From assembly GCA_003162635.1 (NCBI GenBank), contig PMNE01000057.1, positions 33,507 to 91,517 of the forward strand: 58,011 bases of DNA, in the 5' to 3' direction. This document shows positions 1 to 58,011 of this stretch, piece after piece. Made by a program: the position numbers and the translations under genes. The stretch is from Ignavibacteriota bacterium (GTDB taxonomy: Bacteria; Bacteroidota; Ignavibacteria; UBA10030; UBA6906). The number at the start of each line of letters is the position of its first letter. Position 1 is the first letter of the stretch. Below the pieces are notes generated by a model. It was not told the origin of the DNA. It searched no databases and worked only from the letters and a program-made list of their open reading frames with translations.

Positions 1-3000
1 CCGATCCCTGCTGCGACGAGCCGGAGCCGAACCATGCCAAAGAGGTTTTCGATCTCCATGGGGAATTTCCCAAAACGGTCGGTCATTTCATCCCTGACCT
101 CCCTGAGCTGCTCCTCTGTGGTCAACGAATACAACCGCCGGTACAGGGCAAGCCGGTCGGCATCACCCCGGACATACGACCCGGGGATGAAGGCGTCGAG
201 GTCCGCTTCCACTGCCGCCTCCCGTTCGGTCTTCCGCTTCAACTGGGCTTCGCTGAACAGCTCCTTGAACTCTTCTTGTTTCAATTCCTGCACCGCCTCT
301 TCAAGGATCCGCGTGTACGCCTCAAATCCCATATTCTCAATGAAGCCGCTCTGCTCCGCGCCAAGGAGATTTCCCGCTCCCCGTATCTCCAGGTCGCGCA
401 TGGCAAGATTGAACCCTGACCCGAGTTCGGTGAATTCCTCCACTGCCTGCAGTCGTTGCAGCGTGCTCCTTGGTATGCTTGCAATGGGAGGGGTGAGAAG
501 ATACGCGTACGCCTGTGCGTTTGCGCGTCCAACGCGCCCCCGCAGCTGGTACAGCTCCGCCATGCCGAACCTGTCGGCCCGGTTGATGAAGATCGTGTTG
601 ACGTTCGGGATGTCTAATCCCGACTCGATGATCTTCGTCGCGACAAGCACATCGCATTCCTTCTGCAGAAATGCCATCATCACATTTTCCAGCGCGTGTG
701 ACGTCATCTGCCCGTGTGCGGTCCTGATGCGCACATCCGGCAGGAGCTTCTGCAGCCTTCCCGCCACATCATCCATCGTCTGCACCCTGTCGTGGACGAA
801 GTACAACTGCCCTCCCCGTTGCAACTCCCGTGCTGCGGCGTCCCGGATCACATCATCGTTCCATTGCATGATCTCCGTGATAATCGGGAGACGGTTCCGC
901 GGCGGTGTGGCGATGATCGAGAGATCCCGCGCGCCCATCAGGGAGAAGTGGAGAGTACGGGGGATTGGTGTGGCGGTCAAGGAGAGGGTATCGACGTCGC
1001 TTTTCAAGCGGCGAAGTTTCTCCTTGGCCGCAACGCCGAACCGGTGCTCCTCGTCGATGATGAGGAGTCCGAGATTCTTGAATGTCACGTCCTTTGAGAG
1101 AAGCCGGTGCGTGCCGATAATAACGTCGACGAGCCCCTCGCGTATCTTTCCGACGATTGCGGACTGTTCCTGCTTCGAACGAAAACGCGACACCACGTCC
1201 AGCCGGACGCCATAGCGTGCAAGGCGGTCCTGGAACGTGCCAAAGTGCTGCGTCGCGAGAATCGTTGTCGGCACGAGAACAGCCACCTGCTTCCCGTCGA
1301 GCACCGCCTTGAAGGACGCCCGGACGGCAACCTCCGTCTTCCCGAAACCGACGTCGCCGCAGATCAGCCGGTCCATCGGATGCGGCGTCTCCATGTCTCT
1401 TTTCACTTCGATTGTCGCCTTGGCCTGGTCGCGCGTGTCTTCATAGATGAAGGACGCCTCCAGCTCTTGTTGCCACGGAGTATCCTGTGAGAAGGGGAAA
1501 CCCTCGGCCTGCTTTCGCCGCGCATACAGCGTGATCAGATCGCGCGCGATGTCTTTCACCCGTTTCTTCGCGCGCAGCTTCAGTTTCTCCCACTCGCTGC
1601 TCCCAAGCCGTGTCAGCGAAGGGATATGTCCCTCCTTGGAGGAATATTTCTGCAGTTTGTTGACGTAATTCAGGTTCACGTAGAGGACATCGTTCGCGTC
1701 GTACAGGATCTTCACCACCTCTTGTTCCGCACCTCCCACGCGAATCCTCTTCAAGCCGTCGAATTTTCCGATGCCGTAATCCTTGTGGACGACGTAATCG
1801 CCGCGCACCAGACGCTGGAGCTCCCGTTCCGTGAAACCTTTGAATTTCGGCTGGCGCCGGCCGCCGCGCCGTTTGAGCCGGCCGAAGACCTGGTGCTCCG
1901 TGTACATCGCGAGGCGGGCATCAGGGATGAGAAAACCTTCGTGAAGGGCATCGAGGGAAAAGGTGAGCTTCGCGACGTCAACCTCTGCCGCTTCATTGTC
2001 CCGCGGCTCATCATGCTCATGAATCGAACCGAGGAGTTCCTGCAACCGGGCGCGTTCTGAATCGCTGTCGCAGGCGAGCGTGACAGAATATGCGCCGTCC
2101 TGCAGTTGTGCCAGATCGCGCCGAAGGGCGGCGATGCTCCCATTGAACGACGGCTGCGGCCGGGAGCCGAAGTCGATCGCCTGCGTCTGAGCGGCGATGG
2201 TACGGAGCGTGATGCAGGGGAAGAGAGAGAGGATTTCGTTCACTCGCTCGGCCGTGAGCATCTCATCCATTCCGGCCGGTGGCCGTTCGCGCACGGCCGC
2301 GTCGACCGACTCCGGTTCATCGATCACGACGATCGCCCGGTCGTCGGCATAGTCCAGCAGCGAAGCGTTCCGCTGCCCCGTTGCCGTCTCCGCCGCCAGG
2401 AGATCCGGGAGGATCGAGGCACGCTGGAGTCCGCGGATCGAACGTTGTGAGAGGGGATCGAACTCACGAATCGATTCGATCTCGTCGCCGGCAAACTCGG
2501 CCCGCAGCGGATTCTCCCCGGCGAATGTGTAGACGTCGAGAATCCCGCCCCGGACCGCGAAGTCGCCGTGCATTTCCACGAAATCTTTCTGCAGGAATCC
2601 GCAATCGCGGAGTGCCGTTGTCAGAGCCGCGAGATCCGTCTTCCCTCCCGTGACAAGCTCGATGCTGCGCGCGTCAAACTGCGAGGCCGCGGGGAGACGT
2701 GTGGCAAGTCCCCTCGGTGTGGTGACAAGAACCGAAGAAGGCGAGTTCTTGAGGGAACGGAGGGCCCGCATGCCGGGCACGTTCTTCCCCGCCCCTGCTG
2801 TACGCGCGCCGGTACCGGAGAAGAGATGTACCGCCTCGCCGCCAAGAAGGACGGCAAGATCGTCCTTCAAGCGTTCCGCCGAACCTTCGTCACTCGCGAC
2901 AATCAGAATTTGCCGGTCCAGATGGTCGCGCAGCCCCGCCGCGATACAGGCAAGAAGCGACCCCGCCACACCGGCTATCGTTACCGATCCCGGTTCCGCC

Positions 3001-3080
3001 GCAAGGAGTTCCTTGAAGGCGGAAAGTTCCTCAATATTCTTTCGCAACTGCTCCATACTATCTCGATGCGTACCATCCAT
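1..3080 (-). CDS. mfd: Transcription-repair coupling factor Mfd (3' end cut by window)
   Basis: SF2 DNA translocase that removes RNA polymerase stalled at lesions and recruits UvrA. About 1026 codons are present against the usual 1100-1150 residues, so only the last ~100 residues are missing beyond position 1. Visible in order: an N-terminal UvrB-like part with MHGDFAVRGGILDVY, the RNA polymerase-interaction motif DYGIGKFDGL, Walker A GDVGFGKTEVA, the DEEHRFG box, SLTATPIPRTL, and the RGRVGR motif VI, ending in the C-terminal TRCF domain. ATG at 3080 has an AGAGGA about 11 nt upstream; an in-frame ATG at 3056 is an alternative. It follows murQ in the same direction after a 119-nt gap in which I see no gene. 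The family assignment is secure from motifs; the exact start is less so. Confidence 0.95.
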   Translation of the reverse strand, partial: MDGTHRDSMEQLRKNIEELSAFKELLAAEPGSVTIAGVAGSLLACIAAGLRDHLDRQILIVASDEGSAERLKDDLAVLLGGEAVHLFSGTGARTAGAGKNVPGMRALRSLKNSPSSVLVTTPRGLATRLPAASQFDARSIELVTGGKTDLAALTTALRDCGFLQKDFVEMHGDFAVRGGILDVYTFAGENPLRAEFAGDEIESIREFDPLSQRSIRGLQRASILPDLLAAETATGQRNASLLDYADDRAIVVIDEPESVDAAVRERPPAGMDEMLTAERVNEILSLFPCITLRTIAAQTQAIDFGSRPQPSFNGSIAALRRDLAQLQDGAYSVTLACDSDSERARLQELLGSIHEHDEPRDNEAAEVDVAKLTFSLDALHEGFLIPDARLAMYTEHQVFGRLKRRGGRRQPKFKGFTERELQRLVRGDYVVHKDYGIGKFDGLKRIRVGGAEQEVVKILYDANDVLYVNLNYVNKLQKYSSKEGHIPSLTRLGSSEWEKLKLRAKKRVKDIARDLITLYARRKQAEGFPFSQDTPWQQELEASFIYEDTRDQAKATIEVKRDMETPHPMDRLICGDVGFGKTEVAVRASFKAVLDGKQVAVLVPTTILATQHFGTFQDRLARYGVRLDVVSRFRSKQEQSAIVGKIREGLVDVIIGTHRLLSKDVTFKNLGLLIIDEEHRFGVAAKEKLRRLKSDVDTLSLTATPIPRTLHFSLMGARDLSIIATPPRNRLPIITEIMQWNDDVIRDAAARELQRGGQLYFVHDRVQTMDDVAGRLQKLLPDVRIRTAHGQMTSHALENVMMAFLQKECDVLVATKIIESGLDIPNVNTIFINRADRFGMAELYQLRGRVGRANAQAYAYLLTPPIASIPRSTLQRLQAVEEFTELGSGFNLAMRDLEIRGAGNLLGAEQSGFIENMGFEAYTRILEEAVQELKQEEFKELFSEAQLKRKTEREAAVEADLDAFIPGSYVRGDADRLALYRRLYSLTTEEQLREVRDEMTDRFGKFPMEIENLFGMVRLRLVAAGI

Positions 3081-3199
3081 AGGATGAATCGTCCTCTCCC
3101 CGGGAACAAACGCAGTCCGCCCCTCCAGCGCCCGGCAATGAGTCTCCTCGTGGCTCCGGAAGGGTTCTGTGAACCATTACTGAACGTCCCGCGCCGACT

Positions 3200-4123
3200 T
3201 TATGGGCCCGGGGGAACGGCTCCTTTGACAAATCCGTCGGCTTCTTCGATCCGCTTGCGCGCCTCATCCGCCGAAACGCCTGCAAGGGCCATGACGATCG
3301 CGGTCTTCACGTGTCCCCCGGCGCTCTCCAGCAACTCCTCAGCCCTCTTGTAGCTCAACCCGGTCGCCAACATGACAATCCGCTTGGAGCGCTCTACAAG
3401 TTTCTGGTTTGTTCGCTGAAGGTCCACCATCATGTTTTGATAGATCTTCCCGAGTTTTACCATCACGGTGGTGGTCAGCATTGTCAGCACGAGCTTCTGC
3501 GCCGCCCCCGACTTCATCCTTGTGGATCCCATGAGTACTTCGGGACCGACTTCGGGGCAGATCGCGACATCGACTTCAAGGTCGAATTCCGACCGGGGGT
3601 TCGTGGTAAGAAAGATCGTCTTTGCCCCCAGCTCCCGTGCGCGTGCCACGGCGGCAACGACGAACGGCGTCCGGCGGCTTGCTGCGATACCGCACACGAC
3701 ATCCCGCGGGGTGATTTCCTGGGCATCCATGTCGTGGCGCCCCTTCTCGATGTCGTCCTCCGCCCCTTCCTGTGAGCGAAAGACCGCCGCCTGTCCTCCG
3801 GCGATCACTCCGCGAATGAGTCCCGGTTCGGTGCCGAACGTCGGAGGACATTCCGCCGCGTCAAGAATTCCAAGACGTCCGCTTGTTCCCGCCCCGACGT
3901 AGATCAGTCGTCCCCCGTTCTTCAGCGCATGGACAACAATGTCGACCGCCTCGGCGATGTAGGGGATTTCGTGCTCCACGGCAAGGGGGACAAGTTTATC
4001 CTCCGCATTGATGAGCCGGAGAATTCCCTCCGTGGAACGCGTGTCGAGATCCATCGATGAGGGGTTGCGCTGCTCCGTCATGAGCTTTGCGAGCGCATCA
4101 TGCAAGATGTGCGAATCGGTCAT
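3200..4123 (-). CDS. murQ: N-acetylmuramic acid 6-phosphate etherase MurQ
   Basis: Cleaves the D-lactyl ether of MurNAc-6-phosphate to GlcNAc-6-phosphate during cytoplasmic peptidoglycan recycling. The 307-residue length matches the family. A SIS (sugar isomerase) domain carries the phosphosugar-binding YVGAGTSGRLGILDAAE segment near residue 75 and the TPPTFG-like CPPTFGTEP following it; GSTRMKSGAAQK near residue 200 is another MurQ signature. The C-terminal part (SYKRAEELLESAGGHVK) is the UBA-like helical tail typical of MurQ. It starts 22 nt after the rsmG stop, so it is probably co-transcribed with mnmE-mnmG-rsmG. No MurNAc kinase (AnmK/MurK) or PTS gene is adjacent, so the source of its substrate must be encoded elsewhere. 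Confidence 0.95.
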   Translation of the reverse strand: MTDSHILHDALAKLMTEQRNPSSMDLDTRSTEGILRLINAEDKLVPLAVEHEIPYIAEAVDIVVHALKNGGRLIYVGAGTSGRLGILDAAECPPTFGTEPGLIRGVIAGGQAAVFRSQEGAEDDIEKGRHDMDAQEITPRDVVCGIAASRRTPFVVAAVARARELGAKTIFLTTNPRSEFDLEVDVAICPEVGPEVLMGSTRMKSGAAQKLVLTMLTTTVMVKLGKIYQNMMVDLQRTNQKLVERSKRIVMLATGLSYKRAEELLESAGGHVKTAIVMALAGVSADEARKRIEEADGFVKGAVPPGP

Positions 4124-4145
4124 TGCAATAACGGATATAAGGGAT

Positions 4146-4859
4146 TCACAGGCTCACCAACACGAGCTTTTTGTCTTCGAGTCCGAGTTCTTCGCTTCCC
4201 GGAAAATTCATTGCCACGGTTTCGATGTGCACGGGTCGCACTTTCACCCTGACTTCCTGAATTTCCCCATCAAGGTCTCCCCCTTTGAGGGCAAGGAGCG
4301 ACGGCGATGGATGCTTCCCCAAAGGAACGCCCGTCTGACCGGGCGTCACTCTGCCTTTCCGACGAATCAAGGGTTTGCTCCAACGGACGAGATCGGCGAG
4401 CGATGCAACCGCGCGCGCAACAACCATATCGTACTTCCCCCCCATTGATTGCGCAAGCTCTTCCGCCCTCGCGGTCTGGATGACGATATTCGGGAGTTTG
4501 ATTGCGCCGACGATGTCGGTAGTCACCATCGTCTTCTTTCTGATCGAATCAAGGAGCGTGAGCTTCAGGTCCGGCCTGACGATTGCCAGGGGAATTCCGG
4601 GGAATCCTCCCCCCGACCCGAGATCCAAAATAGAGATATTCCCGGGAATATTCACATAGAAAAGAGGTGCCAAACTGTGGAGAACATGACTGAACCAGAC
4701 GTTTCCTTCATCACGGCGGGAGATCAGGTTGATCTTCTTGTTCCACTCCAGGAGACGCCCGACGAAGTCGGCAAGCAGACCCATCTGCACATCGGTGAGT
4801 ACGAGCCCATTTTCCCGGCAAATTCCTGCAACCGCCAAGGGCGAATCAACAGTCCCCAT
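4146..4859 (-). CDS. rsmG: 16S rRNA (guanine527-N7)-methyltransferase RsmG (GidB)
   Basis: SAM-dependent methyltransferase acting on G527 of 16S rRNA (family knowledge). 237 residues; motif I is ILDLGSGGGFPGIPLAI near residue 96, preceded by the family-typical WNKKINLISR and followed by VVARAVASL. The C-terminal stretch after VRWSKPLIRRKG is slightly longer than in short homologues. The gene begins 35 nt downstream of the mnmG stop, and that gap contains a parS-like site. In many bacteria parA-parB follow rsmG; here murQ and mfd follow instead. Confidence 0.94.
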   Translation of the reverse strand: MGTVDSPLAVAGICRENGLVLTDVQMGLLADFVGRLLEWNKKINLISRRDEGNVWFSHVLHSLAPLFYVNIPGNISILDLGSGGGFPGIPLAIVRPDLKLTLLDSIRKKTMVTTDIVGAIKLPNIVIQTARAEELAQSMGGKYDMVVARAVASLADLVRWSKPLIRRKGRVTPGQTGVPLGKHPSPSLLALKGGDLDGEIQEVRVKVRPVHIETVAMNFPGSEELGLEDKKLVLVSL

Positions 4860-4878
4860 CTACGCGGCTTTCAGAGGT

Positions 4879-4894
4879 TGTTTCACGTGGAACA
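4879..4894. promoter_or_regulatory. parS-type ParB (Spo0J) binding site 1
   Basis: The + strand reads TGTTTCACGTGGAACA; its complement TGTTCCACGTGAAACA fits the B. subtilis parS consensus TGTTNCACGTGAAACA exactly. It directly abuts the mnmG stop codon (4895-4897) in the short mnmG-rsmG gap, so no coding constraint explains it. It lies about 6 kb from the putative oriC, as expected for a centromere-like site nucleating ParB spreading. Confidence 0.85.
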
Positions 4895-6766
4895 TCAGCG
4901 GGCAAGACAAATCATGAGGATGGAAATATCCGCCGGTGTCAGACCGCTGATTCGCGCTGCCTGCCCAATCGACCTCGGTTTCACCTTCACGAGTTTCTCC
5001 CGCCCTTCAGTGCTCAGCGATTTCACCGTGGCAAAGTCGAAGTCACGCGGTATCTCCATCTCTTCCCCTCTTTGAAATTCCCTGATCTGTTCTTCCTGCC
5101 TCTTCAGGTATCCCTCATACTTCGTCTCGATCTGTGTCCGCTCACGTGCGTCCCTGTCTTCGAGGAGAACGCGGATCCGCTCATCCGACCTGAGTACGGG
5201 GAGAGAGAGAAGTGAGTCGATCCCAATCTCGGATCGCTTCAGGAGTTGCGCTCCGGTCTCTGCCTCGGTGATCGGCTCACTGCCTGATGACGTGAGCATG
5301 AAGTTTGCCTCGGCCGGCGCGATCCGGGTGAGAGAGAGGAACTCTCTCGCCGCCGCAACCCGACGCTCTTTCTCCTCGAGCCGACGCACCGCTGACGCAG
5401 GGACAAGGCCTAACGCAAAACCCTTCCTCATCAACCGGGAGTCCGCATTGTCCTGACGAAGGAGCAGCCGGTACTCAGCTCTTGAGGTGAACATGCGATA
5501 CGGTTCTTCTGTCCCCTTATTGATCAGGTCGTCGATCATCACACCAATATACGCATCGTCGCGGCGCAAGAGCAATGGCGGCTCTCTCCGTATCTTGAGT
5601 GCCGCATTGATGCCGGCGACGAGTCCCTGCGCTGCTGCTTCTTCGTAACCGCTCGTGCCGTTAATCTGTCCCGCAAAATAGAGCCCGCGGACCAGTTTTG
5701 TTTCGAGCGTGTGGTTCACCTGGTACGGTGGAAGAAAATCATACTCTACCGCGTAGCCGGGACGGAGCATTGTACAGTGCTGAAGCCCGGGAATCGTGCG
5801 AAGTGCCTTCTCCTGAACCTCGGCAGGAAGACTGGTCGAGAAGCCGTTCATGTAGACAATGTCGGTCTCGTATCCTTCGGGCTCCAGAAAGATCTGGTGA
5901 CGTTCCCGATCGGCAAACCGATTGATCTTGTCCTCGATCGATGGGCAGTATCGCGGACCCACCCCCTTTATCCTCCCTGTAAACATCGGCGACTGATCAA
6001 ACCCGGTCTTGAGCGTCTCATGCGTCTCACGGTTCGTGTAGGTGAGGTACATGGAGATCTGTGGCTGGGTGATCCTGGTGTTCTGGAATGAAAATGGGGT
6101 TGGATCATCGTCCCCTTTTTGCTCTTCGGTCTGGCCGAAGTCTATCGTTTTCAGGCTCAGGCGTGGGGGAGTTCCGGTTTTGAGTCGCCCGGTCCGGAAC
6201 CCATACGTGGCGAGCCGCTCCGAAATTCCCACCGAGGCGGGTTCTCCGTACCTTCCCCCCACCGTCGTAGAAGTTCCGGTGAACATGACAGCATTCAAAA
6301 ATGTGCCGCTGCAGAGTATCAAGGCCTTGCAGGCAACGCGCCTTCCCCCGTCCAACACCACCCCGCAGATTTCTCCATTTTCGATTACTATATCCTGGAG
6401 GGATGCCTGCATGATCTTGAGTTCGGCCTGCTCTTGTACTCTTGCTTTCGCCTCGCGGCTGTATGACTCCCTGTCGTTCTGAGAGCGCGGCGACCAGACG
6501 GCAGGCCCCTTTGACTTGTTCAGCATCCTGAAGTGGATCCCGGTGGCGTCGGCAATTTTTGCCATCTCGCCCCCCAGCGCGTCGATCTCCCTCACCAGGT
6601 GCCCCTTGGCCGTCCCTCCGATCGCCGGGTTACATGACAGCCGGCCCATCGCGTCGGGGTCCATGGTAACCAGGAGTGTCGTGCATCCCATTCTCGCCGA
6701 TGCAAGGGATGCCTCCACGCCGGCGTGACCCCCCCCCACCACCACGACATCGAACTTACTCTCCAT
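4895..6766 (-). CDS. mnmG: tRNA uridine-5-carboxymethylaminomethyl modification enzyme MnmG (GidA)
   Basis: FAD-binding partner of MnmE in forming (carboxymethyl)aminomethyl groups at wobble U34 of tRNAs. The dinucleotide-binding motif [13 protein letters not shown] opens the protein; signatures [31 protein letters not shown] and [10 protein letters not shown] are present, and the C-terminal GidA-associated domain runs to the end. I chose ATG 6766 ([12 protein letters not shown]) rather than 6781, because the upstream codons would run into a parS site and add MQGEV before the conserved start; length is then 623 residues, normal for the family. It sits between mnmE (33-nt gap) and rsmG (35-nt gap), and both gaps hold parS-like sequences. 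Confidence 0.95.
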
Positions 6767-6780
6767 CACTTCTCCCTGCA

Positions 6781-6796
6781 CGTTTCACGTGAAACA
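6781..6796. promoter_or_regulatory. parS-type ParB (Spo0J) binding site 2
   Basis: CGTTTCACGTGAAACA matches the TGTTTCACGTGAAACA form at 15 of 16 positions and is a near-perfect palindrome around CACGTG. It occupies the 33-nt gap between the mnmE stop (6800) and the preferred mnmG start (6766). Together with the site at 4879 it makes a pair about 1.9 kb apart, both intergenic, origin-proximal and on either side of mnmG. Confidence 0.85.
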
Positions 6797-6799
6797 TCC

Positions 6800-8194
6800 T
6801 CACTTTCCGATGCAAAAATGGCCAAATATTGAATTCAAGACATCCTCGCTGGTAATTTCACCGGTGATTTCACTGAGTGTGGCAATCGATTCCCGCACGT
6901 CGAACGCCGCCAGCTCGTTCGCGGCTCCGGATTCAAGTGATTGGAGGGCGGCACCGAGCGCTTGCGCGGCGGCAGAGAGTGCGCTCCAATGTCTCTGATT
7001 CGTAATGAGAACGCCTTCATGGGCGGAGAGGTTTTCCTTCTTTACTGTTTCAGCAAGCACATTGGCGAGTAACTGCACTCCTTCTCCGCTTTTCGCCGAC
7101 AGCCAGACTTCATTCCCATGGTAGGGTCCTTCCGAAAACCGAATCGAATGTGGTTCGACCCCGGTCAGGAGGTCGATCTTGTTCCTCACAATCACCACGG
7201 CCTGTTCCGATCCAAGAGCAAAGTCGCGGAGAAGATCCTTGACTGATGACGATCCCTTCGCCGGGTCGTCGACCACCATCACAACGTCCGCCCGCTCAAC
7301 CGACCTTTTGCTCCGCAGGATTCCTTCCTCTTCAGCCGGACCTTCCGCTTCCCGCAGTCCGGCGGTGTCCGTCAGTCGGACGAGAAGTCCACCGACACTG
7401 ATACTCTCTTCAAGATAATCTCTCGTTGTCCCAGCTACCGGAGTGACAATTGCACGGTTTTCTCTCAGGAGGGCATTGAAGAGACTCGATTTCCCCACGT
7501 TTGGCCTCCCGGCAATCACCACGACCAGGCCGTCTCTGTAGATGCGGCCGCTCTTGAACGTCTCCGCCATCTGCACGAGTCGATTCCGGGTATCGGCAAT
7601 CTTCCGCCTGGTATCGTCGCGGCCTATGACCTCCAGCCCCTCCTCACTGAAATCGAGATCGACCTCCAATAACGCACATAGACCGATCATCTCTTCCCGT
7701 ATCTCGCCGATACTTCCAGCCAGGCGCCCCTTGAGCTGTTCGAGCGAAGCACGGTGCGCCCTGTTGCTCGTGGAGGCGATCAGCGATGCCACAGCTTCCG
7801 CACGGGAGAGGTCCATCTTTCCGTTCAGGAATGCGCGTCGCGTGAATTCCCCCGGCTCCGCCTGCCGACAGCCGGCATCAAGAATGGCGCCCAGAACCTT
7901 CTGCGTCACCAGTACTCCCCCGTGGCAACTGATCTCCACCGAGTCTTCGCCGGTGTACGAATGCGGTCCCCGGAAAACGGTTGCCAGCACCTCATCGATC
8001 TCTTCGCCTTGCGGCGAAGAGATCAGGCCGTGGTGGACGGTGTGCGTCGGAACCTTCTCGAGTGATTCCGGCCCGCGAAAAACACGGCCGGCAATCCTGA
8101 GCGCATCCGAACCGCTCACGCGTACGACGGCGATGGCACCTTCTCCGGTTGGAGTGGCTACAGCAGCTATTGTGTCGGTTGTGCGGATCTTCAT
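6800..8194 (-). CDS. mnmE: tRNA modification GTPase MnmE (TrmE)
   Basis: Potassium-activated GTPase that works with MnmG on tRNA wobble U34. 464 residues, normal length. The N-terminal formyl-THF-binding domain begins DTIAAVATPTGEGAIAVVR; the inserted G domain shows G1 GRPNVGKSSLFN near residue 227, G3 DTAGLRE and G4 NKIDLL; the protein ends in the diagnostic FCIGK, with the catalytic Cys. It is the first gene after the strong terminator at 8279-8305, so the mnmE-mnmG-rsmG-murQ unit probably has its own promoter in the ~85 bp between 8195 and 8278, although I could not identify it confidently. Confidence 0.96.
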   Translation of the reverse strand: MKIRTTDTIAAVATPTGEGAIAVVRVSGSDALRIAGRVFRGPESLEKVPTHTVHHGLISSPQGEEIDEVLATVFRGPHSYTGEDSVEISCHGGVLVTQKVLGAILDAGCRQAEPGEFTRRAFLNGKMDLSRAEAVASLIASTSNRAHRASLEQLKGRLAGSIGEIREEMIGLCALLEVDLDFSEEGLEVIGRDDTRRKIADTRNRLVQMAETFKSGRIYRDGLVVVIAGRPNVGKSSLFNALLRENRAIVTPVAGTTRDYLEESISVGGLLVRLTDTAGLREAEGPAEEEGILRSKRSVERADVVMVVDDPAKGSSSVKDLLRDFALGSEQAVVIVRNKIDLLTGVEPHSIRFSEGPYHGNEVWLSAKSGEGVQLLANVLAETVKKENLSAHEGVLITNQRHWSALSAAAQALGAALQSLESGAANELAAFDVRESIATLSEITGEITSEDVLNSIFGHFCIGK

Positions 8195-8278
8195 GGCGGG
8201 CCGGATAACCTACGAATTTCCGGCGTGAGTATCAAACGGACGGACGGGAAGAGAAGGTGACCCACACGCACAAAAAGA

Positions 8279-8305
8279 ATCCCGCCCCGGTCTTCGGGGC
8301 GGGAT
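8279..8305 (-). terminator. Rho-independent terminator of the rpmH-rnpA-yidD-yidC operon
   Basis: Perfect 11-bp GC-rich stem ATCCCGCCCCG / CGGGGCGGGAT with a 5-nt loop. On the minus strand it is followed by ATTCTTTTTG, a T-run, so it is oriented to stop leftward transcription coming from yidC (stop at 8364) before mnmE. Confidence 0.9.
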
Positions 8306-8363
8306 CCATTCCCGATCTCTCTGATTTCTGCGCCAGCCGCGATGCCTGTGCGCGCAGCCGCGC

Positions 8364-10160
8364 CTACTTCAACTTCGGAAGATCTTTTGTCATCCGGGAC
8401 ATGAATCCCCCTTTGTTCTTCTTCGGTTCCACTTTTCTCAACGGCTCATCGGCCCCTTTCTTGTTGAACCACATCTGTTGCCCGATGGACAGCACGTTGA
8501 ACACGAAATAGTAGAGGTTGAGACCGGAGGGAAGATTGTTGAAGATGATCGTCATCATCACCGGCATCATCCACACCATCGCTTTCTGCCGCGGGTCGGT
8601 CACGGTCATCTTGTTCTGGAAGAACATCGTCACACCCATCGCCAGCGCAAGGCCGCTGAATGCGGTAATGCCCAGGAAGGGGATGGAGAAGGGCAGATTG
8701 ACCACAAAATCGGGAGTCGACAGGTCATGGATCCACAGGATGAACTCCGCCTGGCGAAGAGCGATCGACGACCGGAAGACCGCGTAGAGGGCGAACAGGA
8801 TCGGCATTTGCAATAACAGTGGTAGACACCCGGAGGCGGGGTTGACGCCGTATTCCTTGTACAGGTTCATGATCGCCTGGTTTTGCTTGGTCGGGTCGTC
8901 TTTGTACTTCTCCCGGACCTCGTTCATCATCGGCGTGATTGCTTGCATGCGCTTCATCGACTTCATGCTCGTCCGCGTCAGCGGCGTCAGCGCGATTTTG
9001 ATGATCACGGAGAAGGCGATGATCACCCATCCATAGTTCGGGATGAAGAGGTGAAGGAAATGAAAAAGAGGGATCATCACATATTCGGAGATCGGGCGGA
9101 CGATCCACGCCATGCCGAGACTGAGGATCTGCTGAAGGTTGCGGCCGTAGCTCTTCACAATGTCGAAATCGATCGGGCCCAGAAAGACCGTGACACGCGC
9201 CTTCTCGTTGCCGCTCTTCAGGGGCATTTTCAGCGCAAGCGAGTAATCTTCCTTAGCTCCGTTATTGGCAGCGTGCGTGCGGATCCCTTCGATATAGGCG
9301 CCCTGGCAGACCCCCTTCTCCGGCAGGAGCGCCACAGCAAAGTACTTGTTCCTTGCCGCCACCCAGTCGGTTGACCCATTGATGTCGCGTTTCACGACCT
9401 CGCCGAACTTCGATGCGTCGATTTCCGTCAGCTCGCCGCCCGAGTACACGTACCCCATCGCAAAACTCGATTCATCAACGCTGTTATATTCGGCATACCG
9501 GAGGCCGTTCTCCCATACCACCTGGTATTCATAGTTGGAGATGACACCGGCCATATTGACAAACCGGAACTCCGTATCGAACGAATACCGACCGTTCGCG
9601 AACGTGAATCGCTTCTCCAGCCGGCTGTTCTCGCCGGAGGGGAGTACCAGCGTTACCGATACGGAATCGGTCCCCGACAAACGGTACGTCGTCCACGCCC
9701 CTTCCCGCAGATCGAAGTAGAGACTTCGTGTGTCGACCAGCCGTCCGTCTGCCGAAGTGAAGAGCAGGCTCAAGTCTCCACCCTTGTCATCATCGATAAG
9801 CTGCACCGGGTGGTGGTCCCACGTTGCGAACCCGTTCAACTGGCAGGTGCGGACAAGCCCCCCTTTGCTGCTGATTTCAAGGACGTACTGATCGGTTATG
9901 ACGGTAAGGATCTTCTCCGCACCGCTCACGCGCGCGGCAAAATACTTTCCGTATTGGCCCTGCGGGGTTTGCGTCGTTTCCTCGGGAGCGGGCGCCGGCT
10001 GTTGCACGGGGACGCTCTCGCGACGGATGGTATCCGCCGCGTGGATCGTGTCCACCGGTGCGCCGGCATGGGGAACAGGCGTCGATGGCGTTTGCCGCCA
10101 CATCCACACGATGAGCACAAGGCCGATGAGGACAAATCCGAATGTCGATCGCTTATCCAT
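8364..10160 (-). CDS. yidC: Membrane protein insertase YidC
   Basis: Inner-membrane insertase that works alone or with SecYEG. 598 residues, the size expected of Gram-negative YidC with a large periplasmic domain. An N-terminal TM (FGFVLIGLVLIVWMW) is followed by a Pro/Thr/Ala-rich linker and the beta-sandwich domain (residues ~80-350). The conserved 60 kDa insertase core follows: IIAFSVIIKIALTPLT, GCLPLLLQMPILFALY and MPVMMTIIFNNLPSGLNLYY. The tail is rich in Lys (VEPKKNKGG), suggesting ribosome contact. It starts 32 nt after yidD and ends just before the terminator at 8279-8305. Confidence 0.96.
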   Translation of the reverse strand: MDKRSTFGFVLIGLVLIVWMWRQTPSTPVPHAGAPVDTIHAADTIRRESVPVQQPAPAPEETTQTPQGQYGKYFAARVSGAEKILTVITDQYVLEISSKGGLVRTCQLNGFATWDHHPVQLIDDDKGGDLSLLFTSADGRLVDTRSLYFDLREGAWTTYRLSGTDSVSVTLVLPSGENSRLEKRFTFANGRYSFDTEFRFVNMAGVISNYEYQVVWENGLRYAEYNSVDESSFAMGYVYSGGELTEIDASKFGEVVKRDINGSTDWVAARNKYFAVALLPEKGVCQGAYIEGIRTHAANNGAKEDYSLALKMPLKSGNEKARVTVFLGPIDFDIVKSYGRNLQQILSLGMAWIVRPISEYVMIPLFHFLHLFIPNYGWVIIAFSVIIKIALTPLTRTSMKSMKRMQAITPMMNEVREKYKDDPTKQNQAIMNLYKEYGVNPASGCLPLLLQMPILFALYAVFRSSIALRQAEFILWIHDLSTPDFVVNLPFSIPFLGITAFSGLALAMGVTMFFQNKMTVTDPRQKAMVWMMPVMMTIIFNNLPSGLNLYYFVFNVLSIGQQMWFNKKGADEPLRKVEPKKNKGGFMSRMTKDLPKLK

Positions 10161-10192
10161 GTTGGTCTCTCTGGTCAGACATTGTGAGTCAT

Positions 10193-10402
10193 TCAGGCCG
10201 GATCATATCCGCCGGGGTGAAAAGGGTGGCAGCGGCCGATGCGCCTGGCAGCGCGCCAGAGTCCACTCCCAACGCCGTACTTTGTCACTGCATCAATGGC
10301 GTACTGCGAGCAGCTTGGAGTAAACCTGCATGTCGTGGGCGGGAGCAGGGGAGAGATGAGGATTTGGTATCCCCGGAGAAGAACAATGATGGCGCGTTTC
10401 AT
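10193..10402 (-). CDS. yidD: Membrane protein insertion efficiency factor YidD
   Basis: 69-residue small membrane-associated protein assisting YidC-dependent insertion (family knowledge). The conserved [14 protein letters not shown] motif with paired cysteines, the amphipathic N-terminus and the closing HPGGYDPA are all present. ATG 10402 is chosen because it overlaps the rnpA stop in an ATGA arrangement, implying translational coupling; a start 13 codons further upstream would overlap rnpA and add no conserved sequence. Gene order rpmH-rnpA-yidD-yidC is classical. Confidence 0.95.
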
Positions 10403-10782
10403 TTCCGCGAACCGACAATTCGGGCGGCACATCGTCTGCACAGGGCGGCAACGTCGGTTTGAACATCCTTCAGACGAAGCCGCCGCACATCTTCGTCCCT
10501 TCCCCCCCGAAAGACAAACACGAGCGCCAGCGTCTTCAATCCGGCAGCATCCCGGAGCACTTCTGCCTCCGCATCAAACGCTGTCCGGAGCAGGCGACGG
10601 ATCCTGTTGCGCTTGGCCGCATTGTACACCCTGCTGGAAACGGAAAAGCCGGCACGCACCGGCGTTCCGGCTTTCTCTTCAACCCGAAAGAAACACCGGA
10701 GCAACCGTCCATCCAACTTCTCGCCACTCTTTACCACGGAAGAGAAGGCACCCCGGCCCTGCAGTGTCTCTGCCTTTCGCAC
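10399..10782 (-). CDS. rnpA: Ribonuclease P protein component
   Basis: Basic cofactor of the RNase P ribozyme that matures tRNA 5' ends. 127 residues; the RNR motif region reads [12 protein letters not shown] near residue 55, and the central-cleft FSV (GFSVSSRV) is conserved. The start is GTG at 10782, immediately adjoining the rpmH stop with no intervening base, and the stop overlaps yidD by 4 nt. The last ~25 residues ([13 protein letters not shown]) are less conserved. Confidence 0.94.
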
Positions 10783-10929
10783 CTACCGTTCGTCGCTGAC
10801 CGTCAATTTCTTCCGGCCGCGAGCGCGACGACGGGCCAGCACCTTGCGACCATTCTTGGTCGACATGCGCGCACGAAACCCATGCGTGTTCTTCCTCTTC
10901 CGGTTGTGCGGCTGAAATGTAATACTCAT
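10783..10929 (-). CDS. rpmH: 50S ribosomal protein L34
   Basis: 48-residue, highly basic ribosomal protein. The translation opens [19 protein letters not shown] and continues [21 protein letters not shown], the unmistakable L34 signature, then a short SDER tail. It is the first gene of the leftward operon next to oriC. A Bacteroidota-like promoter lies ~75 nt upstream (11005-11035). Confidence 0.97.
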
Positions 10930-11004
10930 CGTCAATCACTCCCACGGTGGTTCAAATTTTCCACACTCGCCCCTGTCTTCCGCGGCGTTCCTTTTCGAGG
11001 ACAA

Positions 11005-11035
11005 CAAAGTTATAAAAAATATGCCACATTAACAA
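11005..11035 (-). promoter_or_regulatory. Bacteroidota-type promoter of the rpmH operon
   Basis: On the minus strand TTG (11035-11033) is followed after 20 nt by TAACTTTG (11012-11005), a perfect match to the primary sigma-factor -7 consensus TAnnTTTG with the expected spacing to the -33 TTG. Transcription would begin near 11000, leaving a leader of ~70 nt before rpmH. Confidence 0.6.
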
Positions 11036-11304
11036 CAAATGCTTAAGAAACTCAAAAAATACTTCTTGCGAACAGAAATTGATTGTGCTATCATTTAGTC
11101 AGTACAGCAACGTAAGGGTGCGTTGACAATCTGTTGATAAGTTTTCTCTCTCCCGGCGTTCCCTTCCAGATGTTGATACCCTATGCTGGCAGTCCCGTCC
11201 TGAGCGGCTCTCAATGGAAAGAACTTCCGGAAATACCAGGCAATTCAGCGGTTTCTGATTTCCACAATATCTGTTGATAAGATATTGATATCTCTTGTCC
11301 TCTG

Positions 11305-11333
11305 TTGCAGCCATCAACATGTGCGTAAAATTG
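11305..11333 (+). promoter_or_regulatory. Candidate dnaA promoter overlapping a DnaA box
   Basis: TTG (11305-11307), 18 nt, then TAAAATTG (11326-11333), seven of eight positions relative to TAnnTTTG being acceptable. The DnaA box at 11332-11340 overlaps its downstream edge, which would allow DnaA autorepression. The match is weak and purely positional. Confidence 0.3.
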
Positions 11334-11385
11334 TTGATAACCTGTTATTGCGTGTGAATAACTCTCTAACGAGTTGGTTTTTCAA

Positions 11386-12846
11386 ATGGATGGAACTTCT
11401 CCCCTTGTTGTTAATCCCTCTGAAGAAGACCAGGCCGGCGATGTCTGGAGAGCTTGCCTCGATCTGATAAAAGAGAAGGTCAATACACAGAGTTTCAAGA
11501 CCTGGTTCGAGCCGATCGTCCCCCTGTATCTTCGGGGCGGCCGGCTTACTGTCCAAGTCCCCAGCCAGTTTTTCTATGACTGGCTGGAAGAGCATTACTA
11601 CACAATCATCAGCGCCACGATCGAGACCGTGCTGGGGAAGGACGCCCACCTGGAGTATTCCGTCAAGACAGATGACCCCCAGTTGGAGATCGATTACCAG
11701 ATCCCACCACAGGGAGCGCCCCGGGTCGAGCGGCGCGCATTCCCGCCGCAGCCGACATCCTTTACCACATTACAACCCCAGAGACCGGCAGATCGCTCCG
11801 CGGAGGCCTTTCAGTCGTTTCTGAACGCTCGCTACACCTTCGAGAACTTCATCAAGGGAGACAGCAATCAGCTCGCCCGTGCTGCTGCCTCCGCTGTTGC
11901 AAACAACCCCGGCGGGACATCGTTTAACCCGTTGGTCATCTACGGAGGAACCGGCCTCGGGAAGACTCACCTGATGCATGCGATTGGAAACTACGCCATT
12001 GCCAACGGCAAGGCGCGGCGGGTGATTTACGTCTCGAGCGAGAAGTTCACCGTTGAGTTTGTCGAATCCATCCAGCGGGATACCGCAAATGAATTCGCCG
12101 GTTTCTACCGAAGCATGGATATCCTCATCGTCGACGATATTCAGTTCTTCGCCGGCAAGGAACGAACGCAGGACCATTTCTTTCACACGTTTAATGAGCT
12201 CCACCAATTAGGCAAACAGATTGTCCTTTCCTCTGATCGTCCTCCCAAGGAACTCAAGGGGCTCGATGACCGGCTTCTTTCCCGGTTTCAGTGGGGCCTC
12301 ACGTCCGACATTCAGCCACCGGACCTCGAAACACGCATTGCCATCCTTCGCAACAAGAGTGAGAACGAAGGCATCGACCTTCCGCAGGATGTCGTCGAAT
12401 TTATTGCCACGAACGTCACCTCCAACATTCGGGAACTTGAGGGCTGCCTCATCAGTCTGATGGCCAAGGCGTCCCTTGAGGGAAGGGATATTACCGTTGA
12501 TCTTGCGCGGGACGTTCTCAAGGTTGTCGTCGGCGACGTGAAATCGCCGTTGACCATCGAAACCATTCAGCGGACAGTCTGCGAGTATTTCAGCATCCCG
12601 GAAGATCTCATCAGGGCAAAGACGCGGAAGCAGGAGGTGGTGAATGCCCGCCAGATTGCCATGTATCTGGCAAAGGAAATGACAAACTGCTCGTTGAAGA
12701 CCATTGGGCTGCATTTTGGCGGACGCGATCATAGCACTGTCATCCATGCGTATCAATCCGTCGAGGACCAAATGCGCATCGATCAGAAATACCTGTCAAA
12801 CGTCACGCAAATCAAACGCCGCCTGCAGATGATTGGTCATGTGTGA
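11386..12846 (+). CDS. dnaA: Chromosomal replication initiator protein DnaA
   Basis: AAA+ initiator that binds DnaA boxes, melts oriC and loads DnaB. Domain I (KTWFEPIVPLYL...FFYDWLEEHY) spans residues ~10-80, a Pro/Arg-rich linker domain II follows, and the AAA+ core begins TFENFIKGDSNQLA. Walker A is GGTGLGKTHL, Walker B ILIVDDIQFF, and the sensor/arginine region LLSRFQWGL. Domain IV ends with the DNA-binding signature GLHFGGRDHSTVIHA. ATG 11386 is preferred (486 residues); an in-frame TTG at 11374 is possible, and neither has a strong Shine-Dalgarno sequence. Domain IV is standard, so the unusual box variant TTATCAACA is presumably read without large changes in the protein. Confidence 0.96.
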   Translation: MDGTSPLVVNPSEEDQAGDVWRACLDLIKEKVNTQSFKTWFEPIVPLYLRGGRLTVQVPSQFFYDWLEEHYYTIISATIETVLGKDAHLEYSVKTDDPQLEIDYQIPPQGAPRVERRAFPPQPTSFTTLQPQRPADRSAEAFQSFLNARYTFENFIKGDSNQLARAAASAVANNPGGTSFNPLVIYGGTGLGKTHLMHAIGNYAIANGKARRVIYVSSEKFTVEFVESIQRDTANEFAGFYRSMDILIVDDIQFFAGKERTQDHFFHTFNELHQLGKQIVLSSDRPPKELKGLDDRLLSRFQWGLTSDIQPPDLETRIAILRNKSENEGIDLPQDVVEFIATNVTSNIRELEGCLISLMAKASLEGRDITVDLARDVLKVVVGDVKSPLTIETIQRTVCEYFSIPEDLIRAKTRKQEVVNARQIAMYLAKEMTNCSLKTIGLHFGGRDHSTVIHAYQSVEDQMRIDQKYLSNVTQIKRRLQMIGHV

Positions 12847-13260
12847 TGCTCCGGTGTATAACCTGTTCGTCGTGCTGTGCACTGCGTGTGACTTCATGTG
12901 AGTGCGTGGTGAACAATCCGCGTTGTCCCCTTTCTTCTTCATTGTCTTCCTTCACCTGTGCGTTGGTGATATGCTTGTGCACTGCATTCTCTCTCACGTG
13001 TTACATGAGATGATTTTTCCACCATGGAGCAAGCAATACTGATAAACGTCACAGTAAATTGTTATCAACATATAGACATCCCTTATTACTCTTTATCTTT
13101 TTCCTATATAAAAAGAATAGAAAGAGTAGTAATAGAGATATCACCACCGTCACGGCAAACAGTGATCGTGAAAACTGGAATTTGTCCGGTTTTTTCTGTA
13201 TTTTTGTGATGGTTTTCCTCTTTCGGATATAAAATACCGATTCACCCCAGGAGAACACGT
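12847..13260. other. Putative oriC, part 2: dnaA-dnaN intergenic region
   Basis: 414 bp without a gene. It holds an exact DnaA-box variant TTATCAACA at 13062-13070, followed by a strongly AT-rich stretch (13070-13140) containing a run of TAG-like triplets, GAATAGAAAGAGTAGTAATA, at about 13115-13134, reminiscent of DnaA-trios. Two copies of TGTGCACTGC lie at 12876-12885 and 12976-12985, exactly 100 bp apart. TATTTTTG at 13199-13206 could be a -7 element for dnaN. As in Bacillus, the unwinding site may lie on this side of dnaA; that is inference. Confidence 0.6.
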
Positions 13261-14376
13261 ATGAAATTTACGGCTAACAGTATTGAACTCCAGCGAACGC
13301 TGAATAAACTCGGGGGTGTGGTACCGACAAAATCGACGATGCCGATTTTAGAGAATCTGCTTTTTGAACTGACCGGTGATGTTTTGACAATTACCGCGAC
13401 TGATTTGGCCATTTCACTGACGGTATCGCTTGCTGTGACGGGGAAGGAAGACGGAAAGGCTGCAATTCCGGCGAAGAGACTTGTTGATACGATGAGATCG
13501 CTTCCCGATACGGGGGCAACATTTGACATTGACACGACGACAAATAAGGTAAAAGTCTCCATTGACAACGGTGAATATGGTCTTACGGGAGAATCAGCAA
13601 AAGACTTTCCGCAAACACCATTGTTCAAAGGAACGGCTGAATTAACAATCGATAACGCAACACTAAGGAACATTATTCACAAAACGGCATTTGCCGTCAG
13701 CACCGATGAACTTCGTCCAGCAATGATGGGCGTTCTCTTGCAGGCGAAAGGTCCGGAATTAAGGGCTGTTGCCACAGATGGTCACCGGCTGGTTCGGTTG
13801 ATTCACAAACCGGCGAAAGCTGTTGTGTTGAAGAAAGACGTGGTAATTCCCGCCAAGGCGCTCCTGGTTCTTGGTCGTTCGCTCGACGAAGGAGAAACAA
13901 CGATCAGCATCAGTGACACGCATGTTCGCTTCTCGTTTCAACAATCATTCCTCGTGTCACGGCTGATTGACGAGCAATATCCGAATTATGACAGTGTTAT
14001 CCCCGCAGAGAACGACAAAGTAATGACGGTGAAGCGAGACGATATCATTTCCTCCATACGCCGCGTCGCGCTCTATGCGAGCGTCACAACGCACCAGATC
14101 CGGTTCGATATTTCTCCCTCAAGCGTGAAAGTCACCGCCCAGGATCTCGATTTCGGCGGAGAGGCAAAGGAAACCGTGCCATGCAGCTTCAGCGGCGACA
14201 CGCTTGAGATCGGTTTCAATTCCACGTATCTGACGGATATGCTAACCCACCTCGAAAGCGAGCAGGTGTCTTTCCGGTTCAGCACGCCGACCCGCGCGGG
14301 CATCGTGGCGCCCGCCGCTGGGGAGGGAAAGGAAGACGTCCTTATGCTCGTGATGCCGGTGCGCCTGAACGCGTAA
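13261..14376 (+). CDS. dnaN: DNA polymerase III subunit beta (sliding clamp)
   Basis: Ring-forming processivity clamp loaded on DNA, binding Pol III, Pol IV and other clamp partners. 371 residues, the normal size for three tandem clamp folds. Characteristic are the start MKFTANSIELQRTLNKLGGVV, LLFELTGDVLTITATDL in domain 1, the second-domain DELRPAMMGVLLQ and VATDGHRLV, and the C-terminal MLVMPVRLNA, which forms part of the partner-binding pocket. An AGGAGA sits 7 nt before ATG 13261. Its codon usage and AT content are slightly lower in GC than those of its neighbours, common for dnaN. Confidence 0.96.
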   Translation: MKFTANSIELQRTLNKLGGVVPTKSTMPILENLLFELTGDVLTITATDLAISLTVSLAVTGKEDGKAAIPAKRLVDTMRSLPDTGATFDIDTTTNKVKVSIDNGEYGLTGESAKDFPQTPLFKGTAELTIDNATLRNIIHKTAFAVSTDELRPAMMGVLLQAKGPELRAVATDGHRLVRLIHKPAKAVVLKKDVVIPAKALLVLGRSLDEGETTISISDTHVRFSFQQSFLVSRLIDEQYPNYDSVIPAENDKVMTVKRDDIISSIRRVALYASVTTHQIRFDISPSSVKVTAQDLDFGGEAKETVPCSFSGDTLEIGFNSTYLTDMLTHLESEQVSFRFSTPTRAGIVAPAAGEGKEDVLMLVMPVRLNA

Positions 14377-15571
14377 GTATGTTCACACGGAGAATGTCGT
14401 TCACGGTCCCGCCTCCGGCGGGATCGCTGTTCTCTTACGTGCAGGACGCACATGATTCTCTCTGCGATCACGCTTACGAACTTCCGGAATCACGCGGCCA
14501 CGGTGGTGAAATTCGCCTCAGGGATCAACGCTGTGCTGGGGAAGAACGGCCAAGGGAAGACGAACCTTCTTGAAGCGGTCTCCTACGTAGGACTCACGAA
14601 GAGCTTCTACGCGGCGAGCGATAGAGATGTTCTGTGCTTCGGAGCGGAGGAATTCACGCTCGACGCACGCATTGCCTCTGATGCGGGAGTGGAACATCGG
14701 GTCGGGGTCCGGTACACGCGGGAACCGTCCGGCAAGAGTGTGGCTGTGGACGGCTTGGAGCAAGCCCGACTGGCATCCGTCATAGGGCGCTTTCCCGTGG
14801 TGATCCTCTCTCCCGAACATGGTGCGATCACATCGGGCGGGCCGGCAGAGCGGCGAAAGTTTATGGATGTCACGCTCTCGCAAGTGGCGGCGGCATATCT
14901 TGATGATGCGATGGAATACCGGCGCGTCCTCCGGCAGCGAAATCGAATCCTGTCGGACGGTCTTCAGCGCGGTCCTTTCCCGTCTGCGGTGATTGAGCCC
15001 TGGACGGAAAGCTTGGCACGCTACGGCGGTCGGATCGCCTTCCGTCGGCGGGCATTCGTCGAGGAATTTCGCGCATACGTGCGGGATGCCTACCGCAGCA
15101 TTCTTCCCCTGGAGGGGGAAGCAACAGATGCCGAGGAACCGGATCTTGCCTACGAGTGTGGGTTCCCGGTGGAAGCGGAGACGACAGCCGAAGGCATGAC
15201 GGATCGAATGGCCGCAGCACTTGCGTCGCGCCGCCTGGAGGAACAGAGGCGCGGCATAACACTTGCGGGCCCCCATAGGGATGAGATTCATCTGACGATC
15301 AACGGGGTCGATGTCCAGCACTTCGCCTCACAGGGACAGCACAAGACGATCCTGGTGGCGCTGAAGATCGCGGAATACCGGTACATGCGTGAACGCCGGC
15401 AGGAGGCGCCCCTGTTGTTGCTCGACGATGTCTTTAGCGAATTGGATACAGGGCGGGCACGTCGTATCCTCGATGTCACGCTCGCGATGGGACAATCGAT
15501 CATTACCGCAACGGACGATCGGGCATTCGGCGGGTCAATTGGCTGGGGCGACAAAAACAGGAGGTTCACCA

Positions 15572-18000
<2,429 letters not shown>

Positions 18001-18042
18001 GAAACGCAACGAACAGGCAGGCAGAAATCAGGCTGGGAACAT

Positions 18043-20835
18043 ATGGCAAACGTGAACGAGAAAATAATTCCCGTTGACATTGAAGATGAAATGCGCGGAT
18101 CGTACATCGACTACTCGATGTCGGTCATCGTTGCACGCGCCCTTCCGGATGTCCGGGACGGATTGAAACCCGTGCACCGCCGGGTCCTGTTCGGCATGCA
18201 GGAACTGGGGCTTGCAGCGAACCGGCCGTACAAGAAGTCCGCCAGGATCGTCGGCGAGGTCCTCGGAAAGTATCATCCGCACGGGGATTCGGCGGTTTAC
18301 GACACGATGGTGAGGATGGCGCAGGATTTTTCCATGCGTTATCCGTTGGTCGACGGGCAAGGGAACTTCGGATCGGTGGACGGCGACTCGCCGGCGGCCA
18401 TGAGGTACACCGAAGCGCGCATGTCGCGGATCGCGGAAGAGATGCTGAAGGATCTGCAGAAAGACACGGTCGACTTCGTTCCGAACTTCGATGAAACACT
18501 GAAAGAGCCATCCGTCCTTCCCGCCCTCGTTCCCAACCTTCTCGTGAACGGGTCAAGCGGCATCGCTGTCGGCATGGCCACAAACATCCCTCCGCACAAC
18601 CTCAATGAGGTCGTCGACGGATGCATCGCGCTCATCAAGGAAGATTCCCTCACGGATGAGAAGCTGATGAAGTTTATCAAGGCCCCCGACTTCCCGACGG
18701 GTGGGATCATTTACGGTTATGAAGGGGTCAGGAGCGCGTACACCACGGGCCGAGGCCGCATCGTCGTCCGTGCCAAGGCGAACATCGAAACAGGAAAAGG
18801 GGAACGCCAGAGCATTGTGGTGACGGAAATACCGTACCAGGTGAACAAGGCAAACCTTATCGAAAAAATCGCCGACCTTATCAACGAAAAGAAGCTCGAA
18901 GATATTGCGGACATCCGGGATGAATCGGACCGGGAGGGGATGCGGATCGTTCTCGATCTGAAGCGTGATGCCAACGCCCAGGTGATCCTGAACAACCTGT
19001 ACAAGCACACGCAGATGGAGACGACGTTCGGCGTGATCATGCTCGCGCTGGTTGAGGGACGGCCGAAGATCCTGACGTTGAAAGAAATGCTGCGGCGCTT
19101 CATCGATCATCGGAACGACGTTGTTGTCCGCCGTTCGAAGTATGAGCTTGACGAAGCCGAGAAACGCGCGCACATCCTCGAGGGGTACGTTATTGCGCTG
19201 GACAACATCGACGCAGTCATCAGGCTCATCAAGGCGTCGAAGGATGTCGAGTCCGCAAAAACCGGCCTGATGAAGAAGTTTAAACTGTCAGAGCTTCAGG
19301 CGAAGGCAATCCTCGACATGCGGCTCCAGCGCCTCACGGGCCTGGAACGGAAAAAGATCGAGGACGAATACCGCGAACTGCTCAAGCAAATTGAGCGCCT
19401 CAGGACGATCCTCAAGAGCAAGCAGCTGCAACTGGAAATAATCAAGGAGGAGCTCCTCGAGCTCAAGAAGAACTATGGAGACGAGCGACGGACCGAAATC
19501 ATCTACAAAGCGGAGGAATTCAGCATTGAGGACATGATCGCCGAGGAGCAGGTCGTGATCACGATCAGCCACGGCGGTTTGATCAAGCGTTTTCCGGTGA
19601 GCGGGTATCGACGGCAAACCCGGGGCGGACGCGGAAGCACCGGTGCGACAACAAGGGAAGACGACTTCATCGAGCACATGTTTGTCGCCAGTACCCATGA
19701 TTACATTCTTCTGTTTGCCACCAAGGGGCGGTGCTACTGGCTGAAGGTGTTCGAGATTCCGGAAGGGGGGCGCGCAACGCGCGGAAAATCAATTGCCAAC
19801 CTGATTGCCAAGGAACAGGATGAGGCGATTGCGTCCTACGTGTCGGTGAAGAACTTTGAGGATCCCCTCTTTGTCATGATGGTGACGGAACAAGGATTGA
19901 TCAAAAAGACGGCGCTGCAGGAATTTGGCAATCCGCGGCGGACCGGCATCGCGGCGATCAACCTGGGCAAAGGGGATGCGCTTATTGCCGTACGGCTGAC
20001 TGACGGCTCGCAGGACATCGTGATCGGGACACGGGGAGGTGTGGCGATCCGTTTCCACGAGAACGAGGTGCGGGCGATGGGCCGGACCGCCTCGGGGGTT
20101 CGGGCGATACGGCTCGAGAAAAAGGACAAGGTTGTGGGGGCAGTGGTGCTCCGGAAGACCGGGACGACGATCCTCGTCGCCACAGAAGGCGGGTTTGGGA
20201 AGCGGAGTGAAACGGAGGAATACCGCGTCAGTCACCGCGGCGGCAAAGGGATCATCACTGTGAAGTCCTCCGACAAGTCCGGGGCTATGGTCGCCATCAG
20301 GGAAGTCCAGGAGACGGACGATATCGTGGTCGTGACGAGCGGCGGCATTGTCATCCGCCAGCATGCATCGGAAGTACGCATTGCCGGTCGGAATACCCAG
20401 GGGGTGCGCTTGATCAAGCTGCAGGGGAAAGACAAAGTTTCCGATGTTGCGGCCGTGGTGTCGGAAGACCAGGAGCCCGTGATCAACGGAAACGGTGGCG
20501 GCAACGGAGGCAAGTCACGCAACGGAACTCCGGCCGACAGCCGGTCGAAAGAGGAACCGCACACGCCGGATGATCTCTTCGGAGGCGAAAAAAAAAGCCT
20601 AAAGGGGAAGACACAACCCGCGGGTAGCAAGACTCGCGGCAGTGCTGAGGCCGAAAGGCCGGCAAAAGCCATGGGCGCGGAAGAGGGAACAACGGCGCCG
20701 GTCAAAGGCGTGAAGGGGATACCGGCGAAGGGAGCACTGACGCCGGTTGTGGAGCAGGGGGCGAAGGGGAAGAAGAGGGGAGCCAAGAAGGTGCAGCCGA
20801 AGAAGGGAAGAAAACCTCTCGCTCGAAAGAAGTAA
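18043..20835 (+). CDS. gyrA: DNA gyrase subunit A with a long basic C-terminal tail
   Basis: Breakage-reunion subunit of gyrase, 930 residues. The winged-helix core has [17 protein letters not shown] followed by SAVYD (the usual quinolone-sensitive Ser/Asp context) and the catalytic Tyr in AMRYTEAR. The GyrA box QTRGGRG near residue 526 identifies it as gyrase rather than topoisomerase IV, and six beta-pinwheel blades follow. After residue ~820 the sequence leaves the fold and becomes a ~110-residue low-complexity tail, first Asn/Gly-rich and acidic, then Lys/Ala/Gly/Pro-rich (ending [16 protein letters not shown]). The stop is only 7 nt from the convergent VWA gene's stop. Confidence 0.96.
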
Positions 20836-20842
20836 CGGCTGG

Positions 20843-23017
20843 TTACAGCATCCCGCTCCTCTTTCTGATCGTCCATTCAGCGGCAAGAAGAATGACAAGG
20901 ATTGCCAGCATCGTTCCCCAATGGGGGAGTTCGATGGTGTCGCTTCTCCGCTCTTCGCGCGGCGCAAAAGTTTTGACGGAGTCAAGTGCTTCGCGCAGCC
21001 CTGCGGCCTCGGTTGCGGCGAAAAATCTTCCGCCGGTACGATAGGCGATCTGCCGCAGGAGATCCGCGTTCATCCGCGTCTCCATGAATTCCAACGCAAG
21101 TCCCCCGACCGTAAAGGATCCCTTGTCTCGCCCCATCACTGTTCCCTCCACGGAGGCCGAGGCCTCAAATCGGTACTCGGCTTTCGGCAGTCCCTCCACC
21201 GTTCCTTCGTAACGGCCGTTCCCCACCGGGCGCAAGTCGGTCTCCATCTGTCCACTCGTCCCCGTGATCGAAAGATGAACAACCGCGTTCTCCACTGGCT
21301 TCGCTGTTGCGTCGTACACCTGCGCGGCGAAGTCGACCTTCTCACCGAGGGAAAACTCGTCCTTGAGCGGTCCTGCGCGCACCCCACGCCCGATGTCGCG
21401 CGACACCAGCCACATCACCGACGTTGAGAGAAACTGTTGGAGAAAAGGCGCTGTTGCCGGATTTCCCTGTGCCATCAGGCGCCACCGCCAGAGGCCGTAG
21501 CCAAGAACCGCGATGCTCTTCGTCTCTGCGATGGCGCGGGATGCGATGAAGGGCTGCGGGAGAACGACCGAATGCAGGCGCGGCGATCCGAGAACGGTTG
21601 CACCCTCCCGGGAGCGGTATGCCGTCTGCGTTGCATAGAGAGGGGGGAGCGCGCTCCATGGTGCAACGTCGGAGGCATTGCTGAAGGTAAGAAGAGGATT
21701 GATTCGTTGGGACGGATCGGGGACAAATTCCACCTCCTGCTCCGCCGGGGAGGAACGCTCGGGGATCACCGGGAGGGAGGGAGCCATGGTGAGAAGGCGG
21801 GTATTGTCGACGTTCCTTCCGCCGATGAACAGGAGAGGTGTTTTCCTCCGGACAATGAGTCCGCTCAGGAGCTCCACCGTTGCAGCGGAGGTGGAGGACG
21901 TGGGCAGGCCGATCGTGACAAGGCAATCCGTCGAATCACATTCCTGCGATGTCAACGCCCCTTCGTAATACCCCCCGCCCGATTTTTGTGTCCGTGATAT
22001 CACCGTGAAGTTCTTTTCCTCGAGGAGCGTCTGTCTGATCACGGAGAGATCGGGCCCGGGTTCTCCGGCCACAACAAGCACCCGGATCTTGCTTTTGAGG
22101 ATGCGGACCGTGAACGGCCGCTGATTGTTGACGGTGGTAAGTTCTCCCGGCAGGGCGGACACACGGGCGGCATAATGGTGAACCCCCTCCGTGCCGGCGG
22201 TGTATGCCAGCGGCACAGAAATTTCTCCGGATCCGGAAGGAAGAAGCACGCTCTTCCGGTCAAGGATGCGTGGTCCGTCGTTCACGCTCACCTCCACCCG
22301 CTCTCCGCCGTAGCCACTGCTCTTCACGCCGACATCGACAGGAACGGAGGTGCCCGCATACACAAGATCGTTCGTATTGACGCGGGAGAGGACAAGATCG
22401 CGCTGCTCTGCCGAATCGCCGATACCGATGGTGAAGACAGGCACGCCGAGAGCGGCTGCGCCATGGATCGGGTTCTCCCCCACAGTGACAACGCCGTCTG
22501 TGGCGAGAACGACGGCCCGAATGTCGTCTCCTTCGGGCTGGCGCAGGAGCGCTGCAAACGCCGCGCCGATATCAGTCACTTCACTGCTGAACGAGAGTGT
22601 GTCTGCCGGACCGTCGAGAGGGGGGCCCAGCGATGCTCCAAAGGCATGAAAGCGGGGAAAAACGCCACGGGGGAGAGCATGGGGGATCTCGTCCTTGACG
22701 AGATGCCGGATCACATCGGCGCGGTTTCCTGCCAGGTCGCTCATCGTCATGCTCTCCGTATCGTCAACGAGGATGGCGACAACCGGGGGATGGCGGGTGA
22801 CGAAGACGACGTGGAGAACGGGGCCGCAGATCAATGCGAGGAGAACGGCCAAAGCAACGCCGCGAAGAACGCTCAGAAGAATGCGGCGTGAGCGTGAAAC
22901 AGCGGGACGCGTGAAGCGGTAGAAGAAGAATGCGAGCGCAACCGTGGCGGCCGTCAGCAGGACGACAAGAAACGGCCGGATGGCGAATGAGAGTTCAATG
23001 GCGGGAAGGTCGTTCAC
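20843..23017 (-). CDS. Membrane-anchored VWA-domain protein (MoxR-associated)
   Basis: 724 residues, probably facing the periplasm. Two N-terminal TM helices (~13-33 and 47-70) precede a von Willebrand A-like domain at ~78-200, whose MIDAS reads DDTES (D85-x-T87-x-S89), a Thr variant of DxSxS. Later segments (VNNQRPFTVRILKSKIRVLVVAGEPGPD) resemble CARDB/Ig-like and glutamine-amidotransferase-like folds; a further Ig-like region (~560-640) is followed by a C-terminal TM (HWGTMLAILVILLAAEW). It is 9 nt downstream of moxR, as BatA/CoxE-type VWA partners often are, so MoxR may remodel or metallate it. Function in detail is unknown. Confidence 0.75.
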   Translation of the reverse strand: MNDLPAIELSFAIRPFLVVLLTAATVALAFFFYRFTRPAVSRSRRILLSVLRGVALAVLLALICGPVLHVVFVTRHPPVVAILVDDTESMTMSDLAGNRADVIRHLVKDEIPHALPRGVFPRFHAFGASLGPPLDGPADTLSFSSEVTDIGAAFAALLRQPEGDDIRAVVLATDGVVTVGENPIHGAAALGVPVFTIGIGDSAEQRDLVLSRVNTNDLVYAGTSVPVDVGVKSSGYGGERVEVSVNDGPRILDRKSVLLPSGSGEISVPLAYTAGTEGVHHYAARVSALPGELTTVNNQRPFTVRILKSKIRVLVVAGEPGPDLSVIRQTLLEEKNFTVISRTQKSGGGYYEGALTSQECDSTDCLVTIGLPTSSTSAATVELLSGLIVRRKTPLLFIGGRNVDNTRLLTMAPSLPVIPERSSPAEQEVEFVPDPSQRINPLLTFSNASDVAPWSALPPLYATQTAYRSREGATVLGSPRLHSVVLPQPFIASRAIAETKSIAVLGYGLWRWRLMAQGNPATAPFLQQFLSTSVMWLVSRDIGRGVRAGPLKDEFSLGEKVDFAAQVYDATAKPVENAVVHLSITGTSGQMETDLRPVGNGRYEGTVEGLPKAEYRFEASASVEGTVMGRDKGSFTVGGLALEFMETRMNADLLRQIAYRTGGRFFAATEAAGLREALDSVKTFAPREERRSDTIELPHWGTMLAILVILLAAEWTIRKRSGML

Positions 23018-23026
23018 ACGATCCGT

Positions 23027-24025
23027 TTACGCTGCTTCCTTGAGTAATCGCTCCACGATCTCCATGGCGGTAACACCGTCGGCCTCGGCGTGGAAATTAG
23101 GAACGATCCGGTGGCGGAGGGTCGGACCGGCGACTGCCCGAATGTCATCGATGTCGGGGGTGTGTCTGCCGTCGAGGAGTGCGCGTGTCTTTGCACCGAG
23201 GACGAGGTATTGCGATGCGCGCGGACCTGCTCCCCAACTCAACCAGTTGCGGATAAACTGCGGGGCCCGGCCGGAACGGGGACGCGTCATCGCAACCAGG
23301 CTGACCGCAAACTGAACCACATTCTCCGCCACGGGCACCCGGCGAACGAGACGCTGAAAACGGACGATCTGGTCGCCTGTCACCACCCGTTGAAGCGATG
23401 GGATGTACTCGCCGGTTGTCGTCGTCACGATCCGCATCTCTTCGTCATGTGAAGGATACTCGAGCCAGAGGTTGTACATGAATCGATCGAGTTGCGCCTC
23501 GGGAAGAGGATATGTTCCTTCCTGTTCGATCGGGTTCTGTGTTGCAAGAACGAAAAACGGTTCCTGCAATGTGGAGGTCTGTCCCGCCACGGTCACCCGG
23601 TGCTCCTGCATGGCCTCCAGCAAGGCCGCCTGCGTTTTGGGAGGTGTCCTATTGATCTCGTCTGCAAGGACGATGTTTGCGAAGATGGGCCCGCGGACAA
23701 ACTTGAACGATTTCTCCCCTGTGCTCACGTTTTCCTGAATGATCTCGGTCCCGGTGATATCACTGGGCATCAGATCGGGGGTGAACTGGATCCGGTTGAA
23801 GGAAAGGTCGAGCACTTCCGCGAGGGTTCTGATCAACAGCGTCTTTGCCAGTCCCGGCACGCCGACGAGCAGGCAGTGTCCCCGCGCAAGGAGGGAAGAC
23901 AGAAGTTGTTCAACGATCATGTCCTGGCCGACAACCGCCTTGGCAATTTCCGCCCGGAGGGGCTTGTAGAGTGAGGCGAGTTCCTCTGCCGCCGCGAGAT
24001 CGCCGGTCCGTCCTGCATCGGTCAT
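23027..24025 (-). CDS. MoxR-family AAA+ ATPase
   Basis: 332 residues from ATG 24025, which overlaps the stop of the SurA-like gene (ATGA), implying translational coupling; an earlier in-frame start at 24049 would overlap more. Walker A is GVPGLAKT, the MoxR-specific form; Walker B VLADEINRTPPKTQAALLEAM; sensor 1 ATQNPIEQEGTYPLPEAQLDRF; the C-terminal lid ends in KEAA. MoxR ATPases act as chaperones with VWA partners in assembling or inserting cofactors into protein complexes. The usual DUF58 gene is absent; the VWA gene follows directly. Confidence 0.9.
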   Translation of the reverse strand: MTDAGRTGDLAAAEELASLYKPLRAEIAKAVVGQDMIVEQLLSSLLARGHCLLVGVPGLAKTLLIRTLAEVLDLSFNRIQFTPDLMPSDITGTEIIQENVSTGEKSFKFVRGPIFANIVLADEINRTPPKTQAALLEAMQEHRVTVAGQTSTLQEPFFVLATQNPIEQEGTYPLPEAQLDRFMYNLWLEYPSHDEEMRIVTTTTGEYIPSLQRVVTGDQIVRFQRLVRRVPVAENVVQFAVSLVAMTRPRSGRAPQFIRNWLSWGAGPRASQYLVLGAKTRALLDGRHTPDIDDIRAVAGPTLRHRIVPNFHAEADGVTAMEIVERLLKEAA

Positions 24026-25296
24026 TGCTGGTCCAGGCGCGACTGCCAATAGATATTGCTCTTCAGCTCGTCCATCCAGGTCTGGTAATCTTTGGAACGC
24101 TTCAGATTAAGCGCGATGCTTTCGACTTTCTGGTAATCCGTGTCGAGCGACATGACATGTGCGTGGGTGCGGCGGCGCACCAGGACGATATGGTATTTGT
24201 ACGTATTACCCTCCGTGACTTTGACGGGCTTGCTGATCTCCCCTTCGTTGAGGTTCTGGATTGCAGAGGCGATGTCCTTGTTGATTTGGTCCACCTCCAC
24301 CGTCCCGAGGTTTCCGCCGACGGTATTCTCCTTTCCTTCGGAGTATTTCCGCGCGAGCTCTGCGAAGCTTTCGCCGTTGAGCGCGCGGGTGCGGAGGGAA
24401 TCGAGCAGGCGAATAGCGACGTCGTCGCTTTCCTTTGTGCGCTGGATCCGGAGCAGAATATGGCGTGCCCGAACCGCGTCCCCACGCCTCTCAACAAGCT
24501 GAATTGCATGAAGCCCGAATTCCGTCTCCACGATATCGGAGATCTGTCCCTCGGTGAGCGCGAACACCGCCGTCTCAAACTCTTTGACAAATTGTCCTCT
24601 TCGCACGAGCCCGAGGTCTCCCCCCTGAGAAGCGGATCCCGGATCTTGTGAGTACCTCTTTGCCATGACGGCGAAGTCGGCCCCGTTCCGGATGCTGTCG
24701 ATAATCCCCTCCAGCTTCGCACGTGTCGCCGCCCTCGCATTGTCGTCGAAGCGGGGTGCTATCCCGATGTCGGAAAGATCGAGCTCCTCGGGAACGCGGG
24801 GAAGACTATCCTTGTACGCGCGGTAGAAATCCTCCACCTCAAACCGTCCGATGGTCGTATTGCCGAATCGCTGCTGCTGCATCTTCTGGGCGAGAAGGTT
24901 CTTCCTCATCTCGTCACGGAACTCCCTCTTGATTTTGCTGATCGGCATTCCATAGATCTCTTCCAGGCGCGCTTCCGACCCAAATTGCTGCACGCGGGCC
25001 TGTATGGCGGCGTCAAGCTGCTGCTGGACCTCCTCGTCGGTCACGGTCACGCTGTCCTCGATCGCTTTCGCAAGGACCAGCTTTTCATTGATGAGGGTCT
25101 GAAGCACCTGGTCGCGCATTCCAGGAGTCTTGGGGTCGAGCTTGTTGTTCAACACATAAAACTGCACGGACGCGTTGAGCTCGGATTCCAGGATCAGTTC
25201 GTTGTCCACCACCGCCACAACCCGATCCAGCGTCTGTGCTGTCGCACCCACGAGGGCGCAAAGACAGAGGAGGATCCCGCCAAAGCACCGCTTCAT
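24022..25296 (-). CDS. surA: SurA-like periplasmic peptidyl-prolyl isomerase, two parvulin domains
   Basis: 424 residues with a signal peptide (MKRCFGGILLCLCALVGATA, cleavage near AQ). The N-terminal SurA_N helix bundle carries LDRVVAVVDNELILESEL. Two parvulin-type rotamase domains follow: the first at ~172-265 with RYSQDPGSASQGGDLG and FGLHAIQLVERR, the second at ~275-375 with RARHILLRIQ and KYSEGKENTVGGNLG. SurA chaperones unfolded outer-membrane proteins toward the BAM complex (family knowledge). It lies 29 nt after another PPIase gene and overlaps moxR by 4 nt. Which of the three parvulins is the main OMP chaperone cannot be told from sequence. Confidence 0.88.
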   Translation of the reverse strand: MKRCFGGILLCLCALVGATAQTLDRVVAVVDNELILESELNASVQFYVLNNKLDPKTPGMRDQVLQTLINEKLVLAKAIEDSVTVTDEEVQQQLDAAIQARVQQFGSEARLEEIYGMPISKIKREFRDEMRKNLLAQKMQQQRFGNTTIGRFEVEDFYRAYKDSLPRVPEELDLSDIGIAPRFDDNARAATRAKLEGIIDSIRNGADFAVMAKRYSQDPGSASQGGDLGLVRRGQFVKEFETAVFALTEGQISDIVETEFGLHAIQLVERRGDAVRARHILLRIQRTKESDDVAIRLLDSLRTRALNGESFAELARKYSEGKENTVGGNLGTVEVDQINKDIASAIQNLNEGEISKPVKVTEGNTYKYHIVLVRRRTHAHVMSLDTDYQKVESIALNLKRSKDYQTWMDELKSNIYWQSRLDQQ

Positions 25297-25325
25297 ACAA
25301 CGCCTCGATTCTTCTTTGTTATGGA

Positions 25326-26207
25326 CTAGTGAGATTCCGCCAACGTGTCAATGAGGTCCGGGGCAAGATCGACCACCTGCCGCGATCGTATCTCGGACAG
25401 CAGTTTCTCGTATCGTTCCCGCCGCTTGTCGATGAGGAGACGGTTCCGCACGTCCTCCTTGACGTACTCAAAGCGCGGGGTTTCACCGGCGTGCTGAATG
25501 CCGTGGACGACGACGATGTAGTAACCCGAGCCGGCGCGAACAGCAAACGATGCTTCCTCTCGCGACAACGTACGCGCAAGTTTCCAGAGTTCTTCAGGGT
25601 AGAGAGTGGCCTGGGTGAAGAACTGCCGGGCGGCAATGGCCCGCACAGAGCGGCCGCTGAGGGAATCGCCCCGGGTCCGGCTCAATGCCTCATCCCACGC
25701 CGTTCCATGAAGGACATTTGCACGGAAGGCGTTTGCGGCATCCCTCTCCGAAAAGAGAACATAACTCAACTGCACAACATCTTCCTTGAGCGTGAACTGC
25801 GATGCGTTGGCCTGGAAGAACGAGGCAACATCTTCATCGCTCAGAGTGACTGCTCCCGGAGCATACACCTCTTTCTGGAGCAGTGCATCGATGGCGAGCT
25901 GCTTCCGTGCCGCTTCGAGGCGGGAATGGAATTCGGCACTTTCCGTCAATCCTCTTCGCTGTGCCTCCTGGTAAAGGAGCTCGGAGGCCACCCACTCCTC
26001 CACAAAGGAGCGGGAACTGCTCCGGATGATCCCCAGAGAATCGCTCACCCTGGCAAGTTCTTCCTGTGTCAGTTCCGAGGAACCGACACGGGCAAGGAAC
26101 TTGCCGGATGACGAATCCCGGCCGCAGCCTGCTGCGATGACGAGCAGTGCTGCGGCGATGAACCATGGGAACCGCGTGCCGCTATTTCTGAAGAGGTGCA
26201 AATGCAT
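25326..26207 (-). CDS. PpiC/SurA-type lipoprotein with degenerate parvulin domain
   Basis: 293 residues. A type II signal peptide ends with the lipobox VIAAGC (Cys 28), so the product is a membrane-anchored lipoprotein. A SurA_N-like helical region (ELTQEELARVSDSLG through ~residue 125) is followed by a parvulin-like segment at ~140-235 (VVQLSYVLFSERDAANAF ... GSGYYIVVVHG) that lacks the typical SxxxGGDLG loop, so catalytic activity is doubtful and a chaperone role is more likely. Its start overlaps the end of the upstream large PPIase by 26 nt. It belongs to one operon with that gene, surA, moxR and the VWA gene. Confidence 0.75.
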   Translation of the reverse strand: MHLHLFRNSGTRFPWFIAAALLVIAAGCGRDSSSGKFLARVGSSELTQEELARVSDSLGIIRSSSRSFVEEWVASELLYQEAQRRGLTESAEFHSRLEAARKQLAIDALLQKEVYAPGAVTLSDEDVASFFQANASQFTLKEDVVQLSYVLFSERDAANAFRANVLHGTAWDEALSRTRGDSLSGRSVRAIAARQFFTQATLYPEELWKLARTLSREEASFAVRAGSGYYIVVVHGIQHAGETPRFEYVKEDVRNRLLIDKRRERYEKLLSEIRSRQVVDLAPDLIDTLAESH

Positions 26208-28569
26208 CCTGGAGCGCTTTTCCGTTCTCGATCACGGGATATGTCCGCCGCAGCCGTGCCAGCCAGTCGCTCTCGAGTTGCTTGGATTCGGCCTCCTGAT
26301 AGGCGCCTGAGACTTCACCCGACGCCTCTTCAAACGTCTTTTGTCGTGCTTTTTCCCGTCCGTCCAACCGGACGATGGTGGGAACGGCGCTATACCGGAA
26401 GGGCTCCGATATACCTCCGACACTCAGGGAATCCGCATTCCGCGTGCGTTCGTCTGTTGTTGTCGGGAGGAGAAGCGATTCCACTTTTCCGAATACCAGG
26501 GCTGACCGTCCACCAAGGTACGCGTCGACCGTGTTGGCGCGGGCGGCGGAGATGCTGTCTTTGGCCCCACGGGGGAGCGGTGCGGTCACCAGGGAAATGT
26601 GTGACGGTTCAGCTTTCAGAGTCTTCGTAAGATACGCCTTGACGGCTTCGAGGCGCGTCTGCGCGAGCTTCAGATTCTTCACACGTGCCGCATTCGTATC
26701 GGGATGCGACGTCAGGGTGATCCGCTCGGAAAGGTTCTTCTTGATTTCTGCGGCAAGGAGCGCAAGATCCTGTCGAGCTGCCTTGTCCAGATTCGAAGAA
26801 CCCCGGCCGAATTTCAGCGCACGCGTTGCCGGCATCGCCATACGGACGGAGTCCTCAGCCGCCACCTGCTCGATGGTCGTCGCCGAAAGGAGCATGCGAT
26901 GGATCGCCTGAGCGAGAGAGTCGTTCGACGCGCGGACAACGGTCAGTGCCACGCGGTCAGGCCATGTGAACTGGTCCCTGTGGGCTTCAAAGAACGCCGT
27001 CAAAACCGAATCGTTGATCGCAACTTTGTTCCATACGTTTTCCTGCTCCTCCTGGTAGAGGAGAATTCCCTGACGGTATTCCTCGATAAGCGAAGCAAAC
27101 TCAGGGTCCTGTTTTACGAGAAGATCCGCCTTCGCTCCGAAGGTCAGCTCCTCAGCAATTTTATCGAGCTGCGTCTGCAACGCCTTCGGGCGGAGTGAGG
27201 TGTTTGAAAATTCGGTGCGCGTTCCCAATATCGCGAGGACGCTGTCGACGGACAACGCTTTACCCCGAACGCTCATCAACACCAGTTTCCCTGTGGCAGG
27301 GGTAACACCCGCCTTCCACGTACTGTCACGGACAGATTTTGTCGTGTCGAGCGAGGCAATGAGGACCGCGAAGACCGAATCGTCAAATGCATACCCGACT
27401 TCTTTTTTCACGCCGGCAAGGTACTTCGCATAGTCGTCCTTGTACCGGACTTGCTGATATGTCGATTGCAAGTCCTGCTTCATATCGTCGAAGCTCTTGA
27501 GAGGGCGGATATCGTAACACTTGATGAGATGGTACCCGAAGGGGGTTCGGACGATGCCTGAGAGCTGACCGGGTTTCATGGCGAGCGCCGCCTCGTCGAA
27601 TGGCTGAATCCACCGACGCCTGCCGAAGTACCCGAGGTCGCCGCCGCGGGGGGCGGAACCCGGATCCTCCGAGTGCCGCTTGGCAAGTTCTGCAAAGTCG
27701 GCCCCTGCCTTCAGGCTGTCAAGCAGTGCGGAGATTTTGCTGTAGGCCTTCGCGGTGTCTTCCGGGGAAGGATTCTGGTTGGGGAATCGGATCATGATGT
27801 GGCCTGCGTGCATCTCGCCGACCGACGGTTTCCGACCGGTCACCTTGATAATGTGCAGGCCGAAGCTGGTCCGTACAGGGACGGTCGACACCTGGCCGGG
27901 CTGCAACTGGAACGCCGCATCCTCAAAGGGCCCGACAATTTGTCCGGAAGTGAAATAGTAAAGATCCCCCATGTTCGATTTCGCGGAGGGATCCTGCGAA
28001 TATTCCACGGCAAGCATGCCGAAGTCTTTTCCTTGCTTCAGCAGGTTGAGCACGTCATACGCTTTCTTATACGCGGCAGCGGAATCGGCGGGTGACGCGT
28101 TCGGCTTAAGAGTAAAGAGGATCTGGCTGGCGCGGATCTCCTCGCTCCGGCGCGTGTACATATTCTTCAGGCCGGGCGCCACGACCTCTCGCTCCTGAAG
28201 GAAGGACATCGCCAGTCCGCCCTTGTATGCCTCAATCTCCTGGAAGACGTCCGGTTTCTTGTCCATTCCCCGACTGTAGGCGTCGGAGAGTTTGAGCTGG
28301 TACTTGACAAGGAGGTCGAGAAACTTCTGCCGCTCCTCCAGCGTTGTCTTTTCCCCTGCCTCGCGAGTTCCGAGGGTCTTCAGATAATGCGACTCATACT
28401 GGCCGAGTGTGATAGGAGTAGGGCCAACGGTAGCGACGACTTCATCCTGCGCCTTGGGGGAACAACCGTGCAGAACAACGACGGTCAGCACTGCGGTGCC
28501 GGCCCAGGCAAGCATTGACATGCGGGGATTATCATGCATACGCACTTTCGCTCTCCAATTGTGGACCAT
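26182..28569 (-). CDS. Periplasmic parvulin lipoprotein with an OmpA-like domain inside a third, degenerate parvulin module
   Basis: 795 residues from 28569; ATG 28539, with GGAGAG upstream, gives a more normal signal peptide and may be the real start. A lipobox VLHGC (Cys 36) makes it a lipoprotein. Two parvulin domains are clear: ~142-246 (ASQILFTLK, EYSQDPSAKSNMGDLYYF, FGLHIIKV) and ~254-352 (GHIMIRF, RHSEDPGSAPRGGDLGYF, FGYHLIKC). A third N-terminal half (WPDRVALTVVRASND, ~537) and C-terminal half (SVGGISEPFRYSAVPTIVRL, ~716) are split by residues ~583-690. That insert reads like an OmpA C-terminal domain (LKFGRGSSNLDKAA, ITLTSHPDTNAARV, KLAQTRLEAVKAYL) and keeps the peptidoglycan-contact Asp (D624) and Arg (R639). 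First gene of the operon. Confidence 0.8.
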   Translation of the reverse strand: MVHNWRAKVRMHDNPRMSMLAWAGTAVLTVVVLHGCSPKAQDEVVATVGPTPITLGQYESHYLKTLGTREAGEKTTLEERQKFLDLLVKYQLKLSDAYSRGMDKKPDVFQEIEAYKGGLAMSFLQEREVVAPGLKNMYTRRSEEIRASQILFTLKPNASPADSAAAYKKAYDVLNLLKQGKDFGMLAVEYSQDPSAKSNMGDLYYFTSGQIVGPFEDAAFQLQPGQVSTVPVRTSFGLHIIKVTGRKPSVGEMHAGHIMIRFPNQNPSPEDTAKAYSKISALLDSLKAGADFAELAKRHSEDPGSAPRGGDLGYFGRRRWIQPFDEAALAMKPGQLSGIVRTPFGYHLIKCYDIRPLKSFDDMKQDLQSTYQQVRYKDDYAKYLAGVKKEVGYAFDDSVFAVLIASLDTTKSVRDSTWKAGVTPATGKLVLMSVRGKALSVDSVLAILGTRTEFSNTSLRPKALQTQLDKIAEELTFGAKADLLVKQDPEFASLIEEYRQGILLYQEEQENVWNKVAINDSVLTAFFEAHRDQFTWPDRVALTVVRASNDSLAQAIHRMLLSATTIEQVAAEDSVRMAMPATRALKFGRGSSNLDKAARQDLALLAAEIKKNLSERITLTSHPDTNAARVKNLKLAQTRLEAVKAYLTKTLKAEPSHISLVTAPLPRGAKDSISAARANTVDAYLGGRSALVFGKVESLLLPTTTDERTRNADSLSVGGISEPFRYSAVPTIVRLDGREKARQKTFEEASGEVSGAYQEAESKQLESDWLARLRRTYPVIENGKALQDAFAPLQK

Positions 28570-28635
28570 ACAATGAGGAATTTGCAGCTTAGAATAGTAC
28601 GCAAACGGTGACCGAAAATCAAGAAAGCGGTCGGA

Positions 28636-29886
28636 TCAACGCGTTTTTCGTAAGGCGCGGTCGAAATCATCCCTCAAGTCGTCCCACGCCTCGATACCCG
28701 CCGAAATACGGACCATTCCCGGGGTGACCCCCTGGCGTGACAACTCGCTCGCGCTCATATGCACATGGGAGGAATAGACGGGAATACTCACCAGTGTTTC
28801 CACTCCCCCCAGCGACATGGCATTGACAGCGACCCGGAGCGAGTCGCAGACCCTGACCGCTCCGCGAACGCCGCCGGAGACCTCGATGGTCACCATACCC
28901 CCGTAGCCCGCACCTCCCGCGCCGGTCATCTGGGCACGGGCGGTTGCGTGGTCCGGATGCGACGGAAGGCCGGGGTAGAGAACGCGCTTCACCCGGGGGT
29001 GGTGCTCGAGGAACTCGGCTAGCGCCATCGCGTTGGCATTCTGCTTCAGGACCCGGAGCTCAAATGTCTTCAGACTCCTGAGGAGCAGATAAGCGGCGAA
29101 CGGGTCGGCGCAGCCGCCGAGATATTTCATCTGAGTATGCACACCCGTGATGAACCTGGAAGAGCCGGCTACCACCCCGGCCATCAGATCGGTATGCCCG
29201 CCGAGATACTTCGTGGCGCTCTCCACCACGACGTCAACCCCGAAAGCGAAAGGATTCTGGTTGAGAATCGTCGCAAAGGTGTTGTCGAGAATGATGGGGA
29301 TCCTCCTGCGGGCACGGGCAGAGGCCTTCCGGACGTTGTGGACGAGGGAAGCGATATCCACGATGCTGAGCGTCGGATTGGTTGGCGTTTCACAATACAC
29401 AAGGGCTGTTTTCTTTGTGGCCATCTCCCTCACAGCCTCCAGCCGGCCGGGAGGAACGTACCGTACCTTTACTCCGTACCGCGGAAGAATGTCGCGGAAG
29501 AACCGGTATGTCCCGCCATAGAGCGAAGACGTACTGAGGATCTCATCTCCCGTCTTTGCCACCGACAGGATCGCCGATGTGATAGCGGCCATTCCCGACG
29601 AGAGCAACAGAACCTCCGCGCTTCCCATCATCAGCGCAAGACGGTCCTGCGCTTCGTGGACGGTAGGATTGTGATAGCGGGTGTACACGTACACGTCCGG
29701 ATCGCCTTGCGCATACCGCAGGGCATCGGTGGAATCGGCGAACCGGTAGGTTGTGGTTTGTACGATCGGTTCGGCGACTGGTCCGCGATACGCGAACAGC
29801 TTCCTGCCGTGGATAGCCCTTGTCGAGATTCCCATGGTGGCCGGGAAGGATTTCTTCCTCCGCGCCGGTTGCGCGTGTCCGCTCAT
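28636..29886 (-). CDS. Cystathionine gamma-synthase/lyase-type PLP enzyme
   Basis: 416 residues from ATG 29886, chosen because a GGGGGGTC Shine-Dalgarno precedes it and the upstream extension would run into rqcH. Cys/Met metabolism PLP family: phosphate-contacting YTRYHNPT, SSGMAAITSAI, ETPTNPTLSIVDI, the PLP-binding ESATKYLGGHTD (Lys near residue 226), and SLGGVETLVSIP. The segment LYGGTYRFF has Gly where methionine gamma-lyases usually have Cys, so a cystathionine gamma-synthase or gamma-lyase is favoured over methionine gamma-lyase. Exact reaction cannot be assigned. It is 13 nt downstream of rqcH and probably co-transcribed with it. Confidence 0.85.
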   Translation of the reverse strand: MSGHAQPARRKKSFPATMGISTRAIHGRKLFAYRGPVAEPIVQTTTYRFADSTDALRYAQGDPDVYVYTRYHNPTVHEAQDRLALMMGSAEVLLLSSGMAAITSAILSVAKTGDEILSTSSLYGGTYRFFRDILPRYGVKVRYVPPGRLEAVREMATKKTALVYCETPTNPTLSIVDIASLVHNVRKASARARRRIPIILDNTFATILNQNPFAFGVDVVVESATKYLGGHTDLMAGVVAGSSRFITGVHTQMKYLGGCADPFAAYLLLRSLKTFELRVLKQNANAMALAEFLEHHPRVKRVLYPGLPSHPDHATARAQMTGAGGAGYGGMVTIEVSGGVRGAVRVCDSLRVAVNAMSLGGVETLVSIPVYSSHVHMSASELSRQGVTPGMVRISAGIEAWDDLRDDFDRALRKTR

Positions 29887-29899
29887 AATGACCCCCCGT

Positions 29900-31564
29900 C
29901 TATGCATGTTCTCCGTTTTTCTGCGGTGCCGGGAGCGCGGGTTCCGCAAAGATCACTTTCTCGCGCTCGATGACAACCGTACCGGGCGGCGCTCCCTTTG
30001 GTTTGCGCACGTAGCGCTTCTCCGTCATAGCGACGGGAACCATTTTTGCATTCTTCATTTTGCTGTAATACGCCGCGATGCCGGCCGCCTCTTCGCGGGC
30101 CTTCTTCCCCGGTTCTCCGCGGCCGGTACCAACTTTCAACACCACATGCGATCCGCCCGAGCCTCGTGCGTGAAACCAGAGATCGGCGGGTTTTGCGTGC
30201 CGCAATGTCAGGAGATCGTTGTTCGTGCTGTTCTTGCCCGCCCAGACTTCAAACCCGCCATCCACGACGAAGAGGCGGAACGGCAGTTGCTCTCTTTGCT
30301 CCGCCTTTCTGCCTATCCCGAAACGGTCGAGCTCTGCAGCGTTGGTTCGGACAAATTCCACCTGTTCGTCCTTTGTGGTGCACTGTTCGATTCCGGCGAG
30401 AAGCCGCCGTGCCTGCTCAATCCTTTCTTCGATATCGTGCAATCGTTCTCCCCCTTCACGGCCGGCGGTGCGGGCACGCTTGGTCTTTTCGAAATACTTC
30501 TGGGCGTTCTGGACGGGCGAGAGGGCCGGATCAAGGGGAATCGTCACCTCCCCGCCGGCGGTAGCGATTGTTACCTTACGGGACCCTTTGTGAACTGAGT
30601 CGAGGTTTCCCATAAGGAGACCGGCGTATGCTGCATAGTCGCGTGCACGGTCCGATCGCTGTGCATCCTCCGTTACGGCCTGCCGCGTCCGTTCCCCTTT
30701 TTCAATGACGCGGTGAAGCGCGGCACGTATGGCCCCCCTCTCTGCGTCGATGCCGGCCGCGGCGCTCTTCCGGCCGGTATAGAAACGCAGGGCTTCGTGG
30801 ATGTCGTCGAACAGTCTTTCCTGTATCCCTTCGCGATGCGTCAAGGGAAGAAGAGAGAAGGTGCAGGGTCGCCCCGCTGTGTCGAGGTACACGCGCGGGC
30901 GAGGGCTGTTCATGTCGAAGAGGACGGACCGCAGTGCATCCTCCAGAATGTCGATGGCTGCCGGCTCCAGAGAGGAAGCGGAAGCAGAACGCAGACATCC
31001 CGCGCGCGTCAGCGCTTCATCGGTGAGAGTGCTTCCAAGCCGGGGGAAGGACTTCCGCAGAACTGCGGCGATGGTCACAGCGCCACTATCGGCCACGGCG
31101 GTGCGAAACAGAGAGAAATCGTGGACGATATCATCCACGGGAAAGGCAGCCACACTTCCTTTGACTTCGCCGGCATTCTTGAAGGCGTCAATGACGACGC
31201 CCTTGTCGTTTGTCAGAAGGACGTTCGACTTGCTTCCGAAGAAAAGCATCTTCAGCATGAGTCCGGAGTCAAGCGCCATGGTGATGACCCGGTCGGAAGG
31301 GTGCATGAAAACTCCCCCAACCGTTGCGCCAAGAGAGGCCTGCAGGAGATCGACCGTGTTCCGTCTGGCGCGGGAAATCTCCGGATGAAGATACACAATC
31401 GGAGCATCAGGCCGGCAGGAGATAATGAGATGCCGCGGATCTTCCTCAAAGGCGATGGTCAGCTCATCCTTTCGCTGCGTGAAAACATCCCGGATCTTCC
31501 ATCCTTTGGTCGTGGAATCAAGCGTGGAAGCGATGAAGCGCAATGTGTAGTAATTGGTTAGCAT
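29900..31564 (-). CDS. rqcH: Rqc2/RqcH-type NFACT protein (ribosome quality control)
   Basis: 554 residues from ATG 31564 (MLTNYYTLRFIASTLD); the frame stays open upstream, but that extension is antisense to yicC. The N-terminal NFACT-N domain (~1-200) is followed by a coiled-coil middle with many Arg/Glu repeats (RTAGREGGERLHDIEERIEQ) and the NFACT-R/DUF814 domain with LFVVDGGFEVWAGKNSTNND and PADLWFHARGSGGSHVVLK. In other bacteria RqcH binds obstructed 50S subunits and adds alanine tails to stalled peptides (family knowledge). It is divergent from yicC across a ~165-bp region containing DnaA-box-like sequences. Confidence 0.88.
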   Translation of the reverse strand: MLTNYYTLRFIASTLDSTTKGWKIRDVFTQRKDELTIAFEEDPRHLIISCRPDAPIVYLHPEISRARRNTVDLLQASLGATVGGVFMHPSDRVITMALDSGLMLKMLFFGSKSNVLLTNDKGVVIDAFKNAGEVKGSVAAFPVDDIVHDFSLFRTAVADSGAVTIAAVLRKSFPRLGSTLTDEALTRAGCLRSASASSLEPAAIDILEDALRSVLFDMNSPRPRVYLDTAGRPCTFSLLPLTHREGIQERLFDDIHEALRFYTGRKSAAAGIDAERGAIRAALHRVIEKGERTRQAVTEDAQRSDRARDYAAYAGLLMGNLDSVHKGSRKVTIATAGGEVTIPLDPALSPVQNAQKYFEKTKRARTAGREGGERLHDIEERIEQARRLLAGIEQCTTKDEQVEFVRTNAAELDRFGIGRKAEQREQLPFRLFVVDGGFEVWAGKNSTNNDLLTLRHAKPADLWFHARGSGGSHVVLKVGTGRGEPGKKAREEAAGIAAYYSKMKNAKMVPVAMTEKRYVRKPKGAPPGTVVIEREKVIFAEPALPAPQKNGEHA

Positions 31565-31730
31565 AACGTTATCAACAATATATTGAAAAACGGGGAATAC
31601 GACAACGAAACGGCAAAACCATGTGTATAACTTGTGGATGAACATGTGCAGAGAAGGTTTGAAAGTTTCCATTGCAAATCGGCCCCGATTTTGGTAGTTT
31701 TCTTTGCTAAAGCAATGATTGCGAGGTCCC
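31565..31730. promoter_or_regulatory. rqcH-yicC divergent promoter region with DnaA-box-like cluster
   Basis: A TTATCAACA box, identical to the oriC variant, lies at 31569-31577, and TGTGTATAA (31622-31630) and TGTGGATGA (31633-31641) follow 45-65 bp away. A Bacteroidota-like promoter for yicC is TTG (31672-31674), 20 nt, TAGTTTTC (31695-31702). The first box lies 5 nt from the rqcH start codon. No gene is seen here. Confidence 0.5.
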
Positions 31731-32609
31731 ATGATTACAAGCATGACCGGCTTCGGGAGGGGAGAAGCGACATCCGGCGGTGTGAGCGTTGCTGTCGAAC
31801 TGCGCACCGTCAACAGTCGGTTTCTGGAGGTTTCATCGCGGCTCCCCGGTGTGCTCAGCCGCCGGGAAAATGAGATCAAAGATCTCATCCGCAAGCGGAT
31901 TGCCAGGGGGAAGGTAAACCTTCTTGCCAGCGTTGTGCGGGAGGAGAGTGCCGCCATCCCTCTTGCGGTCAATGTGCCGGCGGCGAAGGCGTGCATGGCG
32001 ATGCTGAACCAGCTGCGGAAAACGGCGCGCATCAAGGAACCCGTCAAGATTGAGCACCTCCTGCACTTCTCGGAAATTTTCGAAGAGCAGGGAACGGACA
32101 ATCTCGAAGAGATGGAATGGGATGCAACACTCCAGGCCCTGAATGCGTCCATCGATGGCCTGGAAGAAATGCGCCGGGGCGAGGGAGGGGAGCTCGCCCG
32201 CGACTTCCGCAAACGTATTGCCCTCCTCGAGGAACAGCTCGCTGCCGTTGAAACTTTATCAAAGGCGCAGGTACCGGCTGAGCGAACCCGCTTACGGGAG
32301 CGGATCGCTCAATTACTGGAGGACCAGCCGGTGGATGAAGGACGACTGGAATTGGAAATCGCCCTTCTTGCCGACCACCTCGATGTCACCGAGGAATGCG
32401 TCCGCTTCCGGAGCCATAACAAATTCTTTCTTGCAGCAATCGATGCACCGGAGCCGGCCGGCCGCAAACTGAACTTCCTGATCCAGGAAATGAACAGGGA
32501 AGTGAACACCATCGGTTCGAAATCGAACGCGACCGAGATCGCGCACATTGTCGTGGCAATGAAGGAAGAGCTGGAGAAGATCCGCGAGCAGCTACAAAAC
32601 ATCGAGTAG
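31731..32609 (+). CDS. yicC: YicC-family endoribonuclease
   Basis: 292 residues. The start is ATG 31731 (MITSMTGFGRGEA), the highly conserved YicC N-terminus, rather than an upstream TTG at 31719. Conserved features include VELRTVNSRFLEVSSRLP, the helical middle, and the C-terminal DUF1732 region with GRKLNFLIQEMNREVNTIGSKS. E. coli YicC is a clamp-like endoribonuclease acting on small RNAs (family knowledge). It begins the rightward unit yicC-gmk-rpoZ-coaBC and is 3 nt upstream of gmk, a pairing common across bacteria. Confidence 0.93.
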   Translation: MITSMTGFGRGEATSGGVSVAVELRTVNSRFLEVSSRLPGVLSRRENEIKDLIRKRIARGKVNLLASVVREESAAIPLAVNVPAAKACMAMLNQLRKTARIKEPVKIEHLLHFSEIFEEQGTDNLEEMEWDATLQALNASIDGLEEMRRGEGGELARDFRKRIALLEEQLAAVETLSKAQVPAERTRLRERIAQLLEDQPVDEGRLELEIALLADHLDVTEECVRFRSHNKFFLAAIDAPEPAGRKLNFLIQEMNREVNTIGSKSNATEIAHIVVAMKEELEKIREQLQNIE

Positions 32610-32612
32610 CGC

Positions 32613-33176
32613 ATGGCGAGGGGAAAGCTCATCGTCATTTCCGCTCCCAGCGGTGCCGGCAAGACAACGATTGCGCAGACCCTTCTTGCATCGCATCCGT
32701 CGATGAAGTTCTCGGTGTCTGCGACCACACGGCCGAGGAGGGAATATGAGGCAGACGGCCGCGATTATTACTTTCTTTCAAAGGACGAATTCCGCCGGCG
32801 TGTCGACGCCGGAAAGTTCGTCGAGTGGGAAGAGATTTATGGAAACTACTACGGGACCCTTAAGGCGGAACTCGACAGATGCCTTGCGGAGGGCACGCAC
32901 CTCCTCTTCGACATCGACGTGAAAGGGGCGCTCTCCATCAAGCGCCACTACCCGGAAGCGCTCCTGATCTTCATTCGCCCTCCCAGCATTGAAATGCTCC
33001 TGGATCGGCTGAAGGGAAGGAAGACGGAAGATGCCGCCACGATCGCGCGGCGCATGGAGCGTGCGCCGATGGAAATGGAGACCGGAATGAAATTCGACCA
33101 CCAGGTCGTCAACGATGATTTAGGCCGCGCCATCGCGGAAGTGGACAGAATTGTGCAAGCATACCTGACGAACTAA
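32613..33176 (+). CDS. gmk: Guanylate kinase
   Basis: Phosphorylates GMP to GDP using ATP. 187 residues, typical length. The P-loop is SAPSGAGKTTIAQTLL at residues ~8-23; the GMP-binding region includes SVSATTRPRREYEADGRDYYF and KFVEWEEIYGNYYGT; the lid contains the arginine-rich IARRMERAP. It is 3 nt after yicC and 18 nt before rpoZ, so it is co-transcribed with both. Confidence 0.96.
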   Translation: MARGKLIVISAPSGAGKTTIAQTLLASHPSMKFSVSATTRPRREYEADGRDYYFLSKDEFRRRVDAGKFVEWEEIYGNYYGTLKAELDRCLAEGTHLLFDIDVKGALSIKRHYPEALLIFIRPPSIEMLLDRLKGRKTEDAATIARRMERAPMEMETGMKFDHQVVNDDLGRAIAEVDRIVQAYLTN

Positions 33177-33194
33177 CCGAAGGGAAGAACCGCT

Positions 33195-33539
33195 ATGGGA
33201 ATTAAACCCATTAACCTCGAGTACTTCAACGAGGAGGGGAAGAACGTCCACGAATCGATCGTTGCCGCCTCGAAGCGTGCCCGGCAGCTCAACGAGGATC
33301 TGAAGATCGAATTCAATCAGCGCATCGAGATCTTCGCCACGAAGACTGAGACGGAAGCGGAAGAAATGGATGTGAACCCCGATCAGCTCAAAGTCAGCCT
33401 CGAATTTGAAAAGAGGCCGAAGCCGACCGACGTCGCGCTCGAAGAGCTCATGGACGGAACATTGGCGTGGCATTTCGACGTCAAGGAGGTTCCGGAGCCC
33501 GCAAAGGCGGACGAAGAAACCGCCGAATCCGAGGAATAG
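33195..33539 (+). CDS. rpoZ: RNA polymerase omega subunit, Bacteroidota type
   Basis: 114-residue RpoZ/Rpb6-like protein. The N-terminal helices (HESIVAASKRARQLNEDLK) match the omega core that latches the beta-prime C-terminus. The Bacteroidota-type features are the following segment QRIEIF and the long acidic tail ending DEETAESEE, longer than E. coli omega. It is encoded right after gmk, as in most bacteria, and 14 nt before coaBC. The tail is low complexity and not informative. Confidence 0.85.
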   Translation: MGIKPINLEYFNEEGKNVHESIVAASKRARQLNEDLKIEFNQRIEIFATKTETEAEEMDVNPDQLKVSLEFEKRPKPTDVALEELMDGTLAWHFDVKEVPEPAKADEETAESEE

Positions 33540-33553
33540 GCCGCTCCTCCACC

Positions 33554-34771
33554 ATGCTGACGGGCAGGCACATAGTGCTTGGCGTAACGGGCGGCATCGC
33601 AGCGTACAAGAGCGCCCACCTCGTCCGGGAGTTGATCCGGGGCGGGGCCGAAGTGCAGGTGGTGATGACACATGCGGCAACGCAATTCATCACCCCTCTT
33701 ACGCTTTCGACTCTGTCGCGCAGGGAAGTGATTGTGGAGATGTTTCCCCCCTCACCTGATCAGCCCACAATGCAATGGACGAAGCATATCGACATCGCGT
33801 TGTGGGGAGACGTCATGTTGGTTGCCCCGGCGTCGGCAAATACGATCGCCAAGATCGCTTGCGGCATGGCCGACAACTTCTTGACGACCTTAGTCCTCGC
33901 ACTCCGTTGTCCGCTTGTTCTCGCCCCTTCCATGGACGTGGATATGTACGGGAACGAGGCGACGCAGCGAAACATCGCCGCTCTGCGGGAATCGGGATGT
34001 CACATCATTGAGCCCGAAAGCGGCGAGCTGGCGAGCGGCCTCCATGGCGCAGGCCGTCTTCCCGATGTGGACCATCTCGTGAAGGAGCTGGCAAAGGTGT
34101 TGGAATCGGCGCATCGTGACTTTCGCGGCAAACGTGTCCTCGTCACCGCGGGACCGACGCACGAAGCGATTGACCCGATCCGTTACATCAGCAACCGGTC
34201 GTCGGGCAAAATGGGATTTGCGCTCGCCGCCGCCGCCGCACAGCGCGGGGCCGATGTCACACTGATCAGCGGACCGGTACACCTGCAGACGCCTCTGACT
34301 GTCCGCCGGATCGATGTGACAACCGCCCATGAGATGGCAGCGGCAGTGGAGCGGGAATTTCCTGCGGCGGATCTTCTCGTCATGGCAGCGGCAGTGGCCG
34401 ATTTCTCCCCTGCGCACGCGTCTGCAACCAAGATCAAACGCGAAGAGCAAACGGGCGATTCGATGACACTGACTCTCTCGAAGGTCCCCGACATCCTCAA
34501 GGCGATCGCCCCGTCGAAAGGAAAGAGGGTCGTCGTCGGATTTGCCCTCGAAACCGACGACGGCGTGGCGAGCGCACAGCGCAAGCTTGCCGCGAAAAAT
34601 CTTGATTTCATCGTCCTGAACAACCCCCGCGACGCAGGGGCGGGGTTTGGCGTCGACACCAATATTGTCACCATCATCCGTCCCGACGCGAAACCGGAGC
34701 AGCTGCCGCGCGCGCCGAAGATCGATGTGGCGCACGCAATCCTCACGCGCGCCGTCCCGCTCCTCCAGTAA
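33554..34771 (+). CDS. coaBC: Bifunctional phosphopantothenoylcysteine decarboxylase / synthetase CoaBC
   Basis: Two consecutive steps of coenzyme A synthesis. 405 residues from ATG 33554. The N-terminal flavodoxin-like CoaC half has GVTGGIAAYKSAHLVREL, the catalytic His in TKHIDIALWGD (H78), and APSMDVDMYGNEATQRNI where E. coli-type proteins have PxMN. The usual catalytic Cys position reads GELASGLHGAGRL, i.e. Ser161. The CoaB half has VLVTAGPTHEAIDPIRYISNRSSGKMG and the active-site KIKRE. Both CoaC substitutions look like the Bacteroidota variant of the enzyme rather than a defect. Start choice: upstream codons overlap rpoZ. Confidence 0.93.
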   Translation: MLTGRHIVLGVTGGIAAYKSAHLVRELIRGGAEVQVVMTHAATQFITPLTLSTLSRREVIVEMFPPSPDQPTMQWTKHIDIALWGDVMLVAPASANTIAKIACGMADNFLTTLVLALRCPLVLAPSMDVDMYGNEATQRNIAALRESGCHIIEPESGELASGLHGAGRLPDVDHLVKELAKVLESAHRDFRGKRVLVTAGPTHEAIDPIRYISNRSSGKMGFALAAAAAQRGADVTLISGPVHLQTPLTVRRIDVTTAHEMAAAVEREFPAADLLVMAAAVADFSPAHASATKIKREEQTGDSMTLTLSKVPDILKAIAPSKGKRVVVGFALETDDGVASAQRKLAAKNLDFIVLNNPRDAGAGFGVDTNIVTIIRPDAKPEQLPRAPKIDVAHAILTRAVPLLQ

Positions 34772-34789
34772 TACGGACCGTTCACCTCC

Positions 34790-35557
34790 ATGGCGGACCT
34801 GCTGTCCGATATTCACTATTTCCTTCTCCAGGAACGCGAGCTGTTCGGCGAAACGCTCCTGATCGAAGCGCAACCGCACACGGTGACGCCCATGCCAAGG
34901 CATCGACAATCTCCGTCAGAGAACGAGCCCGTTTTGTTTGAACCTCCTTCCGTTGCGCCATCCGACGCGGCCGGGGGGGAGGCATGGGGACGTGCCGCGA
35001 CGATCGACGAACTCGAGGCGGCAATCTGCCATTGCATGAAATGTTCACTGGGAACCACGAGGACAAAGTTCGTCTTCGGCGTCGGGAATCCCCGCGCAAC
35101 GTTCATGCTGGTTGGTGAGGCCCCTGGCGCCGATGAAGACGCGCAGGGTGAGCCGTTCGTCGGCCGCGCGGGACAACTGCTGACGAAGATCCTCGAAGCG
35201 ATCCACTTCAAGCGCGATGAAGTCTTTATCTGCAACATCCTGAAATGCAGGCCCCCGGGGAATCGCAAACCGCTGCCGGAAGAGATTGACCGCTGCATCC
35301 CCTATCTCCGCCGGCAGGTTGCTCTGGTGAAGCCGAAACTCATCGTGTGCCTCGGCCTTACCGCGGCGGAAAGCCTGCTCCAGACGACCGAAGGACTGGG
35401 TAAATTGCGCGGAAGAGTGCTTCAGTACGAAGGGACACCGCTCATGGTGACGTACCATCCGGCGGCGTTGCTCAGAAATCCAAACTGGAAACGTCCCGCG
35501 TGGGAAGATGTCCAGGCGGCACGGAAACTTCACGATGAACTGGTGGCAAAAGGTTAA
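34790..35557 (+). CDS. Family 4 [4Fe-4S] uracil-DNA glycosylase
   Basis: 255 residues. Removes uracil from DNA, initiating base-excision repair. Motif 1 is [20 protein letters not shown] at residues ~108-127, motif 2 is the HPAALLRNP stretch near residue 223, and the cluster-ligating cysteines are the CMKC pair near residues 82-85, the Cys in [12 protein letters not shown], and the Cys in DRCIPYL. The first ~75 residues ([13 protein letters not shown], then a Pro/Ser-rich linker) are an extension relative to minimal UDGs, common in type-4 enzymes. It is 18 nt after coaBC and 17 nt before dnaB, suggesting one transcript. Confidence 0.9.
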
Positions 35558-35574
35558 CGACGGGCGCGAAACAA

Positions 35575-37008
35575 ATGGCAGAAAGTGCACAGGGACGTGA
35601 GGGGAGTACGACGGATCGAGCCGTTGCCGAAGGACGGATCCCACCGCAGGCAGTGGATATCGAGGAAGAGGTTCTCGGCGCAATGCTCCTGGATAAGGAA
35701 GCGATCTCGAAGGCGATCGAGGTGCTTGACGAGCAGGCGTTCCACGCCGAAAAGAACCGCCTGGTGTTCCAGGCAATCGTGGCGCTCTTTGAAAAGAGCG
35801 AACCTTCCGATGTTATTACCGTTGCGGAAGAACTCCGTCGCCGTGGAAGACTGGACGCTGCCGGTGGAGAGGCAGCCCTGGTCGAGCTGACGATGAAAGT
35901 CTCATCCGCCGCGAACGTGGAATACCACGCCCGGATCGTTCTGGAGAAAGCGCTTATGCGGCGCCTCATCACGGAGACGAGCGGCATCGCTTCCCGGGCA
36001 TACAATCAGACGGAGGATGCATTCGACCTTCTCGACCAGGCCGAACAAGCGATCTTCAAGATCTCCGAATGGCGGCTCAAGCGCAATTTTGTATCGATGG
36101 AAAAAGCCGTCCACGACACGCTCGAAATGCTGGAGAGCATTCACGGCAACCACGAAGGAGTCACGGGTGTGCCGACCGGTTTTCGGGACCTCGACACGCT
36201 CACCGGCGGATGGCAGAAATCCGATCTTGTCATCATCGCCGGGCGCCCCAGCTCCGGAAAGACCGCCTTTGCCCTTTCCCTTGCAGCCAATGCATCAATG
36301 CACCGGAGCAAGCCGACCACTGTCGGCATTTTCTCTCTGGAAATGTCGATCACCCAGCTCATCATGCGACTCTTGTGCGCCGAAGCGCGGGTCGATGCGC
36401 ATGCGGTCAGAACAGGCCGGCTGCCGGAAAACGACTGGAAGAGGCTGAGTCTGGGAGCGGGCCGTCTCGCACGCGCCCCGCTGTTCATCGACGACACCGC
36501 CGGGCTCGGCATCCTGGAGTTGCGCGCCAAGGCACGGCGGCTGAAGGCGGAGCACAATGTCGGCCTGATCATCATCGACTATCTGCAACTGATGCAGGGA
36601 CCGCGAAATGCGGAGAACCGTGAAAAGGAAATCTCCGCAATCTCGCGTTCGCTCAAAGGACTCGCGAAGGAACTGGACATTCCGGTCATTGCCCTCTCCC
36701 AGCTCAGCCGTGCTGTCGAAGGGCGGACGGACAAGCGACCGATCCTGTCCGACCTGCGGGAATCGGGAGCAATTGAGCAGGATGCAGACCTCGTCGCGTT
36801 TGTCCATCGGCCGGAGATGTATACCGATCCCAAATCCGACAAGATGGACGATGTACAGGGGCGCGCAGAGATCATTGTCGGCAAACAGCGAAACGGTCCC
36901 ATCGACGACGTGGCACTGGCATTTGTCAACCGCTACGCGCGTTTCGAGAACCTCGCGGTTGCCGACGTTGAGAATACCCCCGCTGGTCCGGAGGAACAGC
37001 CATTCTGA
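35575..37008 (+). CDS. dnaB: Replicative DNA helicase DnaB
   Basis: Hexameric 5'-3' replicative helicase. 477 residues. The N-terminal primase-interacting domain includes PPQAVDIEEEVLGAMLLDKEAI; RecA-like C-terminal motifs are DLVIIAGRPSSGKTAFALS (Walker A near residue 225), GIFSLEMS, LIIIDYLQLM (Walker B) and LSQLSRAVEGR with the hexamer DLRESGAIEQDAD arginine-finger region. Its stop overlaps the next gene's start by one base. DnaB lies about 20 kb from dciA, its likely loader, in this window; no intein is inserted. Confidence 0.96.
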   Translation: MAESAQGREGSTTDRAVAEGRIPPQAVDIEEEVLGAMLLDKEAISKAIEVLDEQAFHAEKNRLVFQAIVALFEKSEPSDVITVAEELRRRGRLDAAGGEAALVELTMKVSSAANVEYHARIVLEKALMRRLITETSGIASRAYNQTEDAFDLLDQAEQAIFKISEWRLKRNFVSMEKAVHDTLEMLESIHGNHEGVTGVPTGFRDLDTLTGGWQKSDLVIIAGRPSSGKTAFALSLAANASMHRSKPTTVGIFSLEMSITQLIMRLLCAEARVDAHAVRTGRLPENDWKRLSLGAGRLARAPLFIDDTAGLGILELRAKARRLKAEHNVGLIIIDYLQLMQGPRNAENREKEISAISRSLKGLAKELDIPVIALSQLSRAVEGRTDKRPILSDLRESGAIEQDADLVAFVHRPEMYTDPKSDKMDDVQGRAEIIVGKQRNGPIDDVALAFVNRYARFENLAVADVENTPAGPEEQPF

Positions 37009-37901
37009 TGAATCGCAGACGATTTCTAGGCGCTGTTGCGGTTTTCGCAGGGGGAGCGTATGTTTCCCGGGCGGCCGGACCGGCACGGCAACCATCAAAG
37101 ACTCCCAGGAAACATCCCACAGACAACGAGACGCTGAACTTCCTGCTTGACCGCGGGGAGAAAGAACACCTGTCGGGATTGCCGATGGGAGAACTTGTCT
37201 GCTTCATGGGGAAAGCCTTTCTTGGTTCTCCCTACCGTGCAGGCACTCTCGAAAGTGCAGGGGACGAGCAGCTGGTGGTGAACATGCAGCAGTTCGATTG
37301 CGTGACGTTCATTGAGACCTGTCTTGCCCTGGCGCGCACGGTGAAAATGCACGGACGATCGCCCGATGCGTTTCGCCATGAGCTCCAGTTGATCCGCTAC
37401 CGCAACGGTGAGATTCGCGGCTACCCGAGCCGGCTCCATTATTTCACGGAATGGGTGCAGGACAATGCAGGGAAGAAGACCATCGACGATTGCACTGCGC
37501 GCCTCGGGGGCGAGCCGGACAGAAGAGCACTCGATTTCATGTCGGCACACCGCTTGTCCTATCCTCCGCTTGCCCGGGAGGAGTTCTTCGCAGCGATGGT
37601 TGCAACGGAACACCAGCTCAGCAGGGGCACGCGTCTCTTTATCCCCCGACCGCGAGTGGGGGAAACTGCAGCGCAACTGCGGAGCGGGGATATCATCGGG
37701 ATTACGACATCCACGCCGGGGCTTGACTGCTCGCACACCGCCCTGGCGATCCGCGAACGGGGCGAGGTGCGGCTCCTTCATGCACCCCGTCCCGGAACGC
37801 AAGTACAGATCTCAAAGGAATCGCTGGCGGCATATCTGGAGCGATCGCCCCGGAGGACAGGCATTCTGGTGGCACGGCCGGTCGACCCGTCAGGCCTCTA
37901 A
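37008..37901 (+). CDS. Tat-exported DUF1460 (N-acetylmuramoyl-L-alanine amidase-like) protein
   Basis: 297 residues. A twin-arginine-like signal (MNRRRFLGAVAVFAGGAYVSR) precedes the DUF1460 domain, an NlpC/P60-related fold seen in Bacteroidota and thought to act as amidase-type cell-wall hydrolase. Probable catalytic features are Cys in NMQQFDCVTFIETC (~Cys 97) and His in DCSHTALAIRERGEVRLLH. Its start overlaps the dnaB stop (TGATG), which suggests translational coupling, although the functions are unrelated. The enzyme probably acts in the periplasm on peptidoglycan fragments; substrate is not evident from sequence. Confidence 0.8.
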   Translation: MNRRRFLGAVAVFAGGAYVSRAAGPARQPSKTPRKHPTDNETLNFLLDRGEKEHLSGLPMGELVCFMGKAFLGSPYRAGTLESAGDEQLVVNMQQFDCVTFIETCLALARTVKMHGRSPDAFRHELQLIRYRNGEIRGYPSRLHYFTEWVQDNAGKKTIDDCTARLGGEPDRRALDFMSAHRLSYPPLAREEFFAAMVATEHQLSRGTRLFIPRPRVGETAAQLRSGDIIGITTSTPGLDCSHTALAIRERGEVRLLHAPRPGTQVQISKESLAAYLERSPRRTGILVARPVDPSGL

Positions 37902-37956
37902 TCATGGCGAAGGCGTTACCGTTATCACACGACACACACAACAAAGGGGTGGTGCA

Positions 37957-38736
37957 ATGGGAACTCAAAAATCACGGAAATTCTTGCTGTGTTGCGCAAT
38001 AGCCCTGTTTGCGACGGCCGCGTTCGGTCAGGGAATCTACATGGAGTCGAACACATCGGGAGGTCCGCTCGGCGACAAGGTCATGCCATCGAAGACGTTC
38101 ATGATGCCAAAAATGTTCCGACAGGAAGGGAACAACGAGGTAACGATTATGCGCCTCGATCGCGAGAAAGTGTATCACCTTGACCCCGAGAAGAAGACCT
38201 ACAGTGAAATGACCTTTGCAGAGCTGGAAGAAGCCGCGAAGAAGGCATCGGCGGAGATGAATTCCCACATGGCGGAAATGCAGGCCAAGATGAAAGACAT
38301 GCCGGAAGCGCAGCGACAGATGATGGAAAAGATGATGGGGGGCAAGATAGCGGGGATGATGAGTGAAGGAAAGATCGAAGTGTCGGGGCCCGGGGAGAAG
38401 AAAACGATCAGCGGATATTCATGCGCGAAGTTCGCTGCAACAAAGGACGGGAAGGACTATGTCACCATCTGGGCCACCAAGGACATCAAGGGCTTCGATG
38501 TGTTGCGGAAAGACTGGGAGCAATTCAGCAGCAAGATGATGTCGATGGTTCCGAACGGAAAGGGACTTGCGGATGCATTCAAGAAAGTGGAGGGTGTTGC
38601 GATTCAGACAGATATGGCAGGAATCACCACACTTGTGACGAAGGTCGAACAGCAGTCGACGCCGGCATCGCAATTCGAGGTTCCGGCAGGATATACGAAG
38701 GTCGATTCTCCCCTGAAGCAGGCGACAGCACACTGA
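37957..38736 (+). CDS. Secreted DUF4412-type protein with Met-rich helix
   Basis: 259 residues from ATG 37957 (MGTQKSRKFLLCCAIALFATAAFG is a signal peptide, cleavage near GQ). The body resembles DUF4412 proteins: GIYMESNTSGGPLGDKVMPSK, IMRLDREKVYHLDPEKKTYSEMTFAEL, then ISGYSCAKF with a single Cys. Between residues 101 and 136 there are eleven methionines spaced as in an amphipathic helix. Function is unknown; DUF4412 proteins are often encoded in Bacteroidota and may bind lipophilic ligands, which I cannot confirm. It is the last gene of the rightward block and convergent with the GT2 gene. Confidence 0.65.
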   Translation: MGTQKSRKFLLCCAIALFATAAFGQGIYMESNTSGGPLGDKVMPSKTFMMPKMFRQEGNNEVTIMRLDREKVYHLDPEKKTYSEMTFAELEEAAKKASAEMNSHMAEMQAKMKDMPEAQRQMMEKMMGGKIAGMMSEGKIEVSGPGEKKTISGYSCAKFAATKDGKDYVTIWATKDIKGFDVLRKDWEQFSSKMMSMVPNGKGLADAFKKVEGVAIQTDMAGITTLVTKVEQQSTPASQFEVPAGYTKVDSPLKQATAH

Positions 38737-38753
38737 GAAGTTCGTTTTCGTGT

Positions 38754-38778
38754 CCGGGGGTCGCCTTCCGGCCCCCGG
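38754..38778. terminator. Possible bidirectional hairpin between convergent genes
   Basis: CCGGGGG (38754-38760) pairs with CCCCCGG (38772-38778) around an 11-nt loop, between the DUF4412 stop (38736) and the GT2 stop (38781). No clear T-run on either strand, so terminator activity is uncertain. Confidence 0.35.
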
Positions 38779-38780
38779 GC

Positions 38781-39605
38781 TTACGCAAGGGGAAAAATCC
38801 CGAGGCTGCAGCGCGCGTCACGGGTCTTCTGTACCTCCGCAAAACGCAGACGGCTCGATTCGGATGCTTTTGTGAGGGGATGCCAGATATGGTATTGGAT
38901 TGCGAGGTTGCGCAGGGATTTGCCGCTCACACCGAGAAGAGACATGCGGTATTGGATGTCGGAATCCTCCCCGCATCCGGGCCCGTCGTAAAGTTCATCG
39001 AAGCCGTTGATGGCAAGCAAGTCACGCCGTGCCACCGAGAAGTTGCTGCCGAGCATTCCACGGACGTTCCGCCGAAGCAGGAGACGCAGAAACCGCGACG
39101 GAATCCTGATCCCATCTTCCACGCGAAGTGAACGTCCCCGGAGTCCATCCCACGCTTCCTCCCACCCCAGTTTTTCGAAAGCACCCGATTTTACATCTTC
39201 GAGAACAAGCAGCCGCGACCATCGTTCGCTCATCTCCACTCTTCGCCCCATGAGGATCTTCCGTTCCTCGCGCTCGTTCCAATGGTCCAGGAGAAAGTGA
39301 CGCGAGGGGAGACAGTCGCCGTCGATGAAGACGAGATGGTCCGCGCGGGAAACCCGCACCGCGTGATTCAGGATGATATTCTTGCGCCATCCCCGGTCTT
39401 CGTGCCAAAGATGAATGATGGGGAACTGGTGGCTGAGGCGCGCCTCGGCGACGACATCGGCGATGGCCGGGCCGGACCCGTCATCGGCGACGATAAGCTC
39501 AAAGTCCGTGAAAGACTGCCGAGAGGCCGCTGCAAGAACAAGCCGGAGGTTCTCCGGCTTGTTATACACGGCAGTAATGAGGCTCAGTGCGGGTGGGTTG
39601 ATCAC
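38781..39605 (-). CDS. Family 2 glycosyltransferase
   Basis: 274 residues, GTG start at 39605. GT-A fold with LSLITAVYNKPENLRLVL, the nucleotide-sugar segment FELIVADDGSGP and the metal-binding DxD in VFIDGDCLP. A C-terminal galactosyltransferase-like part (GSNFSVARRDLLAINGFDE, GCGEDSDIQYRM) with an ED-type catalytic motif resembles the Glyco_transf_7C domain often fused to GT2. The product has no obvious TM helix, so it is a cytoplasmic or peripheral enzyme building a surface glycan. Donor and acceptor cannot be told. It is convergent with the DUF4412 gene and 37 nt downstream of the TonB_C gene. Confidence 0.85.
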   Translation of the reverse strand: MINPPALSLITAVYNKPENLRLVLAAASRQSFTDFELIVADDGSGPAIADVVAEARLSHQFPIIHLWHEDRGWRKNIILNHAVRVSRADHLVFIDGDCLPSRHFLLDHWNEREERKILMGRRVEMSERWSRLLVLEDVKSGAFEKLGWEEAWDGLRGRSLRVEDGIRIPSRFLRLLLRRNVRGMLGSNFSVARRDLLAINGFDELYDGPGCGEDSDIQYRMSLLGVSGKSLRNLAIQYHIWHPLTKASESSRLRFAEVQKTRDARCSLGIFPLA

Positions 39606-39642
39606 ATTTCACTATATCGAATCCGTACGTTGAAAATCCGGA

Positions 39643-41232
39643 TCATCCGGGCTTCTTGAGACGAAACGTAATCGTGAGCCACGCGGAGACCGGTCCCTGT
39701 TGCATCTCGCCGGGGGCAAACTGGGAGTTCTTGATCGCCTTGAGAACCGGCTCGTCAAAGATGCTGCTTGTACTTTTGACAATTTGTGCGTCGCTCGGCG
39801 TTCCGTCTTTTGCGATGAGAACCTTTGCCACGACGATAGCATCCTTCATGGACAGCCAGGCATAGTCCGGAATTACCGGGTTCGTCAAATTGACGGCCCG
39901 TGGTTCCTTTTCCACGGGGATAAACGCCGGGCTTTGCGCCGCCGGTTGCTCGGCCACAGGTTTCGGGTCGAGCGCCGGGTTCTTTGCAATCTCATTCGTG
40001 GGTGCTGCCTCATTCTTGGACGGTGCAATCGTCGTGTGTGGCGTGGCTGCGGACGTTGTTGCAAGCAGCTCTGCCGGCTTCTGTTTTGAAGGCACGGGTT
40101 GTGCGTTTTCTTTGGGTTGCTGCAAAGAGGCAGTCCCTTTGGCAAGAACTGTCAAAGGTGGCGGCGTCTCCGCTTTCTGCGGAAGAGAGAGCGGAGGTTT
40201 CTGCTGCTCCACCTGTCGTACCGCAGAACCGTTGCCGGAAGAAGCGTTCTGCGCAACGGAGGACGTCTGCACGGGCAATGCTGTCTGCTGTTCCGTGGAA
40301 GTGGATTGTTTCGGCCAGAAAATGAAAGCGCATGCGACGAGGAGCAAAAGGAAAGCCGCGCCGGTGATGGCAAATAATCTCCTGGAACCGCTCGTGGCCG
40401 GCCGAGGTTCCGTTCCCGCAGCCGCGAGCGAAGAATTTGCGGCCTCAGCGGGATGGAGGAGACTGCTTTCGGGCAACCGCTGGCTGGAGGATGAGGTCCT
40501 CTGCTGCGACGGCGATGGTGCGCTCACTGCCGGAGAGTTGAACCCGTCGGTCCATGCGGTGGCACGACGCGAGTCGAAAGTCGAAGGACGCGGCAGAGCA
40601 GTTGCGGAGACCATCCGTGACGACGTTGCTTTGGCGCGCGTCGGATCGGCAGCAAGCTGACGCGCCTGTGTTATCAGGTGCTCCACGCGCGTGGAATACT
40701 CTTTGGCGATTGTGTTCCCCGGATCAACGGTAAACACCCTTTGGACTTCGGCAAGGGCCTGTTCGTAGTTCCCCTGCATCACAAGCTTGCTCGCCCGCTG
40801 AAAGTAGAGAAGCTTGAGCGCCTCAAGTTCCTTCTGCGCGGCTGCCTCGGCTTGCGATAGGCCGCTGTCAGAACCCTCCGGCGGCGCCTTCTCGGATTTT
40901 ACGGAAAGCGGTATGGGAGGTGCTTGTGATGATCGTGTCGTAGCGGCGTGCGGATGCGCCATTCGCTGCGACTCGCGCAACGCACATTCCATGAGCCCCG
41001 GCATCGGCTGGATCATTTCGTGCCGTATGTCTTCACTGAGCTCTTCATTGTGCTCGAGCTCCAGCATAGTCTCCAACTGCCGCCGGAGAGCGCCGAGGTA
41101 AATGTTCTGCGGCTCGATCGTGAGCGCGTTCTTGAGAAAGTTGAGGGCCCCGGTGTACTCACGGGAATCGGTCTTCTCGAAGGCACTCTGGAGGAGGCCT
41201 TCTATCGAAGCTTGCCCGGTCGACGGTATCAT
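39643..41232 (-). CDS. TPR-transmembrane-TonB_C fusion protein
   Basis: 529 residues. Cytosolic N-terminus with two TPR-like segments (~18-60, ~130-195, the second with YEQALAEVQRVFTVDPGNTIAKEY), a Ser/Pro-rich linker, a single TM (RLFAITGAAFLLLLVACAFIF, ~286-306), then a long Pro/Gln/Thr-rich periplasmic spacer and a TonB C-terminal domain (~445-529) with AVNLTNPVIPDYAWLS, VVAKVLIAKDGTPSDAQIVKS and the closing AWLTITFRLKKP. A TonB-like protein with a cytosolic TPR could couple a cytoplasmic partner to an outer-membrane receptor. No ExbB/ExbD is nearby and no receptor is adjacent. A CRP-type palindrome lies ~190 nt upstream. Confidence 0.75.
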   Translation of the reverse strand: MIPSTGQASIEGLLQSAFEKTDSREYTGALNFLKNALTIEPQNIYLGALRRQLETMLELEHNEELSEDIRHEMIQPMPGLMECALRESQRMAHPHAATTRSSQAPPIPLSVKSEKAPPEGSDSGLSQAEAAAQKELEALKLLYFQRASKLVMQGNYEQALAEVQRVFTVDPGNTIAKEYSTRVEHLITQARQLAADPTRAKATSSRMVSATALPRPSTFDSRRATAWTDGFNSPAVSAPSPSQQRTSSSSQRLPESSLLHPAEAANSSLAAAGTEPRPATSGSRRLFAITGAAFLLLLVACAFIFWPKQSTSTEQQTALPVQTSSVAQNASSGNGSAVRQVEQQKPPLSLPQKAETPPPLTVLAKGTASLQQPKENAQPVPSKQKPAELLATTSAATPHTTIAPSKNEAAPTNEIAKNPALDPKPVAEQPAAQSPAFIPVEKEPRAVNLTNPVIPDYAWLSMKDAIVVAKVLIAKDGTPSDAQIVKSTSSIFDEPVLKAIKNSQFAPGEMQQGPVSAWLTITFRLKKPG

Positions 41233-41600
41233 GGCGTCTTCCTTGTGTCGATGGACGGTTTATCAACGCTCCCCATGGGCGGTGCCACCCCCCCCTACGG
41301 TTTTCCATCTTGGCAATGGCCCAACGGATTTCGTTAAGAAGCACCGTTGTCGCCATTAGTGGCGATGCCTGAGTCTGCACAAATCTCCAAGAGAATCTAC
41401 AATCTTCCCGGTCTTTGAGATGTGATAAAACTCACATTTGCAGATGAATCCATGTAATCCCTGTCATGCAAGGAAAGAGGAGAGCGTGTGGCAACAAACA
41501 AGGAAGATATTGCTGTATAATAAGTTACAAGAATCCGCGAGAATTGATGACGGAGGATCGGGAGAGCAAGACAGGGGAGAAAAATGACGAAACCATCAAC
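41233..41600. promoter_or_regulatory. Upstream region of the TPR-TonB_C gene, with TGTGA-N6-TCACA palindrome
   Basis: 368 bp without a gene. TGTGATAAAACTCACA at 41421-41436 is an exact CRP/FNR-family half-site pair (TGTGA-N6-TCACA), about 190 bp before the TonB_C start at 41232. The AT-rich stretch near 41510-41530 may contain promoter elements. No regulator gene is close by. Confidence 0.55.
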
Positions 41601-42653
41601 CTATGCCCACACACCGGGGACAGATGTGTGGCAGGAAGGACAGCTTCCATCCAAGAGAAGGTTACGGCAAATCTTGTACCCCGTTCTTTCTATGAGAAGT
41701 ATATGGCAGGAGGGACAGTATGTGTTTTCAAGCGTGCCAACGCGCCCCGGCAGGTTGCCTGCATACACAAAATGCAGTCCCGCCTCATGGCCAATGGCAG
41801 CAGCGCGTGCAAGGGTCTTCACCGATGTGGGATCAGGGTCGGTCATTTTGTAGTCCGGATGAAACCCCGTCACATGCCACGGGATATCGGGGGAAACAGA
41901 GACGAGAAAGCGCGCGATTTCTTTGAGTTCCTCGTCGGAATCATTGAACCCTTGGATAAGAAGCGTGACCACCTCCACCCACACGCCCATCCCGTGCAAC
42001 GTGCCGATCGTCTCAAGCACCGCTGCGAGTCTTCCTCCGAGTTGCTGGTATGTCTTCTGTCTGAAGCTCTTGAGGTCCACCTTGAACATATCGATCACTG
42101 GGCGGATGTATTCAAGAACCTCCCGCGTGCCGTTCCCATTGGAGACATACGAACACTTAATCCCGTGCTCCTTCGCTCTCTGGAAGACCGCTCTTGCCCA
42201 CTCACTGGTGATGAGTGGTTCATTATACGTGCTGGTGAGTACCCGGACTCTCCGTTCGAGAGCCAGCCGTACAATTCCTTCGGCAGAGATTTCCTCGGGG
42301 AGCGCAGCGGCGTCTGGATCGCGGAGAGTCTGGGATGTGATCCAGTTCTGACAGTACCCGCAGTGATAGTCGCATCCAAGCATGCCGAAGCTCAACGCAC
42401 TGCTCCCCGGCAACACATGGAAGAACGGCTTCTTTTCTATCGGGTCGATGGCGATCCCGCCAACGTAGCCGAAGGGTACACGCAGAATTCCGTGGTCGTT
42501 AAACCGCACGCGGCAGATCCCGTCGCGGCCCGGCGGGAGCTTGCACCGGTGACCGCAGGCGTAACAAAGCACCCAATCGTTCTCTAATTTTTCGTATAGT
42601 TCGCCTTCGCGAACAAATCCCGAGAGAATTTCCTTCAGCGAAGCCGGTGTCAT
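41601..42653 (-). CDS. amrS: AmmeMemoRadiSam-type radical SAM protein (AmrS-like)
   Basis: 350 residues from ATG 42653, with AGGAGGAAC 6-12 nt upstream; an in-frame GTG at 42674 is less likely. Radical SAM cluster motif CDYHCGYC, plus auxiliary cysteines CYACGHRCKLPPGRDGIC near the N-terminus and CPSC pairs near the C-terminus (YCPSCHILLIERTGY, SCPSCHTSV). Such proteins resemble pyruvate formate-lyase activases and are usually found with AMMECR1 and Memo proteins; neither partner is in this window. It is 27 nt downstream of tag, so it is probably the last gene of the regulatory operon. Substrate unknown. Confidence 0.8.
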   Translation of the reverse strand: MTPASLKEILSGFVREGELYEKLENDWVLCYACGHRCKLPPGRDGICRVRFNDHGILRVPFGYVGGIAIDPIEKKPFFHVLPGSSALSFGMLGCDYHCGYCQNWITSQTLRDPDAAALPEEISAEGIVRLALERRVRVLTSTYNEPLITSEWARAVFQRAKEHGIKCSYVSNGNGTREVLEYIRPVIDMFKVDLKSFRQKTYQQLGGRLAAVLETIGTLHGMGVWVEVVTLLIQGFNDSDEELKEIARFLVSVSPDIPWHVTGFHPDYKMTDPDPTSVKTLARAAAIGHEAGLHFVYAGNLPGRVGTLENTYCPSCHILLIERTGYKICRNLLLDGSCPSCHTSVPGVWA

Positions 42654-42680
42654 CGTTCGTTCCTCCTCGTTCACCCGCCT

Positions 42681-43277
42681 TTACCGCGCAGTTCTTCGTG
42701 TGTCGACACAACGCAGCGCATTGCACACCTTGAAGCGAAAACATCCGGGTACGTGATCGTTCACCATGCCCGTCGCCTGCATGAATGCGTAACAAATGGT
42801 CGGTCCCACGAAGCGAAATCCCCGCGCGCGAAGATCCTTGCTCATTGCTTCGCCTTCGGAAGACGTTGTGGGGATCGATCCTGCCCCGACGACGGACTTT
42901 CGCCGTGACCCGGCATCGGCAAATTGCCAAAGGTACGCGTCAAAGCTGCCCCACTCCCTCCGCACACGCTGATACGCCCGCGCATTATCGATGGCGGCAG
43001 CAATCTTCAGCCGGTTCCTGACGATTCCATCATTCGCCATCAACCTCTTGATCGTGCGGGAATCATAGTGCGCCATGGCGGGCGCGTAGAATCCGTCGAA
43101 CGCCCGCCGGTATGCCTCGCGTTTCTTCAAGATGGTGAGCCAACTGAGTCCGGCCTGCGCGCCTTCGAGCAGAAGCATTTCAAAAAGGTGCCGGTCGTCG
43201 TGAACAGGGACTCCCCACTCAAGGTCATGATACACGATCAAGAGCGGATGCGATTCAGCCCAGACACATCGTTTCAC
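42681..43277 (-). CDS. tag: DNA-3-methyladenine glycosylase I
   Basis: 198 residues; excises 3-methyladenine from alkylated DNA. All four zinc ligands of E. coli Tag are at the same positions here: Cys4, His17, His175 and Cys179. The core FEMLLLEGAQAGLSWLTILKKREAYRRAF and FRFVGPTICYAFMQATGMVNDH match the family. The start is GTG at 43277, overlapping the LytTR regulator's stop (GTGA), so it is translated from the same message as a signal-transduction gene. AmrS follows. Confidence 0.95.
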   Translation of the reverse strand: MKRCVWAESHPLLIVYHDLEWGVPVHDDRHLFEMLLLEGAQAGLSWLTILKKREAYRRAFDGFYAPAMAHYDSRTIKRLMANDGIVRNRLKIAAAIDNARAYQRVRREWGSFDAYLWQFADAGSRRKSVVGAGSIPTTSSEGEAMSKDLRARGFRFVGPTICYAFMQATGMVNDHVPGCFRFKVCNALRCVDTRRTAR

Positions 43278-44008
43278 AGTATCTCCCGGAGCCGGTCATG
43301 TCCCGAGCGGCTGACCGGCAGTCTTGTCCCGTCCTTGAGGATCGCGACCCTGCTGTCCTTTGCGTAGGTCTCCAACCGGGCGAGACGGTCAATATTGAGA
43401 ATAAAGGAACGGTGAATCCGGATGAAGCGGGCCGGGTCGAGGAGTTGTGCGAGCTCCGAGAGGCGCTCCTGTTTCAGATGCCGTTTCCCGCCGGAATGAA
43501 CCGCGACGTAATCATCCTCCGCTTCGATATAGTCGATTGATTCCGACGGAATGACAACGACACTGGCGCCATTCTTGACAAGAATGCGCTGGAGTGGCGC
43601 CTCGTGCACACGGTGGTCCTCCATCAGCGCGGTAAGGCCGGCAGGGAGGGGTGCAGCAATTCGTGCCCGTGCGTGCTCCAGGGCCTCCGTGAACCGCTCG
43701 CCGCTGAACGGTTTGAGCAGATAATCGACGGCGTGGACTTCAAACGCCTTGAGTGCGTACGAATCGTACGCAGTCACAAAAACGACGGCGGGTTTCGGAT
43801 CCATCAGCTCGATCACCTCGAAGCCGTCCAGCTTTGGCATCTGCACGTCGAGGAACAAAATGTCCGGTGAAAGCTCCGCCACCGCCTTCACCGCTTCAAA
43901 GCCATTCGAACACTCAGCCACGACCTGGATATCCCGATGGGCGGCGAGATGCTCACGCACCACACTGCGGGCCAGGTCTTCGTCATCCACAATAATCGTG
44001 CGAAGCAT
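43274..44008 (-). CDS. LytTR-family response regulator
   Basis: 244 residues. An N-terminal receiver domain has the acidic pair VDDE, the phospho-acceptor Asp 54 in ILFLDVQMPK, the Thr in VFVTAYD and the Lys in YLLKPF. The C-terminal LytTR DNA-binding domain (~140-244) has YIEAEDDYVAVHSGGKRHL and RFIRIHRSFILNIDRLA. It starts 9 nt after the glycosidase gene; the cognate kinase is the LytS-type protein two genes upstream. LytTR proteins bind pairs of short direct repeats; none was identified near the operon by eye. Confidence 0.92.
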   Translation of the reverse strand: MLRTIIVDDEDLARSVVREHLAAHRDIQVVAECSNGFEAVKAVAELSPDILFLDVQMPKLDGFEVIELMDPKPAVVFVTAYDSYALKAFEVHAVDYLLKPFSGERFTEALEHARARIAAPLPAGLTALMEDHRVHEAPLQRILVKNGASVVVIPSESIDYIEAEDDYVAVHSGGKRHLKQERLSELAQLLDPARFIRIHRSFILNIDRLARLETYAKDSRVAILKDGTRLPVSRSGHDRLREIL

Positions 44009-44017
44009 CGGGTGCCG

Positions 44018-45679
44018 CTATTCTCCGTTGGTTGTCCGCCCGACCGTGAACTGAGACGCGCCGGACCCGAGAGTGACGGTCGTGTCAGCGTTGTGGTAGC
44101 GAACGGTGAGCGTGAAAGGTGCATCAGCATTGACAACAATGGCTGCGGTTCTCCCCCCCGGACCAGGTGTTGCGACCAGCGAAACCACGTGGCGATTGAA
44201 CCGATACCGTTCGCATCCGCTTCGCTGGTCCGAGCGGATTGTCCAGTGGAGGGTATTGTGGGGGGCATCCGGCGTGAAACCGATGCCGTACTCAAGAAAA
44301 TACAAAATGGGGCCAATGCCGCTCCAACCCACCATATCGCGGACAACGAGCGCACCGTCGACGTGCCGTCCCGCGGCAATCACATCGGGGGCGTAGTTTT
44401 CCCAGATGGTGCCGGTCTCTTTTTCCACGTCCGACACGGCAGTAAGATGTTTCAATGCGATCTCCCGCGCAAGGTCATTGTATCCGTACTGTTCCAATCC
44501 GCGGATCACCATGGTATTTGTCGAAGGCCACACGGCGCCGCGCCAGTAGCCGCCCAGACGCTCGTAACCGTTCTCATCGGCAGCGCAAGAGGGGACAGGA
44601 TGCATGCGTCCAAATGTCGCGGGGTTTCGGAGCTCAGCGACCAGCTTCTCGGCCTGTGCACGGGAAGCCACGCCGCCAAGCAACGTCCAAAATGCCGCTA
44701 TCGTCTTGATGTGAATAAGACTGTCGTTGGGAGCGCGATCGAAGTAGAACCCGCGTTCCCCATCCCAGAGAAGCGCGTTGATCAGCGCGGAGAGAGAATC
44801 GGCCTCCTGATTCCACCGTGCCGTCTGATCCGTCTTCCCAAGAATGCTGTCGATCGAGGCCAGGTTCCTGGCGAACATCACCATTTGCGCGGAGATGTCG
44901 ACGCCCATTCCACCGCTCAGCAAGGAGGGGTTGCGCGGCGAATTGTCCATGCTCGCCCAGTCGGTAACATACAAGCCGTTCCCCTGGCGGAGGTACTTCT
45001 GCAGCGCCAAATAGTAATGAACGAGAGGTTCGCGAACGAGAGCAAGTCGGGCGCTGTCGCCTGTGTAGCGGTAGCTCTCAAGTTCCGCCCACGCGGGAAC
45101 GGGATTGTCGAGGGCATCCAATGTCAGACGCGGCGGCGGTTCGGGCAGTTCCCGTCCCCTGAACCGGATTGTGACCGGATGTTCGTCAGTGTTGAAACCC
45201 CACGAACTGTACAGCGGTTTCCCTTCCGCATTCACCCATGGTTCAAAATCCTTCCCGCTTGTTCTGTCAATCTCCCGGCAAATCTCCCCCGTTTCATGCT
45301 GCTTGGCGTAGAAGTTGTCGAGGGATGCGATGCCGGGGACGAGACCGTATGCTGCATTGCAGAACATACTCATGAATGCGGTGTCCCAGAGGAAGATGTT
45401 CTTGTTGAATGCGGCATCGATGAATTGCGACACATAGCCGCTGCCAGGCGCCGGCTCGTGAAAGTGACGGGATGCAAGCTCCCATGCCTTCCAGTACGTC
45501 TCGACCAGAAGCGGATTCTCGTCGAACACCGGCGAAGGCAGAAGGTCGCGCACCGCTTCGTACCCCGGAAGGGGGGACGGCTGATACGATTTCTTTGCGA
45601 AGTAGATCCCCTGCCGATCAGTCTGCCCGTGTGCAAGAGAAGAGCACAGAACACCAACCACCATGATATGCCATTTCAT
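44018..45679 (-). CDS. Secreted trehalase-like glycoside hydrolase (clan GH-G, GH37/GH63)
   Basis: 553 residues from ATG 45679 (MKWHIMVVGVLCSSLAHG, signal peptide). The (alpha/alpha)6 barrel shows FLWDTAFMSMF, where the Asp fits the catalytic acid position, YWRGAVWPSTNTMVIRGL, and GTIWENYAPD, where the Glu fits the base position. The final ~100 residues form a beta-rich accessory domain. Similar to GH37 trehalases and GH63 glycosidases that hydrolyse trehalose, mannosylglycerate or related alpha-linked sugars; the substrate is not decided by sequence. It lies between the sensor-kinase gene (19-nt gap) and the response-regulator gene (9-nt gap). Confidence 0.8.
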   Translation of the reverse strand: MKWHIMVVGVLCSSLAHGQTDRQGIYFAKKSYQPSPLPGYEAVRDLLPSPVFDENPLLVETYWKAWELASRHFHEPAPGSGYVSQFIDAAFNKNIFLWDTAFMSMFCNAAYGLVPGIASLDNFYAKQHETGEICREIDRTSGKDFEPWVNAEGKPLYSSWGFNTDEHPVTIRFRGRELPEPPPRLTLDALDNPVPAWAELESYRYTGDSARLALVREPLVHYYLALQKYLRQGNGLYVTDWASMDNSPRNPSLLSGGMGVDISAQMVMFARNLASIDSILGKTDQTARWNQEADSLSALINALLWDGERGFYFDRAPNDSLIHIKTIAAFWTLLGGVASRAQAEKLVAELRNPATFGRMHPVPSCAADENGYERLGGYWRGAVWPSTNTMVIRGLEQYGYNDLAREIALKHLTAVSDVEKETGTIWENYAPDVIAAGRHVDGALVVRDMVGWSGIGPILYFLEYGIGFTPDAPHNTLHWTIRSDQRSGCERYRFNRHVVSLVATPGPGGRTAAIVVNADAPFTLTVRYHNADTTVTLGSGASQFTVGRTTNGE

Positions 45680-45698
45680 CGGAGGATTCCTCTTGCTG

Positions 45699-46766
45699 TC
45701 AATTTTCCTCAGGCGTCCGGACGGGGATGTCGATCCGCACAGTGAAGCGGGATGCATCGCGGAGGGTGGTGATCCTCCCGTCGGTGCCGTACAGGCCCGC
45801 AATTCGCCGGCGGACATTGTCAAGTCCGACGCCGGTTCCCTCCTTTGGGAGCGCGCCGGCGTCAACGGGGTTCTCGATGCACAGATGAAGCTGATCGCCT
45901 GTGCGCGTTGCATTGATGCCGATCGTCCCACCACCCAGAAGGCCGTCAATCCCGTGGCGGATGGCGTTCTCCACGAGGGGCTGAAGGAGAAGAGGAGCGA
46001 TCCGGCAATCCGCGGCTGCGTCGTCTATTTCCACGGTGATTGCCAGCCGGTTGCCGTGCCGGATCTTTTCGATCGCAAGGAAATGTGTGGTGAGCGAGAT
46101 CTCCTGCGTGAGCGAGATCGTGTCCAAGGCGCCATAGCGCAAGCTGAGCCGAAGGAATTCCGCCAGCTTTACCGTCATGGCCCGGGCCGCGGGAGGATCA
46201 ACAGTGGTGAGCGCGCTGATTGAGTTCAAACTGTTGAAGAGAAAATGGGGATCGATCTGGGCACGGAGCGATTTCAATTCCGACTCACGGGCAAGAACAC
46301 GAAGCTGAAGGGCGTTCCGCTCCGCCTCGCGGGACGCTTCGAACATCGCGATCAGGTACGACACGGCCGATGCAAGCAGGAAGAGAACGATTCCCGATGA
46401 GCCAAGAAGAGGGAGCGAGTCGATATGCCATGCGGGGGGAATCATCCCCTCTTGGAGGGTGTTCAACACCGCGACCCAGCCAAATCCGGCGAGCACCCAG
46501 AGCGAACTGGAGAAAACCGCGGCGAGACAGTTTGTCACGAGGATGCGCGCAAGAGGCGCCACGCCGAGTGGAAAAGCTTTGCAAATGTACCACGCAGAGA
46601 GTGTAATGAACGCGTACACGAACATCAGCGGGAGCGTGAACGCCAGAACGGCCGCCCACGAAACCCTGCCGGGGAGCGCCAGCATCGCCGTAAGCATCAG
46701 GGCAAGTGTCAGCCATGCTGCAAGGTAGACAATGAGCGATCGGCGGTCTTTCAGGATGGGGTGCAT
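45699..46766 (-). CDS. LytS-type sensor histidine kinase
   Basis: 355 residues from ATG 46766. Four TM helices in the first ~150 residues (e.g. LIVYLAAWLTLALMLTAMLAL and VSWAAVLAFTLPLMFVYAFI), no large extracytoplasmic domain. The His_kinase (LytS/YpdA) phosphorylation segment is SLRAQIDPHFLFNSLNSI, the ATPase shows PLLLQPLVENAIRHGI and GTGVGLDNVRRRI. The paired regulator is the LytTR protein at 43274-44008. It follows the LiaF-like gene, giving a kinase near an LiaF-type inhibitor. The upstream 192 bp contain a GGGGGATAATTCCC inverted segment but no gene. Confidence 0.92.
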   Translation of the reverse strand: MHPILKDRRSLIVYLAAWLTLALMLTAMLALPGRVSWAAVLAFTLPLMFVYAFITLSAWYICKAFPLGVAPLARILVTNCLAAVFSSSLWVLAGFGWVAVLNTLQEGMIPPAWHIDSLPLLGSSGIVLFLLASAVSYLIAMFEASREAERNALQLRVLARESELKSLRAQIDPHFLFNSLNSISALTTVDPPAARAMTVKLAEFLRLSLRYGALDTISLTQEISLTTHFLAIEKIRHGNRLAITVEIDDAAADCRIAPLLLQPLVENAIRHGIDGLLGGGTIGINATRTGDQLHLCIENPVDAGALPKEGTGVGLDNVRRRIAGLYGTDGRITTLRDASRFTVRIDIPVRTPEEN

Positions 46767-46958
46767 GTCCGTAATATACGGATTGGGGGGGAGAGAGACC
46801 ACGGGGCGGGAATTATCCCCCTTCTCGCGCGAAGGGCGGTTCAAGGGTACCAATCGGTCCCGAACAGAAGCGTTTCAAAACACGTCGGCAACCATCCCTG
46901 ATTTCGCTCCGGGCCGGTCGCACCAATATACCGGCCAGGAGCACCTCAGAGGAAGCTC

Positions 46959-47681
46959 TTAATTCGTTATTTCCACGCCACCCATGATCGCTGTTCCTCT
47001 GATGATGAGACGCTTCGCCGAAGGGTCGCTCGGCTTCACCGTCTTGTCATCGAACCCACCCAGGAAGGGAAAGCCATGGAGAATGACGTTCCACGTCTGC
47101 GGCACCTTGATCTTTATCCCTCCCCACAAGGCGAATGTGTCGATAGCAGCCTCGTCAGCAGCAATCGCCGCCTGCCGGAGATCGATCTCACATCCACCCA
47201 TGATTGCCATGAGATCTCCTCCCTGAAACTCCTGCGAATTTTCCGAGCGCTGGAATCCGCCGAGAATGGCCACGCCGTTGACGGAGGAATGCGCGTCCTT
47301 CGCAGCATCCTGTACCGGCGATCCCATTCGCGGGCTTGCTTTCGTTCGTCCGGCTGATCCGAGGATCAAGCTGCCGCCGATGAGGACAAGGATCAGGGGC
47401 CAGATGTCGCTGAATCCGATCTCTCCCACACCGAGCGTGTGAAGGAGCATGATCGTGCCGACGAGAATGAGCGTTCCTCCGACGAACCAGCTACTCCTCC
47501 CCGTGCAAGGATACGCAAGCCGAGCCGCACCGAGAGCAATCAACACGACGGGCCAGAACCGGAGGTATTGATGCGCATCGACGAAGTCAAGGTTGTCGAG
47601 CAGGAGGATGACGCCAAAGAGGATCGCTGCGACCCCGAGGATGAACCGCCCGCTCAGGAAATATGATCGTCTATTGTACAT
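46959..47681 (-). CDS. LiaF-like membrane protein
   Basis: 240 residues; ATG 47681 has GAGG 8 nt upstream, with 47693 as an alternative. Four hydrophobic segments (FILGVAAILFGVILLLDNL, FWPVVLIALGAA, GGTLILVGTIMLLHTL, IWPLILVLIGGSLIL) precede a beta-helix-like C-terminal LiaF domain with the repeat-like GVAILGGFQRS, LMAIMGGCEID, TFALWGGIKIKVP, GFPFLGGF and GTAIMGGVEI. LiaF-type proteins inhibit LiaS kinases until envelope stress relieves it (family knowledge). The neighbouring LytS-type kinase could be its partner. It overlaps the upstream DUF5668 gene by 11 nt. Confidence 0.82.
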   Translation of the reverse strand: MYNRRSYFLSGRFILGVAAILFGVILLLDNLDFVDAHQYLRFWPVVLIALGAARLAYPCTGRSSWFVGGTLILVGTIMLLHTLGVGEIGFSDIWPLILVLIGGSLILGSAGRTKASPRMGSPVQDAAKDAHSSVNGVAILGGFQRSENSQEFQGGDLMAIMGGCEIDLRQAAIAADEAAIDTFALWGGIKIKVPQTWNVILHGFPFLGGFDDKTVKPSDPSAKRLIIRGTAIMGGVEITN

Positions 47682-48042
47682 GGCGAACCTCATCTGCAGA
47701 GGTCTCGTGATTGATTGCGGGGAGGGTCTTCCAGAGCATTGAAATCCCGATGGCGATGAAAAGGGCTGGCCACGTGTCCCTGAAGCCCAGATCCCAAATG
47801 TGGAGAATCGAGACTTCCAGCCACACCCCGATGAGAGTCAGCCAGATGGCCGAGCCCTGCTCTTCGCGAGTGTCGGCTCTGACCAGGTTTGCGATCCCGA
47901 TACCGACGAGAATCAGGGGCCAGAAGCGCCAAATGGGTCCAATGGAAAGGATTCCCTGATTCTCCAGGAGAAGAATACCTCCCGCGAGAATCAGCAGCGT
48001 ACCCAGCAGGATATGAGAGCCGGGACGATGGTGTCGAAGCAT
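47671..48042 (-). CDS. DUF5668-type small membrane protein
   Basis: 123 residues from ATG 48042, with an AAGGAG Shine-Dalgarno 8 nt upstream. Four short hydrophobic segments (HILLGTLLILAGGILLLEN, IWRFWPLILVGIGIANLV, IWLTLIGVWLEVSIL, TWPALFIAIGISML) repeat the same FWPLI/WP pattern as the LiaF N-terminus next door, so it looks like a duplicate of that membrane module without the C-terminal domain. It overlaps the LiaF-like gene by 11 nt and begins the operon. Confidence 0.75.
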   Translation of the reverse strand: MLRHHRPGSHILLGTLLILAGGILLLENQGILSIGPIWRFWPLILVGIGIANLVRADTREEQGSAIWLTLIGVWLEVSILHIWDLGFRDTWPALFIAIGISMLWKTLPAINHETSADEVRHVQ

Positions 48043-48164
48043 GATCGTTCTCCTTAAGTGTTGTGCATTCTGAAAGAAGATACGGAGTTGGGTTGGGGAA
48101 GTGTCGATCTTTTCGGCGAATGGAGGATCTGCGCCGGTGAACAATCGCCCCGTAAGGCGATTCT

Positions 48165-49031
48165 TCAGCGGGAGAAGGGTGCAACAAGGGAACGGAGGAC
48201 GCTCATATTCTCAACATCCTCATGGAGGTCTTCACTCTTTTCCGTCTCGAGGATCTTCGGGACGTCGGCGAGCCGCGGATCATTCATCAACATCCTGAAA
48301 CCGATCAGGCCGATCTTCCCTTTACCGATATGGTCATGCCGATCGACATGCGAACCGAGACCGCGCATGGAGTCGTTCACATGGATCGCCGCCAGGCGCG
48401 GGAGGCCGATGACGTGATCGAACTCTGCCATCGTCGATTCCCATCCCTCTTCAGTAGCGATATTATAGCCGGCGGCGAAGACATGACAGGTGTCGAAGCA
48501 GACTCGCATGCGGTCCCGGTCTTCCACAAGATCGATGATCCCGCGTATCTGCTCGAACCGGCAGCCGAGAGCCGTTCCTTGGCCCGCTGTGGTTTCGAGA
48601 ATTGTAAACGTGCGGAATCCAGATGTTGCCTCATGGGTGAGGTTGATGGATTCCGCGATCCGGGAGATACCCGCAGCGTCACCTGCACCGACGTGCGATC
48701 CCGGATGGACGACGAGTCCAAGGATTCCGAGCATCTCGCATCTCGTCAATTCATCCCGAAGGGCGGCGCGCGATTTTTGAAGAGTCGTCGGGTTGACGGC
48801 GCAGAGGTTGATGAGGTAGGCGGCGTGGGCGATCACAGGGGCAACGCCGGCAGAGGCCGCCGCCGCCGCGTAACGCTGCACGTCTGCCTCGCTGTATGGT
48901 TTCCCTGCCCACCGGTTGTTGTTCTTTGTGAAGACCTGCATGGTGGCGCAACCAACGGATGCGGCACGTTCGAATGCCTTATACATTCCGCCGCTGATCG
49001 ACATATGAGAACCGAGGAGGAGCCGTGGCAT
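48165..49031 (-). CDS. nfo: Endonuclease IV (AP endonuclease Nfo)
   Basis: 288 residues from ATG 49031. Zinc-dependent TIM-barrel endonuclease cutting 5' to abasic sites and repairing 3' blocked ends. Metal-ligand signatures: GSHMSISGG at the start, HAAYLINL, LVVHPGSHVG, ILETTAGQG, VCFDTCHVFAAGY, IHVNDSM, RHDHIGKGKIG and ILETEK. Length and order match E. coli Nfo. It lies between the envelope operon and the S46 peptidase, in the same direction, probably as its own unit. Confidence 0.95.
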   Translation of the reverse strand: MPRLLLGSHMSISGGMYKAFERAASVGCATMQVFTKNNNRWAGKPYSEADVQRYAAAAASAGVAPVIAHAAYLINLCAVNPTTLQKSRAALRDELTRCEMLGILGLVVHPGSHVGAGDAAGISRIAESINLTHEATSGFRTFTILETTAGQGTALGCRFEQIRGIIDLVEDRDRMRVCFDTCHVFAAGYNIATEEGWESTMAEFDHVIGLPRLAAIHVNDSMRGLGSHVDRHDHIGKGKIGLIGFRMLMNDPRLADVPKILETEKSEDLHEDVENMSVLRSLVAPFSR

Positions 49032-49074
49032 GGTACAACCATCCTGCATGCAAGAAAAACGGGGCAAAACATCG

Positions 49075-49117
49075 GGGGCGCCGATCGACGAGCCGTCAAC
49101 AGACGAACCGACGCCCC
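49075..49117 (-). terminator. Imperfect GC-rich hairpin after the S46 peptidase gene
   Basis: Downstream of the peptidase stop (49137) the minus strand reads GGGGCGTCGGTTCG, a loop, then CGTCGATCGGCGCCCC, followed by CGATGTTTTG. The outer GGGGC/GCCCC pairs fully, the middle has bulges. Plausible Rho-independent terminator for the peptidase. Confidence 0.5.
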
Positions 49118-49136
49118 TGCCATCACGGAACATCCC

Positions 49137-51302
49137 TTATCGTAGGAGCAGTTCCTTGAGGACATTCTCTGCACCGGAAAATTTGTCCAGCACAAAGAGG
49201 ATATAGCGCGCATCGACGCTGATGGTTCTGTTGAGCTCTTCCTGGAAATAGAAGTCGCCCACGACCGCTTCCCAGTTGCCGTCAAAGGCACACCCGATCA
49301 GCTCTCCCCTGCCGTTGATGACCGGGCTGCCGGAGTTCCCGCCGGTAATGTCGAGGTCGGCGAGGAACGCGACGTGCATCTCGCCGTCTTTCCTGTCGGC
49401 ATACCTGCCGTAGTCCCTGGCCCGCCAGAGTTCCTTCAGTCTTGCCGGGACGATGAAGGGATCGTCCGGCTGTTCCTTCTCCATGACTCCTGTCAGCGTC
49501 GTATAGCACCGATAGGAGACGCCGTCGCGCGGAATATACGGTTCGACCGTGCCATAGGTGAAGCGGAGAGAGCGGTTGGCGTCGGGATAGACCAGCTCCC
49601 CCTTCTTCCATCCCAGCCATGCCGCGATGTATTTTGCCCGCAGCGGTGTGATCCGTACGGTGAACTCATTGCTCTTTGCCATGAGCGGTCCCTGCTCGTC
49701 GCTGATCTTTGCAGCGAGCTTCACGAACGGATCGTCCGCAATCGCTTCGATTCCCTTCGCAAGGAGCTTCTCACAACCTGCGGGGGTGCAAATCCGCGAA
49801 TCGTCGTAGAGGCCGTCCACGTACTCCCGCACGCGCTTCTCCAGTTTCTCTCCCGTGGCTGTTCCCGTGATATCGTGGAATACTCTCATCTGTTGATCCG
49901 GCGGCATGGCCGCGTTCTTGATGATGAGAGCGACGAAGGTCGCCTTGTCCACGTCCTGGTCCGAATCCTTGAACAGCGCGCCGATGAAGTCGCGTATATT
50001 TTCTCTCCCACGCATGAACGGATTGGGGAAACCAGCCGTGGTGTCGCCGCCGCGGTCAACCTCCATCTTCAGCCGGGTTCCGAGGCGGAGCATGTCGATC
50101 CCCATCATGACATTGCTCAACACAAGGTTCTTTCTGTTAAACGTCTTCAGATCAGCGTCGGCGTGCTCAAGGTCGGCGAGGAGTGTGCCGTATTTCGCCC
50201 TCAGTTCGGGCGTGCTCTGGAGATAGGCGTCGAACTCTGCCTCGTCGTGGCGTCTTTTCGTGATCAAATCAGCACGCTTCATTCCCTCGAGCGTGCCCAG
50301 GTAATTCTTGTAGGTATTCGCGATGGAGCGGACGCGGCTGGCATATTTGATCTCCACCGCTCTGTCCTTATTTCCGGCCGCATTGATGATATCCATGCGG
50401 GTTTTGTAGAGGTCGATCGTGACCGGTAACGTTTCATCGTAGGCAAGCTGAATTGATGCCGCTTCGCGGTAGCGGAACGTGCGTCCGGGATATCCCAGGA
50501 TCATGGCAAAAGATCCCTCGGTGTAGCCCTGCGTCGAGATCGGGAGGAAGACCTTCGGCCTGTAGGGCGCATTGTCCTTCGAGTACTTTGCCGGGGTGCC
50601 GTCCGGGGCCGCATACACGCGCATGAACGAAAAATCCCCCGTGTGCCGCGGCCACATCCAGTTGTCCACCTCACCGCCGAAATTTCCGATGGAACTCGGC
50701 GGAGCGTACACCAGGCGTACGTCGGGGAACGACTGATAGGTGAAGAGGTAATACTTGAGGCCGCTGTACATCTCGACAACCCGGCAACTGAGCTCCGTCG
50801 TCCCCCTGGCGTCATGTTCGATTTTCGATGACGCACTCCGGATTGCCCCAGCGCGCGCGTCGGCCGATACGCTGTCGTTGACAGCGGCGAGGACCTCGGC
50901 AGTAACATCCTTCATTCCTACAAGAATTTGCGCCGTGTAATTCGTCTGGAGCTCCTCGGTCTTCGTTTTTGCCCAGAAGCCGTTCTTCAGATAATCATCC
51001 TGGACCGAGCTGAGGGCCTGGATGCCGCTGAAGGCGACGTGGTGGTTGGTCAACAGAAGACCTGAGGCGGAGACGAAAGAGGCGGTCCCGCCGCCCAGAA
51101 GGACGATGGCATCCTTGAGGGATGGACCGTTCGCACTGTAGATCTGTTCAGCCGTAAGTTCGAGGCCGTGTTTCTTCATATTGTCAAGAGGAAGCTTGCC
51201 GATGGAGTCGAGGAGCCACATTCCCTCGTCCACCCATCGGCCTGCCACAAAGAGCATCATTGCGGCAATCGTGATGGATGTGAGCAACAAATTTCGTTTC
51301 AT
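49137..51302 (-). CDS. S46-family dipeptidyl-peptidase, DPP7-like
   Basis: 721 residues from ATG 51302. The S46 triad is visible: TNHH near residues 85-88, Asp 223 in RHTGDFSFMRVY and Ser 657 in TGGNSGSPV. The segment AFDGNWEAVVGD has Gly at the position that separates DPP7 (Gly) from DPP11 (Arg, acidic-residue specific), so cleavage after hydrophobic P1 residues is inferred. An N-terminal hydrophobic stretch (LLLTSITIAAMMLFVAG) directs export. S46 enzymes release dipeptides in the periplasm or at the outer membrane and are largely limited to Bacteroidota, Proteobacteria and relatives. Confidence 0.9.
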   Translation of the reverse strand: MKRNLLLTSITIAAMMLFVAGRWVDEGMWLLDSIGKLPLDNMKKHGLELTAEQIYSANGPSLKDAIVLLGGGTASFVSASGLLLTNHHVAFSGIQALSSVQDDYLKNGFWAKTKTEELQTNYTAQILVGMKDVTAEVLAAVNDSVSADARAGAIRSASSKIEHDARGTTELSCRVVEMYSGLKYYLFTYQSFPDVRLVYAPPSSIGNFGGEVDNWMWPRHTGDFSFMRVYAAPDGTPAKYSKDNAPYRPKVFLPISTQGYTEGSFAMILGYPGRTFRYREAASIQLAYDETLPVTIDLYKTRMDIINAAGNKDRAVEIKYASRVRSIANTYKNYLGTLEGMKRADLITKRRHDEAEFDAYLQSTPELRAKYGTLLADLEHADADLKTFNRKNLVLSNVMMGIDMLRLGTRLKMEVDRGGDTTAGFPNPFMRGRENIRDFIGALFKDSDQDVDKATFVALIIKNAAMPPDQQMRVFHDITGTATGEKLEKRVREYVDGLYDDSRICTPAGCEKLLAKGIEAIADDPFVKLAAKISDEQGPLMAKSNEFTVRITPLRAKYIAAWLGWKKGELVYPDANRSLRFTYGTVEPYIPRDGVSYRCYTTLTGVMEKEQPDDPFIVPARLKELWRARDYGRYADRKDGEMHVAFLADLDITGGNSGSPVINGRGELIGCAFDGNWEAVVGDFYFQEELNRTISVDARYILFVLDKFSGAENVLKELLLR

Positions 51303-51477
51303 GGAGGATTCCCGATAGGAATGAATACGATAAGCGAAGAGTTCTGGGGGCAGACTGCTCTGGCGAAGAGCATGATACTGGAAAGAGTCATAAAGTTCAA
51401 CCAAAGAGAACTCCCCGCTCCTTGATTCTCGGGCCGGCGTGCACTATATTTAAACTCGAAGTGATCATGAATCTGCT

Positions 51478-51840
51478 ATGGGCGCGCTCTCTGACATGAC
51501 CGGAAGAAGACGGGGAACAGCGATTCTGCTGCTGGCTGCCTACATGGCAACGGGCATCGTCATGGGTGTCATCCACCATGATGTCTTTGCATTCCGGCTG
51601 ACGAGCGATCCCGCTATCACTCCCCACACCTGCGGCGCTCACGAGAATCACATACCTCTTGACAGCGTGCAGGGTTGCGCCATCTGCTCACAGATATCGC
51701 AGCGGATTGCCACCCCCGCGACTGTCATCTCTCTTCCCTCTCTCACAACCGTTTTTGTCGGCCGCGTCCCTCTGGGACGGCCCGAAATCCCTTTCGTCTC
51801 TCCTCATTGCTCCGGCTCGCGCGGTCCACCTGTCGCCTAG
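51478..51840 (+). CDS. Small exported His/Cys-rich protein of the metal-uptake operon
   Basis: 120 residues (or 114 from ATG 51496). One hydrophobic segment (TAILLLAAYMATGIVMGVI) could be a signal anchor or signal peptide. The remainder has a HH pair, HTCGAHENH and a CAIC motif, a set of side chains suited to binding Zn or another thiophilic metal. No family recognised. It precedes the beta-barrel and ABC-transporter genes and is separated from the barrel gene by 78 bp holding a strong hairpin. Confidence 0.5.
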   Translation: MGALSDMTGRRRGTAILLLAAYMATGIVMGVIHHDVFAFRLTSDPAITPHTCGAHENHIPLDSVQGCAICSQISQRIATPATVISLPSLTTVFVGRVPLGRPEIPFVSPHCSGSRGPPVA

Positions 51841-51862
51841 TCCTTCCCTACGAGAAGAAAAA

Positions 51863-51889
51863 CCTTTTCCTCCGCGTGGCAGGAAAAGG
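51863..51889. other. Strong 9-bp hairpin before the outer-membrane barrel gene
   Basis: CCTTTTCCT (51863-51871) pairs perfectly with AGGAAAAGG (51881-51889) around a 9-nt loop. Continuing text is ATAACTATTG rather than a T-run. It may shape the leader mRNA, acting in attenuation or processing, ahead of the CAGGAGGATACT ribosome-binding region at ~51907. Confidence 0.4.
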
Positions 51890-51918
51890 ATAACTATTGT
51901 GATTCTCAGGAGGATACT

Positions 51919-53055
51919 ATGCGCCAACTGCGGACCGGCGTTGCCGTTCTGATTATCGCCGCCTCGTTCATCCCCGCGCGCGTCTTTGCGCAGGCATCGG
52001 TGAACCCCGACATCAGCGTTATTCCCCGGTTTGTCGTTACATCCGACGACGGAGGGGATGTGAACCGGGGAAAACGCAAGTTCAGCCAGCCCGACTTTCA
52101 GTTTCAGGAACTTGAACTTGCGATCCAGTCGTATCTGAATCCGTTCTCCCGGGCAGACATCATCATGACGCTCCCGGGTCCCGATATCGAAGCCGGAAAA
52201 CTCGGCATCGAGGAAGCATACGCCACGGTCTTCCGCGGTCTCCCGTTCGACCTTAATCTCCGGTTCGGGAAATACCGCGCGGAGTTCGGCAAGCTCAACA
52301 CCATGCACCCGCATGCGTGGCCGTTCATCAGTGCCCCGCTCTCGGAGGAGAAATTCTTTGGGGAGTCGCTGAACGACCTCGGCATGAGCGCAAGCATACT
52401 GCTGCCGACGGGGGAAGTGTACACGAAACTGACGGTTGACCTGCTGCGCGGTGGATCCATAGGAGATGCCACAGGGATCGCGGACACCACAGGGCGCAAG
52501 CCGACCTATGCCAACTCCGCCCGGCTGATGAGTTTCTTCACGCTGAGCGACGAGAGCGATCTGGAGGTCGGCCTGAGCGGCTACACAGGAATCCATGATC
52601 CGTACAACCGGGAGAGATTCTGGTACGGCAATCTTGACTTCAAGTACAAATACCGATCGAGCGCCTATACGTCGCTTGTCGTGCAGGGGGAATATCTCGC
52701 AAACACCAGAAAGGCGATGCAGGATCGCACCCTTCATCAGTTCGTCAATGCAAGCGACGTGCCGGAAGAGCGTCGGATTTCGACTTCCGGCGCCTATATC
52801 TACGCCGACCTGCAATTCATGAAGATATACAGCATCGGTTCGCGATACGACTGGACGGAGTCGCCGTACAGCAAAGACGACGGGGGACATGGCGTGGCCA
52901 TATTCGCCGGCTTTTATCCGGTCGAGGAAACGCTTGGCCTGCGCCTCGAATACGCGAATATGACGCACCTCACCGCCGGCATTTCACAGAACGTCAATAG
53001 CGTTGCGCTGCAGGTGCTGTTCTCTCTCGGCCCGCACAAGGCGCATCCATTCTAA
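51919..53055 (+). CDS. Outer-membrane beta-barrel (porin-like) associated with metal ABC transporter
   Basis: 378 residues. A signal peptide (MRQLRTGVAVLIIAASFIPARVFA, cleavage near AQA) is followed by many alternating aromatic/hydrophobic strands typical of a barrel (e.g. LNLRFGKYRAEFGKLN, LTVDLLRGGSIGDATGI, YTSLVVQGEYLANT). The C-terminus contains NSVALQVLFSLG, ending in a short loop rather than the usual terminal Phe. It has a strong AGGAGG site 10 nt before ATG 51919 and lies 30 nt upstream of the binding-protein gene. Likely an outer-membrane channel or receptor for the same metal; no TonB box or plug domain is seen. Confidence 0.7.
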   Translation: MRQLRTGVAVLIIAASFIPARVFAQASVNPDISVIPRFVVTSDDGGDVNRGKRKFSQPDFQFQELELAIQSYLNPFSRADIIMTLPGPDIEAGKLGIEEAYATVFRGLPFDLNLRFGKYRAEFGKLNTMHPHAWPFISAPLSEEKFFGESLNDLGMSASILLPTGEVYTKLTVDLLRGGSIGDATGIADTTGRKPTYANSARLMSFFTLSDESDLEVGLSGYTGIHDPYNRERFWYGNLDFKYKYRSSAYTSLVVQGEYLANTRKAMQDRTLHQFVNASDVPEERRISTSGAYIYADLQFMKIYSIGSRYDWTESPYSKDDGGHGVAIFAGFYPVEETLGLRLEYANMTHLTAGISQNVNSVALQVLFSLGPHKAHPF

Positions 53056-53085
53056 CGGTGCAATCATCACAAGGAAGAAAATCAT

Positions 53086-53961
53086 ATGAAACGTGCAGCA
53101 ATGCTCATAGTTCTCCTCTGGTGCGCCATGGCGTCCGGAATGGTGCGCGTCGTGACGACGCTCCCCGAGCTGGCCGACTTCACGCGGCAGATCGGAGGAG
53201 ACAAAGTCAAGGTCGACTTCATCGTGCGCGGCGATCAGAACCCGCACTTTGTGGAGGTGAAGCCGAGTTACATGATGAAGCTGAAATCCGCAGACGTGTT
53301 CCTCACGATCGGCATGGATCTGGAGATGTGGGCGCCGCAGATCGTCGACGGGTCGCGCAACTCGTCCCTCAGTGTGGTGGACCTGTCGCAGGCGATAAAC
53401 AAACTGGAGGTGCCTGCCAGGGTCGATGCGAGCCTGGGTGACGTTCACCGCTTCGGGAACCCCCACTACTGGCTCGATCCGCGAAACGTGCGGCCCATGA
53501 TGGAAGAGATCGTCGAGGCGCTGGCGAAAGTCTCCCCCGGCGACGAAGGTTTGTTCCGTGCCAATGCCAACGCCTATTTGAAGAACCTCGACACAAGAAT
53601 CGCAGGGTGGGAGCAGACGATGAAGCCGTTTGCGGGGAAGAAGGTGGTGACCTTTCATAAGAGCTGGACATACTTTGCGTCATGGCTGAAGCTCGACGTC
53701 GCAGGGGAGGTCGAGCCGAAACCGGGGATTGCCCCGAGTCCAAGTCACACCGTTGAGATCATCGACCTCGTCCGATCGGCGGGCGTAAAGGCGATCATCG
53801 TCGAGCCGTTCTACGATCTTGCGGCGCCGGACCAGATCGGCCGGGCAACAGGGGCAAAGGTGCTGCAACTGCCGACCTCCATCGGAGGTGTGGATCAGGC
53901 GACGGATTATATCGCCTTGATCGATTATGACGTCAGGACTCTTGCGGAGGCATTGAGGTAG
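53086..53961 (+). CDS. znuA: Metal ABC transporter substrate-binding protein (ZnuA/TroA type)
   Basis: 291 residues with a cleavable signal peptide. Cluster A-I (cluster 9) metal-binding protein: ligand histidines His54 (QNPHFVEV), His127 (GNPHYWLD) and His191 (FHKSW), plus an acidic residue near 270-280. The characteristic His-rich loop of classical ZnuA is absent, so zinc is likely but manganese or iron cannot be excluded. It is 5 nt upstream of the ATPase gene. No lipobox is evident (cleavage near MASG), so it is probably soluble in the periplasm. Confidence 0.88.
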   Translation: MKRAAMLIVLLWCAMASGMVRVVTTLPELADFTRQIGGDKVKVDFIVRGDQNPHFVEVKPSYMMKLKSADVFLTIGMDLEMWAPQIVDGSRNSSLSVVDLSQAINKLEVPARVDASLGDVHRFGNPHYWLDPRNVRPMMEEIVEALAKVSPGDEGLFRANANAYLKNLDTRIAGWEQTMKPFAGKKVVTFHKSWTYFASWLKLDVAGEVEPKPGIAPSPSHTVEIIDLVRSAGVKAIIVEPFYDLAAPDQIGRATGAKVLQLPTSIGGVDQATDYIALIDYDVRTLAEALR

Positions 53962-53966
53962 GACCT

Positions 53967-54737
53967 ATGGCGACTATCATTGAATTTCAAGACGCGGTGC
54001 TCGGGTACGGGTCGAAAGCGATCCTGCGGGGGATCACGTTTTCCATCGACACGGGAGACTACTTCGGACTCGTCGGCCCCAATGGGGCCGGCAAGACGAC
54101 AATCCTCCGCACAATTCTCGGCACGCTCCGCCCATTGTCCGGGACGGTCACGGCGCAGGGAGAAAACGGATTGCCCCTCCGCTTCGGTTACGTGCCGCAA
54201 CGCGACACGATTGATTACGCGCTTCCCTACACTGTGGAGGAGGTGGTGATGATGGGGCGCTACCGGCAGCGGGGACTCTTCCGCCGGCCCGGCAAGGAAG
54301 ACAGGGAAGCCGTTGGCCGATGTCTCGATCACGTGGCGATCGCAGATCTCGCCGGCCTTGCATTCAAGGAACTCTCCGGGGGACAAAAACAGCGGGTGCT
54401 CATTGCGCGCGCGCTGGCGTCCGAACCCGACGTGCTGGTACTTGACGAGCCGACGAACGGCATGGATCTCTCCTCCCGTCTCGCGATTTTGGAGCTCGTG
54501 CATCGACTCCACCGGGATGATGGACTGACGGTCCTGCTGGTCAGCCATCTCTTGGAGGATGTCGCCAATTACGTGAGCCGGCTGGCGATCGTGGAGAGGG
54601 ACTTCTTCAAGGTCGGGAAGGTTGATGAGATCCTGACCGGGCAGAACCTCTCCACAATGTATGAACTCCCGGTGGATGTCCGGACGATCGACGGGAGGAA
54701 AGTCATCCTCTCGGGAGGTGGCAATGGGGGCCGCTGA
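53967..54737 (+). CDS. znuC: Metal ABC transporter ATP-binding protein (ZnuC type)
   Basis: 256 residues. Walker A is GPNGAGKTTI near residue 37, the Q-loop VPQRDTI, the ABC signature LSGGQKQRVLIARAL, Walker B VLVLDEPTNGMD and the switch His in VLLVSHLLED. The family-specific GYVPQR and PYTVEEVVMMGRY support a Zn/Mn transporter assignment. It overlaps the permease gene by 14 nt, so the two are translated together. Confidence 0.92.
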   Translation: MATIIEFQDAVLGYGSKAILRGITFSIDTGDYFGLVGPNGAGKTTILRTILGTLRPLSGTVTAQGENGLPLRFGYVPQRDTIDYALPYTVEEVVMMGRYRQRGLFRRPGKEDREAVGRCLDHVAIADLAGLAFKELSGGQKQRVLIARALASEPDVLVLDEPTNGMDLSSRLAILELVHRLHRDDGLTVLLVSHLLEDVANYVSRLAIVERDFFKVGKVDEILTGQNLSTMYELPVDVRTIDGRKVILSGGGNGGR

Positions 54738-55551
54738 GATTGTCAGGACGATCGTCCAGGAGTTTCCGCTTGCCCTCTACGGGAGCATGCTCGTCGGCGT
54801 GATCTGCGCGTTCCTCGGCGTGTACATTGTGGCGAGGCGGGTGGTATTTCTTGGCGCCGTGATGACGCAGGTGTCGGTCATGGGCATCGCGCTGACATTT
54901 CTGCCGTTCTTCCCTCTTCCGCACACCGTCGGATCGCTTGTGGTGACGCTGGCGACCGTGGTAATCATCTCCCGGTTGTTGACGGGGAAAAAGATTCCGC
55001 GGGATGCGGTACTCGGCGTGGTGTTCGTGACGTCAATCGCTGCGCGGATTCTCATCATGCAAAAATCACCGAAGGTTGAGGTGGCGGAGATCGAGAACCT
55101 GCTCCGGGGGGACATCCTTTTTGTGACGCCGGAGTTGTTCATCTTGATGATCGTTGCCTTCGTGGTGGCGATGGGGGCGCATCTGTTGCTGTTTAAAGAG
55201 TTCACGTATGTCTCCTTCGATCCCGAGACCGCGAGGACGCAGGGATACAACGCGGTCTGGTGGGACACCGCGTTTTATCTGCTCGCGGGTGTCGTGATCT
55301 CGTTTGCGACGCACATGGTGGGCGATATTTACGTCTTCGGCTTCCTCGTCGTGCCGCCGGTGGCGGCGATGTTGCTGGCGAGGAAGGTGACGCACATCTT
55401 CATCGTGTCGGTGCTGATCGGCCTGTTGTCGGCGCCGGTCGGACTCTTCCTTGCCTTCCTGTTCGATCTTCCCTCGTCTCCGGCGATCGTCGGTGTCGCG
55501 TCGGTGGTGCTGGGAATCGCGTGGATAGTAAACGTGGCGCGGCGAAGGTGA
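54724..55551 (+). CDS. znuB: Metal ABC transporter permease (ZnuB type)
   Basis: 275 residues from ATG 54724, which overlaps the ATPase gene by 14 nt; an upstream in-frame start is ignored because the hydrophobic sequence begins here. About eight TM helices can be seen (FPLALYGSMLVGVICAFLGV, VVFLGAVMTQVSVMGIALTF, FILMIVAFVVAMGAHLLLF, VGDIYVFGFLVVPPVAAMLL). The VARRVVFLGAVMTQVSVMGIAL segment and the later GYNAVWWD region match metal-type ABC-3 permeases. Last gene of the operon; an 8-bp hairpin follows. Confidence 0.9.
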   Translation: MGAAEIVRTIVQEFPLALYGSMLVGVICAFLGVYIVARRVVFLGAVMTQVSVMGIALTFLPFFPLPHTVGSLVVTLATVVIISRLLTGKKIPRDAVLGVVFVTSIAARILIMQKSPKVEVAEIENLLRGDILFVTPELFILMIVAFVVAMGAHLLLFKEFTYVSFDPETARTQGYNAVWWDTAFYLLAGVVISFATHMVGDIYVFGFLVVPPVAAMLLARKVTHIFIVSVLIGLLSAPVGLFLAFLFDLPSSPAIVGVASVVLGIAWIVNVARRR

Positions 55552-56008
55552 GGAGTGGGAGTGCAGGGGCGCGGGATCGAGGGTGGTCCCGCGCACTGTT
55601 CCCGCATGCGATTTTCCTCGGGACCCTCCGGAAAAACCATCTTTGTGTGTTGCGTAGAGGTAACCCATCCGGTGGCAGCATCCCGATCGGTTTGAAGAAC
55701 TAACCCGCGAAGCCCTTCTCAATAATCCTTACCGTCGGACAGTTTCTTCCCCCAATCCCAACGTTGCAATAATTTCTGTCAATCCGGCGATCTTCTTAAG
55801 ATCGCGGGGGTTCGTGCTCCGACCACTTGACAGTAGTTGAAGTGATCATGATATTGCGGATACTTGCCAATTGGTTTGCTCCCCCGGCAATTGTTGCGCC
55901 TGTTCTCCAATGATGCTTTCTCCCCCAAGACATTGCATACATTACCGATCAGCCGTTCTGTGATGGGCATGCAATCTCCCGTCCCTTTGTCTTCTCACAA
56001 GGAGGAGT
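55552..56008. other. Intergenic region with two hairpins
   Basis: 457 bp without a convincing gene. GCGCGGGA (55569-55576) pairs with TCCCGCGC (55587-55594) directly after znuB and may terminate the metal operon, although there is no T-run. GCGATCTT (55787-55794) pairs perfectly with AAGATCGC (55798-55805) across a 3-nt loop. A good AGGAGG is at 56001-56006 for the next gene. Confidence 0.4.
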
Positions 56009-58011
56009 ATGAAGACATTTCCCAAGGTCGCTCTGGTCGTCGCTTTCACTATCAGCACAACAATTCCCGTGTGCGCAGGACCGAGCCGGACCGCCACTCG
56101 ACAAGCCAAGCTCGCAACTTCGCCCGACTACAAGAATCTCGACATCAACGCGATCAACTGTGTGATGAATTCTGACGGCGTATTCGCCGATGAGCGGAAG
56201 ACGGGGACGGCGGGCATGGAGTGGCCAAAGGGATCGGGGAAGACATGCGTGTATACCGGAGGCATGTGGCTGGCGGGGAAACATCAACCGGACGGGAATA
56301 TCCGGACGGCGAACATGGACTACCAGAGTGAATACCAACCCGGGCCGCTGCTTGAAACATTTAACACGACAGCCAACGACGGCTCAGCGGCCAATAGCCG
56401 AACTCTCGATAACAAGTGGCGTCTTTACAAGATCGACAAGAGAGATGTTGGCAATCCTCAGGGAAATTCCGACTTCGTTCAGTGGCCGGGTGATTACGGC
56501 GCACCAACGCTGGGTCAAAACCCGGACGGCACGTGGCAGCCAAAATTCTACGGCGACCAGCAGCTGTGGACCGTCATCAATGATGTGAACACCGGCCGGC
56601 ACGGATCTCTAGGGGCCACCCCGCCAATGGGCGTTGAAATTCAATGCCTCTATTACGGGTTCAACCACTCGGGCGCACTCGGCAACACGGCAGTCCTGAG
56701 GTGGAAGATCATCAACAAGAGCGATGCTGACTACGACAGTACGTATATTTCGGTTTGGTCGGATGTGGATCTCGGTGATGCAAACGACGACCTGCCGGGT
56801 TGCGACACGACCCTTAGTCTGGGTTATGTGTACAACGGCGACAACGATGACGGCACGTCGCACGGGTACGGCTCAAAGCCTCCTGCGGAGGGATTCGATT
56901 TCATCGAAGGGCCCAAAGTGCCTGCGGGCCCCGCGGACAGCGCGCTGGTGGATGGGCAATGGGTCAGAGGGTATGTGAACCTCCCGATGACATCGTATGT
57001 CGTCTACTCGAACGGATCCTTTTTCCAGCTCCTAGATCCGCCGACCGGTAATCCATATTATTCTCTTGATGCATACGATTATCAGCGAGGGCTCGCGGGA
57101 TCAGTCCATCAGGCATTGATATCATCGACGTCGGGGCTGCCGATGTACAAGTGGTTCTCCGGCGACCCCGTTCTCGGGACGGGCGATCTCCCCGGCAATT
57201 TTCCTCTTGGGCTATTCACGCCGCAGGACATCCGCATCATGCTGAGCTCGGGGCCTTTTCATCTTGCGAAAGGGGATACGCAGGAAGTTGTTGCCGCCTT
57301 TGTTATTGCACAAGGGAATGACCGATTGAGCAGTGTGACCCGATTGAGGCAGGATGTTGCCTTCGTGAGAGCCGCACTGTACGGCGGGCAGCCAATTGCT
57401 TCCATTGCACCGGTCGGAACAATTGTCCCGACGCACAGTCCTCTGGATCTCAACGGTACCGCGAAGGTGTCGGCGGGTTCGATCACGGGGAGCCAATGGC
57501 TCATCACAGCAGAACCGATTGGGAGTAGCGCGGCAATTGCCAACCCTGCGGCACTCACAGTTTCGATCACGCCGGATCTCCCCGGCACGTACAGCCTCAG
57601 ACTCGTTGTCCAATCCACCGAGGGTTTGATGGACACCGCGACAGTGAGTTTTCAGGCAATCGACAATCACCCGCCAAGCGTCGATTTTGCGGTCCCGTCG
57701 CAAATCGTCCTCGGCGATACAATCCATATCGACGGAAGCGCCATCCACGATGTCGACGGCGATTCTCTCGCGATCCATTGGACGGTGGATGGAGGAAGTT
57801 ACGTCCCGTTGACCGGACTTTCGTATGCAGACTCCGCAATGGGCAAAATGGGGGATAGCGCCGGAGTTACTTCGACGTTCTTTCCCTTCCGCATATCACG
57901 GTTTACCGTCAAAGCCAGCGTCAGCGATCCACACTATTCAGTCGAATTGACAAAAGAAGTTGTCGTTCAGCCGCTTGCTACCACAAGCCTGCAGCTTCAC
58001 AGCAGATACGA
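56009..58011 (+). CDS. Large secreted surface-type protein (3' end cut by window)
   Basis: 667 codons are visible and no stop is reached. ATG 56009 follows an AGGAGG after 2 nt (GGAGGAGT). A signal peptide (MKTFPKVALVVAFTISTTIPVCAG) is followed by a Bacteroidota/Ignavibacteria-type secreted region: SYNLP-like segments, ADYDSTYISVWSDVDLGD, LGYVYNGDNDDG, and MLSSGPFHLAKGDTQEVVAAFVIAQG. The later part (DNHPPSVDFAVPSQIVLGDT, DVDGDSLAIHW) resembles Ig/PKD-like domains. A type IX secretion signal at the C-terminus would fit but lies outside the window. Function unknown. Confidence 0.7.
   Translation, partial: MKTFPKVALVVAFTISTTIPVCAGPSRTATRQAKLATSPDYKNLDINAINCVMNSDGVFADERKTGTAGMEWPKGSGKTCVYTGGMWLAGKHQPDGNIRTANMDYQSEYQPGPLLETFNTTANDGSAANSRTLDNKWRLYKIDKRDVGNPQGNSDFVQWPGDYGAPTLGQNPDGTWQPKFYGDQQLWTVINDVNTGRHGSLGATPPMGVEIQCLYYGFNHSGALGNTAVLRWKIINKSDADYDSTYISVWSDVDLGDANDDLPGCDTTLSLGYVYNGDNDDGTSHGYGSKPPAEGFDFIEGPKVPAGPADSALVDGQWVRGYVNLPMTSYVVYSNGSFFQLLDPPTGNPYYSLDAYDYQRGLAGSVHQALISSTSGLPMYKWFSGDPVLGTGDLPGNFPLGLFTPQDIRIMLSSGPFHLAKGDTQEVVAAFVIAQGNDRLSSVTRLRQDVAFVRAALYGGQPIASIAPVGTIVPTHSPLDLNGTAKVSAGSITGSQWLITAEPIGSSAAIANPAALTVSITPDLPGTYSLRLVVQSTEGLMDTATVSFQAIDNHPPSVDFAVPSQIVLGDTIHIDGSAIHDVDGDSLAIHWTVDGGSYVPLTGLSYADSAMGKMGDSAGVTSTFFPFRISRFTVKASVSDPHYSVELTKEVVVQPLATTSLQLHSRY

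Follow-up and report, generated by a model that had tools for sequence, protein, structure and literature searches.

An OmpA-like domain nested in the third parvulin domain of a predicted lipoprotein chaperone from an Ignavibacteriota bacterium

The window considered here is the whole stretch of DNA that was analysed, 58,011 nucleotides from an Ignavibacteriota bacterium. Its reverse strand carries a cluster of three parvulin genes, the first of which encodes a predicted lipoprotein of 795 residues whose third parvulin-type domain is interrupted by an OmpA-like domain. The open reading frame, its length and the placement of residues 583–690 at 26500–26823 (reverse strand), as given in a preliminary description of the locus, proved exact on re-mapping. 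That description had also proposed a profile comparison with parvulin and OmpA domains, and a search for homologues with the same insertion. The features of the locus are as follows.

26182..28569, reverse strand: gene for the 795-residue lipoprotein chaperone, with three parvulin-type domains, of which the third is interrupted by an OmpA-like domain
28462..28521, reverse strand: signal peptide core and lipobox, with C36 as the predicted lipidated Cys and Ser at +2 (from the Cys column in aligned homologues)
27826..28140, reverse strand: parvulin domain 1, residues 144–248 (Pfam)
27511..27825, reverse strand: parvulin domain 2, residues 249–353, with H257 and H347 kept (Pfam)
26842..27012, reverse strand: parvulin domain 3, first half (β1, α1, α2), residues ~520–576 (sister-family HMM positions 1–60)
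26470..26841, reverse strand: inserted segment, residues ~577–700 (missing from five sister families)
26503..26823, reverse strand: OmpA-like domain proper, residues ~583–689 (Pfam; profile against PDB chains)
26698..26700, reverse strand: codon of D624, counterpart of the diaminopimelate-contacting Asp271 of Acinetobacter baumannii OmpA (alignment, conservation)
26653..26655, reverse strand: codon of R639, counterpart of the diaminopimelate-contacting Arg286 of A. baumannii OmpA (alignment, conservation)
26344..26469, reverse strand: parvulin domain 3, second half, residues ~701–742 (sister-family HMM resumes at 75–77)
26200..26343, reverse strand: C-terminal helical region, residues ~743–790 (conserved in forms with and without the insert)
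25326..26207, reverse strand: next gene, for a 293-residue PpiC-type protein with a lipobox-like start, overlapping the end of the 795-residue gene by 26 bases (26182–26207)
24022..25296, reverse strand: third gene of the parvulin cluster, for a 424-residue SurA-like protein with two parvulin domains

Parvulin domains 1 and 2 of the 795-residue protein are matched by the Pfam Rotamase model with E 8.1e-52. The score against the SurA equivalog model (NCBIfam NF008038) is 106 bits, below the cut-off of 394, and the protein lies far under both the SurA and the PrsA equivalog cut-offs. Homologues were sought in 60 related genomes, then in 98 genomes of the order, and then in a class-wide sample of 391; the source protein's own family is referred to as f1, and five other families of the order as the sister families. 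The signal peptide is followed by the lipobox LHGC and then Ser. Of 49 aligned homologues, 47 have the presumed lipobox Cys, and the residue after it is Ser or Ala across f1. Under the E. coli +2 rule, Ser or Ala after the lipidated Cys favours the outer membrane; the rule may not hold in these bacteria.

The short gene overlaps suggest one transcription unit, and most relatives have a further parvulin match ~1.5–2 kb downstream of the homologue. Past the parvulin cluster, the same strand encodes a MoxR-like AAA ATPase and a 724-residue membrane protein, VWA-like by eye (20843–24049); the SurA-like gene overlaps the MoxR-like ATPase frame by 28 bases (24022–24049), if that frame starts at its first TTG. 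A scan of viral contigs found no relatives of the 795-residue protein.

The OmpA-like character of residues ~583–690, as first described, is established by a Pfam match above cut-off and by profile matches to solved structures. PF00691 (OmpA) matches residues 587–661 with E 3.4e-9 and 37.4 bits, against a curated cut-off of 27.2. When a profile of 16 f1 inserts was compared with PDB chains, nearly all matches were solved OmpA-like domains, covered at nearly full length. The matches include YiaD (E 1.6e-11), the OmpA-family structures 5wtp/5wtl, A. baumannii Omp38 (3TD3–3TD5; E 6.5e-10), OprF, PA0833, Pal and MotY. These matches are far beyond chance. AlphaFold runs lacked a usable alignment, and gave a pLDDT of 35.6 for residues 500–795 (with one distant homologue only) and 58.3 for the insert alone.

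The nested position is seen from homologues that lack the insert. In the 60-genome search, f1 proteins of about 790–850 residues align with the 795-residue protein over its full length; those of the five sister families, at about 660–730 residues, stop aligning at ~575 and restart at ~700. The long form occurs in 20 of 21 f1 genomes among the 98 of the order, in a few only as pieces or fragments, and the one f1 genome without a match (G008) is 70% complete; all intact f1 relatives thus carry the insert. Outside f1, all of the matches listed among these 98 genomes are broken at the insert, and in the class-wide sample each of the matches listed is restricted to one flank. In the multiple alignment, the inserted segment drops out cleanly in the uninserted forms. 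An OmpA match (E ≤ 0.01) was obtained by Pfam in 16 of 17 f1 homologues and in none of 32 homologues outside f1, and the 16 proteins that carry the insert group into a single clade (100/100 support) when the tree is inferred with the insert columns left out. With the insert carried by f1 and the domain uninterrupted in the five sister families, the insertion is, on these alignments, real, nested and a single event within the order.

The host is a parvulin domain that has lost its catalytic residues. Pfam places a Rotamase_2 match on residues 520–639 of an uninserted sister protein (L028), and the uninserted sister domain matches parvulin domains 1 and 2 in hhalign (98%, E about 1e-14); comparison of the insert itself with these two domains gave no profile match. 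The flanking segments correspond to the halves of a third parvulin domain, as had been suggested; in the sister families an uninterrupted parvulin domain stands at that position. Together with the Pfam and structure-profile matches, the absence of exactly this segment from the sister families bears out the proposal that a lipoprotein chaperone has an OmpA-like domain nested in its third parvulin domain. The β-strand active-site His columns of domains 1 and 2 are kept in 47–48 of 49 sequences, and at the equivalent columns of domain 3 none of the 49 has His. The OmpA domain therefore sits, after helix α2, in a catalytically dead domain. In the source copy, residue 149 (28123–28125), which is the first active-site His of domain 1 in 47 of 49 sequences, is Gln, which leaves domain 2 as perhaps the one active parvulin domain in this copy.

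The motif of the OmpA C-terminal domain is TD(x)7NxxLSxxRA, with its Asp, Asn and Arg as the critical residues (PMC5104382), and Asp271 and Arg286 are the named diaminopimelate contacts of A. baumannii OmpA (PMC5974059). In the alignment with the A. baumannii chain, D624, N632 and R639 coincide with its Asp, Asn and Arg at canonical spacing; the T before D and the S after L are not kept. The earlier claim that D624 and R639 are retained holds, and extends across f1: Asp is found in 15 of 16 inserts (Gly replaces it in one relative, L018) and Arg in all 16, at the canonical spacing of 15. Among the 107 positions 583–689, both rank in the top seven for conservation, in what is the part of the protein that changes fastest (mean entropy per column, 1.92 bits, versus 0.94–1.53 elsewhere). 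Position 632 is more variable, with Asn in seven, Ser in five and Glu in three of the 16 inserts. A ligand site that had been retained would be expected to show this pattern. One f1 member (L025) has an extra His-rich stretch of 18 residues (around DDHEGHGHAP) in the loop between Asp and Arg of the pocket, which looks metal-binding.

The view that the architecture is restricted to f1 was rejected after a phylum scan with a C-terminal profile, which returned matches that span the insert in f48, a distant family. Pfam recognises OmpA in two of its members (L122, 37.2 bits; L123, 28.4 bits), and a third scores below the cut-off (L124, 22.4 bits). In the order concerned, that of genome G679 and here termed the second order, most of 192 sampled genomes, from more than 12 families, encode proteins of ~745–870 residues that match through the insert. 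The insert alone matches OmpA in 27 of 33 cases, and the profile of second-order inserts finds Pal and OmpA structures with E down to 6e-16. Fetched members of three families of this order (f47, f68 and f79) are without it. The pocket is less regular than in f1: among 33 inserts (L192 and 32 others), Arg is present in all 33, a Glu three residues past the Asp position in 31, and Asp itself in 16, and the loop from Asp to Arg is usually 11 residues long, not 15. With Asp so often missing and the loop shortened while Arg and Glu stay constant, the fold can persist without the canonical pocket. The ligand pocket of the second-order inserts has possibly changed, and diaminopimelate binding is more doubtful for them than for those of f1.

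The two groups of inserts might go back to a single ancient insertion, followed by many losses. Both are OmpA-like (98.5% by hhalign) and sit in the same host domain, and losses did happen inside the second order, in families f68 and f79. The position of the inserts argues against a common origin. Relative to the model of its uninserted sisters, the f1 insert follows positions 1–60, and the match resumes at 75–77, after helix α2; second-order inserts, compared with their own uninserted sisters, follow positions 1–49/50, and the match resumes at 52–58, before helix α2. Forcing the host proteins of both groups into one clade costs 448 units of log-likelihood (p-AU 1e-9) and is rejected. Many uninserted families also lie between the two insert-bearing orders, and a separate loss would be required in each of those sampled. 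A single origin is thus improbable. Two independent OmpA insertions are the best reading of the sequence comparisons, one that depends on helix α2 being correctly assigned in a diverged domain. A second, differently placed insertion suggests selection for the combination of foldase and OmpA-like domain.

OmpA is not the only module to have entered domain 3. The longer reading frames of families f49, f34 and f61 (L126, L128, L130, L132–L134) were considered as further OmpA carriers, and this was rejected: they hold a lysine-rich insert of ~60 residues between α1 and α2, probably helical and unrelated to OmpA. Some members of family f5 (L040, L047–L049, L053) have a shorter insert at the same α1–α2 position. 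The dead third domain takes in modules repeatedly. It is about as likely as not that this domain offers wall-anchoring modules a general place to dock, two Bacteroidota lineages having independently spliced an OmpA peptidoglycan-binding domain into it and others a lysine-rich helical module. If so, wall-tethered foldases would be a recurrent solution in outer-membrane biogenesis.

The reading favoured here, and held to be probable, is that of a lipid-anchored periplasmic foldase that also grips peptidoglycan through its nested OmpA domain. Domains 1 and 2 have active-site His kept in the family (one being Gln in the source copy). The dead domain 3 would serve as scaffold, having gained an OmpA-type domain between helix α2 and the next strand in the f1 ancestor. 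The N-terminal lipid would anchor the protein to a membrane (probably the outer one), and D624, N632 and R639 would grip the diaminopimelate of peptidoglycan. The foldase would thus be fixed between wall and membrane, on the route of unfolded outer-membrane proteins, and would work within the three-gene parvulin cluster that includes the SurA-like protein. The sequence comparisons show the domain architecture, its nesting, one origin of the insert within f1 and conserved contact residues; peptidoglycan binding (read from those residues), the outer-membrane location and the nature of the clients are what we infer.

The OmpA fold could instead have lost peptidoglycan binding and persist as a structural or protein-interaction module, for substrate binding, dimerisation or docking to an outer-membrane complex. 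The variability of the Asn within f1 (7 of 16) would fit such a role, as would the second order, where half of the inserts have lost Asp and retain Arg and Glu; the lysine-rich segment inserted in the same domain elsewhere indicates a site that accepts modules generally. There is also a precedent in Treponema Tp0624, whose OmpA-like domain has the Arg but no longer the Asp, and fails to bind diaminopimelate (PMC5104382). In f1, however, Asp is kept in all but one insert at 15 residues from an invariant Arg, despite the fast divergence of the rest of the insert, and loss of binding is accordingly rather unlikely. It is far less probable still that the protein is mainly a tether between outer membrane and wall, with a secondary parvulin part. 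Pal, too, combines a lipid anchor with an OmpA domain, and the OmpA domain of the 795-residue protein is one of only four above the Pfam cut-off in the source genome; against this, the His residues of domains 1 and 2 are kept across the family, the gene is clustered with two other parvulin genes, and uninserted homologues are widespread, which makes the foldase the ancestral function.

Chaperones of the periplasm are usually pictured as either soluble or tethered to a membrane. A foldase that combines a lipid anchor with a wall-binding domain of its own, if that is what the protein is, would be fixed in the gap that unfolded outer-membrane proteins travel. The apparently independent insertion of the same kind of domain in a second lineage suggests that tying a chaperone to the cell wall is useful. 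Repeated independent insertion in one dead domain would also provide a clean experiment of nature in how domains recombine, and homologues with and without the insert allow wall binding and outer-membrane protein delivery to be compared directly. The architecture had not been recognised as a described one in the preliminary description. In the literature searched, which covered few subscription journals, there was no description of an OmpA–parvulin fusion or of a parvulin foldase containing an OmpA domain. The architecture is not rare, an independent-looking OmpA insertion filling a second order. An architecture this widespread must figure in domain databases, whether or not it has been written about.

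Among known systems, the OmpA C-terminal-like domains (PF00691; for example A. baumannii OmpA 3TD3–3TD5, YiaD and Pal) belong to the same sequence family along almost the full domain and share the canonically spaced Asp, Asn and Arg of the diaminopimelate pocket; they are normally C-terminal or free-standing, whereas that of the 795-residue protein is nested in another domain and has degraded TD and NRRV motif parts. SurA, PrsA and PpiD are likewise periplasmic or membrane-anchored proteins with parvulin repeats, in which a degenerate parvulin domain lies beside active ones. The 795-residue protein differs from them in its three parvulin domains, lipid anchor, length and OmpA insertion. The type IX secretion protein PorE (PG1058) is likewise multidomain, comes from Bacteroidota and has a domain of the OmpA family (PMC5053529). 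That domain is not nested, and PorE is not known to contain a parvulin domain. Tp0624 is similarly multidomain with a divergent OmpA-like domain, there at the C-terminus. A parallel comes from another fold: in the FKBP-type isomerase SlyD, a second domain (the insert-in-flap, a chaperone) is likewise nested in a loop of the prolyl isomerase (PMC5034536), but the host domain is active and the insert binds substrate instead of a wall.
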